Assembly: GCA_900475325.1 (NCBI GenBank)
Contig: LS483371.1
Span: 4,836,001-4,900,000, forward strand
From: Paucimonas lemoignei
Lineage (GTDB): Bacteria > Pseudomonadota > Gammaproteobacteria > Pseudomonadales > Pseudomonadaceae
DNA length: 64,000 bases
Direction: 5' to 3'
Under the pieces are notes generated by a model. It worked only from the letters and a program-made list of their open reading frames with translations, did not search any database and had not been told where the DNA came from. Of this stretch, positions 1 through 64,000 are shown one piece after another. How positions within the stretch are numbered: the first letter of the stretch is position 1; each line of letters starts with the position of its first letter. The translations under genes and the position numbers were made by a program.

Positions 1-1
1 G

Positions 2-304
2 CTGCCGGAACCCGTCGCGCTGGAAACCGAAAAAGGGGCGATGACAGCCCTCTGGCTCTACGAGATGTCGTTCAAGGGTGTGTTGCTGGAGAATCGAAAG
101 CCCAACCGCCCACCGAAAGTATTTTCCGCCTGGTTCGCCCCGGTGGGACATGCGCCCATCGCCATGCGCGGCACCTTCGAGCGCCTGACCGAATCAGGGC
201 TGGCAGCTTACCGGCTCAGCCAGCACAACAAGGAAGAAACAGAGCGCCTGCGCCAGTACATTCTGCAGCAACACCGCAAGCTCTTTCCCTCCTTGCATCG
301 CTGA
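2..304 (+). CDS. 3' part of a possible PilZ-domain protein
   Basis: The open frame enters from the left edge, so only the last 100 residues are visible; the ATG at 41 is probably internal. The segment around ALWLYEMSFKGVLLEN followed by a glycine/arginine-containing beta region and a terminal helix (RLRQYILQQHRKL) resembles the second half of a PilZ c-di-GMP-binding domain. The arginine motif that would bind c-di-GMP would lie upstream of the window, so the assignment cannot be confirmed. It ends one base before the stop of the converging MerR gene. The reading frame is real by codon pattern; the family call is an inference from fold-like residue pattern only. Confidence 0.5.
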   Translation: MPEPVALETEKGAMTALWLYEMSFKGVLLENRKPNRPPKVFSAWFAPVGHAPIAMRGTFERLTESGLAAYRLSQHNKEETERLRQYILQQHRKLFPSLHR

Positions 305-305
305 C

Positions 306-1268
306 TCAGGTATCGAGTCGGCCCTGCAAGAACAGCTGCAAACCCCGCTGCATGGATCGCCCGTCGCTGCCCAGGCAAGCCACTGCCGACCCTTCAAGAC
401 TCTCACGCGCCAGATCAGCTCCCTCACCCGCCAGTAACAGCGGGCAATCCAGGGTCAACGCCAGGCGTTTGAGACGACGCGGCAGGTCAAGCGTAGGTGG
501 CAGGTTACTGAACAGTACGACCGCCAGCGGAGCAACCTTGCCGCACACCAGGCTCAGTTCTTCCAGCGGCTGCCCTAGTGCCAACACTTGCACGCCCACA
601 TCGCTACTGCCAAGCAAAAGGCCCGCGACCCACAGCTCCAGTTCACGACAGGCGTCAGGTAACGCGGCCAGAATGACTCTATGCGACGCGGCCCCCGCTG
701 CCATCTGCAGGCGCTGAAGGGTCCTCGCACGCAGGAAGCTGTCGAGAAACAACCATTCGCTGGCCTGGCCAAATCGCTCACGATGCAGCAACAGCTCGCG
801 CCATACCGGGATGAAGACGTCCTGAAACACCACGGTCATCGGGTAGCTGGAAAAGACCTGACCATAGAGCTGCTCAAGCCTGCGCTCGTCAAACGCAGCC
901 ACCGCGTGGCGGATCTGCTCGTGCCAGTCAGCCCAGTCACCGGCCTGTACGTCGCTGTCCAGAGCAACCGACGGGGGCCGGGTGCTGCTGGTGTGGGCCA
1001 GAATCTTGCTGACCTTGCTGACCGCAACGCCGCGCTCGATCCAGCCCAGGATGCTGCGCACTTCATCGATATCGCTTTGCGAATAAAGCCGATGTCCGCT
1101 CTCGGTCCGGGTGGGCTGGATCAGCCCGTAACGGCGCTCCCAGGCACGCAGCGTCACCGGATTGATGCCGGTGATGCGCGATACTTCGCGGATAGGAAAC
1201 AGCTCTTCCTGCTCAAGGCCTGCACAGGGACCATTGGCGAGCACTTGGCCCGTGGCGGAATCAGTCAT
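306..1268 (-). CDS. MerR-family regulator, class II LitR/CarH-like (B12 motif lost)
   Basis: 320 aa. Residues about 24-92 form a MerR winged helix (FPIREVSRITGINPVTLRAWERRY as its core), followed by a helical linker and a C-terminal Rossmann-like segment at the place of the cobalamin-binding domain of CarH/LitR. The histidine signature of B12 proteins (D-x-H-x2-G) is absent: the equivalent stretch reads LPDACRELELW. This is the architecture of class II LitR (PplR) proteins of Pseudomonas, which respond to light through a partner photoreceptor rather than bound cobalamin. A paralogue with the same architecture lies at 49067-49996. It is divergent from the membrane monooxygenase-like gene at 1507. 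Function as a light or redox regulator is inferred; its targets are unknown. Confidence 0.8.
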   Translation of the reverse strand: MTDSATGQVLANGPCAGLEQEELFPIREVSRITGINPVTLRAWERRYGLIQPTRTESGHRLYSQSDIDEVRSILGWIERGVAVSKVSKILAHTSSTRPPSVALDSDVQAGDWADWHEQIRHAVAAFDERRLEQLYGQVFSSYPMTVVFQDVFIPVWRELLLHRERFGQASEWLFLDSFLRARTLQRLQMAAGAASHRVILAALPDACRELELWVAGLLLGSSDVGVQVLALGQPLEELSLVCGKVAPLAVVLFSNLPPTLDLPRRLKRLALTLDCPLLLAGEGADLARESLEGSAVACLGSDGRSMQRGLQLFLQGRLDT

Positions 1269-1506
1269 GACAAGGATCGCTAGGAAACAAGCGGCCTAGT
1301 GTACGCCTGCACACCGCTTATTTCGTTAAAAACCCGGCCTGCGGTCGATCTGTTGAACAGATTGCGCCCCGCCCTATGGCTTATTTTTGGAATTCAGGAA
1401 TAATCCTTGCTTGCTCAAACAGCGAAGCTGACGCAGCCCATCACCCCGGCGCTGCGCCATGTGAATTCCTTATCCGGGAAGCTCACACGTCTATCGGAGA
1501 TACACA

Positions 1507-2076
1507 ATGTCTACCACCCCCGTTACCCTGCTGGTTGCGCGCCGCGTAGCCCATGGCCGTTATCAGGAACTGATCGCCTGGCTGCATGAAGGCGAACGGC
1601 TGGCCACTGATTTCCCCGGTTACCTGGGCTCGGGTGTCCTTGCCCCGCCACCCGGTGACGACGAATTCCAGATCATCTTCCGCTTCGCCAATGCCGAAAC
1701 CATGCACGCCTGGGAGCATTCTGCTTCGCGAAGCTCCTGGTTGGTGCGTGGCAGTGGCCTGTTCGCACAACCTTCGGAGCACCGCGTGAGCGGGATCGAT
1801 GGCTGGTTTGGTGCAGTCGGCCAACGCCCGCCTCGCTGGAAACAGGCCGTTGCCATCTGGCTCGCGTTCTTTCCGGTGTCGTTGATATTCAATTTCGTGC
1901 TTGGCCCACTGCTCAATGACCTGCAACTGTTGCCACGGATCATGATCAGTACCCTGATTCTTACTCCGCTGATGGTGTTCTGGTTCATCCCCCTGTCCAC
2001 GCACCTGCTGGCCTCGTGGCTCAACCCCGCGCCGACGCCTGCCCAGCCAAGCGCTGAATCAGTGCGCAGCAGCTGA
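1507..2076 (+). CDS. Antibiotic biosynthesis monooxygenase (ABM) domain protein with C-terminal membrane hairpin
   Basis: 189 aa. Residues 1-100 look like a ferredoxin-fold ABM domain (VTLLVARRVAHGRYQELIAWL, then a GYLGSGVL strand and a FRFANAETMHAWEHS segment typical of these small oxygenase/heme-degrading-like proteins). Residues about 115-170 form two hydrophobic helices, so the domain should be anchored in the inner membrane. A good ribosome site (GGAGATACACA) precedes the ATG. A perfect 10-bp hairpin lies just after the stop. Substrate is unknown; many ABM proteins in this arrangement have never been assayed, so enzymatic activity is not certain. Confidence 0.75.
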   Translation: MSTTPVTLLVARRVAHGRYQELIAWLHEGERLATDFPGYLGSGVLAPPPGDDEFQIIFRFANAETMHAWEHSASRSSWLVRGSGLFAQPSEHRVSGIDGWFGAVGQRPPRWKQAVAIWLAFFPVSLIFNFVLGPLLNDLQLLPRIMISTLILTPLMVFWFIPLSTHLLASWLNPAPTPAQPSAESVRSS

Positions 2077-2083
2077 GTCCTCC

Positions 2084-2110
2084 CACCCGGCAGCTCAACA
2101 CTGCCGGGTG
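2084..2110. terminator. Perfect stem-loop after the ABM gene
   Basis: CACCCGGCAG (2084-2093) pairs exactly with CTGCCGGGTG (2101-2110) around a 7-base loop. No T-run follows on either strand, so it is either a weak terminator or an mRNA-stabilising hairpin at the end of the ABM transcript. Confidence 0.5.
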
Positions 2111-2193
2111 GTGAATGCCCCCGCCGAGACAAACTTCGGTATGCTATGCGTTCTCGTAAGGACATCCCCCGAACGCATGCCGAACGTCGCTAA

Positions 2194-2883
2194 ATGAATA
2201 ATCCAATCCTGATCACCGGGGCCAGTCAACGAGTGGGTCTTGAGTTGGCAACAGCACTGGCCGAGGCCGGCCATCTGGTTGTCAACGCCAGCCGCACCCT
2301 CGCCCCGGCATCGTCGCATCCTAATATCGTGTCGTTTGCCGTTGACCTGCAGATCGCCGAAGAGCGCATGGAGCTGGTCGCCTGGTTGCAGTCCAACTAC
2401 TCAGGGCTGCGGGCGGTGATCCACAACGCATCGCTGTGGCTGAAAGACGGCGTCGACAACCTGAACACCATGTTCAAACTACATGTCGAAGCGCCCTACC
2501 ATTTGAACCACGAGCTGGCACCGCTGCTGGCGCAAAGCCCGAAGGCGGACATCATCCATATCTGCGATGAGACCTCCTCCCGGGGCAGCAAAAGCCATAT
2601 CGCCTATGCCGCGACCAAGGCCGCGTTGCAAAACATGGTGTTGTCCTTCGCGGAAAAGCTCGCGCCTGATATCCGGGTGAATGCGATCCTGCCAGGCTTG
2701 CTGATCCTCAAGGAAAACAGTGACGAGGCCTATCGCAACCAGACGCTGAAAAAGGCCCTGCTGGAGTTCGAGCCAGGCTCGCAGCCATTGATCGATGCGG
2801 TGTTCTATCTGCTCAATACGCAGTACAGCACAGGCAGCAGTGTGGTCGTGAACGGCGGCCGACACCTGAAGAAAGGCGCTTGA
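2194..2883 (+). CDS. folM: Dihydromonapterin reductase FolM (SDR family)
   Basis: 229 aa, short-chain dehydrogenase. The cofactor motif is TGASQRVG near the N terminus, the NAG-like motif is HNASLW, and the active-site YxxxK is YAATK. The family reduces dihydromonapterin (and weakly dihydrofolate) to the tetrahydro form with NADPH, supplying the pterin cofactor of phenylalanine hydroxylase in pseudomonads. The ATG chosen has no clear ribosome site of its own. A six-codon frame (MPNVAK) starting at 2177 ends in an ATGA overlap with it, so coupled or leaderless initiation is possible. It leads a three-gene unit with the DUF1244 and HopJ genes. Distinguishing FolM from other SDRs rests on the TGASQRVG motif and overall likeness. 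Confidence 0.85.
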   Translation: MNNPILITGASQRVGLELATALAEAGHLVVNASRTLAPASSHPNIVSFAVDLQIAEERMELVAWLQSNYSGLRAVIHNASLWLKDGVDNLNTMFKLHVEAPYHLNHELAPLLAQSPKADIIHICDETSSRGSKSHIAYAATKAALQNMVLSFAEKLAPDIRVNAILPGLLILKENSDEAYRNQTLKKALLEFEPGSQPLIDAVFYLLNTQYSTGSSVVVNGGRHLKKGA

Positions 2884-2922
2884 ATGACACTTTCATTTCA
2901 TATTTAACGAGGCAGCCCCCAC

Positions 2923-3219
2923 ATGACTGACCAAGAACGCCTGGAACTCGAAGCCGCCGCCTTTCGCAGGCTGGTGGCGCATCTGGACAGCCGCAAGGAT
3001 GTGCAGAACATTGACCTGATGAACCTCTCCGGCTTCTGCCGCAACTGCCTGTCCAAGTGGTACAAGGCGGCAGCTGACGAGAAGCACATCGACCTCAGCC
3101 TCGATGATGCCCGCGAAGTGGTGTACGGCATGCCGTACAGCGAGTGGAAAGCCCAGTACCAGAAAGAAGCCAGCGCCGAACAACAAGCGGCGTTCGTCAA
3201 GGAACCCAAGCATGACTGA
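2923..3219 (+). CDS. DUF1244 family small protein
   Basis: 98 aa soluble protein with the family core LMNLSGFCRNCLSKWYKAA and the conserved GMPYSEWKAQYQ tail. The paired cysteines in FCRNC are typical. The biochemical role is unknown. It begins 39 bp after folM and overlaps the following HopJ-family start by 8 bp, so the three genes are very likely co-transcribed and the last two translationally coupled. Confidence 0.85.
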   Translation: MTDQERLELEAAAFRRLVAHLDSRKDVQNIDLMNLSGFCRNCLSKWYKAAADEKHIDLSLDDAREVVYGMPYSEWKAQYQKEASAEQQAAFVKEPKHD

Positions 3220-3553
3220 CCTGAACACCCTGCGCGCCAGCCTCAACAGCGGCGAGCACGTTTTCGCCGACACCCTGGCGTTCGTCGCGGCAGGCTATGA
3301 CTATCAGCCACAAGCCTTCACCAATGGCGACGTGGAAAATGCCGCCGGCCAGAACGAAGGCTCTTGCAAGACACTCGGCCTGGCATTGCTTGAAGGCCTG
3401 AGTGACGAAGAAGCCCTGCTGGCGTTTGGCGAACATTACCGCTCGGTACAAGCCACGCCTGAGGGCAGCGACCACGGCAACATCCGTGCGCTGATCGCCA
3501 ATGGTCTGGCGGGTGTGAAATTTGCGGGTGAGCCGCTGACGCGCAAGGCTTGA
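3212..3553 (+). CDS. HopJ-family protein
   Basis: 113 aa. The start chosen is the ATG at 3212, overlapping the DUF1244 stop. The sequence contains the family hallmarks FNGxxxNAAGxNxGSCK-like (FTNGDVENAAGQNEGSCK) and FGEHYRSV. The family is named after a proposed type III effector of P. syringae, but it is widespread in non-pathogenic Gammaproteobacteria in exactly this folM/DUF1244 context, so a housekeeping role is more likely than secretion. No Hrp-box-like promoter or N-terminal secretion signature was noticed. Confidence 0.85.
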   Translation: MTDLNTLRASLNSGEHVFADTLAFVAAGYDYQPQAFTNGDVENAAGQNEGSCKTLGLALLEGLSDEEALLAFGEHYRSVQATPEGSDHGNIRALIANGLAGVKFAGEPLTRKA

Positions 3554-3674
3554 GGTTGACCGATATGTTTCGCGCTGCAAACGATTGACCCAGTGGGGTC
3601 CTATTCCACAGGGCGATGGTGGTCTCGGGGCATTGCAAACTGAGTACGCGACACCTGACTGAATACCGTCTCCT

Positions 3675-3762
3675 GTGGGAGCGAATTCATTCGCGAATAC
3701 GTCGGCAGCCTCAACATCATCGTTGACTGACCCACCGCTTTCGCGAATGAATTCGCTCCCAC
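3675..3762. repeat. Inverted REP pair, GTGGGAGCGAATTC family
   Basis: Left arm GTGGGAGCGAATTCATTCGC and its reverse complement on the right frame a spacer of about 40 bases. Located between the convergent HopJ gene and trxB. Confidence 0.9.
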
Positions 3763-3804
3763 CGAGTCCGCATTCCTTCAGCACGCATACGGAGTTAGCA
3801 GGAA

Positions 3805-3837
3805 TAAAAAAAACCGGCCAAGGCCGGTTTTTTTATT
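3805..3837 (-). terminator. Rho-independent terminator of trxB
   Basis: AAAACCGGCC/GGCCGGTTTT stem with a short AA loop and runs of A before and T after, so it can act in both directions between the HopJ gene and trxB. Confidence 0.85.
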
Positions 3838-3852
3838 GCAGCGCTGTCGCGA

Positions 3853-4824
<972 letters not shown>

Positions 4825-4953
4825 CTATCGACCGGCCTTTAACGCCGTGGTCGGAACGGCTGGTATAAAAAGGATCACCGCAAGCACTTGGGGAAGGCTG
4901 TAGTGCGGTCATCCTGGAAATGTTGAAGCTGCGGCCGCAACCGCAGCGACGTG

Positions 4954-5553
4954 TTACAGGCTGGTGGCGTTCTCAGCCAGGTAGTCAGCCACGCCACGGG
5001 CGTCTGCTTTCATACCTTTCTGGCCCGGACGCCAGCCTGCCGGGCAGACTTCGCCATTTTCTTCGGTGAACTGCAGAGCTTCGACCAGACGCACCATGTC
5101 GTCTACGTCACGGCCCAGCGGAAGGTTGTTGACCACCTGGTGCTGAACAACGCCGTCACGGTCGATCAGGAACGAAGCACGCAGCGCAACACCAGCGTCG
5201 TGTTCAATGCCGTAAGCGCGAGTGATTTCGTGTTTCACGTCGGCCACCATGGTGAACTCGACTTCACCAATACCGCCCTTCTCTACCGGGGTGCTGCGCC
5301 ATGCGTAGTGCGTGAACTGCGAATCAATGGAAACGCCAACCACTTCAACACCCAGCTCGCGGAATTTAGCGATGCGGTTGTTGTGGGCGATGATTTCCGA
5401 AGGGCAAACGAAGGTGAAATCCAGCGGCCAGAAAAACAGCACAACGTATTTGCCACGCAGCGAGGACAGTTTGAAGCTGTCGACGATCGAACCGTCGCCC
5501 AGCACGGCCGCTGCATCAAAATCCGGTGCCTGTTTATTTACCAGTACGCTCAT
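4954..5553 (-). CDS. Typical 2-Cys peroxiredoxin (AhpC/TSA)
   Basis: 199 aa from the ATG at 5553, which has AGGAG eight bases upstream; a longer frame to 5604 adds residues not found in the family. Peroxidatic Cys50 sits in FTFVCPSE and the resolving Cys170 in GEVCPAGW, so this is a typical 2-Cys enzyme reducing hydrogen peroxide and organic peroxides. Neighbouring trxB suggests recycling through thioredoxin, although AhpF could serve if present elsewhere. It shares its upstream region with divergent cysZ. No clear OxyR site was picked out by eye. Confidence 0.93.
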   Translation of the reverse strand: MSVLVNKQAPDFDAAAVLGDGSIVDSFKLSSLRGKYVVLFFWPLDFTFVCPSEIIAHNNRIAKFRELGVEVVGVSIDSQFTHYAWRSTPVEKGGIGEVEFTMVADVKHEITRAYGIEHDAGVALRASFLIDRDGVVQHQVVNNLPLGRDVDDMVRLVEALQFTEENGEVCPAGWRPGQKGMKADARGVADYLAENATSL

Positions 5554-5760
5554 GAAGTCTCCTAGATGAAAATTGATAAGGATAGGTTTAGAAAGTGACG
5601 CCAAGCCTATCGGGGGTGCAGAGATTAGGGAAATATCGTTTCACAATCCAGCTCATAGGCAAGCTCTATACCGCCGCCCCGACGACTTGCCTGCTGTGCA
5701 GACTTTACGCTGATCGGTTTGTTACCGCGAATGTCTGGCATCTGAGACTGATCCGGCCCC

Positions 5761-5852
5761 CGTGGGACCGGCTTTAGCCGGGAAGAGGCCATGACTGCCA
5801 ATACATTGGTTGAGTCTGAAATATCGCCTTCCCGGCTAAAGCCGGCCCCACA
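5761..5852. repeat. Inverted REP pair, GTGGGACCGGCTTTAGCCGG family
   Basis: Arms GTGGGACCGGCTTTAGCC and its near reverse complement lie in the 380-bp gap between the peroxiredoxin gene and cysZ. One base differs near the right end (GGCCCCAC for GGTCCCAC). The rest of that gap (5554-5760) holds the peroxiredoxin promoter region and no further gene. Confidence 0.85.
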
Positions 5853-5933
5853 AGGATCTGTGTCTGCGCCGCCACTTTCAACCGCCGAACAAAGCCGGTA
5901 AGGTCGCGCGATTCAATTGATCTGGAGGCTGCC

Positions 5934-6689
5934 ATGCCTGCTCCCGCGCTCTCGGGCCCGCAATACCTGCGCGAAGGCCTGAAACTGGTTCTCAGCCCAG
6001 GCCTGCGCCTTTTCGTGCTGCTGCCGCTGACCATCAACCTGGTGCTGTTCGCCGGTTTGATCTATCTGGCGATGCATCAATTCGGCATGTGGGTCGATAC
6101 CCTCATGCCCGAGCTGCCGCAATGGTTGAGCTTCCTCAGCTATATCCTGTGGCCGTTGTTCGTGGCGCTGGTGGTGTTGATGGTGTTCTTCACCTTCACC
6201 ATGCTGGCCAATATCATCGCCGCACCGTTCAACGGCTTCCTGGCAGAAAAGGTTGAAGTCGTCGTGCGCGGCACCGATGACTTCCCGGCATTCAGCTGGG
6301 GCGAACTGGTGGCCATGGTGCCGAGAACCTTTGGCCGGGAAATGCGCAAATTGGGCTACTTCCTGCCACGCGCCCTTGGCTTGTTCATCCTGTCATTCAT
6401 CCCGGTGGTCAACCTGATTGCCGCGCCGCTGTGGCTGTTGTTCGGCGTCTGGATGATGGCTATCCAGTACATCGATTACCCGGCGGACAACCACAAACTG
6501 GGCTGGAACGAAATGCTCGCGTGGTTGCGCTCCAAACGCTGGCAGAGCCTGAGCTTCGGCGGCATCGTCTACGCCGTGCTGCTGATCCCGGTGGTCAATA
6601 TCCTGATGATGCCTGCGGCTGTGGCTGGGGCCACGTTATTCTGGGTCAGGGAACGGGGTGAAGAGGCGTTGTTGATAAACAAGGTATAA
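5934..6689 (+). CDS. cysZ: Sulfate transporter CysZ
   Basis: 251 aa inner-membrane protein with four to five hydrophobic segments (for example [20 protein letters not shown], and [20 protein letters not shown]), and the family block [15 protein letters not shown]. CysZ imports sulfate for the assimilatory cysteine pathway. GGAGG sits 6 bases before the ATG. Length matches the family. Its divergence from the peroxiredoxin/trxB thiol genes is the usual Pseudomonas arrangement. A hairpin terminator follows. Confidence 0.93.
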
Positions 6690-6697
6690 AGACTTCG

Positions 6698-6720
6698 AGG
6701 CCCCTGATGGGGCCTTTTTA
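6698..6720 (+). terminator. Rho-independent terminator of cysZ
   Basis: GAGGCCCC-TGAT-GGGGCC stem followed by TTTTTA, directly after the cysZ stop. Confidence 0.85.
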
Positions 6721-6721
6721 T

Positions 6722-7415
6722 TACCTGCCGCAGTTTAAATAAATCGCGCAACACCGAAGCGAAAATAAATAACAAGAAACTTCCTACCTATAACAAATAC
6801 ACGTCTTACAACCCCATAAAAACACCAATCAATTGCCGCAGGCAAACTTCTGCCTGCAGCGGCAAACACTTGCCTCTAACTTACAATACAACGATGTAGG
6901 ACTTGTATGTAGGACCCTATTTTTAGAAACTCTCTTATCCCCACTGCCATTGACCATTCAAGCAATTCATTCGAGCCATACAGGCGGTGCAGTTCGCCGA
7001 GATCTTCAAGCAGGTCATGAAACCCGAGCTCAGCGAACCGCTCAAACCAGCCCCCGCCACGCCGACACGGCACACTCCGCCGCGCTCACATCTGGAGATA
7101 AAAAGTCTCAACCCTGTCGAACAAATACATAAACCTCAGGCAGCGGCAATGGAAAGGATTGGTAACTCCCGGGTATTGCCTTTTGTTTCTTCCAGTCATC
7201 GCTGAGGTTACGATCACAAATGCGATCTCCTGTAGGAGCCAACTTGTTGGCGAGGCGGCTTATGCGGCGCATCAGCTATAAAGCCTCGCGAACAAGTCCG
7301 CTCCTACAGATCACAGCCACACTCTCAGAGGCTTCTTAACGACAGGCCACAACCGTCACAAATCCATCACCCCACCGCCACATAACCGCAACCATCGCAG
7401 TCGAGACTGGCTGTC
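6722..7415. other. AT-richer gap without a confirmed gene
   Basis: About 700 bases between the cysZ terminator and the glycosyltransferase. The first 250 bases are clearly AT-richer than the surroundings. From 6954 to 7205 one plus-strand frame reads in a coding-like way (AIQAVQFAEIFKQVMKPEL) but has only GTG at 6987 as a start and no match I recognise; it may be a gene remnant. A REP pair lies at 7231-7318. Nothing else is supported. Confidence 0.5.
7231..7318. repeat. Inverted REP pair, GTAGGAGCCAACTTGTTGGCGAGG family
   Basis: Left arm TGTAGGAGCCAACTTGTTGG, right arm an imperfect reverse complement ending GTCCGCTCCTACA. The arms have diverged (CGAACAAGTCCG against CCAACTTGTTGG). Confidence 0.8.
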
Positions 7416-8588
7416 ATGAGCAAATCTCTTCATGTCACCCTCATCACCGAAACCTTCTCTCCCGAAATCAATGGCATCGCCACGACCCTGGGGCGGCTGT
7501 GTGACGGGTTGCGTTTGCGGGGCCATCGGGTCGAGTTGGTTCGGCCGCGTCAGGCAGAAGACGCAGGCCCACCGGCGGACGATCTGATGCTGTGTCGGGG
7601 CTGGCCGATTCCGGGGTATCCGGGGTTGCAGTGGGGGCAGTCGTCGATGCGCAAGTTGTTGCGACGGTGGCAGCGTCAACGCCCTGATGTGCTGTATATC
7701 GCGACTGAAGGCCCGCTGGGTCTATCGGCCTTGCGTGCGGCACGGCGGCTGGGGATTGCGGTGGTCAGTGGCTTTCATACCAATTTCGCGCAGTACGCCC
7801 GGCAATACGGTATTGGCATGATCAGCCGCATCCTGACCCATTACCTGCGCTGGTTTCACAACCGCTCGCATATCACGCTGGCGCCTAGCGTGAGCCAGAA
7901 GATGGAGCTTGAGCGACGGGGCTTCGAGCGCATTGAATTGCTTTCCCATGGCGTCGACAGCCAGCTGTTTCATCCCTCCAGACGCAGTCAGACGCTGCGC
8001 GACAGCTGGGGGCTTGCAGCAAGCGACGTAGCGGTGGTGCACGTGGGCAGGCTGGCGCAGGAAAAGAATCTGGGGCTGCTCAAAACCACTTTCGAGGCCT
8101 TGCAGGGCAGATACCCGGAACGCACCTTGAAACTGATCGTGGTCGGTGATGGCCCGCAACGCGCCAGCCTTGAACAGCAAATGCCCGAGGCGATTTTCTG
8201 TGGCACCCAGCGCGGCGAAACGCTGGCGGCGCACTATGCCTCGGGAGATATGTTTCTATTCCCCAGCCTGACCGAGACCTTCGGCAATGTGGTGCTCGAA
8301 GCGCTGGCATCCGGGCTGGGCGTGGTGGCTTACGATGAGGCCGCCGCCGCGCAACACATACGTCATGGTCATAACGGCGCACTGGCTATGCCGGGAGATG
8401 AAGAGGCATTCGTCGATGCCGCCTGCTGGTTGCTCGAAGACAGCGAAACCTTGCGCCGGGTGCGTCTCAATGCCCGGCAACATGCGAGCCGTCAGGGCTG
8501 GGCAGCGATCATCGAGCTGTTCGAACGACAACTGCTCAGCGTCTGCCCCGTCTCGCCCCTGCTCAGCCTCGAACACGTCCCGCGCTGA
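7416..8588 (+). CDS. GT4-family glycosyltransferase
   Basis: 390 aa, GT-B fold. The N-terminal acceptor domain starts ITETFSPEINGIATTLGRL and the C-terminal nucleotide-sugar domain has HVGRLAQEKNLGLL and the E-x7-E signature in ETFGNVVLEALASG. The closest type I recall is the MgtA/PimB-like alpha-mannosyltransferase group. It is cytosolic or membrane-associated, and the acceptor (lipid or glycan) cannot be told from sequence. The ribosome site before ATG 7416 is weak. It stands alone, convergent with the old yellow enzyme gene. Confidence 0.85.
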   Translation: MSKSLHVTLITETFSPEINGIATTLGRLCDGLRLRGHRVELVRPRQAEDAGPPADDLMLCRGWPIPGYPGLQWGQSSMRKLLRRWQRQRPDVLYIATEGPLGLSALRAARRLGIAVVSGFHTNFAQYARQYGIGMISRILTHYLRWFHNRSHITLAPSVSQKMELERRGFERIELLSHGVDSQLFHPSRRSQTLRDSWGLAASDVAVVHVGRLAQEKNLGLLKTTFEALQGRYPERTLKLIVVGDGPQRASLEQQMPEAIFCGTQRGETLAAHYASGDMFLFPSLTETFGNVVLEALASGLGVVAYDEAAAAQHIRHGHNGALAMPGDEEAFVDAACWLLEDSETLRRVRLNARQHASRQGWAAIIELFERQLLSVCPVSPLLSLEHVPR

Positions 8589-8604
8589 GCAGGCTGGAGT
8601 CAAG

Positions 8605-9708
8605 TCAGATCAAGGTCGTGAGGGCATCGCGGCTAAACGGCAGGATGTCCTGCTCGCGGCCTTCGCGGACTTTCACGGCCCAGTCCGGGTCAACCAGCAG
8701 CGCGCGCCCCACGGCCACCAGGTCGAACTCCTCGTTGCCCAGACGCTGCAGCAGATTCTCCAGGCTGGCCGGTTGCGCCACCTTGTCGGTGTTGACCATG
8801 AACTGCAGAAACTCGCCGTCCAGCCCGACACTGCCCACGGTGATAGTGGGTTTGCCGGTCAGTTTGCGGGTCCAGCCTGCCAGGTTCAGATCGGAGCCTT
8901 CGAACTCCGGCTCCCAGAACCGGCGTGTCGAGCAATGGAAAATATCCACGCCCGCGTCGGAGAGGGGCTTGAGAAAGGCCTCCAACGCCTCAGGGGTATC
9001 AACCAGGCGTGCGCTGTAATCCTGTTGTTTCCATTGGGAGAAACGAAAGATGATCGGGTAGTCCGGGCCAACCGCCGCACGCACCGCCTGGATCAGCTCG
9101 ATAGCGAAACGAGACCGGCCGGCCAGATCGCCGCCGTATTCATCGGTACGTTGATTGCTGCCCTCCCAGAAGAACTGATCCACAAGATAGCCATGGGCAC
9201 CATGGATCTCCACGCCATCCATACCGATAGCCTGCGCATCTTTGGCGGCCTGGGCGAAGGCTGCGATGACTTCGGCAATATCCTCGACGCTCATGCCGTG
9301 CACAACGACCTGGCCGTCCTTGAGTTTTTCAGTGGGGCCATAGGCCGGAACGCTGCCATCAGGCTCGGTGCCCAGGCGACGCACTGCCCCCACATGCCAG
9401 AGCTGCGGGACGATCTTGCCGCCTTCGGCATGCACGGCGTCCACGACCTTTTTCCAGCCCGCCAAAGGCGCGTCACCAAAGAACTGCGGCACATTGGGGT
9501 AACCGTTGGAAGCCTTGTGGTTGACCGTCGTGCCTTCGGTGATGATCAACCCCACGCCCGCAGCAGCGCGGCGACGGTAGTATTCGATCACTTTGGAGTT
9601 AGGGACATGACCGGGCGAGAAAGACCGGGTCATGGGCGCCATCACGACCCGAGTGGCTAACTCGAGGTTGCCAAGACGAAAAGGTTTGAACAGGGCTTTG
9701 ACCGGCAT
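8605..9708 (-). CDS. NADH:flavin oxidoreductase, old yellow enzyme family
   Basis: 367 aa from the ATG at 9708, which follows AGGAC at seven bases; an upstream in-frame ATG at 9741 lacks a ribosome site. FMN-dependent TIM barrel: MAPMTRS at the start, QLWHVGAV, the substrate-binding HGAHGYLVDQF, RSRFAIELI and the phosphate-binding VAVGRALLVDPDWAVKV near the end. These enzymes reduce activated C=C bonds of enals, enones, nitro compounds or maleimides. The natural substrate is unknown. Monocistronic, convergent with the glycosyltransferase. Confidence 0.92.
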   Translation of the reverse strand: MPVKALFKPFRLGNLELATRVVMAPMTRSFSPGHVPNSKVIEYYRRRAAAGVGLIITEGTTVNHKASNGYPNVPQFFGDAPLAGWKKVVDAVHAEGGKIVPQLWHVGAVRRLGTEPDGSVPAYGPTEKLKDGQVVVHGMSVEDIAEVIAAFAQAAKDAQAIGMDGVEIHGAHGYLVDQFFWEGSNQRTDEYGGDLAGRSRFAIELIQAVRAAVGPDYPIIFRFSQWKQQDYSARLVDTPEALEAFLKPLSDAGVDIFHCSTRRFWEPEFEGSDLNLAGWTRKLTGKPTITVGSVGLDGEFLQFMVNTDKVAQPASLENLLQRLGNEEFDLVAVGRALLVDPDWAVKVREGREQDILPFSRDALTTLI

Positions 9709-9832
9709 GTAGGCGTCCTGGGTGATTTTCGGGATCGCCAAGGATAGAGCGGGCCATCAGTGGGATGACAGCACTATTGATTTGAGTGATTGGGGTTTAG
9801 AAGTGAACATTGAAAGAAATGTGGCAATGACC

Positions 9833-9924
9833 TGTGGGAGCGAATTCATTCGCGAATGCGGTAATGCAGGCGATAAATCTCTATCCGATGTACCGGCCCT
9901 TTCGCGAATGAATTCGCTCCCACA
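9833..9924. repeat. Inverted REP pair, GTGGGAGCGAATTC family
   Basis: Both 23-base arms intact, with a spacer of about 45 bases; between the glutathione peroxidase stop and the old yellow enzyme start. Confidence 0.9.
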
Positions 9925-9951
9925 GAACCGCGACCTGCGGCGACCTAAAAT

Positions 9952-10434
9952 TCAAGCCAACGCTTTCTCGATCGCCTGGATCACCGCCGGATCATCCGGC
10001 GCGGTGCGAGGTGAAAAGCGGGCCAGGACACGGCCGTCTTTACCAACCAGAAACTTTTCGAAGTTCCAGGTGATATCGCCTGGGTACTCTGCGCCCTCAC
10101 CCGCCAACAGCCGATACAGCGAGTGACGCTGCGGGCCGTTCACGTCGAGCTTGTCGCCTAGTGTGAAGGTCACGCCATAGTTGAGGCTGCAGAACTCCCG
10201 GATCTCTTCCTGCGTCCCCGGTTCCTGCCCGGCAAACTGATTACACGGCAGACCCAGAACATTGAAGCCCTGGCTTTTATAGGTCTGGTAGAGGTTTTCG
10301 AGCGCGGCGTATTGCGGCGTAAGCCCGCATTTTGAAGCGACGTTAACGACTAGAACCAATTGCCCCTTGAACGGCGCCAGCGGCAGCTCCTGTCCATCCA
10401 GAGTTTTGAGTTTCATGTCGTGAAAAGCACTCAT
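9952..10434 (-). CDS. Glutathione peroxidase (Cys-type, BtuE-like)
   Basis: 160 aa from the ATG at 10434, preceded by AGGGGGAA; the 11-residue upstream extension is not family-like. The peroxidatic residue is Cys36 in NVASKCGLTPQY, with the partner Gln in NQFAGQEPG and Trp in DITWNFEKF. It is therefore a cysteine, not selenocysteine, enzyme that reduces hydroperoxides, in bacteria generally with thioredoxin or glutathione as donor. No signal peptide. It lies downstream of slyD in the same direction but is separated by a terminator-like hairpin. Confidence 0.93.
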   Translation of the reverse strand: MSAFHDMKLKTLDGQELPLAPFKGQLVLVVNVASKCGLTPQYAALENLYQTYKSQGFNVLGLPCNQFAGQEPGTQEEIREFCSLNYGVTFTLGDKLDVNGPQRHSLYRLLAGEGAEYPGDITWNFEKFLVGKDGRVLARFSPRTAPDDPAVIQAIEKALA

Positions 10435-10476
10435 GACCGTTTCCCCCTTGACTGCATTACGTACCATCAGCGGACC

Positions 10477-10541
10477 AAAAAAGGCGCCTTGCCAGACTGC
10501 GCGAACGTGTCGTCTACGCAGAACCGGCTTGGGCGCCTTGG
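10477..10541 (-). terminator. Probable terminator after slyD
   Basis: On the minus strand AAGGCGCC pairs with GGCGCCTT about 45 bases later, followed by a T6 run at 10477-10482. The long loop makes it less typical, but position directly after slyD fits. Confidence 0.55.
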
Positions 10542-10568
10542 CAGCAAACCTGAGCTTAGCAGCTCAGA

Positions 10569-11054
10569 TCAATGGTGGTGACCACCTTCGCCATGGACGT
10601 GACCATGGGCGATCTCTTCCTGACTTGCGTCACGGATATCAACGATTTTGACTTCGAAGTTCAGGCGTTGACCGGCCAGCGGGTGGTTACCGTCAACCGT
10701 CACGTCGTCGCCGTCCAGGTCGCGGATGGTGACGATCTGCATGCTGCCGTCAGGACCGGAAGCGTGGAACTGCATGCCGACTTCTAGCTCGTCGACGCCT
10801 TCGAACATGCTGCGGCTCAGGGTGCTGACCAGCTCGGCGGAGTATTCGCCGTAAGCATCTTCAGGCTCGATGGCAACCTTGAGTTCATCACCGACGTTCT
10901 TGCCGTCCAGTGCTTTTTCCAGGCCAGGGATGATGTTACCTGCGCCTTGCAGGTAGACCAGCGGCGCGCCGCCGGCGGAGCTGTCGATGACCTCACCGGC
11001 GTCGTTGGTAAGGGTATAGTCGATGGAGACAGCCTTGTTGGCGGCGATCGGCAT
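10569..11054 (-). CDS. slyD: FKBP-type peptidyl-prolyl isomerase SlyD
   Basis: 161 aa from the ATG at 11054; the frame continues upstream but the family begins MPIAANKAVSIDYTL. An FKBP domain (residues 1-70 and 120-145) carries an inserted IF chaperone domain, followed by a short histidine-rich tail (HGHVHGEGGHHH). SlyD isomerises proline bonds, chaperones Tat substrates and, via its tail, delivers nickel to hydrogenase or urease maturation in other bacteria. The tail here is shorter than in E. coli and has no cysteines, so metal capacity should be lower. Divergent from the DUF3565 gene. Confidence 0.94.
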   Translation of the reverse strand: MPIAANKAVSIDYTLTNDAGEVIDSSAGGAPLVYLQGAGNIIPGLEKALDGKNVGDELKVAIEPEDAYGEYSAELVSTLSRSMFEGVDELEVGMQFHASGPDGSMQIVTIRDLDGDDVTVDGNHPLAGQRLNFEVKIVDIRDASQEEIAHGHVHGEGGHHH

Positions 11055-11163
11055 GAGGGCAAGACCTTTGCTTAAGATTGAAGAACGAGCAAGTTTAACC
11101 AAGCAATCGCCCGAAAGCGAACGCAACTCTGACAGACGGCCCAAATTGCAAAACCCGACAGTG

Positions 11164-11364
11164 ATGGATTGGAAGCAGGACGAGGACGGCCATTGGGTCG
11201 TCGTGTTGTCGTGCGGGCACACTCAGCACCTGCGTCATCAACCGCCTTGGCAATCGCGCAGCTGGGTACTCGATCCAGCGCAGCGACAACAGAAAATAGG
11301 TGAAAGCTTTCACTGTGGCTGGTGTGCGCAGGCCTCGGATAGCGATAACCTTAGCCCCCGTTGA
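11164..11364 (+). CDS. DUF3565 family small protein
   Basis: 66 aa from ATG 11164 (an overlapping GTG at 11161 is also possible). The family pattern is clear: DEDGHWVVVLSCGHTQHLRH, PPWQSRSWV, and a terminal CGWC. The C-G-H and C-x2-C residues look like a small metal-binding site, which is an inference. Function is not known. It lies between divergent slyD and pta. Confidence 0.85.
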   Translation: MDWKQDEDGHWVVVLSCGHTQHLRHQPPWQSRSWVLDPAQRQQKIGESFHCGWCAQASDSDNLSPR

Positions 11365-11458
11365 GACGCTGCGATTCGACAGCGCCCCTGCTTCTTCGGT
11401 CGAGGCTGTTCATGTGCGCCACGACCCTTGTACTGCTCATGTCATGCGAGAACCCTGA

Positions 11459-13549
11459 ATGCAGACTTTCTTTATTGCGCCCACCGATTTTGGGGTGGGT
11501 CTGACGTCCATAAGCCTGGGGCTGGTGCGGACCCTGGAGCGGGCCGGGCTGAAAGTCGGTTTCTTCAAGCCCATTGCCCAGCCGCATCCGGGCGACTTGG
11601 GGCCGGAGCGATCCACCGAACTGATGGCCCGCACTCATGGCCTGAACCCGCCCCGGCCGCTGGCGTTGTCCCATGTGGAACGCATGCTCGGCGACGGACA
11701 GCTGGATGAGCTGCTCGAAGAAATCATCAGCCTCTATCAACAGGCGGCCATCGGCAAAGATGTGTTGGTGGTCGAGGGCATGGTGCCGACCCGCAATGCC
11801 AGCTATGCGGCGCGTGTGAACCTGCATCTGGCGAAAAGCCTGGATGCCGACGTGATTCTGGTGTCCGCACCTGAAAACGAAGCGCTGACCGAATTGTCCG
11901 GCCGCGTCGAATTGCAGGCCCAGCTGTTTGGCGGTCCCAAGGACCCCAAAGTGCTGGGCGTGATCCTCAACAAAGTGCGCACCGACGAGAGCATGGAAGC
12001 CTTCGCTGCACGCCTTAAAGAGCATTCTCCCTTGCTGCGCAGTGGCGACTTCCGTCTGCTGGGTTGCATCCCCTATCAGGCCGAACTCAACGCCCCGCGC
12101 ACCCGGGATGTGGCCGAGTTGCTGGGCGCTCATGTCATCAATGCCGGTGACTATGAACAACGCCGCATGTCGAAGATCATCATTTGCGCACGCACCGTGC
12201 TCAACACCGTACAGCTGCTCAAACCCGGCGTATTGGTGGTCACGCCAGGCGATCGCGACGACATCATCCTCGCCGTCAGCCTGGCCGCCATGAATGGTGT
12301 GCCACTGGCCGGCCTGCTGCTGACCAGCGACACCGTCCCCGACCCACGGATTCTGGAGCTGTGTCGCGGCGCGTTGCAGGCCGGTTTGCCTGTGCTGTCG
12401 GTGAGCACCGGCTCCTACGACACCGCCACCCAGCTCAACCAGTTGAACAAGGAAATCCCCATCGATGACCGTGAGCGGGCCGAGATCATTACCGATTTCG
12501 TCGCCAGCCACCTGGACGCCGCCTGGCTGCACCAGCGTTGTGGCACCCCACGCGAGTTGCGCCTGTCGCCAGCGGTGTTCCGCTATCAGTTGATCCAGCG
12601 CGCGCAGTCGGCCAACAAGCGCATTGTGCTGCCCGAAGGCAGCGAGCCGCTGACCATTCAAGCCGCTGCGATCTGCCAGGCACGCGGCATCGCCCGCTGT
12701 GTGCTGCTGGCCAAACCCGAAGAAGTCCACGCGGTGGCCAAGGCTCAAGGCATCGAGCTGCCACCAGGTTTAGAGATTCTCGACCCGGACGTGATTCGCG
12801 AGCGCTACATCGCGCCCATGGTCGAACTGCGCAAAAGCAAAAGCCTCAATGCGCCGATGGCCGAGCAGCAACTTGAAGACACCGTGGTCATCGGCACCAT
12901 GATGCTGGCGCTGGATGAAGTCGACGGGCTGGTCTCGGGGGTCATTCACTCCACCGCCAATACCATTCGACCTGCCCTGCAACTGATCAAGACTGCGCCG
13001 GGCTGCACGCTGGTGTCGTCGGTGTTCTTCATGCTGTTCCCGGAGCAGGTGCTGGTCTACGGCGACTGCATCATGAACCCGCACCCAAGCGCGAGCGAAC
13101 TGGCGGAAATCGCCCTGCAAAGTGCCGACTCGGCGGTGGCCTTCGGCATTGCGCCGCGCGTGGCGATGATCAGCTATTCCAGCGGCAACTCGGCCAGCGG
13201 TGAGGAAGTGGAGAAAGTCCGCGAAGCCACTCAACTGGCACAAGAGGCCAAGCGCGATCTGCTGATTGACGGGCCGCTGCAGTACGACGCCGCTGCCAAC
13301 GAGAACGTGGCCCGGCAACTGGCCCCTGACAGCTCGGTGGCCGGACGCGCCAACGTGTTTGTGTTTCCGGACCTGAATACCGGCAATACCACGTACAAGG
13401 CCGTACAGCGCAGCGCTGATTGCGTCAGCCTCGGGCCGATGCTGCAAGGCCTGCGCAAGCCGGTGAATGATTTGCCGCGCGGCGCTCAGGTCGATGACAT
13501 CGTCTACACCATCGCGCTCACGGCGATCCAGGCCGACACCCTTCCCTGA
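11459..13549 (+). CDS. pta: Phosphate acetyltransferase
   Basis: 696 aa, the long form. Residues 1-215 are a BioD-like P-loop-type domain (FFIAPTDFGVGLTSISLGL), residues about 215-335 a DRTGG domain, and residues 365-690 the catalytic PTA domain (RIVLPEGSEPLTIQAA, and YSSGNSASGEEVEKV). It interconverts acetyl-CoA and acetyl phosphate in overflow metabolism and acetate assimilation. An ackA partner is not adjacent here. The ribosome site is poor. A plus-strand acyltransferase follows after 76 bp. Confidence 0.96.
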   Translation: MQTFFIAPTDFGVGLTSISLGLVRTLERAGLKVGFFKPIAQPHPGDLGPERSTELMARTHGLNPPRPLALSHVERMLGDGQLDELLEEIISLYQQAAIGKDVLVVEGMVPTRNASYAARVNLHLAKSLDADVILVSAPENEALTELSGRVELQAQLFGGPKDPKVLGVILNKVRTDESMEAFAARLKEHSPLLRSGDFRLLGCIPYQAELNAPRTRDVAELLGAHVINAGDYEQRRMSKIIICARTVLNTVQLLKPGVLVVTPGDRDDIILAVSLAAMNGVPLAGLLLTSDTVPDPRILELCRGALQAGLPVLSVSTGSYDTATQLNQLNKEIPIDDRERAEIITDFVASHLDAAWLHQRCGTPRELRLSPAVFRYQLIQRAQSANKRIVLPEGSEPLTIQAAAICQARGIARCVLLAKPEEVHAVAKAQGIELPPGLEILDPDVIRERYIAPMVELRKSKSLNAPMAEQQLEDTVVIGTMMLALDEVDGLVSGVIHSTANTIRPALQLIKTAPGCTLVSSVFFMLFPEQVLVYGDCIMNPHPSASELAEIALQSADSAVAFGIAPRVAMISYSSGNSASGEEVEKVREATQLAQEAKRDLLIDGPLQYDAAANENVARQLAPDSSVAGRANVFVFPDLNTGNTTYKAVQRSADCVSLGPMLQGLRKPVNDLPRGAQVDDIVYTIALTAIQADTLP

Positions 13550-13625
13550 CACACAACCTGATTACCCTTGGCCGCTATCGCCACCTGGCGACAGCGGCCG
13601 AACATTTTCCGGAGCCTGATCCATC

Positions 13626-14534
13626 ATGGATTTTTTGCCTGCCCCCTTGCGCGGCGTCATTGCCTCGCTGCTATTGGCGCTCAATACGATCGTTTGTTGT
13701 ACGCCGCTGTTCATCGTCGCGATCTTCAAGCTATGCCTGCCCTTCCCTGCCGCGCAGCGCCTGACCGACTGGCTGATGAGCCACATCCACGAGGCGTGGA
13801 TTGCCAATAACAGTCGCTGGATGAACCTGATCGGCCATACACGCTGGCACCTGAGCGGGTTGGAGGGCCTGGACTATGAACACTCCTATCTGGTGACCAG
13901 CAATCACCAGAGCTGGGTCGACATCATGGTTTTGCAGTACGTGCTGAACCGACGGATTCGCCCGCTCAAGTTCTTTCTCAAGCAGGAGTTGATCTGGGTG
14001 CCGGTGATTGGTTTGGCCTGGTGGGCGCTGGGCTTTCCGTTCATGAAGCGTTATTCCAAGGCGTACCTGGCCAAGCATCCGGAAAAGAAAGGCAAAGACC
14101 TGGAAACCACCCGCCGCACTTGCGCGAAGTTTCGTCATAACCCGGTGGGGATTTTCAACTTCGCCGAGGGCACACGCTTTACCCAGGGCAAGCATGCACA
14201 GCAAAATTCACCGTTTCGGCATTTGCTCAAGCCCAAGGCCGGCGGTATTGCGTTTGTGCTGGATGCGATGGGTGAGCAGCTGGAGTCGATCATCAACGTG
14301 ACGATCCATTACCCGAACGGGCGTCCGGGTTATTGGGATCTGCTGTGCGGGAACGTCAGCGAAGTGGTCGCGCATTTTGAAGAGATCAAAATGCCCGCGC
14401 ACTTTGTCGGCAAAAACTACGACCAGGATGGCGAGTACCGGCTGGAGTTTCAGCATTGGATCAACAAGCTGTGGGAAGAGAAGGATCTGTTGCTGGATAG
14501 GTTGCATGCCGAGTATCCCGGCAAAACACATTAA
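13626..14534 (+). CDS. PlsC-type acyltransferase (YihG-like)
   Basis: 302 aa. One N-terminal hydrophobic segment (ASLLLALNTIVCCTPLFIVA), then the acyltransferase boxes NHQSWVD (H-x4-D catalytic pair), FPFMKRY and FAEGTRFT. The family transfers acyl groups to lysophosphatidic acid or related lysophospholipids at the inner membrane. Resemblance is closer to E. coli YihG, which biases cis-vaccenate use, than to PlsC itself. GGAG lies about twelve bases before the start. It is probably co-transcribed with pta. Confidence 0.85.
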   Translation: MDFLPAPLRGVIASLLLALNTIVCCTPLFIVAIFKLCLPFPAAQRLTDWLMSHIHEAWIANNSRWMNLIGHTRWHLSGLEGLDYEHSYLVTSNHQSWVDIMVLQYVLNRRIRPLKFFLKQELIWVPVIGLAWWALGFPFMKRYSKAYLAKHPEKKGKDLETTRRTCAKFRHNPVGIFNFAEGTRFTQGKHAQQNSPFRHLLKPKAGGIAFVLDAMGEQLESIINVTIHYPNGRPGYWDLLCGNVSEVVAHFEEIKMPAHFVGKNYDQDGEYRLEFQHWINKLWEEKDLLLDRLHAEYPGKTH

Positions 14535-14537
14535 TCC

Positions 14538-14611
14538 TGTAGGAGCTGCCGCAGGCTGCGAACGGCGGTGTGTCAGATACATTGCCTTCGCAGCCTGCGG
14601 CAGCTCCTACA
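14538..14611. repeat. Inverted REP pair, GTAGGAGCTGCCGCAGGCTGCG family, copy 1
   Basis: TGTAGGAGCTGCCGCAGGCT with a near-perfect reverse complement after about 28 bases. First of two tandem copies after the acyltransferase. Confidence 0.9.
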
Positions 14612-14652
14612 AAGAAAATCTGTGTTGCCGAAAGCTCGACACGCGCAGTAAT

Positions 14653-14724
14653 TGTAGGAGCTGATGCAGGCTGAACGGCGGCGTTTCAGATGCATTGCCT
14701 TCGCAGCCTGCGGCAGCTCCTACA
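14653..14724. repeat. Inverted REP pair, GTAGGAGCTG family, copy 2
   Basis: Tandem neighbour of the unit at 14538. The spacer is nearly the same as in copy 1 (GGCG-TTCAGATGCATTGCC), so the two arose by local duplication. The left arm has lost bases (GCTGATGCAGGCTGAA). Confidence 0.9.
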
Positions 14725-14731
14725 AGAACGG

Positions 14732-15436
14732 TTACTGCTGATACTGCTCGTATTGCTGGCCCGGAATCGGCTTGAGGTTGACCTCTACCCGACGGTTCTG
14801 GGCACGGCCGTTGGCGTCGGCGTTGCTGGCGATCGGCTGATCAGGGCCGGCACCGCGCACTGACAAGTGTGAAGAGTCCACGCCCTGAGAAGTCAGGTAA
14901 GTGCTGACACTCTGCGCACGCTGCAAGGACAGGTCCATGTTGTGCTGACGCGAACCCGTGCTGTCGGTATAGCCGATGATTTCAATATTGTTCTGGTTGA
15001 ACTGCTTCAGCGAACCGGCCAGGTTGTTGAGCGGCGAATAGAAGCTGCTGGCGATGGCCGATGAGTCGGTGGCGAAGGTGATGTTGCCCGGCATGATCAA
15101 CTTGATCTGATCGCCCTGACGCTGAACTTCAACCCCGGTATTGGCCATGCTGGCGCGCAACGCGGCTTCCTGCTTGTCGGCGTAGTAGCCATAGCCGGCG
15201 GATGCCGCGCCCACTACCGCAGCACCGATCAAGGCACCTTTGCCACGGTTGTTATGGTCGATGGCGGCACCGGCCAAGGCACCCGCCAATGCACCCAGGC
15301 CGCCATATTTGGCGGTTTTGCTGACACCGCCAGCGTTTTGCGCCTGGCCCTGGTTGTCATACGGATTCTGTGACGCACACCCGGAGAGCAGGGCCAGCGC
15401 TGTTGCGGCAATGATCAAACGACGCGAGGTAAACAT
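14732..15436 (-). CDS. OmpA-family outer-membrane lipoprotein (YiaD-like)
   Basis: 234 aa. A lipoprotein signal ending LALLSGC (Cys20) is followed by a glycine-zipper region (GGLGALAGALAGAAIDHNN, then GALIGAAVVGAASAG) that can insert in a membrane. Residues about 115-225 are an OmpA-like peptidoglycan-binding domain (IIGYTDSTGS, LSLQRAQSVSTYL, and NRRVEVNL). It should tether the envelope to peptidoglycan at low copy. It is monocistronic, facing the REP cluster after the acyltransferase. Confidence 0.93.
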   Translation of the reverse strand: MFTSRRLIIAATALALLSGCASQNPYDNQGQAQNAGGVSKTAKYGGLGALAGALAGAAIDHNNRGKGALIGAAVVGAASAGYGYYADKQEAALRASMANTGVEVQRQGDQIKLIMPGNITFATDSSAIASSFYSPLNNLAGSLKQFNQNNIEIIGYTDSTGSRQHNMDLSLQRAQSVSTYLTSQGVDSSHLSVRGAGPDQPIASNADANGRAQNRRVEVNLKPIPGQQYEQYQQ

Positions 15437-15930
15437 GGAGATGCTCCTGATTCTATGGCCATCAAGCCCGGCAGCTGAATGAAACGGGACTTGTGCGCAA
15501 ATTAGAGCATGCCCCCTGTCAAAAATTCCTTAACCCGCCCTGAACGGTTCTGAACGCCTCAGTGGCAGGTTCGGAAATGCCGGATATGCTGATGAGCAAC
15601 GGCTGTTTGAACGGAGAACAGGAACAATACTTACGTAAGAATCCATGCGGATTTTTGTTTTTGACGTCAACAAATAAAACTTTTAAGCCATTGATTAATA
15701 TCAATAAATGATGAGTATCGGTTATCTACAAATTTACTGACCCGTCCTGCTTTTTCATAGCTACCTGACTATAATGGCATAACGCAATCAGACAGCTTTC
15801 AGGCTGCCTCAAACATGCACTCATGATGATCGGCAGGACTCTCCCCGAGCCTCATGAACGGTGACTTCCTCCCTCCAGACCCGATGGCGTGCACAGCAGC
15901 TGCGCATCAAGGTCGAACAGGACTCAGGCG
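15437..15930. other. Long intergenic region between divergent OmpA-lipoprotein and HD-GYP genes
   Basis: About 490 bases with no gene. The middle part (15600-15760) is AT-rich. A TATAAT at 15770-15775 lies about 155 bases before the HD-GYP start; its -35 is poor. TTATCTACA at 15722 resembles a DnaA box by chance. No REP or terminator is present. Confidence 0.5.
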
Positions 15931-17130
15931 ATGCTGAAACGTATCCCCGTCAGCCAATTGATACTGGGCATGCACATTCATGAGTTTTGTCGAAGCTCAT
16001 CGTGTGAGCCGTCATGGGCCAGCCAAGTGGACGTGCAACTTGATGACCTCGCCCTGCTCAAGCACATTCAGCAATCGGCCATTAAAGAGGTCTGGATCGA
16101 TACCCGCCTGGGCTTGAAACCTGACGGAACATGCTCATCCCTGCCTGATGATGCAGAGGCCGCAGGCACGGCACCGGCGACCATGGCAGAAGAAATCTCA
16201 CGCGCCAAACTGATCTGCGGCCGCGCCAAGAACGCCGTGATGGCCATGTTCACCGAAGCCAAGATGGGCCGCGCCATGGACGTGACCAACGTTGAACTGC
16301 TGGTCGAGGAAATCTCCCGTTCAATCGTGCGCCACCCCCATGCATTAATCAGCCTGTCGCGCCTGAAAACCTCGGATGAATACACCTACATGCACTCTGT
16401 CTCGGTCTGCGCGTTGATGGTCGCGCTGGCACGTCGTATGGCCATGAGTGAGCAAGAGGTCCGTGAAGCGGGGGCTGCCGGATTGATGCATGACGTGGGC
16501 AAAATGATGATTGCGCCCGAGATCCTCAACAAACCCGGTCGGCTGACGGACGAAGAGTTTACGGCCATCAAACACCACCCCGAAGCAGGCCTGAAAATCC
16601 TTCAGAACAGCGAGGCAACCAATGCCGCCGTACTGGATGTCTGCCTGCATCACCACGAGAAGGTGGACGGCTCAGGCTACCCGCATCGCCTGACGGGCGA
16701 GCAGATCAGCCGGTTTGCCAAAATGGGCGCGATCTGTGATGTGTATGACGCCGTGACGTCTGATCGGCCTTACAAGAAAGGCTGGGGGGCGGCCCACTCG
16801 CTGCGGGAGATGGCCAGCTGGAAAGGCCATTTCGACGAAAAGATTTTTCAGGCATTCGTCAAAACCCTGGGCATTTACCCGGTGGGCACGTTGGTCAGGC
16901 TCGAAAGCGGTCGCCTTGGAGTGGTCATCGATCAGAACGAGCAGTCGCTGCTGCTGCCTAGCGTCAAAGTTTTCATGTCGGCCCGTACCCGCAAACCCAT
17001 TGAGCCCAAAGTCATCAACCTGGCGAGCCAGCGGGAATATGACGCCATCCTCAAGGTGGAGTCAGCCGAGGATTGGCCGCTGACTGATATCGAGGAACTG
17101 TGGTCGGGGTTCAAGTCGCACGCCAAGTAG
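15931..17130 (+). CDS. HD-GYP cyclic-di-GMP phosphodiesterase with DUF3391 N-terminal domain
   Basis: 399 aa from ATG 15931, which has AGGA at eight bases; the frame opens earlier at 15889. Residues 1-100 are the DUF3391 domain (LKRIPVSQLILGMHIHEF). Residues about 140-330 are an HD-GYP domain with intact metal ligands HDVGKM, HH and HHHEKVDGSGYP. It should hydrolyse c-di-GMP to GMP in the cytoplasm, lowering biofilm and raising motility signalling. No sensory or receiver domain is present. Monocistronic. Confidence 0.93.
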   Translation: MLKRIPVSQLILGMHIHEFCRSSSCEPSWASQVDVQLDDLALLKHIQQSAIKEVWIDTRLGLKPDGTCSSLPDDAEAAGTAPATMAEEISRAKLICGRAKNAVMAMFTEAKMGRAMDVTNVELLVEEISRSIVRHPHALISLSRLKTSDEYTYMHSVSVCALMVALARRMAMSEQEVREAGAAGLMHDVGKMMIAPEILNKPGRLTDEEFTAIKHHPEAGLKILQNSEATNAAVLDVCLHHHEKVDGSGYPHRLTGEQISRFAKMGAICDVYDAVTSDRPYKKGWGAAHSLREMASWKGHFDEKIFQAFVKTLGIYPVGTLVRLESGRLGVVIDQNEQSLLLPSVKVFMSARTRKPIEPKVINLASQREYDAILKVESAEDWPLTDIEELWSGFKSHAK

Positions 17131-17210
17131 CTCCAGTGGGCCAATGGCTACCACTGTGGGAGCCCGCGCCTATCAAACAACACTTCACTATCTGAATTTA
17201 AGCAGATCCT

Positions 17211-17301
17211 GTGGGACCGGATTTATCCGGGAAGAGGTCAGTACAGCCGCCACATCATCGTCGCCTGGAATGCCGCCTTCCCGGATAAATCCGGTCCCAC
17301 A
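17211..17301. repeat. Inverted REP pair, GTGGGACCGGATTTATCCGG family
   Basis: GTGGGACCGGATTTATCCGG with its reverse complement at the right. Same family as the pair at 5761 but with GATTTATC in place of GCTTTAGC, a compensated change in both arms. Lies between convergent HD-GYP and LuxR genes. Confidence 0.88.
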
Positions 17302-17336
17302 AATCCTGTCTTTGGCGCGAGACAGCGCTGTGCCAT

Positions 17337-20069
17337 TCACCCCAACAACCCCAACTCCTGCGCACGGGCCACGGCCTGGGTGCGGCGCTCCACGCCCAGC
17401 TTGCTATTGATGTGGCTGGCGTGGGTCTTGACGGTATGCAGGGAGATGAACAACTGGTTGCTGATTTCCTGATTCGAGCAGCCTTGAGCGATGAGTTGCA
17501 GCACACTCAGCTCCCGCACGCTCAGCGTGTCATTGGTGTGGGTCGTTTCTAGCGGCGCGATGCACGTCACGGTGGGCAATCTTGCCAGCAGTCCATCACG
17601 CACAGCGCAGGGCTCGGCCTGCAGCAGCGCTTTGCGCAACCAGTCGGGATGATGCTCCATCAATTCCTCAAACGGCAGCAGTGCCCCGCCGGCCGCTGCC
17701 TTCAGACAACGCTGCAGCAAGACGCAGGCTTGCCCTTGATCAGGGGTCGTTAGCATCAACCGTATCCGCTGGATCAACGTCGCGAGAAGCAACAGCTGCG
17801 CGTCGATTTTCTGCACCTGGCCTTCAAGTGCTTCGAGCCGTTGCGCACACTCGCTGACGCGGCCCTGAATACGTTCGAGCGCCGCACATTGCAGCTCCAC
17901 ATGCTGTGGCAACTGCGGATCGCATTCTGGCGACGAAGCAGGCATTTCGCTGTTGTAGGTCTGGGTCAGCCTCATCAGCCAGGCATCAGCCAGATCGATA
18001 CGGCCCTGACGCAGCCACAATTCGCACTTGGCCAGGGTAATCATTGCCAGGTAGTAGATCGGCGGCACGTCCCAGATGTGCATCAGCCGCTCGGCCTCGG
18101 CCAGTTCGGCAAACGCCTCGGCGAAACGCCCTTCGCGCCCCTCCAGACCGGCAATGGCGCAATGGCCAATCAACACGGTGATGTCTCGACAGGCCCGGGC
18201 TTCGACCAACCCGGCGAGCAGGAGCCCACGGCCGGTGTCACCCTGGCCGCGCAACGTCAGCAGATAACCCTCGTACAACGTCAGACGCGCCCGGACTGCG
18301 TAAAGCCGCTGAACAGACAGGCCCTTGAGCCGCTGCAGGCCGTGGCGCACTTCGTCCAGCGCGCGCAGGACTTCACCCCGAGCATGCAAGACCCTGGCGC
18401 GATCATAATGCGCGAGCGCCTCGAACAGCGGGTTGGCCACCCGCTGCGCCAATTCGAGCGCGTCCCGATTAAACGCCCGGGCTCGCCCCATATCGCCTTC
18501 GGTAATCGCCAGACCCGCCAGGGTCGACAGGCACAGCAGGCGCTGGCCGTAACGCTTGCGCGGCAGGCTGAGCAGGGCCTCGCTGCAATACAGCCGGGTT
18601 TTGTCACTGTCCCCGCGGCCACGAGCAATCACGCCGCTGAGTGCCATCCATTGGGCGAGCATCGATTGCTGGGCAGTGGCCGACGGCGCGGGTAAAAACC
18701 GGCTGAGGTGGCTGGCCAGTTCTTCAGCGGCATCCAGCTGACAGGCCAGGCCCAAGGCCCAGGCGTAGAGCACGATCAAGCGCGGAGTGCTGATCAGCAG
18801 GCTGTCAGGCAGATCCATTTTCCAACGCAGCAACATGCCGACGTTTTGCTCGGCCAGCAGCTGTTCTTCGGACAGGTTCTGCACTAGATTGGCCGCGACA
18901 TCCAGATGCCCGGCGCGTAATGCCTGCTCAACCGCCTCATCCAGCAAGCCCTGCTCGCTGAACCAGCGGCAGGCGTTGAGGTGCAGGCGGTTCTGCGGTG
19001 GCCCGGCCTGGATGCGCGCCCGCAGCAGGTCGGAAAACAGGTGGTGATAACGAAACCAGCGGCCGTGCTCATCCAATGGCACCAGAAACACTTGATGCGC
19101 CTGCAGGTAACTGAGCATCTGCGGGCTGTCATGACTGTCCCGGGCGGCATCGCACAACTGGCTGCAAAAACGCTCCAGGCAGGCCGTGTCATAAACAAAG
19201 GCCTGCACGTCGGCAGGCAGGCAGTCGATGACTTCTTCGAGCAGATAATCGCGGATCAACCCTTCGCCGCCGTGCAGCGCCTGAGGCAATTCGCTGTGGG
19301 CACCCGCTTCGGAAGCCGCCAGCAGCCAGAACCGCAATCCGGCGACCCACCCTTCGCTGCGTTCGATGAGGCTCTGCATCGCATCGGCATCCAGCGCCCG
19401 GTTGTGCTGGTCGAGCAGGACCACGGACTCTTTATGGGTCAGGCGCAGGTCCTGCTCATTGAGTTCCAGCAATTGCTGACACAGCCGCAGCCGCGCCAGA
19501 TGCCAGTCCGGCCGCTGCCGACTGGTCACCAGGATAATCAGCCCGGCCGGCAAATGATTGAGGAAAAACTGCAGGCAGCGATCCAGCACCGAACCCTGTG
19601 CGAGATGGTAATCATCCAGCACCAGCAGCAAGGGTTTGCTGAGCATCAGGTGCATGGCCAGCTCATCCAGCAAGCCGTCCAGCCACTCTTCAAAAGCAAA
19701 GGGTTGATGACGCTGGCGCATTTTCAGCAGGCCTTCAGCCTGAGCGCCCAACTGCGGGAAGAACTGCTGCAACGCTGACAGCAAACGCTCCAGAAAACGC
19801 CCCGGATCGCTGTCACGCTGGCTCAACCCCAGCCAGACGCTTTGCCACTGGGGCGGTAGATTCTGACAAAACTCGACCGCCAGCGAGCTTTTCCCAAACC
19901 CTGCTGGAGCACTGACCAGCAACAGGCGCCCGGACAACCCCGCAGTCAATCGTTCGCATAAACGGCTACGGGCGACGTAGCCATCAGGCAGTGGTGGTCG
20001 AAAGAATCGCCCTTCCAGCGCGGGAAGGGCACTGTTTGCGAATCCTTGCAAACGGGACAGGTCTGTCAT
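17337..20069 (-). CDS. MalT/LAL-type LuxR-family transcriptional regulator
   Basis: 910 aa from the ATG at 20069; the 51-residue extension to 20222 is not family-like. Residues about 38-300 form a STAND/AAA-type ATPase with Walker A APAGFGKSS and the Walker B-like LLLVLDDYH. A long helical repeat region follows, and the last 65 residues are a LuxR helix-turn-helix (LSVRELSVLQLIAQGCSNQE, and HTVKTH). Such proteins are activated by ligand plus ATP. It lies downstream of DUF1302-DUF1329 on the same strand, and likely controls them or the acyl-CoA synthetase gene; the ligand may be a fatty-acid-like compound, which is inference from context. Confidence 0.92.
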   Translation of the reverse strand: MTDLSRLQGFANSALPALEGRFFRPPLPDGYVARSRLCERLTAGLSGRLLLVSAPAGFGKSSLAVEFCQNLPPQWQSVWLGLSQRDSDPGRFLERLLSALQQFFPQLGAQAEGLLKMRQRHQPFAFEEWLDGLLDELAMHLMLSKPLLLVLDDYHLAQGSVLDRCLQFFLNHLPAGLIILVTSRQRPDWHLARLRLCQQLLELNEQDLRLTHKESVVLLDQHNRALDADAMQSLIERSEGWVAGLRFWLLAASEAGAHSELPQALHGGEGLIRDYLLEEVIDCLPADVQAFVYDTACLERFCSQLCDAARDSHDSPQMLSYLQAHQVFLVPLDEHGRWFRYHHLFSDLLRARIQAGPPQNRLHLNACRWFSEQGLLDEAVEQALRAGHLDVAANLVQNLSEEQLLAEQNVGMLLRWKMDLPDSLLISTPRLIVLYAWALGLACQLDAAEELASHLSRFLPAPSATAQQSMLAQWMALSGVIARGRGDSDKTRLYCSEALLSLPRKRYGQRLLCLSTLAGLAITEGDMGRARAFNRDALELAQRVANPLFEALAHYDRARVLHARGEVLRALDEVRHGLQRLKGLSVQRLYAVRARLTLYEGYLLTLRGQGDTGRGLLLAGLVEARACRDITVLIGHCAIAGLEGREGRFAEAFAELAEAERLMHIWDVPPIYYLAMITLAKCELWLRQGRIDLADAWLMRLTQTYNSEMPASSPECDPQLPQHVELQCAALERIQGRVSECAQRLEALEGQVQKIDAQLLLLATLIQRIRLMLTTPDQGQACVLLQRCLKAAAGGALLPFEELMEHHPDWLRKALLQAEPCAVRDGLLARLPTVTCIAPLETTHTNDTLSVRELSVLQLIAQGCSNQEISNQLFISLHTVKTHASHINSKLGVERRTQAVARAQELGLLG

Positions 20070-20248
20070 GGCCGGCTCTGTTGTCGAAGTCTTATCGGCT
20101 TGGCGGATGCACCCGAGACTAGTCGTTAACTGAACGCTTTTGAAGGCAGGTCGGGAAAAGACTGTAACAATTTCCCTACAATCATCGAGCCGAATACACA
20201 GGCATAGAAAAGCCCCGGTCAAGGGGCTTCGAATAACGACACAGCAAT

Positions 20249-20340
20249 TGTGGGAGCGAATTCATTCGCGAAGAGGTCGGTACATCCAATACAAATGTGT
20301 TGGTCGTCACACCGCATTCGCGAATGAATTCGCTCCCACA
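20249..20340. repeat. Inverted REP pair, GTGGGAGCGAATTC family
   Basis: Intact arms flanking a spacer with GTACATCCAATACAAATGTG, a spacer type shared with the copies at 27704, 33040 and 33211. Sits between DUF1329 and the LuxR gene. Confidence 0.9.
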
Positions 20341-20361
20341 GGTTTTTGATCTCCTACAGAA

Positions 20362-21732
20362 TCAACGAACCCCCTCCTGACGCAGCGCATTAGGCGTGAA
20401 CTCGCTGGTGGTCGCGGTGAAGCCGAAGTCATAGGCGCTTTTCTCTTCGTTCTTCATGCCCAGTGCCAGGTAGCGGCCGGACTGCAAGTCATACAGGGCT
20501 TCCAGCGCGTACCACGGAACCTGTTTGTCGAAGTAGTTTTCAGCGTGAGCTTCAGCAACGCGCCACAGTTGGCCGCGACCGTCGTAATGGTCGATCACCG
20601 CTGCCTGCCAGGTGTCTTCGTCGATGAAGAAGTCACGTTTGGCGTAAATGTGACGCTGACCTTCCTTGAGGGTGGCGGTGACGTGCCAGACGCGACGCAG
20701 CTCATAGCGGGCCAAGTCCTGATTGATGTGCCCGGCCTTGATGATGTCGGCGTATTTCAGCTTTGGATCATCGAGCTTGTAGCTGTTGGCGGCGATGTAC
20801 AGCTCCTGCTTGCCGATCAGTTTCCAGTCGTAGCGATCCGGCGCACCGTTGTACATGTCCAGGTTGTCGGAGGTACGCAGGCCATCGGCCGCGGTACCCG
20901 GCCCGTCATAGGACACTTGCGGGGCACGACGCACGCGGCGTTGACCGGCGTTGTAGACCCAGGCCGAACGTGGCTCCTTCACCTGGTCGAGGGTTTCGTG
21001 AACCAGCAGCACCCCACCGGCCAGACGCGCCGGGGCCGTTACTTCCTGCTTGAAATAGAACAACACGTTACCGGGGTTCTTCGGATCGAAATCCTTCATT
21101 TTGTCGCGGAACACGAACTGATCGCGGAAATACACCAGGCTGTATGAGCCATTGGGTTGCGGCGTGGCCTGGGTGACCAGACGTGTCACGCTGCCGCCAC
21201 GATAACGGGTGATGTGGTTCCAGATCACTTCATTGCCGTTCTGCGGGATCGGGAACGGCACGGCAGTTTCGAAGTTTTCCAGGCCGTTGCCGCCTGCGAC
21301 CAGCTTGGTGGCAGTGGCGTTTTTCTTGATGGCGGCATACACATCATCAGGCACGGTAGCGCCGCGATGGGACGGGTAGACCGGCATCTTGAAGGTTTCC
21401 GGGTAGCGCTTGAACATCGCGTATTGGCCCGGTGCCAGATTGGCCTTGTACTGCTCCACGTTGGCGGCGGTGATGGTAAACAGTGGTTTTTCATTGGCGT
21501 ACGGGTTGGCCAGGAAACCCTTGCTGTCCACCGCTGCGGCGTTCTTCGGCATTGGGCTCCAGGCCGGAATGGTGTTGGCAGCGTTGCCAGCCTTTTCCGC
21601 ACCCATGGGGGTCAAAGTGGTGCCGAGCTTGGCCGCTTCCGATTCAGACACTGCGGCCATGACGCCGGTCGCCAACAAGGACAGACCCAGCACACCTACC
21701 TGCAACAGACCTTTTGTTATTCTCATTTTCAT
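20362..21732 (-). CDS. DUF1329 family exported protein
   Basis: 456 aa with a signal peptide (LLQVGVLGLSLLATGVMAAV). The mature part matches DUF1329, a LolA/LolB-like lipoprotein-carrier fold inferred for outer-membrane lipid handling. Recognisable blocks are TRYRGGSVTRLVTQA, GQRRVRRAPQVSYDGPG and AKRDFFIDEDTWQAA. In many Proteobacteria it is paired with DUF1302 and sometimes RND exporters of hydrophobic molecules. It starts 24 bases after DUF1302, so the two are one operon. Periplasmic. Confidence 0.9.
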   Translation of the reverse strand: MKMRITKGLLQVGVLGLSLLATGVMAAVSESEAAKLGTTLTPMGAEKAGNAANTIPAWSPMPKNAAAVDSKGFLANPYANEKPLFTITAANVEQYKANLAPGQYAMFKRYPETFKMPVYPSHRGATVPDDVYAAIKKNATATKLVAGGNGLENFETAVPFPIPQNGNEVIWNHITRYRGGSVTRLVTQATPQPNGSYSLVYFRDQFVFRDKMKDFDPKNPGNVLFYFKQEVTAPARLAGGVLLVHETLDQVKEPRSAWVYNAGQRRVRRAPQVSYDGPGTAADGLRTSDNLDMYNGAPDRYDWKLIGKQELYIAANSYKLDDPKLKYADIIKAGHINQDLARYELRRVWHVTATLKEGQRHIYAKRDFFIDEDTWQAAVIDHYDGRGQLWRVAEAHAENYFDKQVPWYALEALYDLQSGRYLALGMKNEEKSAYDFGFTATTSEFTPNALRQEGVR

Positions 21733-21755
21733 AGTCGTCCTGAAAAACCGTGTAC

Positions 21756-23693
21756 TTAGAAGTTCATGCCAAAGCTGAGCGCAACGAAGTCGCGATCATC
21801 GACCGTGGTGTACTTGCCATCAAAGAAGTTGGTGTACGAAAGACTCGCGGTATAGGTGTTCTGGTACTCGGCATCCAGGCCGAGGCTGACGGCCTTGCGG
21901 CCTTCTTCGAAGTTGCCGCCTGGGCCTGGCGAGTAACCTTCGACGTCATGGGACCAGGCCACGCTTGGGCGCAAGTTCACACCAGCGAAGACGCTGTTGT
22001 AATCCCAGATGGCCCGGGCGCGATAACCCCACGAGTTAGCAGTAGTGAAGCCATCGTTTTCGCAATAGCGAGTCAGGTTGTTTTGCGCACCGCCGCCCAA
22101 GGTGCTTGCGTTGAGGGCTGCGCACTGCCCGGCTGGCAGCGGACCAGGGCCATAGCTCGGGTCACGGCCGTAACGGATTTTCGAGGTGTTTTCCAGACCG
22201 CCCACGTGGGTCCAGCCCACTTCACCGACCACGGTCAGACGTTCTGCGCCCATGACCTGGTCAAAGAACTGAGTGAAGGTGGTTTGCATCTGGGTGATTT
22301 CTTTGCGGCGGTAGCCCGGCTGGTCGGTATTGGGCTGACCCTGCAGCACCGACACGTTAGGGTTCAGCGGCGTAATGCCGGAGTACAGAATGTCGGTGGT
22401 GTTGACCTGCACCGGCGCATTCGGACGGTAGCTGATCTCGCCGCTCCACGCGGTGCCGGTAGGCAAGGTGGTGGAGAAGCTCAGGCCGTACAGGTGAATG
22501 TCTTCAGGGTATTCAACGTAGTAGCTGGAGTTACCGGCAACCACCACAGGCAGCAAGGTCGGCGCCAGGGCGGTGGCCGTTGCAACCGGGATACCGGAGC
22601 GAGCCAGGGAACCCACCAGGCCTGCCGCGCTGTAGGCGCTGGCCGGGCCGCCACGGCCACTGAAGATCGGCGCACGGCTGTGGTAGTTCATGAAGTACGC
22701 GCCAAACTCGGTGTCCAGCGGCTCGAAATTGTAGTGCATGGCCAGGCCGAACTGACCGCTGTCGCGTGCATCGCGATCCGGCCCACGGCGCACGATCGCG
22801 CCCTCATCGGGGTTGCCGAACCGGACACCTTGCTGAGTCAGCGAGTTGAGCACCGCAGCGCGGGCACCCGCAGGCAAACCGGCAGCGGTCAGCGAGCTGT
22901 TCAGACCGTTGCGGCTGCGCAGCACGGCCAGGTTGTTATCGCAGCCGTCAGAGATCACGTCCGGTTGCGAGAAGAAGGTGCCGCAGTTGTCGGTAACGGT
23001 CTGATCCCACTCCAGCTGGTAGAAACCTTCCGCCGAGAGGTTCTCCGTGATGCTTTGCGACAGGTAGAACATGTTGACCGGAATCAAGCCTTCCTTGATT
23101 TCCGCGCCAGGACGCCGGAACGCCGAAACGTCCACCGGGTTCACGCTGTTGATGCCGTTCTGGATGAACGTACTTTCACCCCAGCTGACTACTTGTTTAC
23201 CCAGACGAACCGAGCCCGGCTCATCACCGATGCTGTAGTTGTGGTACACGAAGGCGTCGAGGATCTGCCCACCGGAAGACTTGGCGCCCTCCTTGCGGTT
23301 GGAGTCGCTGATGTCCTTGAACTCGCGACCTTCGTCCTTGAGTTCAAAGTCATACCAGTACTTGCCACGCACGAATACGCCGGTGTCGCCGTATTTCAGT
23401 TCCAGGTCATGGATGCCCTTGAAGATCTTCGAAAACGTCTCACCACGTTTGAAGTTCAAGTGACCGTCATCGGAGGTTTGCGACAGGCCATGCCCGCCGT
23501 TGTTGGAACCGATGAGGTTTTTGTTGGCTTTCTCGGTTGACCAACTGGCGCCAACGGAGAGCGACGAGTCGAACTTGCCTTCGATTTCGCCAATATTGAA
23601 ACTGACGCCGAATGCAGGACCGGCGAGCGTAGAAGCGAGACTGACGGCCAAGGGCAGTTTTGCCCGGCGCCAGAACTGGTTTGCTGTTGTCAT
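21756..23693 (-). CDS. DUF1302 family outer-membrane protein
   Basis: 645 aa with a signal sequence (LAVSLASTLAGPAFG) and many alternating beta strands. It ends with DDRDFVALSFGMNF, whose terminal phenylalanine is the outer-membrane barrel signature. Large DUF1302 proteins are thought to be FadL-like or porin-like channels for hydrophobic compounds. It is the first gene of an operon with DUF1329, downstream of a 380-bp gap. The neighbouring AlkK-type acyl-CoA synthetase suggests uptake or surface delivery of fatty-acid-like substrates, which is inference. Confidence 0.9.
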   Translation of the reverse strand: MTTANQFWRRAKLPLAVSLASTLAGPAFGVSFNIGEIEGKFDSSLSVGASWSTEKANKNLIGSNNGGHGLSQTSDDGHLNFKRGETFSKIFKGIHDLELKYGDTGVFVRGKYWYDFELKDEGREFKDISDSNRKEGAKSSGGQILDAFVYHNYSIGDEPGSVRLGKQVVSWGESTFIQNGINSVNPVDVSAFRRPGAEIKEGLIPVNMFYLSQSITENLSAEGFYQLEWDQTVTDNCGTFFSQPDVISDGCDNNLAVLRSRNGLNSSLTAAGLPAGARAAVLNSLTQQGVRFGNPDEGAIVRRGPDRDARDSGQFGLAMHYNFEPLDTEFGAYFMNYHSRAPIFSGRGGPASAYSAAGLVGSLARSGIPVATATALAPTLLPVVVAGNSSYYVEYPEDIHLYGLSFSTTLPTGTAWSGEISYRPNAPVQVNTTDILYSGITPLNPNVSVLQGQPNTDQPGYRRKEITQMQTTFTQFFDQVMGAERLTVVGEVGWTHVGGLENTSKIRYGRDPSYGPGPLPAGQCAALNASTLGGGAQNNLTRYCENDGFTTANSWGYRARAIWDYNSVFAGVNLRPSVAWSHDVEGYSPGPGGNFEEGRKAVSLGLDAEYQNTYTASLSYTNFFDGKYTTVDDRDFVALSFGMNF

Positions 23694-24077
23694 CGACGCT
23701 ACTCCATGTGTTTTTTATTGTTTTGGCAGTGGTACTGGTTAAAACGCCGTGGTCTTTATCGCTAAAGCCACTGGACGCTCATCGGGTAACCCAGAAGGTT
23801 ACAACACGATGGCGCATCCCCATTCGTTTTTACCCAGTCCACGCCGACTATATCCAGCCGGATGCACTGGTTGATCCCTCTAAAGTGTGATTTGTTGCCT
23901 GAAACCGTCTGGGACGGGGCTCCACAGCTTCCAGACAGGCATGTGGTGCAGGAAACGGTGGAACGGTGGGAGCGAGCTTGCTCGCGAAGGCTATATTTCT
24001 AGCCCCAGAGAATCATCGGCTGGACGGCCCTCTTCGCGAGCAAGCTCGCTCCCACATGTCATGGCGTATGAAACAGG
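23694..24077. other. Intergenic region with DUF1302 promoter area and a REP pair
   Basis: 384 bases between the acyl-CoA synthetase and DUF1302 genes. The first 190 bases upstream of DUF1302 (23694-23890) are AT-richer and should contain its promoter and any regulator site; no clear -10/-35 pair stands out. A REP pair is at 23966-24056. Confidence 0.5.
23966..24056. repeat. Inverted REP pair, GTGGGAGCGAGCTTGCTCGC family
   Basis: GTGGGAGCGAGCTTGCTCGC and its reverse complement are both intact, so this is the symmetric form of the arm that appears singly at 36161 and 44209. Confidence 0.9.
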
Positions 24078-25754
24078 TCAAAGGGTCGAAAGAAACGCGC
24101 TGTTGGTGCTTTGCCACTCGACGATGTCGAGCCGCATGCGCTTCTTGTCGAGCTTGCCGACGCTGGTCTTGGGAATTTCGGTAACAAGGGCGATCTGGTG
24201 GGGAATGGCCCATTTGTTGATATGCCCCAACTCAACAAACGGCTTGAGATGCTCTTTCAGACTTTTGGCGTCGATGCTGTGCCCGTCACGGGCGACCAGC
24301 AACGCAAAGGGCCGCTCGCCCCATTGCGGGTCGGCGATACCCACGACCGCCACTTCGCGCACACCCGGATGACGACTGCACAGGTCTTCCAGCGCCAGAG
24401 ACGAAATCCATTCGCCACCGGTCTTGATCACGTCCTTGATGCGATCACGAATATCAATCACGCCCATGCTGTCCAGCGTCGCGACGTCACCGGTATGCAG
24501 CCAGCCGCCCGCCCATAGCTCGGCGCCCTTTTGCGGCTCGCGGAAATAGCCTTCGCTGAGCCAAGGCGCGCGCAGTACCAACTCGCCCATGGACTCCCCG
24601 TCGGCGGGCAGAAAATTGCCGTCTTCGTCGACAATCGCCGCATCCACCAGAATCCCGGGCACTCCGGCCTTGATGCGATAAGTGACGCGTTCGTCCTCGC
24701 TGCCTGCGCGCAGTTGATCGTTGATGTGCGCCACGGAAATCAGCGGGCCGGTCTCTGACATGCCATAGGCGCCGGTCAGGGCAATGCCACGGGCCTTGGC
24801 AGCCTCATAAAGGCTGCGGGTCAGTGAGCTGCCACCGATGATGATTTTCCAGCCGCTGAAATCCATGTCCTGGGCGCTTTTGCAGTTGAGCACCATTTGC
24901 ATGATGGTCGGCACGCAATGAGAGAAGGTGACCTTCTCGTTACGCCACAACGCCACCAGCATTTCCGGGTCGTAACGACCGGGATAAACCTGTTTGATGC
25001 CCAGCATGGTGGCCGCATACGGCATGCCCCAGGCGTGAACGTGGAACATCGGCGTGATGGGCATGTACACGTCATCGGTACCCAGCAACCGCTCGGCACT
25101 GCCGACAATGGTCGCCACGCCCATGGTGTGCAACACCAACTGCCGGTGGCTGAAATACACGCCTTTAGGGTTGCCCGTGGTGCCGGTGGTGTAGAACGTA
25201 GTGGCGACGGAGTTTTCGTCGAAGTCTTCGAATTCATAAGTCGGGCTGGCATCGGCCAACAACGACTCGTACTCGCCCACCAGGTTGGGCAAATCGGCGG
25301 TTTTTTCCGGTAGATCGGTGAGCAGCAGGGTTTTTTCGACCGTGGTCAGGTGCCCGGCGATGCCGTGGTACAAGCCGACAAACTCACTGTTGACCAGCAC
25401 GAACTTATCTTCGGCGTGGTTCATGGTGTAGACGATTTGCTCGGGAGACAGGCGCACATTGACGGTGTGGATCACGGCGCCAATCATCGGCACTGCAAAC
25501 ATGCATTCCAGATACCGGTGGCTGTCCCAGTCCATCACCGCCACCGTATCCCCCGCCTTGACGCCGGCCGCCGTCAGCACATTGGCCAGCCTGCTCACCC
25601 GCTCGACCAACTCCGGATAGGTGTAGCGCATGATGTCGCGGTAGACGATTTCCCGGGTTTTTTCGTAGCGGCTGCCGGACATCAATAGCCGCTTGATCAA
25701 CAGTGGATACTGATAAGCACCGTCGGCTGGCGCAATAACACGGGTCTGCAACAT
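24078..25754 (-). CDS. AMP-dependent medium-chain acyl-CoA synthetase (AlkK-like)
   Basis: 558 aa of the ANL superfamily. The AMP signature is TTGTTGNPKG, with YGMSETGP and the hinge/catalytic GGEWISSLALED and KTSVGKLDKKRM. It activates free fatty acids with ATP and CoA. Similarity in length and motif spacing is to AlkK, the medium-chain enzyme of alkane-degrading and other pseudomonads. RBS AAGGAA precedes the start. DUF1302, DUF1329 and the LuxR gene follow on the same strand, which suggests one metabolic theme around medium-chain acids. Confidence 0.92.
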   Translation of the reverse strand: MLQTRVIAPADGAYQYPLLIKRLLMSGSRYEKTREIVYRDIMRYTYPELVERVSRLANVLTAAGVKAGDTVAVMDWDSHRYLECMFAVPMIGAVIHTVNVRLSPEQIVYTMNHAEDKFVLVNSEFVGLYHGIAGHLTTVEKTLLLTDLPEKTADLPNLVGEYESLLADASPTYEFEDFDENSVATTFYTTGTTGNPKGVYFSHRQLVLHTMGVATIVGSAERLLGTDDVYMPITPMFHVHAWGMPYAATMLGIKQVYPGRYDPEMLVALWRNEKVTFSHCVPTIMQMVLNCKSAQDMDFSGWKIIIGGSSLTRSLYEAAKARGIALTGAYGMSETGPLISVAHINDQLRAGSEDERVTYRIKAGVPGILVDAAIVDEDGNFLPADGESMGELVLRAPWLSEGYFREPQKGAELWAGGWLHTGDVATLDSMGVIDIRDRIKDVIKTGGEWISSLALEDLCSRHPGVREVAVVGIADPQWGERPFALLVARDGHSIDAKSLKEHLKPFVELGHINKWAIPHQIALVTEIPKTSVGKLDKKRMRLDIVEWQSTNSAFLSTL

Positions 25755-25884
25755 AAGAGTTCCTTTTCAAAGTACGCGGGCGTGGCTTGAAATATGGACT
25801 CTAGAGCGGCACCTCGCCAGCCAGATCAGCCGAAAGGATGATTTCCAAACATGTTCAGGCTTATTGCCACCTGCGCCGACTGGG

Positions 25885-26514
25885 TTACCGAATCTCGGTA
25901 AACGCCAGCTTCAACCCCAACGCCACCAACACCCCACCCATGGCCCGGTCAAACCAGTGGCCCATGCGGGCGAACCCTGCGCGAACGCGCGCCTGGCTGA
26001 ACAGCCGCGCGACCAGGCAGAACCAGATGCCCGTCGCCACCGCCAGGTAAACGCCATAACCGGCCTGCACCCACAGCGGGGTATGCGGGTTGATGACCAC
26101 CGTGAACAGCGACAGAAAGAACAGCGTCGCCTTGGGGTTCAAGCCATTGGTGATAAAGCCGCTGGTGAACGCACCCCGTGCAGTGCGCTCGCCCGCGGCT
26201 ATATTGATGGGCGCGTCACTGGCGCTGGCTGGTTTGGCGCGTAAGGCCTTGAAGCCGATGTACAGCAGATAGCCCGCAGCAGCCCATTTAAGCGCGTTGA
26301 ACAGGACGATCGATTGCGACACGATCAGGCCAATGCCCAGCAACGAATAGCCCACATGCAGGAAAATCGCCGTGCCCACACCCATGGCGGTGTAGGTTCC
26401 TGCCCGACGCCCATGAGCCACACTTTCGCGCACCACCACCGCGAAATCAGGGCCAGGGCTGGCGACAGCAAGCAGATGGATCAAGGCGACAGTCAGAAAT
26501 TCGGCCAAGTACAC
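25885..26514 (-). CDS. LysE/RhtB-family amino-acid exporter
   Basis: 209 aa from a GTG at 26514 with GGGAGAG six bases upstream. Six hydrophobic helices, and the family motif ASPGPDFAVVVRESVAHGRR after the first helix, plus FTSGFITNGLNPKATLFF in the middle. These inner-membrane carriers export homoserine, threonine, lysine or analogues; the substrate cannot be told here. Divergent from the dehydrogenase gene at 26618. Confidence 0.92.
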   Translation of the reverse strand: MYLAEFLTVALIHLLAVASPGPDFAVVVRESVAHGRRAGTYTAMGVGTAIFLHVGYSLLGIGLIVSQSIVLFNALKWAAAGYLLYIGFKALRAKPASASDAPINIAAGERTARGAFTSGFITNGLNPKATLFFLSLFTVVINPHTPLWVQAGYGVYLAVATGIWFCLVARLFSQARVRAGFARMGHWFDRAMGGVLVALGLKLAFTEIR

Positions 26515-26617
26515 GGTGGCTCTCCCATAGATATGCTGGCAAAAATGTAAGCAAGCGTTTCGCTCTGTTAGGCTCGATACACTAAGCCTTCAAGACTTCC
26601 AATAATAGGTACAGCTG

Positions 26618-27583
26618 ATGAGCAATCACGGTAAGGCAGTTTTCCTCGACCACACCTCTCTGGATCTGGGTGATCTGGATTTGAGCCCGTTGCGCGAATG
26701 TTTTGACGAACTGACGCTGCATGCCAGCACGGCACCGGATCAGGTGAGAGAGCGGCTGCAAGGCGCACAAGTGGCCATTAGCAACAAGATCGCCATTGAT
26801 GCCGACACGTTCGCCGCCTGCCCCGACCTCAAGCTCATATTGGTAACCGCCACCGGCACCAACAACATCGACCTCGCTGCAGCTCGCCAGCACGGTGTGA
26901 CGGTGACCAATTGCCAAGGCTATGGCACGCCATCGGTTGCCCAGCACACGTTATTGCTGTTGCTCGCCTTGGCGACGCGCCTGTCCGATTACCAGAATGC
27001 CGTGCAGCAGGGGCAATGGCAGAAAGCCAAACAGTTCTGCCTGCTGGACTTCCCTATCGTCGAGCTGGAAGGCAAAACCCTGGGCCTGCTGGGCCATGGG
27101 GAACTGGGCGGCGCCGTGGCGAAGTTGGCCGAAGCATTCGGCATGCGCGTGCTGCTGGGGCAAATCCCCGGTCGCCCTGCGCGCCCTAATCGCTTGCCGT
27201 TGGAGGAACTGCTGCCCCAGGTCGACGCCCTGACCTTGCACTGCCCGCTGAACGATGAAACACGGGACATGATCGGCGCCCACGAACTGAGCCTGCTCAA
27301 GCCCCATGCGTACGTAGTCAACACCGCCCGCGGCGGGTTGATCAATGAACAGGCGCTCGCCGATGCGCTGCGCAACGGCCACTTGGGCGGCGCGGCCACC
27401 GATGTGCTGACCGTGGAACCCCCACGCGATGGCAACCCACTGCTGGCAGGCGACATCCCGCGCCTGATCATCACGCCGCACAGCGCATGGGGTGCACGTG
27501 AAGCCCGGCAGCGGATTGTCAGCCAGATCACCGAAAATGCAGTGGGGTTCTTTGCGGGTAGGCCGGTTCGGGTGGTGGGTTGA
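26618..27583 (+). CDS. D-2-hydroxyacid dehydrogenase (glycerate/hydroxypyruvate reductase type)
   Basis: 321 aa. The NAD(P) motif is GLLGHGELGGAVAK and the catalytic triad is Arg in NTARGGLINE, Glu in TVEPPRDG and His in TPHSAWGAREARQR. Overall it resembles hydroxypyruvate reductase HprA, with glyoxylate or hydroxypyruvate as likely substrate. A tyrosine/asparagine-rich start is normal for this group. Monocistronic, divergent from the LysE exporter. Confidence 0.9.
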   Translation: MSNHGKAVFLDHTSLDLGDLDLSPLRECFDELTLHASTAPDQVRERLQGAQVAISNKIAIDADTFAACPDLKLILVTATGTNNIDLAAARQHGVTVTNCQGYGTPSVAQHTLLLLLALATRLSDYQNAVQQGQWQKAKQFCLLDFPIVELEGKTLGLLGHGELGGAVAKLAEAFGMRVLLGQIPGRPARPNRLPLEELLPQVDALTLHCPLNDETRDMIGAHELSLLKPHAYVVNTARGGLINEQALADALRNGHLGGAATDVLTVEPPRDGNPLLAGDIPRLIITPHSAWGAREARQRIVSQITENAVGFFAGRPVRVVG

Positions 27584-27703
27584 AGCAGTAGCAACGCCCC
27601 TCCCACCGGGTAACGCTCCCACGGGCCGGTGGTAGTCTTTGGGTATTATGTGTCTGCCTGACCTATTTTGCGGGCACTCGATGGGTTGGGTGGACTCAGA
27701 ACC

Positions 27704-27795
27704 TGTGGGAGCGAATTCATTCGCGAAGGGGCCAGTACATCCGATGGATATCCGCGAGATGCAATACCGTATTCGCGAATGAATTCGCTCCCACA
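27704..27795. repeat. Inverted REP pair, GTGGGAGCGAATTC family
   Basis: Intact arms between the dehydrogenase and rsmC, only about 65 bases before the rsmC start. Confidence 0.9.
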
Positions 27796-27859
27796 GTTCC
27801 TCACAACGCCGACTAGCTCCTCAAACTGTTAGACTCCGCGCTTTTTCGAGGAGCCCGCA

Positions 27860-28858
27860 ATGGACCCGCGCAGTGAAGTGTTACTCCGTCAGGCCGAATT
27901 GTTTCAGGGCTCGTTGCTGTTGGCGGGTTTGCCCGCCGACGATTTACTCGGGCGTTTGCCGCAAGCCCATGGCTGGTGTTGGCATGCAGGCGATCAAGCG
28001 GCTTTGGATACGCGTTTCGAAGGCCGCAGCCATTTTGGCGTGAGCGTTCCGGAACAGCCTTTCGACGCCGCCGTAGTGTTCCTGCCCAAGGCTCGCGAAC
28101 TGACTAACTACCTGCTGAACGCGCTGGCCTCGCGCCTGCCCGGTCGCGAATTATTTCTGGTGGGTGAAAAACGCAGCGGTATCGAAGCCGCCGCCAAACA
28201 ACTGAGCCCGTTCGGCCGCGCCCGCAAGCTGGACAGCGCTCGGCATTGCCAGCTCTGGCAGGTGACTGTCGAGGAAGCACCGCAAGCGGTCACTCTTGAA
28301 AGCCTCGCTCAGCACTACGAAGTCGAGATGGAAGACGGCCCGCTCAAGGTCGTCAGCCTGCCGGGCGTGTTCAGCCAGGGTCGTCTGGATCGTGGTTCGG
28401 CGTTGTTACTGGAGAATATCGACAAGCTGCCCAGCGGCAACCTGCTGGATTTCGGCTGCGGTGCCGGGGTGCTGGGCGCTGCGGTCAAACGTCGCTACCC
28501 GCATAACAACGTGATCATGCTCGACGTGGATGCCTTCGCCACCGCCAGTACCCGCCTGACCCTGGCTGCCAATGGCCTGGAAGCCGAAGTATTGACCGGC
28601 GATGGCATCGACGCCGCGCCCATGGGGCTGAGCACGATTTTAAGCAATCCGCCGTTCCATGTCGGCGTGCATACCGATTACCAGGCAACCGAAAACTTGC
28701 TGAGAAAAGCACGCCAACATCTTAAATCAGGCGGGGAACTGCGGCTTGTCGCCAATGCCTTCCTGAAATACCAGCCGATCATCGAGGAGCATTTCGGCGT
28801 CTGCGCGCTCAAGGCACAAGGGAACGGTTTTCGCATCTACCGCGCCAAACGAGCGTGA
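27860..28858 (+). CDS. rsmC: 16S rRNA m2G1207 methyltransferase RsmC
   Basis: 332 aa made of two related methyltransferase domains. The N-terminal one is degenerate; the C-terminal one (from about residue 170) has the AdoMet motif [17 protein letters not shown], acidic [10 protein letters not shown] and the catalytic NPPFHVG. It methylates G1207 of 16S rRNA in the 30S subunit. GAGGAG lies six bases before the start. The downstream riboswitch shows that the next gene is separately regulated. Confidence 0.95.
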
Positions 28859-28909
28859 AAATAAGCGCTTGCCGAAAGCGTTTCGCGTAGGCAGAATCCG
28901 CTCCGTCCT

Positions 28910-29100
28910 AGGGGAGTAGTCTCCCACGAGCGCCATGCTCGTCCGGTACGCATCAACATACTTGGTCCTCAGACCATGGTGCGTACGACCCCGAATCCGC
29001 TCAGACGGATCGGTGGTTTGACAAGACCTATGACACGAACACCTTACCCGGGGCGGGGAGGTTGTACGTGTCATAGCCGTGTCGACCCGCCCCTTAGGAA
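28910..29100 (+). promoter_or_regulatory. yybP-ykoY manganese riboswitch
   Basis: Conserved elements visible are GGGGAGTAGTC at 28911, CATCAACATACTTGG at 28951 and the ACAAGACC element at 29021. The layout matches the E. coli alx/mntP type yybP-ykoY aptamer. It lies directly upstream of a GDT1/UPF0016 transporter, a known partner class. Two alternative helices are visible. The 9-bp pairing 29029-29037/29067-29075 encloses 29050-29057. That segment could otherwise pair perfectly (GGGGCGGG/CCCGCCCC) with 29086-29093 next to the ribosome site AGGA at 29096. The two are mutually exclusive without a pseudoknot, a plausible translation switch. Confidence 0.9.
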
Positions 29101-29106
29101 AACCTG

Positions 29107-29691
29107 ATGCTGGAATCCCTGTTGGTCCCCACCGCTGTCGTCGCGCTTGCCGAAATCGGTGACAAGACCCAACTGCTCGCGCTCATCCTGGCCGCTCGCT
29201 TTCGCAAGCCCTGGCCGATCATCGCCGGTATCGTGGCCGCAACCCTGGCCAACCATGCCGCCGCCGGAGCCGTTGGGGCCTGGTTCGGCAGCTTCTTCTC
29301 TGATGCCACGCTGCACTGGATCCTTGCCGCAAGCTTTGCTGCCACCGCGCTCTGGACGTTGGTGCCCGACAAAATGGACGACGACGAGGCCAGCACCGCG
29401 CGCAAATTCGGCCCGTTCATGACCACGCTGATCGCCTTCTTCATCGCCGAAATCGGCGACAAGACGCAAATCGCGACGGTGATGCTGGCCGCGCAATATT
29501 CGTATCTATGGCTGGTGATTCTGGGCACCACGCTGGGCATGTTGATCGCCAACGTGCCGGTGGTACTGGCGGGCAACTTCGCCGCAGAGAAACTACCGCT
29601 GACCCTGATCCGCCGCCTGGCCGCGAGCGCGTTTTTCGTGCTGGCGCTGGTGGCGGTGTACAAGGCGATGCAGGTGAGTGGTTGGGTGTAG
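29107..29691 (+). CDS. GDT1/UPF0016 (TMEM165) family manganese exporter
   Basis: 194 aa with six membrane segments in two repeats. Each repeat carries the E-x-G-D-K-T signature (ALAEIGDKTQLLAL and FIAEIGDKTQIATV), the cation-binding motif of the family. Bacterial members such as MneA of Vibrio export Mn2+. The upstream yybP-ykoY riboswitch, which senses Mn2+, supports that substrate. RBS TTAGGAAAACCTG. Length matches the bacterial family. Confidence 0.93.
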   Translation: MLESLLVPTAVVALAEIGDKTQLLALILAARFRKPWPIIAGIVAATLANHAAAGAVGAWFGSFFSDATLHWILAASFAATALWTLVPDKMDDDEASTARKFGPFMTTLIAFFIAEIGDKTQIATVMLAAQYSYLWLVILGTTLGMLIANVPVVLAGNFAAEKLPLTLIRRLAASAFFVLALVAVYKAMQVSGWV

Positions 29692-29711
29692 CACGGTCGA
29701 TGTAGTTTAAC

Positions 29712-29803
29712 TGTGGGAGCGAATTCATTCGCGAAAGCGGTGTATCAAACGACGCATATGCATCGAATGCACTGGCCTCTTCGCGAATGAATTCGCTCCC
29801 ACA
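29712..29803. repeat. Inverted REP pair, GTGGGAGCGAATTC family
   Basis: Intact arms, between the convergent Mn exporter and M48 protease genes. Confidence 0.9.
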
Positions 29804-29821
29804 GGTCATCTATTCACAGTT

Positions 29822-30637
29822 TTATTTCTTCGCAGCCTGATACAACGGCATCACCTTGGGAATCGCCGCCTGCAGCGCAGCGATACGATTTTGCGAAGCC
29901 GGGTGAGTGCTCATGAATTCCGGTTGAGAGCCACCAGAATTCTGGGTCATTTTCTGCCACAGAGTGATGGCCGCATTCGGGTTGTAGCCCGCACGTGCTG
30001 CCAGCTCCAGGCCGAGCAGATCAGCTTCGTTCTCGTTACCACGGCTGTTGGGCAAGGTCAGGCTGTAATTGACCACCGTGTCGGCCAGCGCCAGGCTGTC
30101 CTGCCCCAGGCCCAGAATTGCCCCGGCGCCTTGTTTGGCCATGGCGACGCCATAAGCCTTGGACATCGCCTCGCGGCCGTGCTCGCGCAGGGCGTGGGCG
30201 ATTTCATGGCCCATGACCGCGGCGATTTCATCGTCTGTCAGCTTCAGTTTTTCGATCAGGCCGGTGTAGAAAATGATCTTGCCGCCAGGTCCGCAGTTGG
30301 CGTTCAGCTCATCGCTTTTGATCAGGTTCACTTCCCACTGCCATTGCGCCGAGTCCGGTCGCAATTTCGGCGCCTGCGCGATCAGCCGATCGGCAATCGC
30401 GTGCACACGCTTGGCATCGGCACTGGTGGTGTCGAGCACGCCTTTACTGGACGCCTCGCCCACTGTTTCCTTGTAAGACGTGGCGTACATCTGATTGACC
30501 TCATCGGTCGACAGCATGCTGAACATGTATTGCTTGCGCTCGACCCCGACCGAGTCGCCACTGGTGGTGTTCACGGTCTGGCAGCCGCTGAGCAGTAACG
30601 CAGCACTTAAAGCACAGTAAGCAAAACTCTGACGCAT
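29822..30637 (-). CDS. M48-family zinc metalloprotease lipoprotein (LoiP/YggG-like)
   Basis: 271 aa from ATG 30637 (AGGGAGA upstream). A lipoprotein signal ends ALLLSGC. The zinc motif HEIAHALREHG (HExxH) and the downstream ligand NENEADLLGLELAA identify an M48 protease. The enzyme is expected at the outer membrane facing the periplasm, clearing damaged envelope proteins as LoiP does. The C-terminal STHPASQNRI is typical. Convergent with the manganese exporter. Confidence 0.93.
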   Translation of the reverse strand: MRQSFAYCALSAALLLSGCQTVNTTSGDSVGVERKQYMFSMLSTDEVNQMYATSYKETVGEASSKGVLDTTSADAKRVHAIADRLIAQAPKLRPDSAQWQWEVNLIKSDELNANCGPGGKIIFYTGLIEKLKLTDDEIAAVMGHEIAHALREHGREAMSKAYGVAMAKQGAGAILGLGQDSLALADTVVNYSLTLPNSRGNENEADLLGLELAARAGYNPNAAITLWQKMTQNSGGSQPEFMSTHPASQNRIAALQAAIPKVMPLYQAAKK

Positions 30638-30804
30638 GGTGGATCTCCCTTTAAACATGGCGATCATCCTAGGGGGTGAAAGCGTTATGCGCCAGACACT
30701 GGCCGATAGCAGCGTTTGTCAGCCTGGCCACCGAATGGTTCCAATCTCGACACATATCCAATGACGACCTTTTGAGCGCTTTCGCGACCATTTGGATGGA
30801 TGGT

Positions 30805-30832
30805 TAACAGTTCAGGAGCTCTCGGCCGATAG
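30805..30832 (+). promoter_or_regulatory. Possible sigma-28 (FliA) promoter of the chemoreceptor gene
   Basis: TTAAC at 30804-30808 followed after 16 bases by GCCGATAG (30825-30832), close to the FliA consensus TAAA-N15-GCCGATAA, 37 bases before the start. Spacing is one base long, hence the caution. Confidence 0.45.
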
Positions 30833-30868
30833 CCTCTCATAGCCGCACCACCTTCCTTCGGAGCTCCT

Positions 30869-33010
30869 ATGAAGTTCAAGTCGATCCAGTTTTCAATCGC
30901 TGCATTGGCGGGAGCTATCGTGCTTTCGGTGGTCGCCGCCCTCGTGCTGTACTCGCTGTTCGCGGGCGAGCGGACCCAAAGCCTGGTGGATCAGCGCACC
31001 CAGGCCCAGTTTGAAAAAACCATGCAACAGCGCTTGAGTGCCCTGGCCCAAACCCAGGCCAGCGAAATCAAACGCGAGCTGGAAAACCCGTTGCTGATCG
31101 GTGCGGGCCTGGCGACAACCAACGCCCTGCTGGGCATCAACGATGCTCAGGGCCAGGCACAGCTCACGATCAGCCGCGAGCAGATGCTCAACCTGCTGCG
31201 CAATACCCTTGAACAGAATCCCAAAGTCCTCGGCGCCTACATTGGCTGGGAGCCCAACGCCCTGGATCGCAATGACGCAGCTTACAGCGGCGTGACCGGC
31301 AAAGGCGTCGACCCCAAGAATGGGCGCTTCATGCCCTGGTGGTACCGCAATAACGACGGCACCCTGACCCTGGAAAAGCTCGCCAGCCTGGAAGACCAGA
31401 CCCGGCTCTCCACCGGTGTGCGCGCCAGCGAGTATTACATCTGCTCAAAAGAGACCAAAAAACCCTGCGTCATCGACCCGGCGCCCTACCCGCTCGGCGG
31501 GAAAGTGGTGATGCTCTCTTCGTTCATCACGCCGATCATGGTTAACGGCACGTTTCAGGGCATCGTCGGTGCCGACCTCTCGGTCAACTTCATTCAGGAC
31601 ATGCTGGTTGCCGCCGACAAAAAGCTCTACGACGGCGCAGGTGAAATGGCCCTGATCGCCACCAATGGCGGGCTGGTGGCCTACACCAAAGATCCGGGCA
31701 AGCTGGGCCAGCAAGCCAACACGATTCTGGATGCCAACGAAGTCGCCAACCTGAGCAAGATCAGCCTGGGCGAAGTTCGCTACGACGTCGACGAGGAGCA
31801 TGGGCACATCGAGGTGTACATGCCGTTTGGCATCGGTACCACCGACGCCCGCTGGACCTTGATGATTCAATTGCCACTGACCGCCGTCATGGCCGACCTG
31901 AACAAACTGCAAAGTGATCTGGAGGCCCAGCGCCACACCGACATTATCGGCATGACCGTGGTCGGGCTGATCATCGCCGCACTGGGCTTGCTGGTGATCT
32001 GGCTGGTGGCTCGTGGCATTGCCAGCCCGCTCAAACAAATGGTGTTGATGCTCGATGACATCGCTCAGGGTGAAGGCGACCTGACCAAACGCCTGACCAG
32101 CGACCGCGCCGATGAAGTCGGTCAGATTGCCACGCGCTTCAATACCTTCCTGAGCAAGCTGCAGGCCATGATCAGCCAGGTAGTAATGTCTGTGCAGAAG
32201 GTCAGCGACTCTTCAGAACACACCGCCGATATTGCGATTCGCACCAATCAGGGCGTGCACCGGCAGATGTCGGAAATCGAACTGGTGGCCACCGCCGTGC
32301 ATGAGATGACCGCCACGGCCCAGGATGTCGCGCGCAATGCGACCCAGGCGGCACAGGCTGCGCATCACGCCGACGGAGCGGCCAACCAAGGCATGCAGAT
32401 TGTGCAGAACACCTCTGACTCGATCAGCGCACTGGCCTCGGAAATCGGCCGTGCCGTCGGGGTGGTGCAGAGCCTTGCGGCTGACAGCGAGAACATCAAC
32501 GCGATCCTGACCACCATCCGCGGTATCGCTGAACAGACCAATCTGCTGGCCTTGAATGCTGCCATCGAAGCAGCCAGGGCCGGTGAACAAGGTCGAGGTT
32601 TTGCGGTGGTTGCTGATGAAGTACGCAACCTGGCGCAAAAGACTCAGCAGGCGACCCAGGAAATCCAGAGCATGATCCAGCAGCTGCAAAGCGGTACTCG
32701 CCAAGTGGTGCAGGTCATGGAGGACAGTCGCAACAAGACCGAGGAAAGCGTCGGGCACGCTGCCGAAGCCGCGCAGGCACTGCACACCATCACCAAAGCG
32801 GTCTCGGTGATCAACGACATGAACACCCAGATCGCCAGCGCCGCCGAAGAGCAAAGCGCGGTCGCCGAAGACATCAACCGCAACGTCACCAACATCGGCC
32901 AGGTTGCCAGTGAAGTGGCGGGCGGCGCCACCGAGTCCAGCCAGGCCAGCGCCGAACTGACCAAACTGGCTGAGCAGCAGCGGCGGTTGATCAATCAGTT
33001 CAGGGTTTAG
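30869..33010 (+). CDS. Methyl-accepting chemotaxis protein with periplasmic dCache domain
   Basis: 713 aa. TM1 is at about residues 8-30 ([20 protein letters not shown]), a double-Cache ligand domain at about 35-340, TM2 at about 350-375, HAMP to about 430, and a signalling domain to the end. The hairpin tip is [20 protein letters not shown]. Cache receptors bind amino acids, organic acids or polyamines; no D-x-D or other diagnostic motif was identified. No CheR-binding pentapeptide is visible at the terminus. A sigma-28-like promoter is upstream. Confidence 0.94.
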
Positions 33011-33039
33011 AGCTTCACCCCCTGCTGGAATGCGAACCC

Positions 33040-33131
33040 TGTGGGAGCGAATTCATTCGCGAAGAGGCCGGTACAGCCGATGAAAATGTGTCGGCTGGAC
33101 TGCAGCCTTCGCGAATGAATTCGCTCCCACA
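33040..33131. repeat. Inverted REP pair, GTGGGAGCGAATTC family, tandem copy 1
   Basis: Intact arms with a spacer containing GTACAGCCGATGAAAATGTG. First of two near-identical pairs after the chemoreceptor. Confidence 0.9.
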
Positions 33132-33210
33132 GGAATCCGGGTTTTTTTCAGATACACCAGCGCGCCGTTTTATCGCGAGCAAGCACTGCTCCAACAGGCA
33201 CACCACCGTC

Positions 33211-33302
33211 GGTGGGAGCGAATTCATTCGCGAAGAAGCCAGTACATCCGATAAAAATGTGTTGGCTGGACTGCAGCCTTCGCGAATGAATTCGCTCCCA
33301 CA
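33211..33302. repeat. Inverted REP pair, GTGGGAGCGAATTC family, tandem copy 2
   Basis: Differs from copy 1 by only a few spacer bases (TGTTGGCTGGACTGCAGCC shared), so this is a recent duplication of about 170 bases. A lone half-site of the GTAGGAGCTG type follows at about 33349-33376. Confidence 0.9.
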
Positions 33303-33387
33303 GGAGTCCGGTTTATCAGATACAGCAAGGATGTACCTGATAAACCCAGTTCGCAGCCTTCGGCAGCTCCTACAGGGGTTGGGCCTT

Positions 33388-34017
33388 CTACAACGGCGTC
33401 AGACACTCGGGCGCGTTGAGCTTGGGGTCGTTGATCAGGTTGGCCAGCGGCCGTTCGCGCAAGGCGGTTTGCGGGCTGGCGAGCAGGGCTTGCAAGGTCG
33501 GCAGCGGGGTATCGGCGTTCAGCCAGTCCTTTTGCCCCTGGGCATCAAGGATCAGCGGGCGACGCTGACTGGCAGCCAGTTGCGTCACCACCGCCACACT
33601 CAGCCAGGTATGGCCCTGCACCGGATAGGCTTCCCAGATGGCGGCAAAAAACAGCGCCGAGCCCTCCCCCGGCGTCAGCCAGAACGGCCGTTTACGGGTA
33701 GTGCCGCGCCATTCATAAAAGCCATTGGCGGGCAGCAGGCAGCGACGTAAACGGAACGCGTCACGAAACATCGGCTGCTCGGCAAGGGTTTCGGCCCGGG
33801 CATGGGCAGGCGTGCGAGACAGGTCGGTCAACCAGGGCGGCGTCAGCCCCCAGCGCGCCCTGGCCAGTTCAAGCTCACCTTCGGCGGCCGCACTGGCGCG
33901 CAGCATCAGCACTGAATCAGCGGGCGAAATGTTCCATTGCGGCTGCTGATCTGCCGGAAAACCGGGCAAGGCCGCAAAAGCGGGCGTCCAACGGAACAGC
34001 GCATAACGTCCACACAT
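33388..34017 (-). CDS. SRAP (HMCES/YedK)-family protein with altered active site
   Basis: 209 aa from the ATG at 34017, chosen because SRAP proteins must begin Met-Cys: removal of Met exposes Cys2 (MCGRY) that crosslinks abasic sites. Glu102 in the GFYEW motif is present. The residue expected as Asn in N-A-R-x-E-T is His72 (HARAET). The catalytic His of the H-x-R-M-P motif is missing (AASQRRPLIL, 148-157). It may still form the thiazolidine link but reverse it poorly, or be a divergent paralogue. Length is close to YedK. Convergent with nothing; lies after the REP pairs. Confidence 0.88.
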   Translation of the reverse strand: MCGRYALFRWTPAFAALPGFPADQQPQWNISPADSVLMLRASAAAEGELELARARWGLTPPWLTDLSRTPAHARAETLAEQPMFRDAFRLRRCLLPANGFYEWRGTTRKRPFWLTPGEGSALFFAAIWEAYPVQGHTWLSVAVVTQLAASQRRPLILDAQGQKDWLNADTPLPTLQALLASPQTALRERPLANLINDPKLNAPECLTPL

Positions 34018-34044
34018 GGGGCAATACAACCTTTGAAGCGACGA

Positions 34045-34320
34045 TCAACACACCAGCACGTCGGGAAAATTGTCCGGCTCACTACCGGGCTCTTCACTGA
34101 AGAAGGGCAGCGCGGCATTGTACGCAGTGATCAGCTCCCGCGCCCGCTCCACGTCGTCGTTATCCACACTGACGCCCAGCAGGCCCAGCGCAGGCAGCTC
34201 GCCCAGACCGCCCAGCAAATGCCGACCGGTCACATGGGCCTCTATGCCTTCACTGGCGAGCATGCCTTGCAGCAACTCGGCCTCCATGAGGTTTTCCGGC
34301 TCGTAGACTTTCTGCATCAT
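34045..34320 (-). CDS. DUF2007-type putative signal transducing protein
   Basis: 91 aa. The N-terminal half has the family pattern [28 protein letters not shown] and a small ferredoxin-like fold is expected, ending with [18 protein letters not shown]2007 proteins relate to PII-like folds; the role is unknown. The ATG overlaps the stop of the upstream CPXCG protein as ATGA, so the two are translationally coupled. Confidence 0.85.
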
Positions 34321-34499
34321 TCATTCTCACTGCGCACAGCCAGGTTCCAGTCTTCGCCATCGGTTTGCAGGTCGAACACAATCGGCCGACAGCACACCGG
34401 GCAATCCTCGATGTATTGCTGATCGCCCCCGGACAGATCCAGCACGGCCTCCACTGGCTCGCCGCAATAAGGGCAGTCGTAATCCTGAATTTCCTGCAT
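34317..34499 (-). CDS. CPXCG-motif cysteine-rich protein
   Basis: 60 aa, zinc-ribbon-like. Two cysteine pairs are visible, [20 protein letters not shown] at the N terminus and CPVCCRPIV in the middle, with the family spacer YIEDCPVC. It likely binds one zinc ion. Function is unknown. It leads the two-gene unit with DUF2007 and shares its promoter region with the divergent acyltransferase. Confidence 0.88.
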
Positions 34500-34608
34500 C
34501 GCGGTCTCCGGGGTGAGTTGTGCGTATAATCGCGCTCTTTGCAGATGGAGTCTGGACGCATTTCCCAGACCCTCCCTAACTATTTTTCACCCCCTACAAG
34601 AGAGCATG

Positions 34609-35772
34609 ATGGGCGAATTTGATGCCATCCGACCTTACAACGACGCTGAAGTCTCAGCGGTGCTTGCACGCCTGCTCAGCGACAAAGAGTTTCTCTCGAT
34701 CCTGACCCGCTTCCGCTTCCCGCGCCTGGCTGGCGCCTTGGGCTGGGCCTTGCAGCCTGTCATTGCGCGCAAGCTGCGCCGCCAATTCATCGGCATCAAC
34801 TCGGTTGCCACGCTGCAGGACAAGGTCGAATACTACGTCGACCACACTATCGAACGCGCCACCGACGGTGTGACCTACACCGGTGTCGAGCAGTTCAAAT
34901 CCGGCAGCGCCTATCTGTTTCTGGCCAACCATCGCGATATCGTCATGGACCCGGCCTTCGTGAATTACGCCGTTTATCACGCCGGTTTGCCGACGCCGCG
35001 TATCGCCATTGGCGACAATCTGCTGCAAAAGCCCTTCGTCAGCGATCTGATGCGCCTGAACAAGAGCTTCATCGTGCACCGCTCCATCATCGGACGTAGG
35101 GAAAAGATGGCGGCTTATCAGCTGCTGTCGGCGTACATCAACCATTCGATTCGCAACGATTGCCAGTCGATCTGGATCGCCCAGGCCGAGGGGCGCGCCA
35201 AGGACGGGGATGACCGCACCGAGTCGGCGATCCTGAAAATGTTCCACATGAGCCGCAAGGAAGAGCCTTTCGCCGAGGTGATTCGCTCGCTGAACCTGAC
35301 GCCCGTGTCGATCAGCTACGAGTACGACCCGTGCGACCATGCCAAGGCCCGCGAGCTGTATATCCGCGCCACCACCGGCAGCTACGCCAAGGCACCGGGC
35401 GAAGATGACGTGAGCATCGCGCTGGGTATCACTGGCTATAAAGGCCGCGTACACGTGAACTTCGCGCCGCCTATTACTGAGCTGTTCGAAGACACCAAGG
35501 CGCTGGCTATCGAGATGGACCGGCAGATTCTCGGCGGTTATCGACTGTTCCCTGTGCATTACCTGGCTTATGCGCAGTGGGCGGACGCGGAACCCACGCT
35601 TGACGTGCCGCTGGCCAAGGACGTGTTCCCGGCCCAGGAGCTGGCCAAGGCTCAGGAAGAATGGCAGCGCCGTCTTGACGAGTGCCCGGCAGAACATCGC
35701 CCGTATCTGGTTTTGCAGTACGCGATGCCGGTGCGCAATCAGTACCGGGTAAAGGCTGGCATCCCGCTCTGA
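34609..35772 (+). CDS. Glycerol-3-phosphate/lysophospholipid acyltransferase family protein
   Basis: 387 aa. The start is the second of two adjacent ATGs (34606 and 34609), chosen for spacing to AAGAGAG. Acyltransferase box I is FLANHRDIVMDPAFVNYAVY, with NKSFIVHRS and IAQAEGRAKDG as later boxes. It is longer than PlsC and resembles the PlsB catalytic domain and eukaryote-like acyltransferases. It should act on phospholipid or related acyl acceptors at the inner membrane. A strong terminator follows. Confidence 0.85.
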   Translation: MGEFDAIRPYNDAEVSAVLARLLSDKEFLSILTRFRFPRLAGALGWALQPVIARKLRRQFIGINSVATLQDKVEYYVDHTIERATDGVTYTGVEQFKSGSAYLFLANHRDIVMDPAFVNYAVYHAGLPTPRIAIGDNLLQKPFVSDLMRLNKSFIVHRSIIGRREKMAAYQLLSAYINHSIRNDCQSIWIAQAEGRAKDGDDRTESAILKMFHMSRKEEPFAEVIRSLNLTPVSISYEYDPCDHAKARELYIRATTGSYAKAPGEDDVSIALGITGYKGRVHVNFAPPITELFEDTKALAIEMDRQILGGYRLFPVHYLAYAQWADAEPTLDVPLAKDVFPAQELAKAQEEWQRRLDECPAEHRPYLVLQYAMPVRNQYRVKAGIPL

Positions 35773-35787
35773 CCGTGACATCAATGC

Positions 35788-35820
35788 AAAAAAAGGCGCT
35801 CGTTGATGAGCGCCTTTTTT
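35788..35820 (+). terminator. Rho-independent terminator of the acyltransferase
   Basis: AGGCGCTC/GAGCGCCT stem, GTTGAT loop, then TTTTTT. Confidence 0.9.
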
Positions 35821-35917
35821 GTCTGACAATTTTCCGTGCCGTCACTTAAACGTAACCTGATAAGGGCACTGTATGGCTCCTTCGAGGCACGACCTCGACC
35901 CCCTCTTGGAGCTTGTC

Positions 35918-36124
35918 ATGCTGCATGCAAACAATCAGGACCGCCTCTATCTGATCGCCCCCAGCGACGAGCAGGAAGACTTGATCAATGGCCTGGCGTT
36001 CAACGTGCAGGACCGCCACTGGCTGGTCTATTGCGCCCTGGGCGGTCACCAACACCACGACCTGCCAGACATGGACCTGCATACCGGGTTCAGTTTTCTG
36101 GAGTTTTATCAGCAGGCGGCTTGA
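35918..36124 (+). CDS. Small conserved Pseudomonas protein, function unknown
   Basis: 68 aa from ATG 35918, which has GGAG seven bases upstream; the frame opens earlier but without a good start. No domain is recognised. The middle is NVQDRHWLVYCALGGHQHHD, a histidine-rich acidic stretch (HQHHDLPDMDLH). No signal peptide or membrane segment. Codon use fits the neighbourhood, so the frame is believed real. Confidence 0.6.
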   Translation: MLHANNQDRLYLIAPSDEQEDLINGLAFNVQDRHWLVYCALGGHQHHDLPDMDLHTGFSFLEFYQQAA

Positions 36125-36160
36125 ACGGTCGTTGACTTCATTGATGGGCGCATTCCCTTC

Positions 36161-36269
36161 TGTGGGAGCGAGCTTGCTCGCGAAGAGGCCGGGACATTGG
36201 CATATATTTCTGAACGAAGGAACATTGCATTCGCGAGCAAGGTGGAGCGCCACCCCGGTCGCTCCCACA
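36161..36269. repeat. Composite REP pair (short GCGAGCTTGC arm, long GTGGCG...GGTCGC arm)
   Basis: The left arm is GTGGGAGCGAGCTTGCTCGC. The right arm instead ends GCGAGCAAGGTGGAGCGCCA-CCCCGGTCGCTCCCAC, carrying about 17 extra bases relative to a symmetric REP. The same asymmetry recurs at 44209. Confidence 0.88.
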
Positions 36270-36351
36270 GGTCCTGTGTTTGCTGCGCGACAGCGCGGCG
36301 TCTGGACGACGGGGGATCCCCCACAGAAAACCAACCATCGCCAACACCCAC

Positions 36352-36390
36352 AAAAAAGCCCGGCTTCTCTCACGAGAACCGGGCTTTTTT
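36352..36390 (-). terminator. Rho-independent terminator of the YajG-like gene
   Basis: AAAAAAGCCCGG/CCGGGCTTTTTT stem extended by TTCTC/GAGAA, directly after the lipoprotein stop on the minus strand. Confidence 0.9.
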
Positions 36391-36403
36391 CAGCACCGCT
36401 GTA

Positions 36404-36985
36404 TTACTGGGCGAGCGTTCTGCCGATGGTCTGATCCTGGAACAGACGGGTCAGCGCATCACTCAGCACGTCGCTCACCAGACGGGTATTGGTTTCCTGA
36501 TTGGGCGCCATGCCGAAGCGCTGGTCCAGCGAGGCGGCGTAACGACCCGAGTAGCTGCGACCGTTGTTCTGCACGTCAGCACGGAACGTCGAGCTGATAG
36601 TAGCCTCGGTTACGTACAGGCCTTCTTTGGGCGACTGATATTTCAGATCAGCCAGGGTCACGGTCAACGTCGGACCGCTGCCGCTGGACGAAGGCGTAAA
36701 ACCGAGCAGACGCACGGCCGCTTCAGCCTGGGCCTGCAATTTTGGCAATACGTCGGCGCTGGCAACGCTCACTGCGCTGGTTTCCGGATACATGCCACCG
36801 CGAGTGCCCAGCGTCGGGCCAGGACGGCCGTCGACCACGCGCACCACTACCGGCTGTCCACGCCCGACAGCAGCGAGCTGGGCGTTCAGCTTGGGTTGCG
36901 GACTCAGTTGTTGCGGGCTGTGGGCACAGCCGACCAGCGTCAGGCTACTAACAGCCAGCAAACCAAACAAAATGCGACGCAGCAT
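36404..36985 (-). CDS. YajG-family lipoprotein
   Basis: 193 aa. The ATG at 36985 is preferred over 36991 because GGAG is then eight bases away. The signal ends SLTLVGC (lipoprotein). YajG-type blocks are VRVVDGRPGPTLGTRGG and GLYVTEATISSTFRADV. Outer-membrane lipoprotein of unknown function; in E. coli yajG sits with ampG, which is not the case here. Divergent from the 77-aa gene. Confidence 0.88.
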   Translation of the reverse strand: MLRRILFGLLAVSSLTLVGCAHSPQQLSPQPKLNAQLAAVGRGQPVVVRVVDGRPGPTLGTRGGMYPETSAVSVASADVLPKLQAQAEAAVRLLGFTPSSSGSGPTLTVTLADLKYQSPKEGLYVTEATISSTFRADVQNNGRSYSGRYAASLDQRFGMAPNQETNTRLVSDVLSDALTRLFQDQTIGRTLAQ

Positions 36986-37160
36986 GCTCATTTCTCCGTG
37001 GGCCAGGCACAAAATATGCCGCAGTATAGCGGCCTCCAGCCACCGCCAACCAGTTGAAAATCGGACCATTGCGCACGTGCAATGGTTCAGCAACCCAGCC
37101 GTCATCACGATGTCACGTGAGTCTTGCAAGCTTGTGCTCATCCCCACAGGAGCAGCCCCG

Positions 37161-37394
37161 ATGGACTTTCTCTGGCCATTGTTCGATTCACGCCGTAACG
37201 ACCGTCACTACGCTCGCGTGGATGCCAGCGGTATCTGTCACGCGTTCAAACAATGCCGCCAGGCGCCACAAGGTCAGGACTGGGTGGAAATCACCGAGCA
37301 GAAACTCTCCTGGCTGGGCAGCCCGTTGCCCAACAGCGCCCGCGTCATCCCGCGCCCTGAGCGCTCGTCGCGACTGCGCCTGTATGCGGCGTGA
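37161..37394 (+). CDS. Small conserved protein, function unknown
   Basis: 77 aa from ATG 37161 (AGGAG at eight bases). A basic protein with no recognised domain: MDFLWPLFDSRRNDRHYARV at the start and an arginine-rich end. No cysteine pattern except one Cys in CHAFKQCRQ. Codon usage looks genuine. Its 5' end marks the left edge of a small variable region with a toxin-antitoxin pair. Confidence 0.6.
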   Translation: MDFLWPLFDSRRNDRHYARVDASGICHAFKQCRQAPQGQDWVEITEQKLSWLGSPLPNSARVIPRPERSSRLRLYAA

Positions 37395-37526
37395 GTGTGG
37401 CGCGATTGAGTGAAAGTGATGCGCCATGGAAGGCCCCAGAGACGCGTAGTCAAACTTCATTAAAAGTGAACACAGACAATTGGTCCTTGAGAGTCTAAAA
37501 TCTCCTGATCAAAAAGGAGGCTCCGA

Positions 37527-37718
37527 ATGAGCATTCAACTTTCCCCTATTGTTTCGGAATTCGAAACCGAAGAGCAGGCATCCAGCTATGACCAGTGGTT
37601 TCGTGCTCAGGTACAAGCAGCCATCGATGATCCTCGCCCGAACATCCCTCATGATCAGGTGATGGCCGAAATGCGTGAGCTCCTTGAAGCACAGCGGAAG
37701 ATGTCGAGTGCTGGTTGA
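37527..37718 (+). CDS. Type II antitoxin, RelB/StbD-like
   Basis: 63 aa, acidic. SEFETEEQASSYDQWFRAQV and a PRPNIPHDQVMAEMRELL segment resemble antitoxins of the stability-determinant type that accompany ParE toxins. It would bind and mask the toxin and repress the operon. AAAAGGAGGCTCCGA is a strong ribosome site. The stop overlaps the toxin GTG start by 11 bases. Confidence 0.85.
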   Translation: MSIQLSPIVSEFETEEQASSYDQWFRAQVQAAIDDPRPNIPHDQVMAEMRELLEAQRKMSSAG

Positions 37719-37989
37719 ATGGCGCCCAGCGGCGAGGCTTAACCTGAGCAAGATCCTGATTTACATTGGCGAACGCAACGCACGAGCGGCGATGGACCTG
37801 AACGCCGCCATTGAAGCAGCAACAACTGCCCTCCCGCAGCATCCTTACTTGTATCGGCATGGTCGAGTGCCTGGGACAAGGGAAATCGTGGTTCACCCCA
37901 ACTATCTCGTTGTATACCCAGTAACAGACCGGATCGAAATCCTGACAGTACTGCATGCCAGGCAGGAATATCCCCCAGCATCGCAATAG
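37708..37989 (+). CDS. ParE/RelE-family toxin
   Basis: 93 aa from a GTG at 37708 inside the antitoxin 3' end, with GGAAG eight bases upstream. The ParE pattern is WRPAARLNLSKILIYIGERN, then LPQHPYLYRHGRVPGTREIV and YLVVYPVTDRIEILTVLHAR at the end. Members of the ParE branch inhibit gyrase, RelE members cleave ribosomal mRNA; the YLVVY/VLHAR pattern favours ParE. Chromosomal copies may act as addiction modules. Confidence 0.87.
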   Translation: MLVEWRPAARLNLSKILIYIGERNARAAMDLNAAIEAATTALPQHPYLYRHGRVPGTREIVVHPNYLVVYPVTDRIEILTVLHARQEYPPASQ

Positions 37990-38145
37990 CAATCGTCGTT
38001 TCAAGATGGTCGAGCGTATCCAGCGAGCGGCGCAACCGCCTCACAGACCTTTAATTCTTGCGGCTTTCACCCTCTTCCCCGATAATCTTCGCCCGACTAT
38101 AAGGACGTCTCCTGATCGGGCCTCGCAGCACGGCTAATCCCCGGA

Positions 38146-38298
38146 TTAGCGCCTTCGTAACGCCCACAGAGAGCCGCCCACACAGGTCATTTGCACGCAG
38201 ATGTGCTCGTTGGTCGGCGCTGAAAGCTCGAAACTTTTCGAACCTTTGCTGCCCCTCGACGCCTTAATCTGCATGCAGTGATCTGCCGGTGCTGCCAT
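38146..38298 (-). CDS. Possible small protein of unknown function
   Basis: 50 aa from the ATG at 38298, which has AAGGG seven bases upstream; a GTG at 38361 would give 71 aa. Contains MAAPADHCMQIKASRGSKGS and three Cys/Met-rich positions (HICVQMTCVGG). No family recognised. Supported only by ribosome site and reading frame, so it could be spurious. Confidence 0.3.
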   Translation of the reverse strand: MAAPADHCMQIKASRGSKGSKSFELSAPTNEHICVQMTCVGGSLWALRRR

Positions 38299-38424
38299 CG
38301 TGCAGCCCTTTTTGAGGTTGAGATTCACGTTCCCAAAAGGACGTGAAAAAACGGGTTTCACTACTTCACAAGAGTGTGGCGAGCAAATGAACAGTTACGC
38401 GTTTGTAAATGCACCATTAGCATC

Positions 38425-38592
38425 TCACCCAGCCCCATTGCACAGGATCGAGCGCTGCTGCGCAGTCTCCACAACCGGAGCCTGAGGCCTGTCCGCTACG
38501 GATTTGGTTGCATAACCGGAAGCCTTGACGATAGTCGAATGGCTGACCGGACTGAAAAATGCGTTCATGCTGCCTTGATGAACCTCATTCAT
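38425..38592 (-). CDS. Possible small protein of unknown function
   Basis: 55 aa beginning MNEVHQGSMNAFFSPVSHST and ending with CNGAG. A GGAGG lies thirteen bases upstream, longer than usual. Codon choice is coding-like. It precedes the 50-aa frame in the same direction, so a small two-gene unit is possible, but nothing identifies a function. Confidence 0.3.
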   Translation of the reverse strand: MNEVHQGSMNAFFSPVSHSTIVKASGYATKSVADRPQAPVVETAQQRSILCNGAG

Positions 38593-38758
38593 GTCCGTTC
38601 GGTAGCCTCCGTTGAAATGCGAAGAATTGCGAAGAATCGGACATGCTGATCCTGGCCATGGTATCGGGGCACAACTTTGAACAAAGCCCCGCGACCAGGC
38701 ATCTGCCCTCGGGATCGTATGCCGTCAATTTGGTGCAGCAGATTTTGGAGACGCGTTA

Positions 38759-40267
38759 ATGGCGCATAACGAAGCAGTCGATGTGGTATTGGTTGGGGCA
38801 GGCATCATGAGTGCCACCCTCGCCGTACTGCTCAAGGAGCTCGACCCCGGCATCAAGCTGGAAGTCGTTGAGCTGATGGACTCAGGCGCTGCGGAGAGTT
38901 CCAACCCGTGGAACAACGCGGGCACCGGTCACGCCGGGCTGTGCGAGCTCAACTACACACCGCCGGGCACCGATGGCTCCATCGACATCAAAAAAGCCGT
39001 GCAGATCAACACCCAGTTTGAAGTCTCGAAACAGTTCTGGGCGTATCTGACCCAGCAAGGCACCTTCGGGTCCTCTAAGTCCTTTATCAGCCCGGTGCCC
39101 CACCTGAGCTTCGTGCAGGGCGAGAAAGGCGTTGCTTTTCTCAAGACCCGCTTCGAAGCCATGCACAAGCACCACGCGTTCTCGTCCATGGAATACACCG
39201 AAGACAAGGCCACCCTTGCCGAGTGGATGCCCCTGATGATGCCCGGCCGTCCTGCCGATGAGCAGATCGCCGCGACCCGGGTGATGAATGGTACGGATGT
39301 GAATTTCGGCAACCTGACCAACCAGTTGCTCAAGCACCTGACCAGCACACCCGATGCCCAGGTCAAATACTGCAAGCGTGTTACCGGCCTGAGCCGCAAA
39401 GGCACTGGCTGGAGCGTCACTATCAAGGACGTGAACAGCGGCAGCACCCGGGAAATCGACGCCAAGTTCGTGTTCCTCGGCGCTGGCGGCGCGGCCTTGC
39501 CACTGCTGCAGATGTCCGGCATTGAAGAAAGCAAAGGCTTCGGCGGCTTCCCGGTCAGCGGCCAGTGGCTGCGTTGCGATAACCCGGAAGTGGTCAAGCA
39601 TCACCAGGCCAAGGTTTACAGCCAGGCCGCGGTGGGTTCGCCGCCCATGTCCGTGCCACACCTGGACACCCGCGTGGTGGATGGCAAGAAATCGCTCCTG
39701 TTCGGACCGTATGCCGGTTTCACCACCAAGTTCCTCAAGCACGGCTCGTTCCTGGACTTACCGCTTTCGGTACGCGTGGCCAACATCAAGCCGATGCTCG
39801 CCGTGGCCCGCGACAACATGGACCTGACCAAATACCTGGTCAGCGAAGTCATGCAGTCGATGGAGCAACGTCTCGAATCGCTGCGTCGCTTCTATCCAGA
39901 AGCCAAGGCTGAAGACTGGCGCCTGGAAGTGGCCGGTCAGCGAGTGCAGATCATCAAGAAGGACCCGAAGAAAGGCGGGGTCCTGCAGTTCGGCACCGAG
40001 TTGGTGTCGGCCAAGGACGGTTCATTGGCAGCGCTGCTGGGTGCTTCGCCGGGCGCATCGGTGACGGTCTCGATCATGCTGGACTTGATCGAACGCTGCT
40101 TCCCGGAAAAAACCCACGGTGCCTGGGCCGCCAAACTCAACGAGATATTCCCGGCGCGGGAAAAAGCTCTGGAGACCGACGCCCAGCTGTACGAGCGCGT
40201 CAGCACCCAGAACAACGAACGCCTGGAACTGGTTGAGAAACACAGCGAACCGCAAAGCTTCGCGTGA
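38759..40267 (+). CDS. mqo: Malate:quinone oxidoreductase
   Basis: 502 aa. FAD-binding [19 protein letters not shown] at the N terminus, the family motif [20 protein letters not shown], and [11 protein letters not shown] in the middle. The enzyme oxidises malate to oxaloacetate at the inner-membrane face and reduces quinone, replacing or supplementing malate dehydrogenase in the TCA cycle. Pseudomonads often carry two mqo copies, so this may be one of two. A terminator follows. Confidence 0.96.
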
Positions 40268-40279
40268 TATATGCCCCAT

Positions 40280-40307
40280 AAAAAAACGCCCCTCGGGGCG
40301 TTTTTTT
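40280..40307. terminator. Bidirectional terminator between mqo and the PA4642-type gene
   Basis: ACGCCCC-TC-GGGGCGT stem flanked by A7 and T7, able to act in both directions between convergent genes. Confidence 0.93.
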
Positions 40308-40332
40308 ATGGCTGAGCAATTTCAGCAGAAGC

Positions 40333-40620
40333 TTAACCGCGAGCTTTCTCGACCAACGCGATGTAGTCCTCAGCGTTGCGCTGATCCTTGATCGTGGCGA
40401 TGAAGTCATTGCCGTGCTCGTCCTTGCCATCCAGGTCGTAGCCTGCTTCCAGGAAGAACACCAGGAAACGCTCGAAATCATCGACCCGCAGGCCACGGTA
40501 AGCCTTGATCAGCTTGTGCAGCGACGGCGATGTAGCATCAACCGGTTCGAACGCCAGGAACTGCTTGACCTGCTCATCGCCGATTTCGTCACCAATCAAC
40601 TGCTTCTTATCTTTACGCAT
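40333..40620 (-). CDS. PA4642-type conserved Pseudomonas protein
   Basis: 95 aa from ATG 40620 (GGAG six bases upstream). Acidic protein with the conserved core SPSLHKLIKAYRGLRVDDFE and FLVFFLEAGYDLDGKDEHGN. Always found convergent to mqo in Pseudomonas as far as I recall. No catalytic motif. The helical pattern suggests a small adaptor or regulator; function unknown. Confidence 0.8.
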   Translation of the reverse strand: MRKDKKQLIGDEIGDEQVKQFLAFEPVDATSPSLHKLIKAYRGLRVDDFERFLVFFLEAGYDLDGKDEHGNDFIATIKDQRNAEDYIALVEKARG

Positions 40621-40687
40621 TGCGTGCTCCAACAGGATCGCGGACAGGTTAATCGGCGGGCAGTTTACCCCCGGCCCCGCTCAAGGC

Positions 40688-41176
40688 TCAACGAGAACGC
40701 ACGGCACCGGTGTGCAAATCAGCCCAGACATGACCGTTGGCGTAGCTCAAGAACTGGCAATAGAGTTTTTCGTTGCGCAGCAGGTCCATCAGCGTGCGGT
40801 ATTGAGCTACTGGGTAATACAGATTCAGGATTCGGGTCTTGTCGTCGAAAACCGGCTTTTTCAGGCTTTTGCTTTCGCTGTCGAAATGGATCAGCACTTC
40901 GCTGATGGTCCCGCCTTTGTTCATTGGCTTGCCCTTAAGGCGCAGCAAGACGGGCGACGTGACCGGAATGGGGGCCTGGTTGGATTGACGCTGGTTGCCC
41001 ACCACCACCGAATATTCGGTGATCTGCAGCAATTGCTGCTGCTCAGGCTCGCCTTCGCGCAGATTGAGATCATCAGGCGGCAGGTACTGCGCGTGCATTG
41101 GCTCGGCTGAAACAGGCGCTGCCAACGGCAAGGTGCACAGCAGAGCCAGCACAGCGCTACGGATCAAGAACATCAT
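40688..41176 (-). CDS. Exported conserved hypothetical protein
   Basis: 162 aa from the ATG at 41176 (GGAAG at six bases). A signal peptide (SAVLALLCTLPLAAPVSAEP) is clear. The mature part has a beta-rich TEYSVVVGNQRQ and VLLRLKGKPMNKGG stretch and ends WADLHTGAVRSR. No family recognised. Periplasmic. Separated from the PA4642-type gene by about 70 bases and likely in the same transcript. Confidence 0.7.
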   Translation of the reverse strand: MMFLIRSAVLALLCTLPLAAPVSAEPMHAQYLPPDDLNLREGEPEQQQLLQITEYSVVVGNQRQSNQAPIPVTSPVLLRLKGKPMNKGGTISEVLIHFDSESKSLKKPVFDDKTRILNLYYPVAQYRTLMDLLRNEKLYCQFLSYANGHVWADLHTGAVRSR

Positions 41177-41231
41177 GTCGACTTCCCGCAAGGACTGGGC
41201 TGGCACTTTAGCATGCCGGATGAAGCTGATC

Positions 41232-41305
41232 TGTAGGAGCTGTCGAAGGCTGCGAAAGCGGTTTTCCTGACAAGACGCCGTTCGCAGCCTGCGGCAGCGC
41301 CTACA
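41232..41305. repeat. Inverted REP pair, GTAGGAGCTG family
   Basis: TGTAGGAGCTGTCGAAGGCT and an imperfect right arm GCAGCCTGCGGCAGCGCCTA. A further REP arm of the CCAACTTGTTGGCG type lies alone at about 41366-41394. Confidence 0.85.
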
Positions 41306-41413
41306 GGAACGTGGTGTGTCTGGAAGGTTGCAGTCCTTGTTCGCGAGGCAGTTCGTCTGATCCACCGCCTCGCCAACAAGTTGGCTCCTACAGAGGTTTC
41401 GTCAACAGGTGAA

Positions 41414-41971
41414 TTACATCCCCTTCACCGCGTAAATCCCCGCCGCATTACGCCAGTAACCTTTGTAATCCATGCCATAACCAAAGATGAAACGGTCGAT
41501 GCACGGCAGGCCGACGAAGTCTGCCTTCAGGTCCGGGCGGGCCTTGCGGTCGTGGTCTTTGTCGATCAGCACGGCGGTGTGCACGGCACGGGCGCCTGCA
41601 TGTTTGCAGAAGTCGATGATCGCGCCCAGGGTGTGACCTTCATCGAGGATGTCGTCGATGATCAGCACGTCGCGGTCAATGAACGAGACTTCCGGCTTGG
41701 CCTTCCAGAACAGGTCGCCGCCGCTGGTTTCGTTGCGATAACGGGTAGCGTGCAGGTAGGACGCTTCCAGCGGAAAGTTCAGATGCGTCAGCAGCTTGCC
41801 GGTGAAGATCAGCCCGCCATTCATCACGCAGAACACCACTGGGTTGCGCTCGGCCAGCTCGGCGTTGATCTGCGCACCGACTCGGGCGATGGCAGCTTCG
41901 ACTTCAGCCTCTGTGTACAGGCAGTCAGCCTCGCGCATGATTTGACGGATATGCTCGAGATCAGCAGACAT
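41414..41971 (-). CDS. hpt: Hypoxanthine-guanine phosphoribosyltransferase
   Basis: 185 aa from ATG 41971 (TTGGAGAG upstream). The PRPP-binding motif is DVLIIDDILDEGHTL. Flexible-loop residues RYRNETSGG and KPEV are also present. It salvages hypoxanthine and guanine to IMP and GMP in the cytoplasm. Divergent from upp-uraA, together making a base-salvage cluster. Confidence 0.94.
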   Translation of the reverse strand: MSADLEHIRQIMREADCLYTEAEVEAAIARVGAQINAELAERNPVVFCVMNGGLIFTGKLLTHLNFPLEASYLHATRYRNETSGGDLFWKAKPEVSFIDRDVLIIDDILDEGHTLGAIIDFCKHAGARAVHTAVLIDKDHDRKARPDLKADFVGLPCIDRFIFGYGMDYKGYWRNAAGIYAVKGM

Positions 41972-42158
41972 GACGCTCTCCAAGGGGGGCAGTGTAAGAA
42001 AAGCGGGCAAAGGTACGCATCCGCAGAAGTCAGGGCAAGCAATTCTGGACTAACGTGTCAGGATTCGTCCGAAAACGCCGCACGCCGTGTAGGACAGTAC
42101 CAGCTGAATAGATTAACCTAGGCCGCTTTTTTTGCCCCTCCGCCGGAGCTTTATTCCT

Positions 42159-42797
42159 ATGCCTATCCGTGAGATCCGTCACCCGCTGATCCGCCATAAA
42201 CTCGGCCTCATGCGCCGCGCCGACATCAGCACCAAGAATTTCCGTGAGCTGGCTCAGGAAGTGGGTTCGCTGCTCACTTATGAAGCCACCGCTGACCTGC
42301 CGCTGGAAACCTACGACATTCAAGGTTGGGCCGGTACGGTCTCGGTCGAAAAAATCGCCGGCAAGAAAATCACCGTGGTGCCAATCCTGCGCGCCGGTAT
42401 CGGCATGCTCGACGGCGTGCTCAGCCTGATCCCGGGCGCCAAGGTCAGCGCCGTGGGCGTGGCCCGCAACGAAGAAACCCTGGAAGCGCACACCTACCTG
42501 GAAAAACTGGTCCCGGAAATCGACGAACGTCTGGCGATGATCATCGACCCGATGCTGGCCACCGGCGGCTCGATGGTTGCCACCATCAACCTGTTGAAAA
42601 AAGCCGGCTGCAAGGAAATCCGCGCCATGGTGCTGGTTGCCGCGCCAGAAGGTATCGCGGTGGTGGAAGCCGCCCACCCCGATGTGATCATCTACACCGC
42701 GTCCATCGATGAACGCCTGAACGAACACGGCTACATCATTCCGGGCCTTGGCGATGCCGGTGACAAGATCTTCGGCACCAAGCAGAAGGACGCGTAA
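42159..42797 (+). CDS. upp: Uracil phosphoribosyltransferase
   Basis: 212 aa from ATG 42159 ([20 protein letters not shown] is the standard start; the frame extends nine codons upstream). PRPP motif [13 protein letters not shown], uracil site [16 protein letters not shown]. It converts uracil plus PRPP to UMP, and needs the uptake by the next gene. The stop overlaps the uraA start by one base (TAATG), so the pair is translationally coupled. Confidence 0.96.
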
Positions 42798-44074
42798 TGA
42801 AGCAGGACGAGTTCAACGATCCACTGTGGCGCACGGTTTTGTCCGGTGCACAGATGCTCTTCGTGGCGTTCGGCGCACTGGTGCTGATGCCGCTGATCAC
42901 CGGGCTGGATCCTAACGTTGCGCTGTTCACCGCCGGCCTGGGCACCTTGCTGTTCCAGATCGTCACAGGGCGTCAGGTGCCGGTGTTCCTGGCTTCGAGC
43001 TTTGCCTTCATCACGCCGATCATCCTTGCCAAGGGCCAGTTCGGCCTCGCCGCGACCATGGGCGGTGTGATGGCGGCAGGTTTCGTCTACACCTTCCTCG
43101 GCCTTGCAGTGAAGATCAAAGGCACCGGTTTTATCGACCGCTTGCTGCCGCCCGTGGTGATTGGCCCGGTGATCATCTCCATCGGCCTGGCCATGGCGCC
43201 GATTGCCGCCAACATGGCGATGGGCAAGAGCGGTGACGGTGCGGAGCTGATCCCGTACAAGATTGCCATGTGGATCTCGATGCCTGCACTGCTGACCACG
43301 TTGGTCGTGGCGGTCTTCGGCAAAGGCATTTTCCGCCTCGTGCCGATCATCTCTGGCGTGCTGGTGGGCTTTGCCCTGGCGTTCTATTTCGGCGTAGTCG
43401 ATACCGCGAAAATTGCCGCCGCCCCTTGGCTGGCGATTCCAGCGTTTACGGCTCCAGAATTCAACTGGCAGGCGATTCTGTTCATCGTGCCAGTCGCCCT
43501 GGCGCCCGCCATCGAGCACATCGGCGGCGTGATTGCCGTGGGCAGCGTGACCGGTCGTGATTACCTGAAAAAGCCAGGCCTGCATCGCACGCTGTTCGGT
43601 GACGGGATTGCCACCACCGCTGCTGGCCTGTTCGGTGGTCCGCCAAATACCACCTACGCCGAAGTCACGGGCGCGGTGATGCTGACCAAGAACTACAACC
43701 CGAAAATCATGACCTGGGCGGCGATCTTCGCCATCAGCCTGGCCTTCATCGGCAAGTTCGGCGCGCTGCTGCAGAGCATTCCGGTGCCAGTCATGGGCGG
43801 GATTCTCTGCCTGTTGTTCGGTTCGATTGCGGCAGTGGGGATGAACACGCTGATTCGTCACAAGGTCGATCTGGCCGAAGCGCGCAACCTGGTGATCGTT
43901 TCAGTGACGTTGGTGTTTGGTATCGGCGGTGTGCTGATCGGCACCGGCACCGGCCCGGATGATTTCGGCCTCAAAGGCATTGCTTTGTGCGCCGTGACCG
44001 CCATCGCGTTGAACCTGTTGCTGCCGGGTAATGATGGGTGGAAGAACAAGCATCTGGATGATCAGTTGCCGTAG
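42797..44074 (+). CDS. uraA: Uracil:proton symporter
   Basis: 425 aa with about fourteen hydrophobic segments, NCS2/NAT family. Signature residues include VALAPAIEHIGGVIAVGSVT and NTTYAEVTGAVMLT. It imports uracil for the phosphoribosyltransferase encoded upstream. Translationally coupled by TAATG. Ends before a REP cluster. Confidence 0.95.
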   Translation: MKQDEFNDPLWRTVLSGAQMLFVAFGALVLMPLITGLDPNVALFTAGLGTLLFQIVTGRQVPVFLASSFAFITPIILAKGQFGLAATMGGVMAAGFVYTFLGLAVKIKGTGFIDRLLPPVVIGPVIISIGLAMAPIAANMAMGKSGDGAELIPYKIAMWISMPALLTTLVVAVFGKGIFRLVPIISGVLVGFALAFYFGVVDTAKIAAAPWLAIPAFTAPEFNWQAILFIVPVALAPAIEHIGGVIAVGSVTGRDYLKKPGLHRTLFGDGIATTAAGLFGGPPNTTYAEVTGAVMLTKNYNPKIMTWAAIFAISLAFIGKFGALLQSIPVPVMGGILCLLFGSIAAVGMNTLIRHKVDLAEARNLVIVSVTLVFGIGGVLIGTGTGPDDFGLKGIALCAVTAIALNLLLPGNDGWKNKHLDDQLP

Positions 44075-44100
44075 CGGTCATTGATCGCCGGGATGAGACC

Positions 44101-44191
44101 TGTGGGAGCGAATTCATTCGCGAATAGGCCATTACAATCGACACATATTTGTCGACAGTGATAATGCTTTCGCGAATGAATTCGCTCTCAG
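44101..44191. repeat. Inverted REP pair, GTGGGAGCGAATTC family, decayed right end
   Basis: Right arm ends TTCGCTCTCAG instead of TTCGCTCCCAC, so the stem is broken at its outer end. The spacer has GTCGACACATATTTGTCGAC, an internal dyad. Confidence 0.85.
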
Positions 44192-44208
44192 GGCCTGGCC
44201 CTAATCCC

Positions 44209-44317
44209 TGTGGGAGCGAGCTTGCTCGCGAAGGCAATGTTCCTGCCCGCAGACATATATTTGGATGTCACGGCCTCTTCGCGAGCAAGGTGGGACGCCA
44301 CCCCGGTCGCTCCCACA
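44209..44317. repeat. Composite REP pair, asymmetric form
   Basis: Same organisation as at 36161: left arm GTGGGAGCGAGCTTGCTCGC, right arm GCGAGCAAGGTGGGACGCCA then CCCCGGTCGCTCCCAC. Confidence 0.88.
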
Positions 44318-44337
44318 GGGTGAGTGCGTTAAGGTGC

Positions 44338-45363
44338 TTACAACATCAACGGCGCCCGCTCACACAGCTTGCTCAACGCCGCCGCCCAGTGCGGGTCGTC
44401 GTTCAGGCAAGGGATCAGTGTCAGCTCCTCGCCCCCCGCTTCCTTGAATTGCTCGGCACCACGGTCGCCGATCTCTTCCAGCGTCTCGATGCAGTCGGCG
44501 ACAAATGCCGGGCACATCACCAGCAACTTTTTCACGCCCTGAGCGGCCAGCTCTTCCAGATGCGCTTCGGTGTAGGGTTCGATCCATTTCGCGCGGCCCA
44601 GCCGTGACTGGAAAGACACCGACCACTTGCCATCCGGGATACCCATGAGTTTGGCGAAGGCCTCTGCCGACTGGATGCACTGCGCGCGATAACAGGTGGC
44701 GAGCACCTCAGGCGGCGCGGTTTTGCAGCAATCCGGGCCTTTGAGGCAGTGGTTACGGGTGGGGTCGAGCTTGAGCAAATGGCGCTCAGGCAAACCATGA
44801 AAGCTCAACAACAGATGATCATGAGGCTGCTGCAAATGCGGGCGCACGCTGTCGACCAGCGCCTGCACATACTCCGGCTGATCGTAGAAGGCCTGCAACA
44901 CTGAGAAGTTGACCTTCATCGACTTGGCCTTGACCACCCGCTTGGCCTCTTCGATCACCGTGGTCACCGTGCTGTCGGCAAACTGCGGATACAACGGCGC
45001 CAGCGTGATGTTGGTAATCCCTTGGGAAGTCAGGCGCGTGAGCACCGTTTCAATGGACGGCTCGCCATAACGCATGGCCAATTCCACCGGGCCACGGGTC
45101 CACTCCTGGGTCATCGCCTGCTGAAGGCGCTTGCTCAAGACCACCAGTGGCGAGCCTTCATCCCACCAGATGGATGCATAGGCATGGGCCGACTGTTCCG
45201 GGCGCTTGACCAGGATCAGCGACACCAGCAGCCGACGCACCGGCCACGGCAGGTCAATGACGTAAGGGTCCATCAGGAACTGATTGAGATAACTGCGGAC
45301 ATCGCCCACAGCAGTCGAGGCTGGCGACCCCAGGTTAACCAGCAACAGGGCGTGATCGGTCAT
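44338..45363 (-). CDS. hemH: Ferrochelatase
   Basis: 341 aa. The catalytic His is in [19 protein letters not shown] and the metal-site Glu in [14 protein letters not shown]. It inserts Fe2+ into protoporphyrin IX, the last haem step, at the inner-membrane face. Cysteines in [20 protein letters not shown] resemble those of related gamma-proteobacterial enzymes. Downstream of the TIGR01777 gene and separated by 8 bases, so probably co-transcribed. Confidence 0.96.
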
Positions 45364-45371
45364 GCAGGTTC

Positions 45372-46268
45372 CTAATTCAATAAGTCGTTCAAAGCATCAT
45401 GCAATTGAGTAAATCTGAAACTGAAGCCAGCCTCTTCCAGGCGCGCAGGCCGGGCACGCTGGCCACCGAGCAACAGGACTGACAATTCGCCCATCAATAT
45501 TTTCAGCGCCAGACCGGGCAACGGCATGAACGCAGGCCGATGCAACACCGCCGCCAGTGCCTTGGCGAAGTCACTGTTGCGCGCGGGTGAAGGAGCGCAA
45601 AGATTATAGGGCCCCTGAGCGTCGCTCTGGTTCAACAGGAATTCTATTGCGGCAATTTGATCCTGGATGTGAATCCACGGCATCCATTGCCGACCGTTGC
45701 CAATCGGGCCGCCCATGCCGAACTTGAACGGCAGCAGCAGGCGTTGCAGAAAACCGCCCTGATCGGACAGCACCAGCCCGGTGCGGATAATCACCACCCG
45801 AACCCCGAGGGCTTGCGCGCGTTGCGCGGTTTCTTCCCAGGCGCCGCACAAATGGCTGGCGAAATCCTCTTTGACCGGCTGGGCAGTTTCATCCAGCTCA
45901 CGCTCGCCGCCATCGCCGTACCAGCCCACGGCCGAACCGCTGATCATCACCTGCGGCTTTTGCTCGCGCTGCTCCATCCAGGCCAATAGCTGCTCGGTCA
46001 GGCCAATACGGCTGTCCCACAACAGCGTGCGGCGTTTGCGGGTCCAGGGACGGTCAGCAATGGGCGCGCCTGCCAGGTTGATCAGCGCGTCCACCGGCTG
46101 ATCGCCAAGGTCATTAAGGTGCGCAACGCCTCGAACCGTGTCGCCGCACAGACGCGGGACCTCCTCGGGCCTGCGGCTCCAGACGGTCAATTGGTGTCCC
46201 TGTTGGCTCAGGCGCTGGCAGAGCTGGCGCCCTATCAACCCAGTACCGCCGGTCAGCAATATGTGCAT
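45372..46268 (-). CDS. TIGR01777 (YfcH-like) epimerase-family protein
   Basis: 298 aa. An NAD(P)-binding [14 protein letters not shown] start and the family motifs [15 protein letters not shown] and [13 protein letters not shown]-terminal DUF1731 domain ([20 protein letters not shown]). SDR-type fold, predicted sugar-nucleotide epimerase, but no substrate is established. AGGAAACCTGCC precedes the ATG. First gene of the unit with hemH. Confidence 0.9.
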
Positions 46269-46517
46269 GGCAGGTTTCCTTGCGTGGCGTTCGGGAGCGT
46301 TGCGTAGTCTATTTTTTATGGCCGGTTGTGTTCATGGATGCAGATTATCTCTAGCGGCATCTTCAACATCACATCCTTGCAACAACAATAGGCCAAACCT
46401 GCGTGGGCATGAAGCGAACCACCCGTTCGGATAGTTGCTCAAGCCCTTCAGGTATCAGATTTTAGGCTCGTGCCGTACGAGACAGGCGCTGCGAATCCGC
46501 ATGAGATCGCAGCAAGT
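46269..46517. other. Intergenic region upstream of the LitR-type site
   Basis: Divergent region between the epimerase and FAD-oxidoreductase genes; no gene seen. It continues into an operator-like site at 46518. Confidence 0.4.
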
Positions 46518-46541
46518 TATACCAAAAAACAATATTGTACA
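46518..46541 (+). promoter_or_regulatory. LitR/PplR-like operator before the FAD oxidoreductase gene
   Basis: TATACC-N12-TGTACA at 46518-46541, one mismatch from T(G/A)TACA-N12-TGTA(C/T)A. It overlaps a candidate -35 TTGTAC (46535-46540) with -10 TAGTCT at 46558 (17-base spacing). The consensus is from P. putida class II LitR work as I recall it. Confidence 0.65.
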
Positions 46542-46549
46542 GGTTTTAA

Positions 46550-47787
<1,238 letters not shown>

Positions 47788-47847
47788 CTGTGTAGGAGCT
47801 GCCGTTCCGCCTTCGACGCCGATCTATACGGCAGCAAACACGGGACC

Positions 47848-47972
47848 TGTGGGAGCGACCGGGGTGGCGATCCACCTGGCTCGCGAAAGCAATTTTCCTG
47901 CCTGCAGAAATATATGCAAATGTCCCGGCCTCTTCGCGGGCAAGGTGGATCGCCACCCCGGTCGCTCCCACA
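47848..47972. repeat. Composite REP pair, symmetric long-arm form
   Basis: Both arms are long: left GTGGGAGCGACCGGGGTGGC then GATCCACCTGGCTCGCGAA, right the reverse complement CGCGGGCAAGGTGGATCGCC then ACCCCGGTCGCTCCCAC. This is the symmetric counterpart of the asymmetric pairs at 36161 and 44209. Confidence 0.88.
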
Positions 47973-48006
47973 GGAAATCACCAGGCCCGCAACCTCATAC
48001 AAACCC

Positions 48007-48030
48007 TATACAAATGATTTGACTTGTACA
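48007..48030 (+). promoter_or_regulatory. LitR/PplR-like operator 1
   Basis: TATACA-N12-TGTACA, an exact match to T(G/A)TACA-N12-TGTA(C/T)A. It covers the -35 hexamer of the photolyase-operon promoter. Confidence 0.8.
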
Positions 48031-48046
48031 CCCATGAACCTATGAT
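48019..48046 (+). promoter_or_regulatory. Sigma-70 promoter of the DUF523/MerR/photolyase operon
   Basis: -35 TTGACT (48019-48024), 16-base spacer, -10 TATGAT (48041-48046). Start of transcription expected near 48053, between the two operators. Confidence 0.75.
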
Positions 48047-48056
48047 GAGGTTAAGT

Positions 48057-48080
48057 TGTACAGCGAATTTACTCTGTACA
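48057..48080 (+). promoter_or_regulatory. LitR/PplR-like operator 2
   Basis: TGTACA-N12-TGTACA, exact match. It begins about 10 bases after the -10 element and ends 20 bases before the operon start codon, a position expected to block initiation or clearance. Confidence 0.8.
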
Positions 48081-48100
48081 ATTTTGTTCAGAGGTTCGCG

Positions 48101-49063
48101 ATGCAAGGTTCAGCAGTCCATAAACCCAAACTCGGTATCAGTGCCTGCCTGATGGGCGCCGAGGTGCGTTTCAATGGTGGCCATAAAGAGTCCCATTTGT
48201 GCACTCGCGCGCTGACCGAGTATTTCGAATTCGTCACGGCATGCCCGGAAGTGGCGATCGGCCTGGGCATCCCCCGCGAACCTATCCGTTTGGTCGGTGA
48301 CGGCCAGAACCCGCAAGCTGTGGGCACCGTGAACCGCGAGCTGAACGTGACCCAGGCGCTGGCCGATTATGGCGTGCAGATGGCCGACGAACTGGGCGAT
48401 ATCTGCGGTTACATCTTTATGCAGAAGTCCCCGTCCTGCGGACTGGAAAGGGTCAAGGTGTATACCGAAAAAGGCGCCCCGGTAGAGGGCGGCGGACGCG
48501 GTATTTACGCCCAGGCATTCTGCGAGCGCCATCCGAATATGCCAGTCGAAGAGGATGGCCGCCTCAACGATCCCGTGCTGCGAGAGAACTTCATCACCCG
48601 CGTGTTTGCCTATGCCGCCTGGCAGGACCTGCTCAAGGCCGGACTCACTCGTCGCTCGCTGACCGAATTCCACTCCCGCTACAAATACCAACTGATGGCC
48701 AACGACCCGGTGCAATACAAGGCATTGGGCAATCTGCTGGGCAACATGGGGCGCAGCGACCCCAACGAGATTGCCCCGCAGTATTTCAGCGACCTGATGG
48801 CAGCGTTGAAAAAACCCGCCACCCGTCGTACCCATACCAATGTCCTGCAACACCTGTGCGGTTACCTGAAGCAGACCATCAGTGCCTCGGACAAACAGGA
48901 AGTCCAGCAGCTGATCAGCCAATACCATCAAGGCATCGTGCCCTTGATCGTGCCGCTGACCCTGCTCAAGCACCACTTCCGCCAACACCCTGACCCCTAT
49001 GTGGCGCTGCAGGTTTACATGCAGCCACATCCGGAAAATCTCAGCCTGCGAAATGCGATCTAA
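48101..49063 (+). CDS. DUF523-DUF1722 fusion protein (YbgA-like)
   Basis: 320 aa from ATG 48101; the frame runs through the operator but the protein starts there after AGAGG. Residues 1-155 are DUF523 (LGISACLMGAEVRFNGGHKE, and the CPEVAIGLGIPREPIRLV block), with Cys pairs such as SPSCGLERV. Residues about 190-310 are DUF1722 (YKYQLMANDPVQYKALGNLL). E. coli YbgA is next to phr, and both domains occur in thiouridine desulfurase and photolyase-associated contexts. First gene of the light-type operon, 3 bases before merR. Confidence 0.9.
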   Translation: MQGSAVHKPKLGISACLMGAEVRFNGGHKESHLCTRALTEYFEFVTACPEVAIGLGIPREPIRLVGDGQNPQAVGTVNRELNVTQALADYGVQMADELGDICGYIFMQKSPSCGLERVKVYTEKGAPVEGGGRGIYAQAFCERHPNMPVEEDGRLNDPVLRENFITRVFAYAAWQDLLKAGLTRRSLTEFHSRYKYQLMANDPVQYKALGNLLGNMGRSDPNEIAPQYFSDLMAALKKPATRRTHTNVLQHLCGYLKQTISASDKQEVQQLISQYHQGIVPLIVPLTLLKHHFRQHPDPYVALQVYMQPHPENLSLRNAI

Positions 49064-49066
49064 CCC

Positions 49067-49996
49067 ATGAATGAGATCAGTCAACCCGTGCCCGACAACG
49101 TGCCGCTCATGGCAGAAGAATGGCTGCCGATCCGCGAAGTCTCGCGCCAGACTGGTGTCAACGCGGTCACCCTGCGAGCCTGGGAGCGCCGATACGGACT
49201 GATCGTGCCCCATCGCACTCCAAAAGGTCATCGGCTGTACTCAGACGCTCATGTCCAGCGCGTGATGCACATCCTGACGTGGCTTAATCGCGGCGTGTCC
49301 GTCAGCCAGGTAAAAAACCTCATTGATAGTCGCCAGCCCGACACCCTTGTCCCCGGCAGTGACTGGGACGCGCTCAAGCAGAACCTGAGCAAAGCCATTG
49401 GCGAACTGGCCGAACGTCGAGTCGATGACCTGTTCAATCAGGCCATGTCGCTGTACCCGCCGCGCACCGTGTGCGAACAGTTGGTGTTGCCACTGCTGGA
49501 GGAGCTGGAAAGCCGCTGGCAGGGCCAGTTTGGCGGACAGATGGAACGCGCGTTCTTCTACTCCTGGCTGCGCAGCAAGCTGGGTGCCCGGATCTACCAC
49601 AACAACCGCCAGGTCAGCGGCGCCCCGGTATTGCTGGTCAACCATTCAGACCTGCCGATGGAGCCGCACCTGTGGCTCAGCGCCTGGCTGATCAGCACCG
49701 CCGACTGCCCGGTGGAAGTCTTCGACTGGCCACTGCCCAACGGCGAGCTGGCACTGGCCGCCGAATTCCTCAAGCCTCGGGCCGTGTTGCTGTATTCGAG
49801 CAAAGCCCTCAATACCGCGCAGCTTTCGAAACTGCTGATCAACGTGCCCTGCCCGACTGTGTTGGCGGGCACCAGCGTGCGCATCCACTGCGATGAACTG
49901 GGCGAATCGATCAGCAAGATCGAAGGCCTGCACCTGGCCCAGGACCCCATCGGCGCGCTGGCAGCTCTGCAGCTACTGGATATTTTCAAGGAATGA
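49067..49996 (+). CDS. MerR-family regulator, class II LitR/PplR-like
   Basis: 309 aa, DNA-binding domain at residues 19-90 (WLPIREVSRQTGVNAVTLRA), then a helical region and a Rossmann-like C terminus. The cobalamin motif is missing (VNHSDLPMEPHLW in place of D-x-H-x2-G). In P. putida, class II LitR proteins repress such operons in darkness and need a LOV photoreceptor partner. It lies within the operon whose promoter has two LitR-type sites, so autoregulation is inferred. Its stop overlaps an upstream alternative ATG of phrB. Confidence 0.9.
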   Translation: MNEISQPVPDNVPLMAEEWLPIREVSRQTGVNAVTLRAWERRYGLIVPHRTPKGHRLYSDAHVQRVMHILTWLNRGVSVSQVKNLIDSRQPDTLVPGSDWDALKQNLSKAIGELAERRVDDLFNQAMSLYPPRTVCEQLVLPLLEELESRWQGQFGGQMERAFFYSWLRSKLGARIYHNNRQVSGAPVLLVNHSDLPMEPHLWLSAWLISTADCPVEVFDWPLPNGELALAAEFLKPRAVLLYSSKALNTAQLSKLLINVPCPTVLAGTSVRIHCDELGESISKIEGLHLAQDPIGALAALQLLDIFKE

Positions 49997-49998
49997 CT

Positions 49999-51447
49999 AT
50001 GCAACTGCTATGGCTGCGCAGCGACCTGCGCGTCCACGACAACACCGCGCTGAGCGCTGCCCTTGAGCAAGGGCCGACCGTGGCCGTGTATCTGATCAGC
50101 CCGGCGCAATGGCTCAGCCACGACGATGCGCCGTGCAAGGTGGATTTCTGGCTGCGCAATCTGGTTGAGCTGCGCGCCGCCTTGAGTGAGTTGAACGTGC
50201 CGTTGCTGATTCGCCAGGCCGACACGTGGGACAAGGCCCCCGAAGTGTTGCTTGATCTGTGCACTGAGCACTCGATTGAAACGGTGCACGCCAACGAAGA
50301 ATACGGCATCCACGAGACCCGCCGCGATGAGGCGGTCGAGCGCGCCTTGCAACAGGCTGGCCTGCACTGGCGCAGCCATCTGGACCAACTGTTTTTCAAG
50401 CCGGGCACTGTCCTGACCAAAACCGGCAATTACTTCAAGGTGTTCAGCCAGTTTCGCAAGGTGTGCTACACCCGCATGCACCACGCGATGCCGACCCTTG
50501 TGGGCCTGCCGAAAAAGCAAAATCCGCTGGCGATCAAGAGCGACGACATCCCTCAGCAGGTCGACGGTTTTCCTACCCCGTCCAAAACCCTGCAGGCACT
50601 ATGGCCCGCGGGCGAAGACGAAGCGCGGCGACGGCTGGCAGACTTCAGCGATCAACAGATCGACTACTACAAGGACGAGCGCGATCTGCCCGCCAAGCCG
50701 GGCACCAGCCAGCTGTCGGCCTACCTGGCCGCCGGGGTGATTTCGCCGCGCCAGTGCCTGTATGCCGCGCTGAACAGCAATCAGGGCGAGTTCGAAACCG
50801 GCAGCGTCGGCGCCGTGACCTGGATCAACGAGCTGCTCTGGCGCGAGTTCTACAAGCACATTCTGGTGGGCTACCCACGGGTTTCCCGACACCGAGCCTT
50901 CCGCCCGGAAACCGAGGCCCTGCAGTGGCGCCAGGTGCCCAAAGAGTTGGCAGCCTGGCAGGAAGCACGCACCGGCCTGCCGATCATTGATGCCGCCATG
51001 CGCCAGCTGCTGGAAACCGGCTGGATGCACAACCGGCTGCGCATGGTGGTGGCGATGTTCCTGACTAAGAACCTGCTGATCGACTGGCGCGAAGGCGAGC
51101 GGTTTTTCATGCAGCATTTGATCGATGGCGACCTGGCCGCCAACAACGGCGGCTGGCAGTGGAGCTCGTCCACCGGCACCGATTCATCACCTTACTTCCG
51201 CATCTTCAACCCGCTGTCCCAGTCCGAGAAGTTCGACCCCGAGGGGCTGTTCCTCAAGCACTGGCTGCCGGAGCTGGCCGGGTTGAACAAAAAAGAAGTG
51301 CACAACCCGGCCGCTGCCGGTGGGCTGTTCGGCGTCGCCAGCTACCCCAAGCCGATTGTCGACCTGAAGAGCAGCCGCGCCCGCGCGCTGGCCGCCTTCA
51401 AGGCGCTGCCCCACCTGCAACCCGCCGAGGCCCTGGACGATGAGTGA
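49999..51447 (+). CDS. phrB: Deoxyribodipyrimidine (CPD) photolyase
   Basis: 482 aa from ATG 49999 (AAGGA six bases before; an ATG at 49993 has no room). Antenna domain residues 1-130 (LLWLRSDLRVHDNTALSAAL), FAD domain from about 200 with WINELLWREFYKHIL, GLPIIDAAMRQLLETGWMHN and NNGGWQWSSSTGTDSSPYFR. It repairs cyclobutane pyrimidine dimers with blue/near-UV light. Class I type. SnoaL-like gene overlaps its end by 8 bases. Confidence 0.97.
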   Translation: MQLLWLRSDLRVHDNTALSAALEQGPTVAVYLISPAQWLSHDDAPCKVDFWLRNLVELRAALSELNVPLLIRQADTWDKAPEVLLDLCTEHSIETVHANEEYGIHETRRDEAVERALQQAGLHWRSHLDQLFFKPGTVLTKTGNYFKVFSQFRKVCYTRMHHAMPTLVGLPKKQNPLAIKSDDIPQQVDGFPTPSKTLQALWPAGEDEARRRLADFSDQQIDYYKDERDLPAKPGTSQLSAYLAAGVISPRQCLYAALNSNQGEFETGSVGAVTWINELLWREFYKHILVGYPRVSRHRAFRPETEALQWRQVPKELAAWQEARTGLPIIDAAMRQLLETGWMHNRLRMVVAMFLTKNLLIDWREGERFFMQHLIDGDLAANNGGWQWSSSTGTDSSPYFRIFNPLSQSEKFDPEGLFLKHWLPELAGLNKKEVHNPAAAGGLFGVASYPKPIVDLKSSRARALAAFKALPHLQPAEALDDE

Positions 51448-51862
51448 TTACCTGCGCTGTTTCGCGCGGGAATTCGCCGCGCTGGATAAACACACCCTGG
51501 ATCGGCTGAACACGCTGTACGCCGACGACGTGCTGTTCACCGACCCGCTGCACCAGATTCGCGGCATCAACGACATGCAGCGCTATTTCGGCGAGTTGTA
51601 CGCCAACGTCAGCCATCTGCATTTCGACTTTTACGCCTTTGATGAAGTCGCCCCCGGCAACGGTTATCTGCGCTGGACCATGAGCTATTCGCACCCGCGT
51701 CTGGCCAACGGCCGCACGATCCGCGTCGACGGCTGTTCGCACCTGTTGTGGCGAGACAAGGTTTATCAACACCGCGATTATTTCGACGCCGGTGCTTTGT
51801 TGTACGAGCACTTGCCGGTCATGGGCAGGCTGATTGCCTGGCTGAAAAGGAGACTGGGATGA
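51440..51862 (+). CDS. SnoaL-like/NTF2-fold small protein
   Basis: 140 aa. Begins inside phrB. SnoaL-like pattern LNTLYADDVLFTDPLHQIRG and a central YFGELYANVSHLHFD, with a WTMSYSHPRLANGRTIRVDG strand. Fold of nuclear-transport-factor 2; members may be isomerases or scaffolds. Conserved in photolyase/SDR/CFA operons. Overlaps the next start by ATGA. Confidence 0.87.
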   Translation: MSDYLRCFAREFAALDKHTLDRLNTLYADDVLFTDPLHQIRGINDMQRYFGELYANVSHLHFDFYAFDEVAPGNGYLRWTMSYSHPRLANGRTIRVDGCSHLLWRDKVYQHRDYFDAGALLYEHLPVMGRLIAWLKRRLG

Positions 51863-52641
51863 ACAGCACAGACGTCAAACGGATCTGGTTGACCGGAGCC
51901 AGCAGCGGGATCGGGCTGGCGCTGGCCGAAGAACTGCTCAAGGCCGGTCACAAACTCGCTCTAACCGCCCGCAGCCTGCCGCCGCTCGAAGCGCTGGATC
52001 AGCGCTTTCCGGGGCAAGTATTGCTGGCGCCGGGCGATGTTACCGACAACGCCCAGGTCACCGGCATTGGCGAACGCATCAATCTGGTCTGGGGTGCGCT
52101 CGATTGCGCGATCCTCAACGCGGGCACTTGTGAATACGTGGACAGCAAACACTTTGACGCGGCGCTGATAGAGCGCGTGGTGCGCACCAACCTACTGGCC
52201 AGCTCGTACTGCATTCAGGAAGCCCTGCTGTTGCTGCGCAATGGGCATCAACCTCATCTGGTCGGGGTGTGCAGCGCGGTCACTTATCTGCCGCTGACCC
52301 GCAGCGAAGCCTACGGCGCGTCCAAAGCCGGGCTGCGCTATCTGTTGCAGTCACTGCGCATCGACCTCGCCCACGAGAACATCGACGTCACCATCGTCAG
52401 CCCGGGCTTTGTCGACACCCCGCTGACGGCCAAAAACGATTTCCCCATGCCCATGCGCTGGCCGGTCGCCAAGGCCGCCAGTTTTATTGCCGAGCGTTTG
52501 CAGCGTAAACGTCGGCCGATGGAGATCGCCTTCCCCGGCCCGTTCATCCTGACTTTGCGTCTGTTGGCGCTGCTGCCGACCCGCCTGCAACTGGCGCTGG
52601 GCAAACGCATGGCCCGCTCGCAGAACAAGGACGCTCAATGA
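51859..52641 (+). CDS. Short-chain dehydrogenase/reductase
   Basis: 260 aa from ATG 51859 (AAGGAGACTGGG). The cofactor motif TGASSGIGLALAEELLKA, LNAG, catalytic YGASKAG, and PGFVDTPLT are intact. A classical SDR of unknown substrate, likely lipid- or carbonyl-related given its operon. It overlaps both neighbours by four bases. Confidence 0.93.
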   Translation: MNSTDVKRIWLTGASSGIGLALAEELLKAGHKLALTARSLPPLEALDQRFPGQVLLAPGDVTDNAQVTGIGERINLVWGALDCAILNAGTCEYVDSKHFDAALIERVVRTNLLASSYCIQEALLLLRNGHQPHLVGVCSAVTYLPLTRSEAYGASKAGLRYLLQSLRIDLAHENIDVTIVSPGFVDTPLTAKNDFPMPMRWPVAKAASFIAERLQRKRRPMEIAFPGPFILTLRLLALLPTRLQLALGKRMARSQNKDAQ

Positions 52642-53885
52642 AAATCGCCATTGTCGGCAGCGGGATTGCCGGGTTGACCAGCGCCTATCTGCTCAATCGC
52701 AAGCATGACATCAGCGTCTTCGAAGCCGCCGACTGGATCGGCGGGCACACCCATACCGTCGACGTTCAAGTGGCCGGGCGAGATTACGCCATCGATACCG
52801 GGTTCATTGTGTTCAATGACTGGACCTACCCGAACTTCATCAAGCTGCTGGGCCAGATTGGCGTAGGGTTCAAGCCCACCGAAATGAGCTTCTCGGTGTG
52901 CGACCCCAAGACCCGAACCGAATACAACGGCAACAACCTCAACAGCCTGTTCGCCCAGCGCAGCAACCTGCTATCGCCGACGTTCTGGGGCATGCTGCGC
53001 GACATTCTTCGCTTCAACCGCGAGGCCCTGGCTGACCTCGAACACCAGCGCATCGACCCACACACCACCCTGGGCGATTACCTGCAAAGCCACGGTTATG
53101 GGCAGCGGTTCATCGAGCATTACATCGTGCCGATGGGCGCGGCGATCTGGTCGATGTCGCTGGCCGACATGCTGGCCTTCCCGCTGCAGTTCTTTGTGCG
53201 TTTCTTCAAGAACCACGGCTTGCTATCGGTCAGTAACCGGCCGCAGTGGTGCGTGATCAAGGGCGGTTCCAGTCGCTACATCGAACCGTTGACTACATCA
53301 TTCCGCGAACGCATCCGTCTGGCGTGCCCGGTGCACAGGGTCGAGCGCGATGAACACGGCGTGACGGTGCACAGCGCGGCGGGCAGTGAACGCTTCGACA
53401 AAGTCATCTTCGCCTGCCACAGCGATCAGGCCCTGAAGTTGCTGGCCGAGCCAAGCGCCGCCGAGCAGGACATTCTGGGCGCCCTGCCCTACGCCGAAAA
53501 CGATGTAGTGCTGCACACCGACGCCCGCCTGCTGCCCAAGCGCAAGCTGGCGTGGGCGAGCTGGAACTACCGCCTCGGCGGCGGCACACAGCAAATGGCC
53601 GCCGTGACTTACGACATGAACATCCTGCAGGGCATCGACAGCGACACGACGTTTTGCGTCAGCCTCAACCAGACTGACGCCATCGATCCGAACAAGATTC
53701 TGGCCCGTTACCGTTACGCCCATCCGCAATACAGCCTGGCGGGCGTGGCGGCACAAGCGCGCTGGGAAGAGCTCAACGGCGCTCATCACACCTGGTTCTG
53801 TGGCGCTTACTGGGCCAACGGTTTCCATGAAGATGGCGTGGTCAGCGGGCTGCGGGTGGCCCACGCCTTCGGGGAGAGCCTTTGA
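52638..53885 (+). CDS. NAD(P)/FAD-dependent amine-oxidase-like protein
   Basis: 415 aa. FAD site IAIVGSGIAGLTSAYLLNRK, DYAIDTGFIVFNDWTYPNFI and the terminal CGAYWANGFHEDGVVSGLRV. This is the group that accompanies DUF1365 and CFA-family genes in Proteobacteria (for example the singlet-oxygen sigma-E regulon of Rhodobacter). Predicted to modify fatty-acyl chains. ATGA overlap with the SDR and TTGA overlap with DUF1365. Confidence 0.9.
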   Translation: MKIAIVGSGIAGLTSAYLLNRKHDISVFEAADWIGGHTHTVDVQVAGRDYAIDTGFIVFNDWTYPNFIKLLGQIGVGFKPTEMSFSVCDPKTRTEYNGNNLNSLFAQRSNLLSPTFWGMLRDILRFNREALADLEHQRIDPHTTLGDYLQSHGYGQRFIEHYIVPMGAAIWSMSLADMLAFPLQFFVRFFKNHGLLSVSNRPQWCVIKGGSSRYIEPLTTSFRERIRLACPVHRVERDEHGVTVHSAAGSERFDKVIFACHSDQALKLLAEPSAAEQDILGALPYAENDVVLHTDARLLPKRKLAWASWNYRLGGGTQQMAAVTYDMNILQGIDSDTTFCVSLNQTDAIDPNKILARYRYAHPQYSLAGVAAQARWEELNGAHHTWFCGAYWANGFHEDGVVSGLRVAHAFGESL

Positions 53886-54688
53886 CCTTGAACAGCGCCC
53901 TGTACAGCGGCTGGATTGCCCATCGCCGCTTCGCGCCCCGCGCCCATGACTTCCGCTACCGGATCGGTCTGTTGTACCTGGATCTGGATGAGCAGGACGC
54001 AGTGCTGGGGCTGTCGCCGCTGGCGGGCAAGGGACGCTGGGCGCCGTTTGCCTTTCGCGAGACCGACTACCTGCGTGAGTCCACGCGCCAGGGCGTGCCC
54101 TTGATCGAGGCCGTGCGTGCACGCATCAGCGAGGCGCTCGGGCGCAGACCGCTGGGCAAAGTCTGCCTGCTGACTCAGGCGCGCAGTTGGGGCTTGGCGT
54201 TCAACCCGGTAAGTTTTTTCTACTGTTACGACGCCGATGGCTCACTGGCGGCGATTCTCTGCGAAGTCACCAACACCCCGTGGCGCGAGCGCTACCACTA
54301 CGTACTGCCCGCCGACGGCGAAGGTCATCAGCACTTTGCAGTGGCCAAGGCATTCCACGTTTCGCCGTTCCTGCCCCGTGACCTGGAATACCGCATGAGC
54401 TTCAGCCCACCGGATGCTCGCCTGGGCGTGCACATGGCGGACTGGCAAGGCGACTTCAAGATTTTCGACGCGACGTTGAACCTGCAACGCCAGGAACTGA
54501 ATCGCCACAACCTGCACCGCTATTTAATGACCTTTCCCTGGATGACCGCCAAGACCTGTCTGGCGATCTACTGGCAAGCCCTGCGCCTGCTGCTCAAGCG
54601 CACCCCTATCTCCCCCCATCAGGCTGCCGACGGCGAATACCGCGCTGCTGCCACGCAACCTAAGGATCTGCGCCATGAAAAGCAGTAG
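53882..54688 (+). CDS. DUF1365 family protein
   Basis: 268 aa starting at TTG 53882, with GGGGAG five bases upstream and overlap with the previous stop; a second TTG at 53888 is possible. Family blocks YSGWIAHRRFAPRAHDFRYR, FNPVSFFYCYDADGSLAAI and EVTNTPWRERYHYVLP are clear. Usually paired with the FAD protein and a CFA-family methyltransferase; no catalytic activity is known. It overlaps the CFA gene by 14 bases. Confidence 0.9.
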   Translation: MTLNSALYSGWIAHRRFAPRAHDFRYRIGLLYLDLDEQDAVLGLSPLAGKGRWAPFAFRETDYLRESTRQGVPLIEAVRARISEALGRRPLGKVCLLTQARSWGLAFNPVSFFYCYDADGSLAAILCEVTNTPWRERYHYVLPADGEGHQHFAVAKAFHVSPFLPRDLEYRMSFSPPDARLGVHMADWQGDFKIFDATLNLQRQELNRHNLHRYLMTFPWMTAKTCLAIYWQALRLLLKRTPISPHQAADGEYRAAATQPKDLRHEKQ

Positions 54689-55943
54689 CAGCAGTTTTTC
54701 TGCCAATCTGGGCACCAATAGCCTGACCGCCAGCATTCTGCGTCGGGGTGTTCTGCGCCAGCTTAAACAGCTGCGCAAAGGCCAATTGGTGATCAGCGAA
54801 GGCGCCGAGCGGCATGTGTTTGGCACCGCCGGTGCGTTGCTGCAGGGTGAAATCCAGATTGTGGATTCGGCGACCTGGGGCATGGTCGCCAGCAATGGCT
54901 CGATCGGCGCAGGTGAAGCCTTCATTCATGGCTACTGGACTTCACCTGACCTGACTGCGGTGATCCGGGTGTTTGTCAGCAACCTCGACGTGCTCGACGG
55001 CATGGAAGGCGGCATGGCCAGGCTCGGGCGCCCGCTGATTCAGGGGCTGCACTGGCTCAATCGCAACACCCGGCAAGGCTCACAGAAAAACATCGCCGCC
55101 CATTACGACCTGGGCAATGATCTTTTCGAGCAGTTCCTCGACCCGACCATGATGTACTCCGCGGCACAGTTTCTGAGCCCCGACGACACGCTGGAGCAGG
55201 CGCAGCTGAACAAGCTGGAGCGCATCTGCCAGAAGCTGGCGCTCAAGCCTGAAGATCACCTGCTGGAAATCGGTACCGGCTGGGGCAGCATGGCGATCTA
55301 TGCCGCGCAGCACTATGGCTGCAAAGTGACCACCACCACGCTATCCAAAGAACAATTCGCCTACACCGAGCAGCGTATTGCTCAGCTGGGCTTGCAGGAT
55401 CAGGTCACGCTGCTGCTCAAGGATTACCGTGATCTGACCGGTCAGTTCGACAAGCTGGTGTCTATCGAAATGATCGAAGCGGTGGGCCATCGGTTCTTGC
55501 CGACCTACTTCAAGCAATGCGCCCACCTGCTCAAGGACGATGGCCTGATGCTGCTCCAGGCCATCACCATTCGCGATCAACGTTACGAACAGGCCAAGCG
55601 CAGCGTCGACTTTATCCAGCGCCACATCTTCCCCGGCGGCGCCCTGCCGTCGCTGCAGAAAATGCTCGAAATCGTCACCCGCGATACCGACATGAACCTG
55701 TTGCACATGGAAGACTTCGGCCCGCACTACGCGCGCACCCTGCGCATCTGGCACGACAACTTCCGCCATGCCCACGGTGCGCTCACCGAACTGGGTTATG
55801 ACGACTACTTCCTGCGACTGTGGGAGTTTTACCTGTGTTACTGCGAGGGCGGGTTTCTGGAGCGCACCATTGGCACCGCGCAATTGCTGCTGGCCAAGCC
55901 TTTGGCGCAGCCACTGCCGCTGCTGGGCCGCCTGAATGCTTAA
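54675..55943 (+). CDS. CFA-synthase family S-adenosylmethionine methyltransferase
   Basis: 422 aa from ATG 54675 (AAGGA). Central AHYDLGNDLFEQFLDPTMMY, AdoMet motif LEIGTGWGSMAIYAAQHYGC and EMIEAVGHRFLP. Longer than E. coli Cfa by about 40 residues. Adds a methyl(ene) group to unsaturated acyl chains of membrane lipids; it could make cyclopropane acids or a methylated/furan precursor like the Rhodobacter enzyme of this operon type. Membrane-surface enzyme. Overlaps DUF2878. Confidence 0.92.
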   Translation: MKSSSSSFSANLGTNSLTASILRRGVLRQLKQLRKGQLVISEGAERHVFGTAGALLQGEIQIVDSATWGMVASNGSIGAGEAFIHGYWTSPDLTAVIRVFVSNLDVLDGMEGGMARLGRPLIQGLHWLNRNTRQGSQKNIAAHYDLGNDLFEQFLDPTMMYSAAQFLSPDDTLEQAQLNKLERICQKLALKPEDHLLEIGTGWGSMAIYAAQHYGCKVTTTTLSKEQFAYTEQRIAQLGLQDQVTLLLKDYRDLTGQFDKLVSIEMIEAVGHRFLPTYFKQCAHLLKDDGLMLLQAITIRDQRYEQAKRSVDFIQRHIFPGGALPSLQKMLEIVTRDTDMNLLHMEDFGPHYARTLRIWHDNFRHAHGALTELGYDDYFLRLWEFYLCYCEGGFLERTIGTAQLLLAKPLAQPLPLLGRLNA

Positions 55944-56457
55944 ACAAATCGCCAATGCCGTGCTGTTCCAGGTGGGCTGGTTTGCCTGCGTGATGGGCGG
56001 CAACAGTCCCTGGCTACTGCTGGCCATCGGCGTTCTGGTGGTGCACCTGCTGTGGATAAGTTCATGGGCAGCGGAAGGCAAATTACTGCTGTGGATAACC
56101 AGCGTGGGCATCCTTCTCGACAGCGCGCTGATGCATCTCGGTGTCTTTGCGTTCGGTAACGACAGTTTACTGATCCCGCTGTGGCTGATCGTGCTCTGGC
56201 CGGTGCTGGCGACAACCCTCAACCATTGCCTGGCCTGGACAGCGAAGCCCTGGTCGCGGGCCAGTTTGCTGGGCGCGGTGGGTGGGCCGATGTCGTATTA
56301 CGCAGGCTCGAAGTTGGCAGGCGTGCAATTGCCCATGGGCATGTGGCCCAGCCTGCTATTGCTGGCAGCGATCTGGACGGGGGTGTTTCCCTTGTTGCAA
56401 TGGCTGGCGGGCCGATCAATCGCTGGTCAGGCAATCCACACCCGGGACACGCACTGA
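55936..56457 (+). CDS. DUF2878 family membrane protein
   Basis: 173 aa with four or five hydrophobic helices (IANAVLFQVGWFACVMGG, then LLWITSVGILLDSALMHLGV and WLIVLWPVLATTLNHCLAW). Function unknown; this family is commonly the last member of the FAD/DUF1365/CFA cluster, so an inner-membrane partner in the lipid pathway is a reasonable inference. Start overlaps the CFA gene by 8 bases. Confidence 0.88.
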   Translation: MLKQIANAVLFQVGWFACVMGGNSPWLLLAIGVLVVHLLWISSWAAEGKLLLWITSVGILLDSALMHLGVFAFGNDSLLIPLWLIVLWPVLATTLNHCLAWTAKPWSRASLLGAVGGPMSYYAGSKLAGVQLPMGMWPSLLLLAAIWTGVFPLLQWLAGRSIAGQAIHTRDTH

Positions 56458-56473
56458 CATACACTGCGCGCCT

Positions 56474-56788
56474 ATGACGCCGACCCTGATCCCGCTCAAT
56501 ACCCTCCCCACAGAAACAGCCATCACGTGCTCAACCTGTGCGGCCTGCTGCTGCCAACTGGAAGTGATGCTGATCACCGACACCGGCGTGCCCGAACGCT
56601 TCATTGATCACGACGACTGGGGTGGTGAAGTCATGCTGCGCCTGGACGACGGCTGGTGCGCGGCGCTGGATCGCAACACCATGATGTGCACCATCTACGA
56701 AAAGCGGCCACTCATCTGCCGCGAATTCGAGACCGGCTCAGAAGAGTGCATGAATGAGCGGATGGGAATTGAGACTGCGTATCTCTGA
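56474..56788 (+). CDS. YkgJ-family cysteine-cluster protein
   Basis: 104 aa from ATG 56474. The zinc/iron-sulfur cysteine cluster is CSTCAACCCQLEV with a later C in DGWCAALDRNTMMCTIYEKR and CREFE. Function unknown. It follows DUF2878 by 16 bases and may be a tail gene of the same operon, though the family is widespread outside it. Confidence 0.85.
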   Translation: MTPTLIPLNTLPTETAITCSTCAACCCQLEVMLITDTGVPERFIDHDDWGGEVMLRLDDGWCAALDRNTMMCTIYEKRPLICREFETGSEECMNERMGIETAYL

Positions 56789-56865
56789 CGCATGAAATCT
56801 GTAGGAGCTGCCGAAGGCTGCAAATAGCCTACGGATCGGTGCAACTCCTGCAAAAATGCTGCACC

Positions 56866-56948
56866 TGTGGGAGCGAATTCATTCGCGAGGCATGTGTACA
56901 GCCGACCTCGACGGTCACCCCCCTTTCGCGAATGAATTCGCTCCCACA
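56866..56948. repeat. Inverted REP pair, GTGGGAGCGAATTC family
   Basis: Arms intact apart from GCGAGGC at the inner left. A degraded GTAGGAGCTG arm lies at about 56802-56823. Confidence 0.87.
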
Positions 56949-56969
56949 GGAATCGCTGCGGACGTGTTC

Positions 56970-57488
56970 TTACAACGGCATGGTGTAGTGCAGCGCGTAA
57001 CTCTCTATACCATCATTCGGCTGCTTGATACCCGCGTTTGAATAGTGGGTAGCACGGATGCCGATTTCGTGGCCGCCGTTGAAGCGCAGGCCGAAGCCAA
57101 TGCGGTCTTCAAAGTTGAACGCCGAGCCAAAGTCTTTTTCTTCGTACTTGGTGTTGGAGAACACTGCGACGCCTACGCCCAGCTCAACGTACGGCTTGAC
57201 GGTGGCTCCGGAGAATTCGTAAACCAATACCGGCGAGAACGAAAGGCTGTTGTTGCTCGAGCCTTTGTCGCCATCCCAATAGGTGTAAGCGCCATCCCAA
57301 TAGCCGGTCAGGCGGCCAACGTCGCTTTGCAGCCAGCTTTGGTCCCAATCAAACTTCATACCCAGGCGATAAGTCTGGGTGGTCTGCCCGGTCTGCCCGA
57401 CCGAAAACTCGACACCCGCCGCTTGAGAAAGAGAGGTTTGCCCCAGTAAAGCGGCCGCAATCGCAGCCAAACAAAACAGACGCTTCAT
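56970..57488 (-). CDS. pagL: Lipid A 3-O-deacylase PagL
   Basis: 172 aa with a signal peptide (LAAIAAALLGQTSLSQAAG). The catalytic triad spacing matches PagL exactly: His148, Ser150 and Glu162 in ATHYSNAGIKQPNDGIESY. It forms an outer-membrane beta barrel and removes the R-3-hydroxyacyl chain at position 3 of lipid A, dampening endotoxin recognition. C-terminal LHYTMPL ends in a hydrophobic residue. Monocistronic, downstream of murI. Confidence 0.93.
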   Translation of the reverse strand: MKRLFCLAAIAAALLGQTSLSQAAGVEFSVGQTGQTTQTYRLGMKFDWDQSWLQSDVGRLTGYWDGAYTYWDGDKGSSNNSLSFSPVLVYEFSGATVKPYVELGVGVAVFSNTKYEEKDFGSAFNFEDRIGFGLRFNGGHEIGIRATHYSNAGIKQPNDGIESYALHYTMPL

Positions 57489-57601
57489 CAGAAACTTCCT
57501 ATTTACGCATGCAGTTATTAGGTTTTTTACCGCTATCCGATGCTATAGAAATCTGGCGACGCGCCTTAGTTCATAGCAAAAGAGTGCATTTCACGATTTT
57601 T

Positions 57602-58402
57602 TTACAAACCGAAGCTTCGCACACTGTCAGATTTTTTCCATAGTGCAGGTAGGATGTTTCCGAAAAAAGTGGGATCAGCGCTGGTCCAGAACATCGTTTC
57701 ACGTGCCGGCCCCTCAGCGAGCAGCTCTTGCTGGCCGAGCAAACGCTGCAGTTGCCGCGCGACGGCGTGACCGGTGTCGATCAAGCTGATCGACTCAGGG
57801 ATCATTTCCCGCAGCAGGGGTTTGAGGAAGGGATAGTGAGTGCAACCCAGGATGATCGTGTCGCAACCCGCGTCAAGCAGGGGCTCGACATAGCTGTGCA
57901 GCAAGGCGCGAATCGTCGGGCTGAACAGGTCGCCGGTTTCGATCAACTCCACCAACCCAGGGCAGGGTTGGGTCACGACACGCACGTTACCGGCAAAACG
58001 ATCAAGCAACGCAGCAAACTTGGCGCTCTGCAGGGTCCCGGTGGTCGCCAGTACGCCGACCACACCACTGCGAGTCGCGGCCGCAGCGGGTTTGACCGCT
58101 GGCTCCATGCCGACAATCGGCCAGCCGGGATACTGCTCACGCAATTGGGCGCCCGCTGCCGCTGTTGCGGTATTGCAGGCCAGCACCAGCGCTTTGGCGC
58201 CCTGCTCGCGAAAGAATCCGGCGATGGTCATGCAGCGTTGGCGAATGAATTCCGGCGACTTTTCACCGTAGGGAATATGCCCGGCATCGGCCACGTACAG
58301 AAGCGATTCTGCGGGTAACAGGGCGCGTATTTCGCCCAACACCGACAAACCGCCCACGCCGGAGTCAAACACGCCGACCGGCGCATCACTGGCTTTGTTC
58401 AT
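57602..58402 (-). CDS. murI: Glutamate racemase
   Basis: 266 aa from ATG 58402; the frame opens ten codons earlier. Catalytic cysteines in [11 protein letters not shown] and [12 protein letters not shown], start [14 protein letters not shown]. It makes D-glutamate for peptidoglycan. The start overlaps the moeB stop by 17 bases, so it is the last gene of the hemA-prfA-prmC-moeB-murI operon. Confidence 0.95.
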
Positions 58403-59147
58403 GCTCACCGCACACGCTGCAACCCGGATCACGCTTGACCTTGAGCTCGCGAAAACGCGTGGTCAAGGCGTCGATCAACAACAAACGCCCCACCAGCGGC
58501 TCGCCAAAACCGGCCAGCAGTTTCAGGGCTTCCAGGGCTTGCAGGCTACCGACCAGCCCCACCAGCGGGCCGAGCACACCAGCTTCGCTGCAGGTCAATT
58601 CAGCTTCGCTGCCGTGGCCGTATAAGCAGTGGTAACAAGGACTGTCGGCACGGCGAGGGTCGAATACCGACAATTGCCCTTCAAGGCGAATGGCGGCGCC
58701 GCTGACCAAAGGGACGCGTGCGGCAACGCAGGCGGCATTGACCGCACCGCGCGTGGCGAAATTGTCGGAGCAGTCCAGCACCAGATCGACAGCCTGCACC
58801 GCCGCCGATAAAGAATCGGCATCCAGTGCAGAGGGATGAGCGACCAGCGCGATCTCGGGATTGATCGCCGCCAGCCGGGCCATGGCCGAGTCAACCTTGG
58901 TCTGCCCGACACTGTGGCTGTCGTGGAGGATTTGCCGCTGCAGGTTAGTCAGATCGACGGTGTCGAAGTCCGCCAGATGCAGCTCACCCACCCCGGCAGC
59001 GGCCAGATACAGCGCCACGGGCGAACCCAGGCCACCGAGGCCGACGATCAAAACCCTGCTCTGCTTGAGCTTGAACTGGCCGTCGATGTCGACATGCTGC
59101 AACAGAATCTGTCGGCTGTAACGCAACAGTTCCTGATCACTCAGCAC
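58386..59147 (-). CDS. moeB: MoeB/ThiF-family adenylyltransferase
   Basis: 253 aa. Nucleotide-binding [32 protein letters not shown], and zinc ligands CYHCLYG and CSVCGEH. It adenylates the C terminus of MoaD (or ThiS) for sulfur transfer in molybdopterin or thiamine synthesis. No rhodanese tail. Overlaps prmC by 7 bases. Confidence 0.93.
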
Positions 59148-59974
59148 GGCAGACGCCCGAAGGTGATGCGCTCATGGTCGCCCAGGTCGCGGCGGGTCTG
59201 GATTTTCTCAAAACCATGGCTGCTGAGCAGATCCCGCACTGCGGCGCCTTGGTCGTAGCCATGCTCCAGCAGCAACCAGCCTTCAGGATTCAGGTGCGCG
59301 GGGGCTTGATCGATGATCAGACGCAAATCGTCCAGACCATCCGCACCGGCCACCAGCGCACTGTTGGGCTCGAAGCGCACGTCGCCAGTGACCAGATGCG
59401 GGTCCTCGTCGGCGATGTACGGCGGGTTGCTGATGATCAAATCGAAGCGCTTGCCTTCAAGCGAGCCGAACCAATGGCTGCTGAGCACCTTGGCATTATC
59501 GAGCTGCAGGCGCTGGCGGTTGCGTTCGGCCAGGGCGACGGCTTCGAGCACCCGGTCTACGGCTGTTACTTGCCAGGCCGGTCGCTCGCTGGCCAGGGCC
59601 AACGCGATGGCGCCTGTGCCGGTACCCAGGTCGAGCACCTGGCTCTGCGCGAATGCAGGCACCAGCTCCAGAGCGGCTTCGACGAGCATTTCGGTTTCAG
59701 GACGCGGGATCAACGTGTGCGGCGCCACTTCCAGGTCCAGCTTCCAGAAACCCTGCTGGCCGAGAATGTAGGCAACGGGCTCACCGGTCTGGCGACGTTG
59801 CAGGTAGGACGCGAATTTCAGCGCGGCTTCGCTGCTGACGATCCGCTCCGGCCAGGTGTGCAGGAAACTGCGTGGCTTACCCAGCGCGGCTGCCAGCAGC
59901 AGCTCCACGTCCAGGCGTGCGGTCGGAGAATCGGGCAGTTCGGCGCTTCTTAACAAGCTGGCGATGATTGTCAT
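59141..59974 (-). CDS. prmC: Peptide chain release factor N5-glutamine methyltransferase
   Basis: 277 aa. The catalytic NPPY is in LIISNPPYIADEDPHLV and the AdoMet site in VLDLGTGTGAIALALAS. It methylates the Gln of the GGQ motif in RF1 and RF2. Starts directly after the prfA stop, giving enzyme and substrate in one operon. Confidence 0.96.
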   Translation of the reverse strand: MTIIASLLRSAELPDSPTARLDVELLLAAALGKPRSFLHTWPERIVSSEAALKFASYLQRRQTGEPVAYILGQQGFWKLDLEVAPHTLIPRPETEMLVEAALELVPAFAQSQVLDLGTGTGAIALALASERPAWQVTAVDRVLEAVALAERNRQRLQLDNAKVLSSHWFGSLEGKRFDLIISNPPYIADEDPHLVTGDVRFEPNSALVAGADGLDDLRLIIDQAPAHLNPEGWLLLEHGYDQGAAVRDLLSSHGFEKIQTRRDLGDHERITFGRLPC

Positions 59975-61057
59975 TTACTCACCCAGTGCCGCTAGTTGGT
60001 CTGCCTGATATTCGGCAAGTAGCGGCTCTATCACTGCATCGACTCCACCGGCCAAAACTTCATCCAGCGAATACAAGGTCAGATTGACGCGGTGATCCGT
60101 TACTCGCCCCTGAGGGAAGTTGTAGGTACGAATACGCTCGGAACGATCCCCCGAACCGACCAGCAGTTTACGCTCACTGGCAATGGCATTGGCAGCGGCG
60201 CTGGTTTGCTGGTCATTGAGTTTGGCAGATAGCCAGGACATCGCGCGGGCACGGTTCTTGTGCTGCGAACGTTCTTCCTGACACTCCACGACAATACCCG
60301 ACGGAAGGTGGGTGATGCGGATCGCCGAGTCGGTCTTGTTGACGTGCTGACCACCGGCACCGGACGACTTGTAGGTATCGATGCGCAAGTCCGACGGATT
60401 GATCTCGATAGCTTGCTGTTCATCCGGCTCGGGCAGCACGGCAACGGTGCAAGCCGAGGTGTGGATACGGCCCTGGGATTCGGTTTCCGGAACCCGTTGT
60501 ACGCGATGCGCGCCCGACTCGAACTTGAGCTTGCCGTAGACATTCTCGCCTTCAACCCGGGCGATCACTTCTTTATAGCCGCCATGCTCGCCTTCGTTCT
60601 CGGACAGAATCTCCACCCGCCAGCCGCGACGCTCGGCGTAACGCGAATACATGCGGAACAAATCGCCGGAGAAAATCGCCGCCTCGTCGCCGCCGGTACC
60701 GGCACGGATTTCGAGGAACACGTTACGCCCGTCGTTAGGGTCCTTGGGCAGCAGCATGCGTTGCAGCTGGCTTTCCAGATCGGCCAGCAACTGCTTGGTC
60801 TCGCGGACTTCCTCGACGGCCATTTCGCGCATGTCAGGGTCGCTGTCCTTGAGCAGCGCCTGGGCGCCCTCCAGGTCAGCGAGCGCCTTGAGCAATTGCG
60901 TGTAGGCCGCGACGATCGGCTCTACCTCTGCGTACTCACGGGAATACGCGCGAAACTTGGTCTGTTCGGAAATGACCTCCGCATCGCCAAGCAATGCAGT
61001 CAGTTCCTCAAAGCGGTCGCTGAGGATATCCAGCTTATTGAGCAGTGAAGCTTTCAT
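59975..61057 (-). CDS. prfA: Peptide chain release factor 1
   Basis: 360 aa. The GGQ motif is in [20 protein letters not shown]; the codon-recognition tripeptide region and [18 protein letters not shown] are typical. It ends translation at UAA and UAG. ATGA overlap with hemA (61054-61057), and immediately upstream of prmC. Confidence 0.97.
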
Positions 61058-62331
61058 TGCGGGGGTTTATCCGTCGAGCCCTCACCGAGGGCAAATAGTT
61101 CCTGGGCCATGGCCAGCGCATCGAGGCGGCCTTCGGCAGAGAGTTTTTTCAGTTGCACACTGGGTGCATGCAGCAATTTGTTGGTCAGCCCGCGAGCCAA
61201 CTGGACCAGCACGTCTTCGGCGTTGCCACCGTTGGCAAGCAGGCGCTGGGCCTTGAGCAATTCTTCGTCACGCAACCGCTCGCTTTGCTGGCGATAGGCA
61301 CGCAGCACATCCACTGCCGCCAGTTCGCGCAGGCGAAACATGAAGTCATCGGCGCCGATCGACACCAACGCTTCGGCCGCCTGCGCAGCCCCCTGACGGC
61401 TCTTGAGGTTCTCGGCGACCACTTCATGCAAGTCATCGACGGTGTACAGGTAAACGTCGTCGAGTTCACCAACCTCAGGCTCGATGTCCCGGGGCACGGC
61501 GATGTCGACCATGAAAATCGGCTTGTGCTTGCGCAGCTTCAAGGCGCTTTCCACCGCGCCTTTACCCAGAATCGGCAATTGGCTGGCAGTGGAACTGATC
61601 ACGATGTCGCTGTTGACCAGCTCGGCCGGGATGTCCGAGAGCAACACCGCGTGGGCCCCAAACTCGGCCGCCAGAATGCTCGCGCGTTCCAGGGTCCGGT
61701 TGGCCACCACGATGCGCTTGACCCCCAGGTCGTGCAAGTGTCGGGCTACCAGGGTGATGGTTTCGCCTGCGCCGATCAGCAACGCCTGACTGCGCTGCAA
61801 GTCGCTGAAAATTTGTTTCGCCAGGCTCACAGCCGCAAAAGCGACCGACACCGGGTTTTCGCCAATCGCCGTATCGGTGCGTACCTGCTTGGCAGCGCTG
61901 AACGTGGCCTGGAACAGCCGGCCGAGCAGCGGACCGATGGTGCCAGCCTCTCGGGCCACGGCATAGGCTGATTTCATCTGACCGAGAATCTGCGGCTCAC
62001 CCAAGACCAGCGAGTCGAGCCCGGAGGCGACCCGCATCATGTGACGAACGGCCGCATCGTCGGCGTGCACATAAGCGCTCGCGCGGAGCTCTTCGAGGCT
62101 CAAATGATGGTAATCGGCGAGCCAGGCGAGGATAGTTTCCGAGCCGAGCTGGTCCTGTTCGATGTACAACTCACTGCGATTGCACGTTGAAAGAATCGCC
62201 GCTTCGCGGCTATTGGTCAGGCGGCAAAGCTGCTGAAGAGCCTCAACCAGCTGCTCTGGCGTAAATGCCACGCGCTCGCGGACGTCTACCGAGGCAGTCT
62301 TATGGTTGATACCAAGTGCAAGGAAGGCCAT
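61054..62331 (-). CDS. hemA: Glutamyl-tRNA reductase
   Basis: 425 aa. N-terminal [20 protein letters not shown] and the catalytic Cys in [11 protein letters not shown], followed by [20 protein letters not shown]. It reduces glutamyl-tRNA to glutamate-1-semialdehyde, first step of the C5 haem route. First gene of the operon; divergent from the TPR lipoprotein. Confidence 0.97.
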
Positions 62332-62557
62332 TCATGGTCGCTGGTGGTGACGTGAAGCCGGCAATTGTCCTACTTCACTAGACTCAGAACAACCACCGCT
62401 GACTATTGTCCTAATAGAGCTGCTCTTCAGACGCCCCCTTTGAGGGCAATGCGCGCAGGTAAAAACAGCGTCCCAGCAGTTTTCGAACCGGCTGTGGGTT
62501 TGCTCCCGGCCTTGTGTCATGATGCTCCAACCGCAGGTAAGTCGTCCCTTCTTATAT

Positions 62558-64000
62558 ATGAATAGATCCTCCGCGTTGTTCCTCGCCCTTGCCTTTCTCA
62601 GCGGCTGCCAGACCATGGCACCCGAGCAGACGCAGCCCGCACCTGCGCAGAAAGACACCGTTCCCGCACCTGAAGCCAAGCCTCAGGTGTATGGCTCGTT
62701 CACCCAGGAAACACTGGTCAGCCTGCTGAGCGCGGAACTGGCCGGTCAGCGCAATCGTTTCGATATCGCCCTGGACAACTACGTCACCCAGGCGATCAAC
62801 ACCCAGGATCCGGGTGTTTCCGAGCGCGCCTTTCGTATCGCCGAATACCTGGGGGCCGATCAGGCCGCACTGGACACTTCGTTGATCTGGGCCAGAAACG
62901 ATCGAACCAACCTCGAAGCGCAACGTGCGGCCGCCATTCAACTGGCCCGCGCCGGGCGCTACGACGACTCCATGATTTATATGGAGAAGGTTCTACAGGG
63001 TCAGGGCGACACGCATTTTGATTTCCTCGCGCTGTCGGCTTCCGAGACCAATCCGGAAACCCGCAACGCCTTGCTGACCAGTTTCGACCGCCTGCTGGTG
63101 AAGTACCCCAATAACGGCCAGCTGATTTTTGGCAAGGCTCTGCTACTGCAGCAGAACGGCGATGCGGAAAATTCGCTGAAACTGCTGGAAGACAATCCTC
63201 CCAAGGAAGGTGAAGTGGCGCCGATCCTGCTGCGCGCTCGCCTGCTGCAAGGCATGAGTCGTGGCAAGGAAGCGCTGCCGATCCTGGAAAAAAGCATCAA
63301 GAAGTACCCGGACGACAAACGCCTGCGCCTGACCTACGCCCGCATGCTGGTGGAACAGAACCGCATGGAAGACGCCAAGGTGCAGTTCTCAAGCCTTGTG
63401 CAGCAGTTTCCCGATGACGACGAACTGCGTTTCTCACTGGCGCTGGTCTGCATAGAAGCCAAGGCCTGGGACGAAGCAACCGGCTATTTGCAGGAGCTGA
63501 TTGCCCGGGAAGCTCACGTCGATTCGGCGCACCTGAATCTGGGCCGCATTTACGAAGAGCGTAACGATCCACAAAATGCGCTCAACGAATACGCTCAGGT
63601 TGGCCCTGGCCCTGACTTCCCAGCGGCTCAATTGCGTCAGGCAGACATCCTGATGAGCAATGGCGGCGCGGCGGAAGCGTCCAAGCGCCTGGCCGAAGCC
63701 CGTGAGGCGCAGCCTGATTACGCCATTCAGCTGTACCTGATCGAAGCCGAAACCCTGGCCAACAACAATCAGGCCGATCGCGGCTGGCAGGTGTTGAATC
63801 AGGCACTCAAGCAATACCCCGACGACCTGAATCTGCTTTACACCCGCTCGATGCTGGCCGAGAAACGCAACGATCTGGCCCAGATGGAAAAAGACCTGCG
63901 CGCCATCCTCAAGCGTGAACCGGACAACGCCATGGCCCTCAATGCTCTGGGTTACACCTTGTCCGACCGCACCACGCGTTACGCAGAGGCCAAGGAACTG
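62558..64000 (+). CDS. TPR-repeat lipoprotein (5' part; runs off the window)
   Basis: At least 481 aa, cut by the window end. The signal ends FLALAFLSGC (Cys17), so an outer-membrane lipoprotein is expected. The rest is a chain of about ten TPR-like helical repeats (for example AHLNLGRIYEERNDPQNALN, and ALNALGYTLSDRTTRYAEAK). Protein-interaction scaffold in the periplasm; the same position in pseudomonads precedes lolB, which would lie beyond the edge. The ribosome site is weak. Start divergent from hemA. Confidence 0.9.
   Translation, partial: MNRSSALFLALAFLSGCQTMAPEQTQPAPAQKDTVPAPEAKPQVYGSFTQETLVSLLSAELAGQRNRFDIALDNYVTQAINTQDPGVSERAFRIAEYLGADQAALDTSLIWARNDRTNLEAQRAAAIQLARAGRYDDSMIYMEKVLQGQGDTHFDFLALSASETNPETRNALLTSFDRLLVKYPNNGQLIFGKALLLQQNGDAENSLKLLEDNPPKEGEVAPILLRARLLQGMSRGKEALPILEKSIKKYPDDKRLRLTYARMLVEQNRMEDAKVQFSSLVQQFPDDDELRFSLALVCIEAKAWDEATGYLQELIAREAHVDSAHLNLGRIYEERNDPQNALNEYAQVGPGPDFPAAQLRQADILMSNGGAAEASKRLAEAREAQPDYAIQLYLIEAETLANNNQADRGWQVLNQALKQYPDDLNLLYTRSMLAEKRNDLAQMEKDLRAILKREPDNAMALNALGYTLSDRTTRYAEAKEL

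Follow-up and report, generated by a model that had tools for sequence, protein, structure and literature searches.

A predicted class II LitR operator pair at the photolyase operon promoter of Paucimonas lemoignei and its relation to the blue-light switch of Pseudomonas

The DNA analysed here (the window; 64,000 nucleotides of Paucimonas lemoignei, contig LS483371.1, positions 4,836,001 to 4,900,000) contains a promoter in front of a photolyase operon that is, in our judgement with little doubt, an orthologue of the Pseudomonas class II LitR blue-light switch on the rudS-litR-phrB-ufaM operon. The operator sites, the promoter, the gene order, the short LOV gene and both LitR genes are present in this genome, and conservation in relatives is shown by comparison. 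The mechanism of the light switch is already known from promoter P6650 of Pseudomonas mendocina, and as an orthologue of a characterised light promoter the finding needs no new mechanism. Its remaining value lies in a third conserved operator and in the fact that genomes lacking a short LOV match still retain operator and operon-encoded LitR.

Two predicted LitR operators, site 1 (TATACA-N12-TGTACA, 48007-48030) and site 2 (TGTACA-N12-TGTACA, 48057-48080), match the consensus T(G/A)TACA-N12-TGTA(C/T)A with zero mismatches, as a preliminary description of this DNA had claimed, and because the consensus is palindromic the sites have the same form on either strand. The -35 hexamer TTGACT (48019-48024, plus strand) lies inside site 1, which ends six bases past it, and a 16-base spacer separates it from the -10 hexamer TATGAT (48041-48046, plus strand), as read from the sequence; both hexamers and the spacer equal those described for P6650 (PMC9758184). 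By analogy with P6650, transcription would begin at 48053 on the plus strand, 48 bases 5' of the RudS ATG at 48101 (PMC9758184), and site 2 would then start at about +5. With this start, the features of a P6650-type promoter are present together, namely two motif copies, site 1 over the -35 hexamer, site 2 between start and ATG, and TTGACT-N16-TATGAT, and the earlier placement of site 1 on the -35 hexamer and of site 2 just past the expected start holds. At up to one mismatch the motif occurs three times in the window versus 0.04 expected, a count reached in none of 100 shuffles. Genome-wide (5.92 Mb, one contig), exact matches stand at four places, two of which are sites 1 and 2, where about 0.38 are expected for independent bases of the window's composition.

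The pair is widely conserved. Of 199 genomes of the genus, a set that includes the present one, 145 have a tandem pair pattern somewhere and 3 have the reversed pattern; RudS adjoins 27 of 30 inspected pair loci, a LOV gene adjoins one and neither adjoins two, so that the figure of 145 somewhat overstates this particular promoter, since some pairs have no RudS neighbour. Among 80 loci with RudS (the best 80 of 92, enriched for close kin of the window species and therefore not independent), 58 carry a pair with at most two mismatches in each site, 21 carry at least one site but no pair, and one carries none; some relatives have one mismatch in the left half of site 1 (CTACA). The spacing in these 58 loci is 50 bases in 48, 49 in three, 51 in two, 45 in three, 42 in one and 40 in one. 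The proposal that sites 50 bases apart are bound cooperatively finds no support in these data: the spacing ranges from 40 to 51, a value of 45 would shift the helical phase by roughly half a turn relative to 50, and 21 of 80 loci keep a site without a pair. The narrow clustering at 50 fits fixed promoter elements as well as cooperation. Tandem pairs (pattern length 71) were also seen about 15-30 bases past the end of the short LOV match in six genomes (G193:C15:506661, G025:C20:21537, G024:C1:347677, G065:C1:2697940, G072:C137:84731 and G057:C1:1624903), and the two-site layout thus serves another promoter too.

All genes of the operon lie on the plus strand. The first encodes RudS (48101-49063), with a 2-thiouracil desulfurase domain and DUF1722 (Pfam), and the second encodes MerR1 (49067-49996), with a MerR HTH and a B12-binding_2 domain (Pfam). 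In class I LitR/CarH proteins the B12-binding domain contains the motif E/DxHxxG. MerR1 gives a B12-binding_2 match of 28 bits (cut-off 23) and no PF02310 match at E 0.001, as fits a class II LitR, and its residues 199-204, EPHLWL, keep E-P-H (present in 49 of 74 aligned rows) and lack the G; without a B12-binding domain match and without this glycine it falls outside class I. There follow, by Pfam matches, the deoxyribodipyrimidine photolyase PhrB (49993-51447; NF007955 also above its cut-off), a SnoaL-like protein (51440-51862), a short-chain dehydrogenase (51859-52641, with a start codon of our choice), an FAD-dependent amine-oxidase-like protein (52638-53885), a DUF1365 protein (53882-54688), a cyclopropane-synthase-like methyltransferase (54675-55943) in the position of ufaM, a name taken from the gene order in PMC9758184, and a DUF2878 protein (55936-56457), which is probably the last gene, with the operon presumably ending there. 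The order rudS-litR-phrB-...-ufaM is that of the P6650 type. RudS removes 4-thiouridine from tRNA, rudS genes are described as frequent in light-responsive operons, and PP_0741 of P. putida is RudS_KT (PMC11417400).

The preliminary description overlooked the short LOV gene to the left of the window, close to a second LitR gene, and a third operator at 46518-46541. The second LitR gene, MerR2 (306-1268, minus strand), is PmlR2-like by its position beside the LOV gene; its product shares 38% identity with MerR1 over 269 columns and matches the MerR HTH only, with no B12-binding_2 match at E 0.001. The 3' end of a 201-aa gene (1-304, plus strand) separates it from the short LOV gene (150 aa; G000:C1:4835185-4835634), which ends about 360 bases left of the window and thus lies one gene away from MerR2. 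The LOV protein matches PAS models only, being a single LOV domain with no effector, contains the reactive-cysteine motif N/D-C-R-F-x-Q-G as DCRFMQG, and is likely the photosensor of the switch. This order of LOV, 201-aa gene and MerR2 is the pmSB-LOV/PME15565/pmlR2 arrangement, and the whole genome yields two LitR matches and one short LOV match. Near MerR2 lies folM, the gene for dihydromonapterin reductase (2194-2883, plus strand), with no operator within two mismatches in front of it in this genome.

The third predicted operator (46518-46541; TATACC-N12-TGTACA, one mismatch) precedes a gene for an FAD/NAD-binding oxidoreductase (46589-47575, plus strand), whose ATG lies 47 bases beyond it and whose stop codon is overlapped by the gene of a TIGR02450 Trp-rich small protein (71 aa, TTG start, 47572-47787, plus strand). 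A perfect 31-base inverted repeat (CCTGTGGGAGCGACCGG...) at 47846-47876 and 47944-47974, which we take to be REP-like, separates the TIGR02450 gene from the photolyase promoter. On the minus strand the third operator reads TGTACA-N12-GGTATA, and the P. mendocina folM site is given in the form TGTACA-N12-GGTATA (PMC9758184). A site with at most one mismatch is found 1,000-2,600 bases 5' of RudS in 65 of 80 loci (best 80 of 92; in two loci the flank is too short, and one of the 65, L109, is placed elsewhere and resembles a reversed site 1), where the window's motif rate predicts about 0.001 for a stretch this long. The 65 rows comprise 32 distinct 24-mers with half-sites conserved to 96% and 99%, values that are partly circular since the rows were picked by the motif, so that we give the counts more weight than these percentages. 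The 12-base spacer is conserved to 69%, the 30 bases upstream to 50% and the 24 bases downstream to 85%, and part of the signal therefore reflects a shared promoter. Judged from the letters, a TTGTAC-N17-TAGTCT promoter overlapping the third operator is possible but weak. From the gene order beside PP_0741, the oxidoreductase gene is likely PP_0742 of P. putida, and in one study the cluster PP_0738-PP_0742 was reported to be jointly up (PMC11014904). The third site would place the oxidoreductase/TIGR02450 pair in the same regulon and, if functional, should extend it by two genes; it did not appear in literature searches, and may well stand in Sumi et al. 2020 or in supplements.

A genome scan for the motif, proposed earlier as a way to define the regulon, contributed one conserved addition, the third operator, while the two exact sites outside the window are unconserved. 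The exact site at G000:C1:1662422 (L016:7423-7446), between a LysR gene and frmA (formaldehyde dehydrogenase), was rejected as a regulon member, as every match in relatives has at least two mismatches; the surrounding stretch is present in 24 relatives within the genus and in one genome from elsewhere in the order. That at G000:C1:2085571 (L017:7572-7595), between a PAS-PAS chemoreceptor gene and an oxidoreductase gene, was likewise rejected, as short pieces of it occur in only 3 of 37 relatives, and is either lineage-specific or a chance match. Both sites may be chance matches. At up to one mismatch the genome holds 16 matches, versus eight for a reversed control. Twelve are one-mismatch sites, and 11 of them (L005-L015; 5621971 was left out) were compared with the open frames around them. 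Apart from the third operator, all 10 fall within frames 86 to 649 aa long whose coding is unproven. The site in L013 lies 20 bases into its frame of 298 aa, perhaps close to where a gene begins. A plasmid search with the promoter sequence gave no match.

Binding, repression and light response are expected here by analogy with P. mendocina and P. putida. In the dark, LitR (MerR2, MerR1 or both) would occupy site 1 over the -35 hexamer and site 2 past the start and exclude RNA polymerase. Under blue light, the short LOV protein would form its flavin-cysteine adduct and bind LitR, which would then leave the DNA, allowing synthesis of photolyase, of RudS, which de-thiolates tRNA, and of the products of the lipid and redox genes. 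MerR1 would also be produced in light and might aid re-repression on return of the dark. For the model system it is described that PmlR2, a class II LitR, protected one broad region spanning both sites of P6650 of P. mendocina NBRC 14162 (Maruyama et al. 2022, PMC9758184), that PmlR2 repressed transcription from P6650 in vitro and illuminated PmSB-LOV relieved this repression, that light induced pmlR1, phrB and ufaM by 5.7-fold to 33-fold (Table 1), and that LitR and LOV made contact in a two-hybrid assay in dark and light alike (PMC9758184). The earlier prediction of an autoregulated, dark-repressed and light-induced loop is strengthened by this footprint, the in vitro transcription and the light-induced pmlR1 and phrB in so far as it places a predicted LitR pair on the promoter of a photolyase operon with its own LitR; the operon's own LitR is not the sole candidate repressor, because the published footprint was obtained with the LOV-linked paralogue PmlR2, whose counterpart is MerR2 (306-1268, minus strand). 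We count against the switch model that folM has no site here, unlike in P. mendocina, that two sites are not essential, with the exact pair pattern absent from 54 of 199 genomes and a pair from 22 of 80 loci, that the two-hybrid contact was seen in darkness as well as in light, and that operon and site occurring without a short LOV are left unexplained by a model based on LOV only.

Among 199 genus genomes, 175 have a short LOV match (E 1e-30 or better) and 197 a LitR match (E 1e-20 or better), and at least two LitR matches occur in 167 of the 175 LOV-positive versus 1 of the 24 LOV-negative genomes. Three of the LOV-positive genomes, G013, G028 and G054, are counted as such on weak matches (E 4e-31 to 5e-32 and 3e-33) that possibly represent other LOV proteins. 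Among the LOV-negative genomes, 22 have a LitR match (single in 21, two in G186), and the exact tandem pair persists in 12 of 24. All 22 LOV-less LitR loci are flanked by RudS- and PhrB-like matches (RudS partial in L214, L216 and L217). Twenty of these loci contain an exact site; of the other two, L224 has a site with one mismatch and L216 has no site at that tolerance. The exact LOV motif N/D-C-R-F-x-Q-G was found in 12 of 24 LOV-negative and in all eight tested LOV-positive genomes. A renewed search of 11 of the 12 motif-less genomes (G093, with no LitR, was left out) gave LOV-like matches of E 2e-18 to 7e-20 in four and none better than E 9e-8 in seven (G104, G110, G127, G170, G186, G189 and G190); LOV absence in these genomes is probable, given that the exact pattern may miss an odd LOV and that drafts are possibly incomplete. 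Each of the seven retains rudS-litR-phrB together with one or more exact sites, and MerR1 is the sole LitR in six of them. The LitR encoded in the operon possibly responds to an input other than a short LOV.

A reading in which MerR1 is the sole relevant repressor of the window promoter, in an autoregulatory loop that responds to light itself or through a partner, draws on these single-LitR genomes (21 of the 22 LOV-less genomes with a LitR match, with the flanks and sites described) and on the P. putida consensus having been defined with PplR1, the operon's own LitR (PMC9758184, PMC11014904). It is nevertheless improbable for this organism, whose genome contains LOV and MerR2, as at least two LitR accompany short LOV in nearly all LOV-positive genomes and because in P. 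mendocina it was PmlR2, not PmlR1, that was described as repressing and meeting LOV (PMC9758184). Furthermore, in the LOV-positive genomes G015, G079 and G089 the only LitR match is weak (E 5e-40 to 1e-41) and MerR2-like by score, so that these genomes apparently have MerR2 without MerR1, and G079 retains one tandem-pair locus with neither RudS nor MerR1 beside that pair. As a broader and still tentative idea, somewhat doubtful in our estimation, operator and MerR1 could form the older switch core with short LOV and MerR2 as a separable add-on, and MerR1 in LOV-less genomes could be released through another light sensor, e.g., a LOV histidine kinase, or by sensing light or photo-oxidative stress itself; we lowered its standing slightly because three LOV-positive genomes seemingly lost MerR1, which means that either module can go. 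The persistence of operator and MerR1 without short LOV is the single part that goes beyond the published model and is possibly new, and the LOV-less genomes offer a clear comparative test of how LitR is released where the short LOV is missing.

That the TGTACA sites serve a light-independent regulator, e.g., a stress regulator with similar half-sites, and resemble LitR operators by coincidence is very unlikely, since site, spacing, promoter, gene order and both regulator genes match a tested light promoter; the increase of PP_0738-PP_0742 in a P. putida co-culture despite an assumed lower light per cell, which its authors ascribe to a different stress (PMC11014904), speaks for it. A chance origin of both matches in an intergenic stretch richer in AT, in favour of which stand the two unconserved exact sites elsewhere, themselves perhaps chance matches, is refuted by conservation (145 versus 3 genomes for pair and reversed pattern, 58 of 80 loci at the orthologous promoter) and by the shuffles.

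The closest known counterpart of the window's predicted blue-light promoter is P6650, compared here through the published description of that promoter. Both have TTGACT-N16-TATGAT with site 1 on the -35 hexamer and site 2 between start and ATG, the operon order is the same, and the LOV gene lies close to the second LitR gene in both; the P. mendocina unit, PME6650-PME6610, has nine genes (PMC9758184). Differences are that site 1 begins with TATACA in the window and with TGTACA in P. mendocina, that a stretch of about 50 kb in this genome holds both LOV/MerR2 and the photolyase operon whereas they form separate loci there, that folM is preceded by an operator only in P. mendocina, and that the site before the FAD-oxidoreductase gene was not found in the accessible part of PMC9758184. 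P. putida KT2440, with PplR1-PplR3 and PpSB-LOV (Sumi et al. 2020, as cited in PMC9758184, PMC11417400 and PMC11014904), shares the consensus, the position of PplR1 in the photolyase cluster and RudS as PP_0741, but has three LitR and two short LOV proteins as described there, compared with two LitR matches and one short LOV match here. With the adenosyl-B12 photoreceptor repressors of class I, LitR/CarH, the system shares the MerR HTH and the lifting of repression by light; it differs in that MerR1 has B12-binding_2 only and that light would be expected to act through LOV and not through B12.
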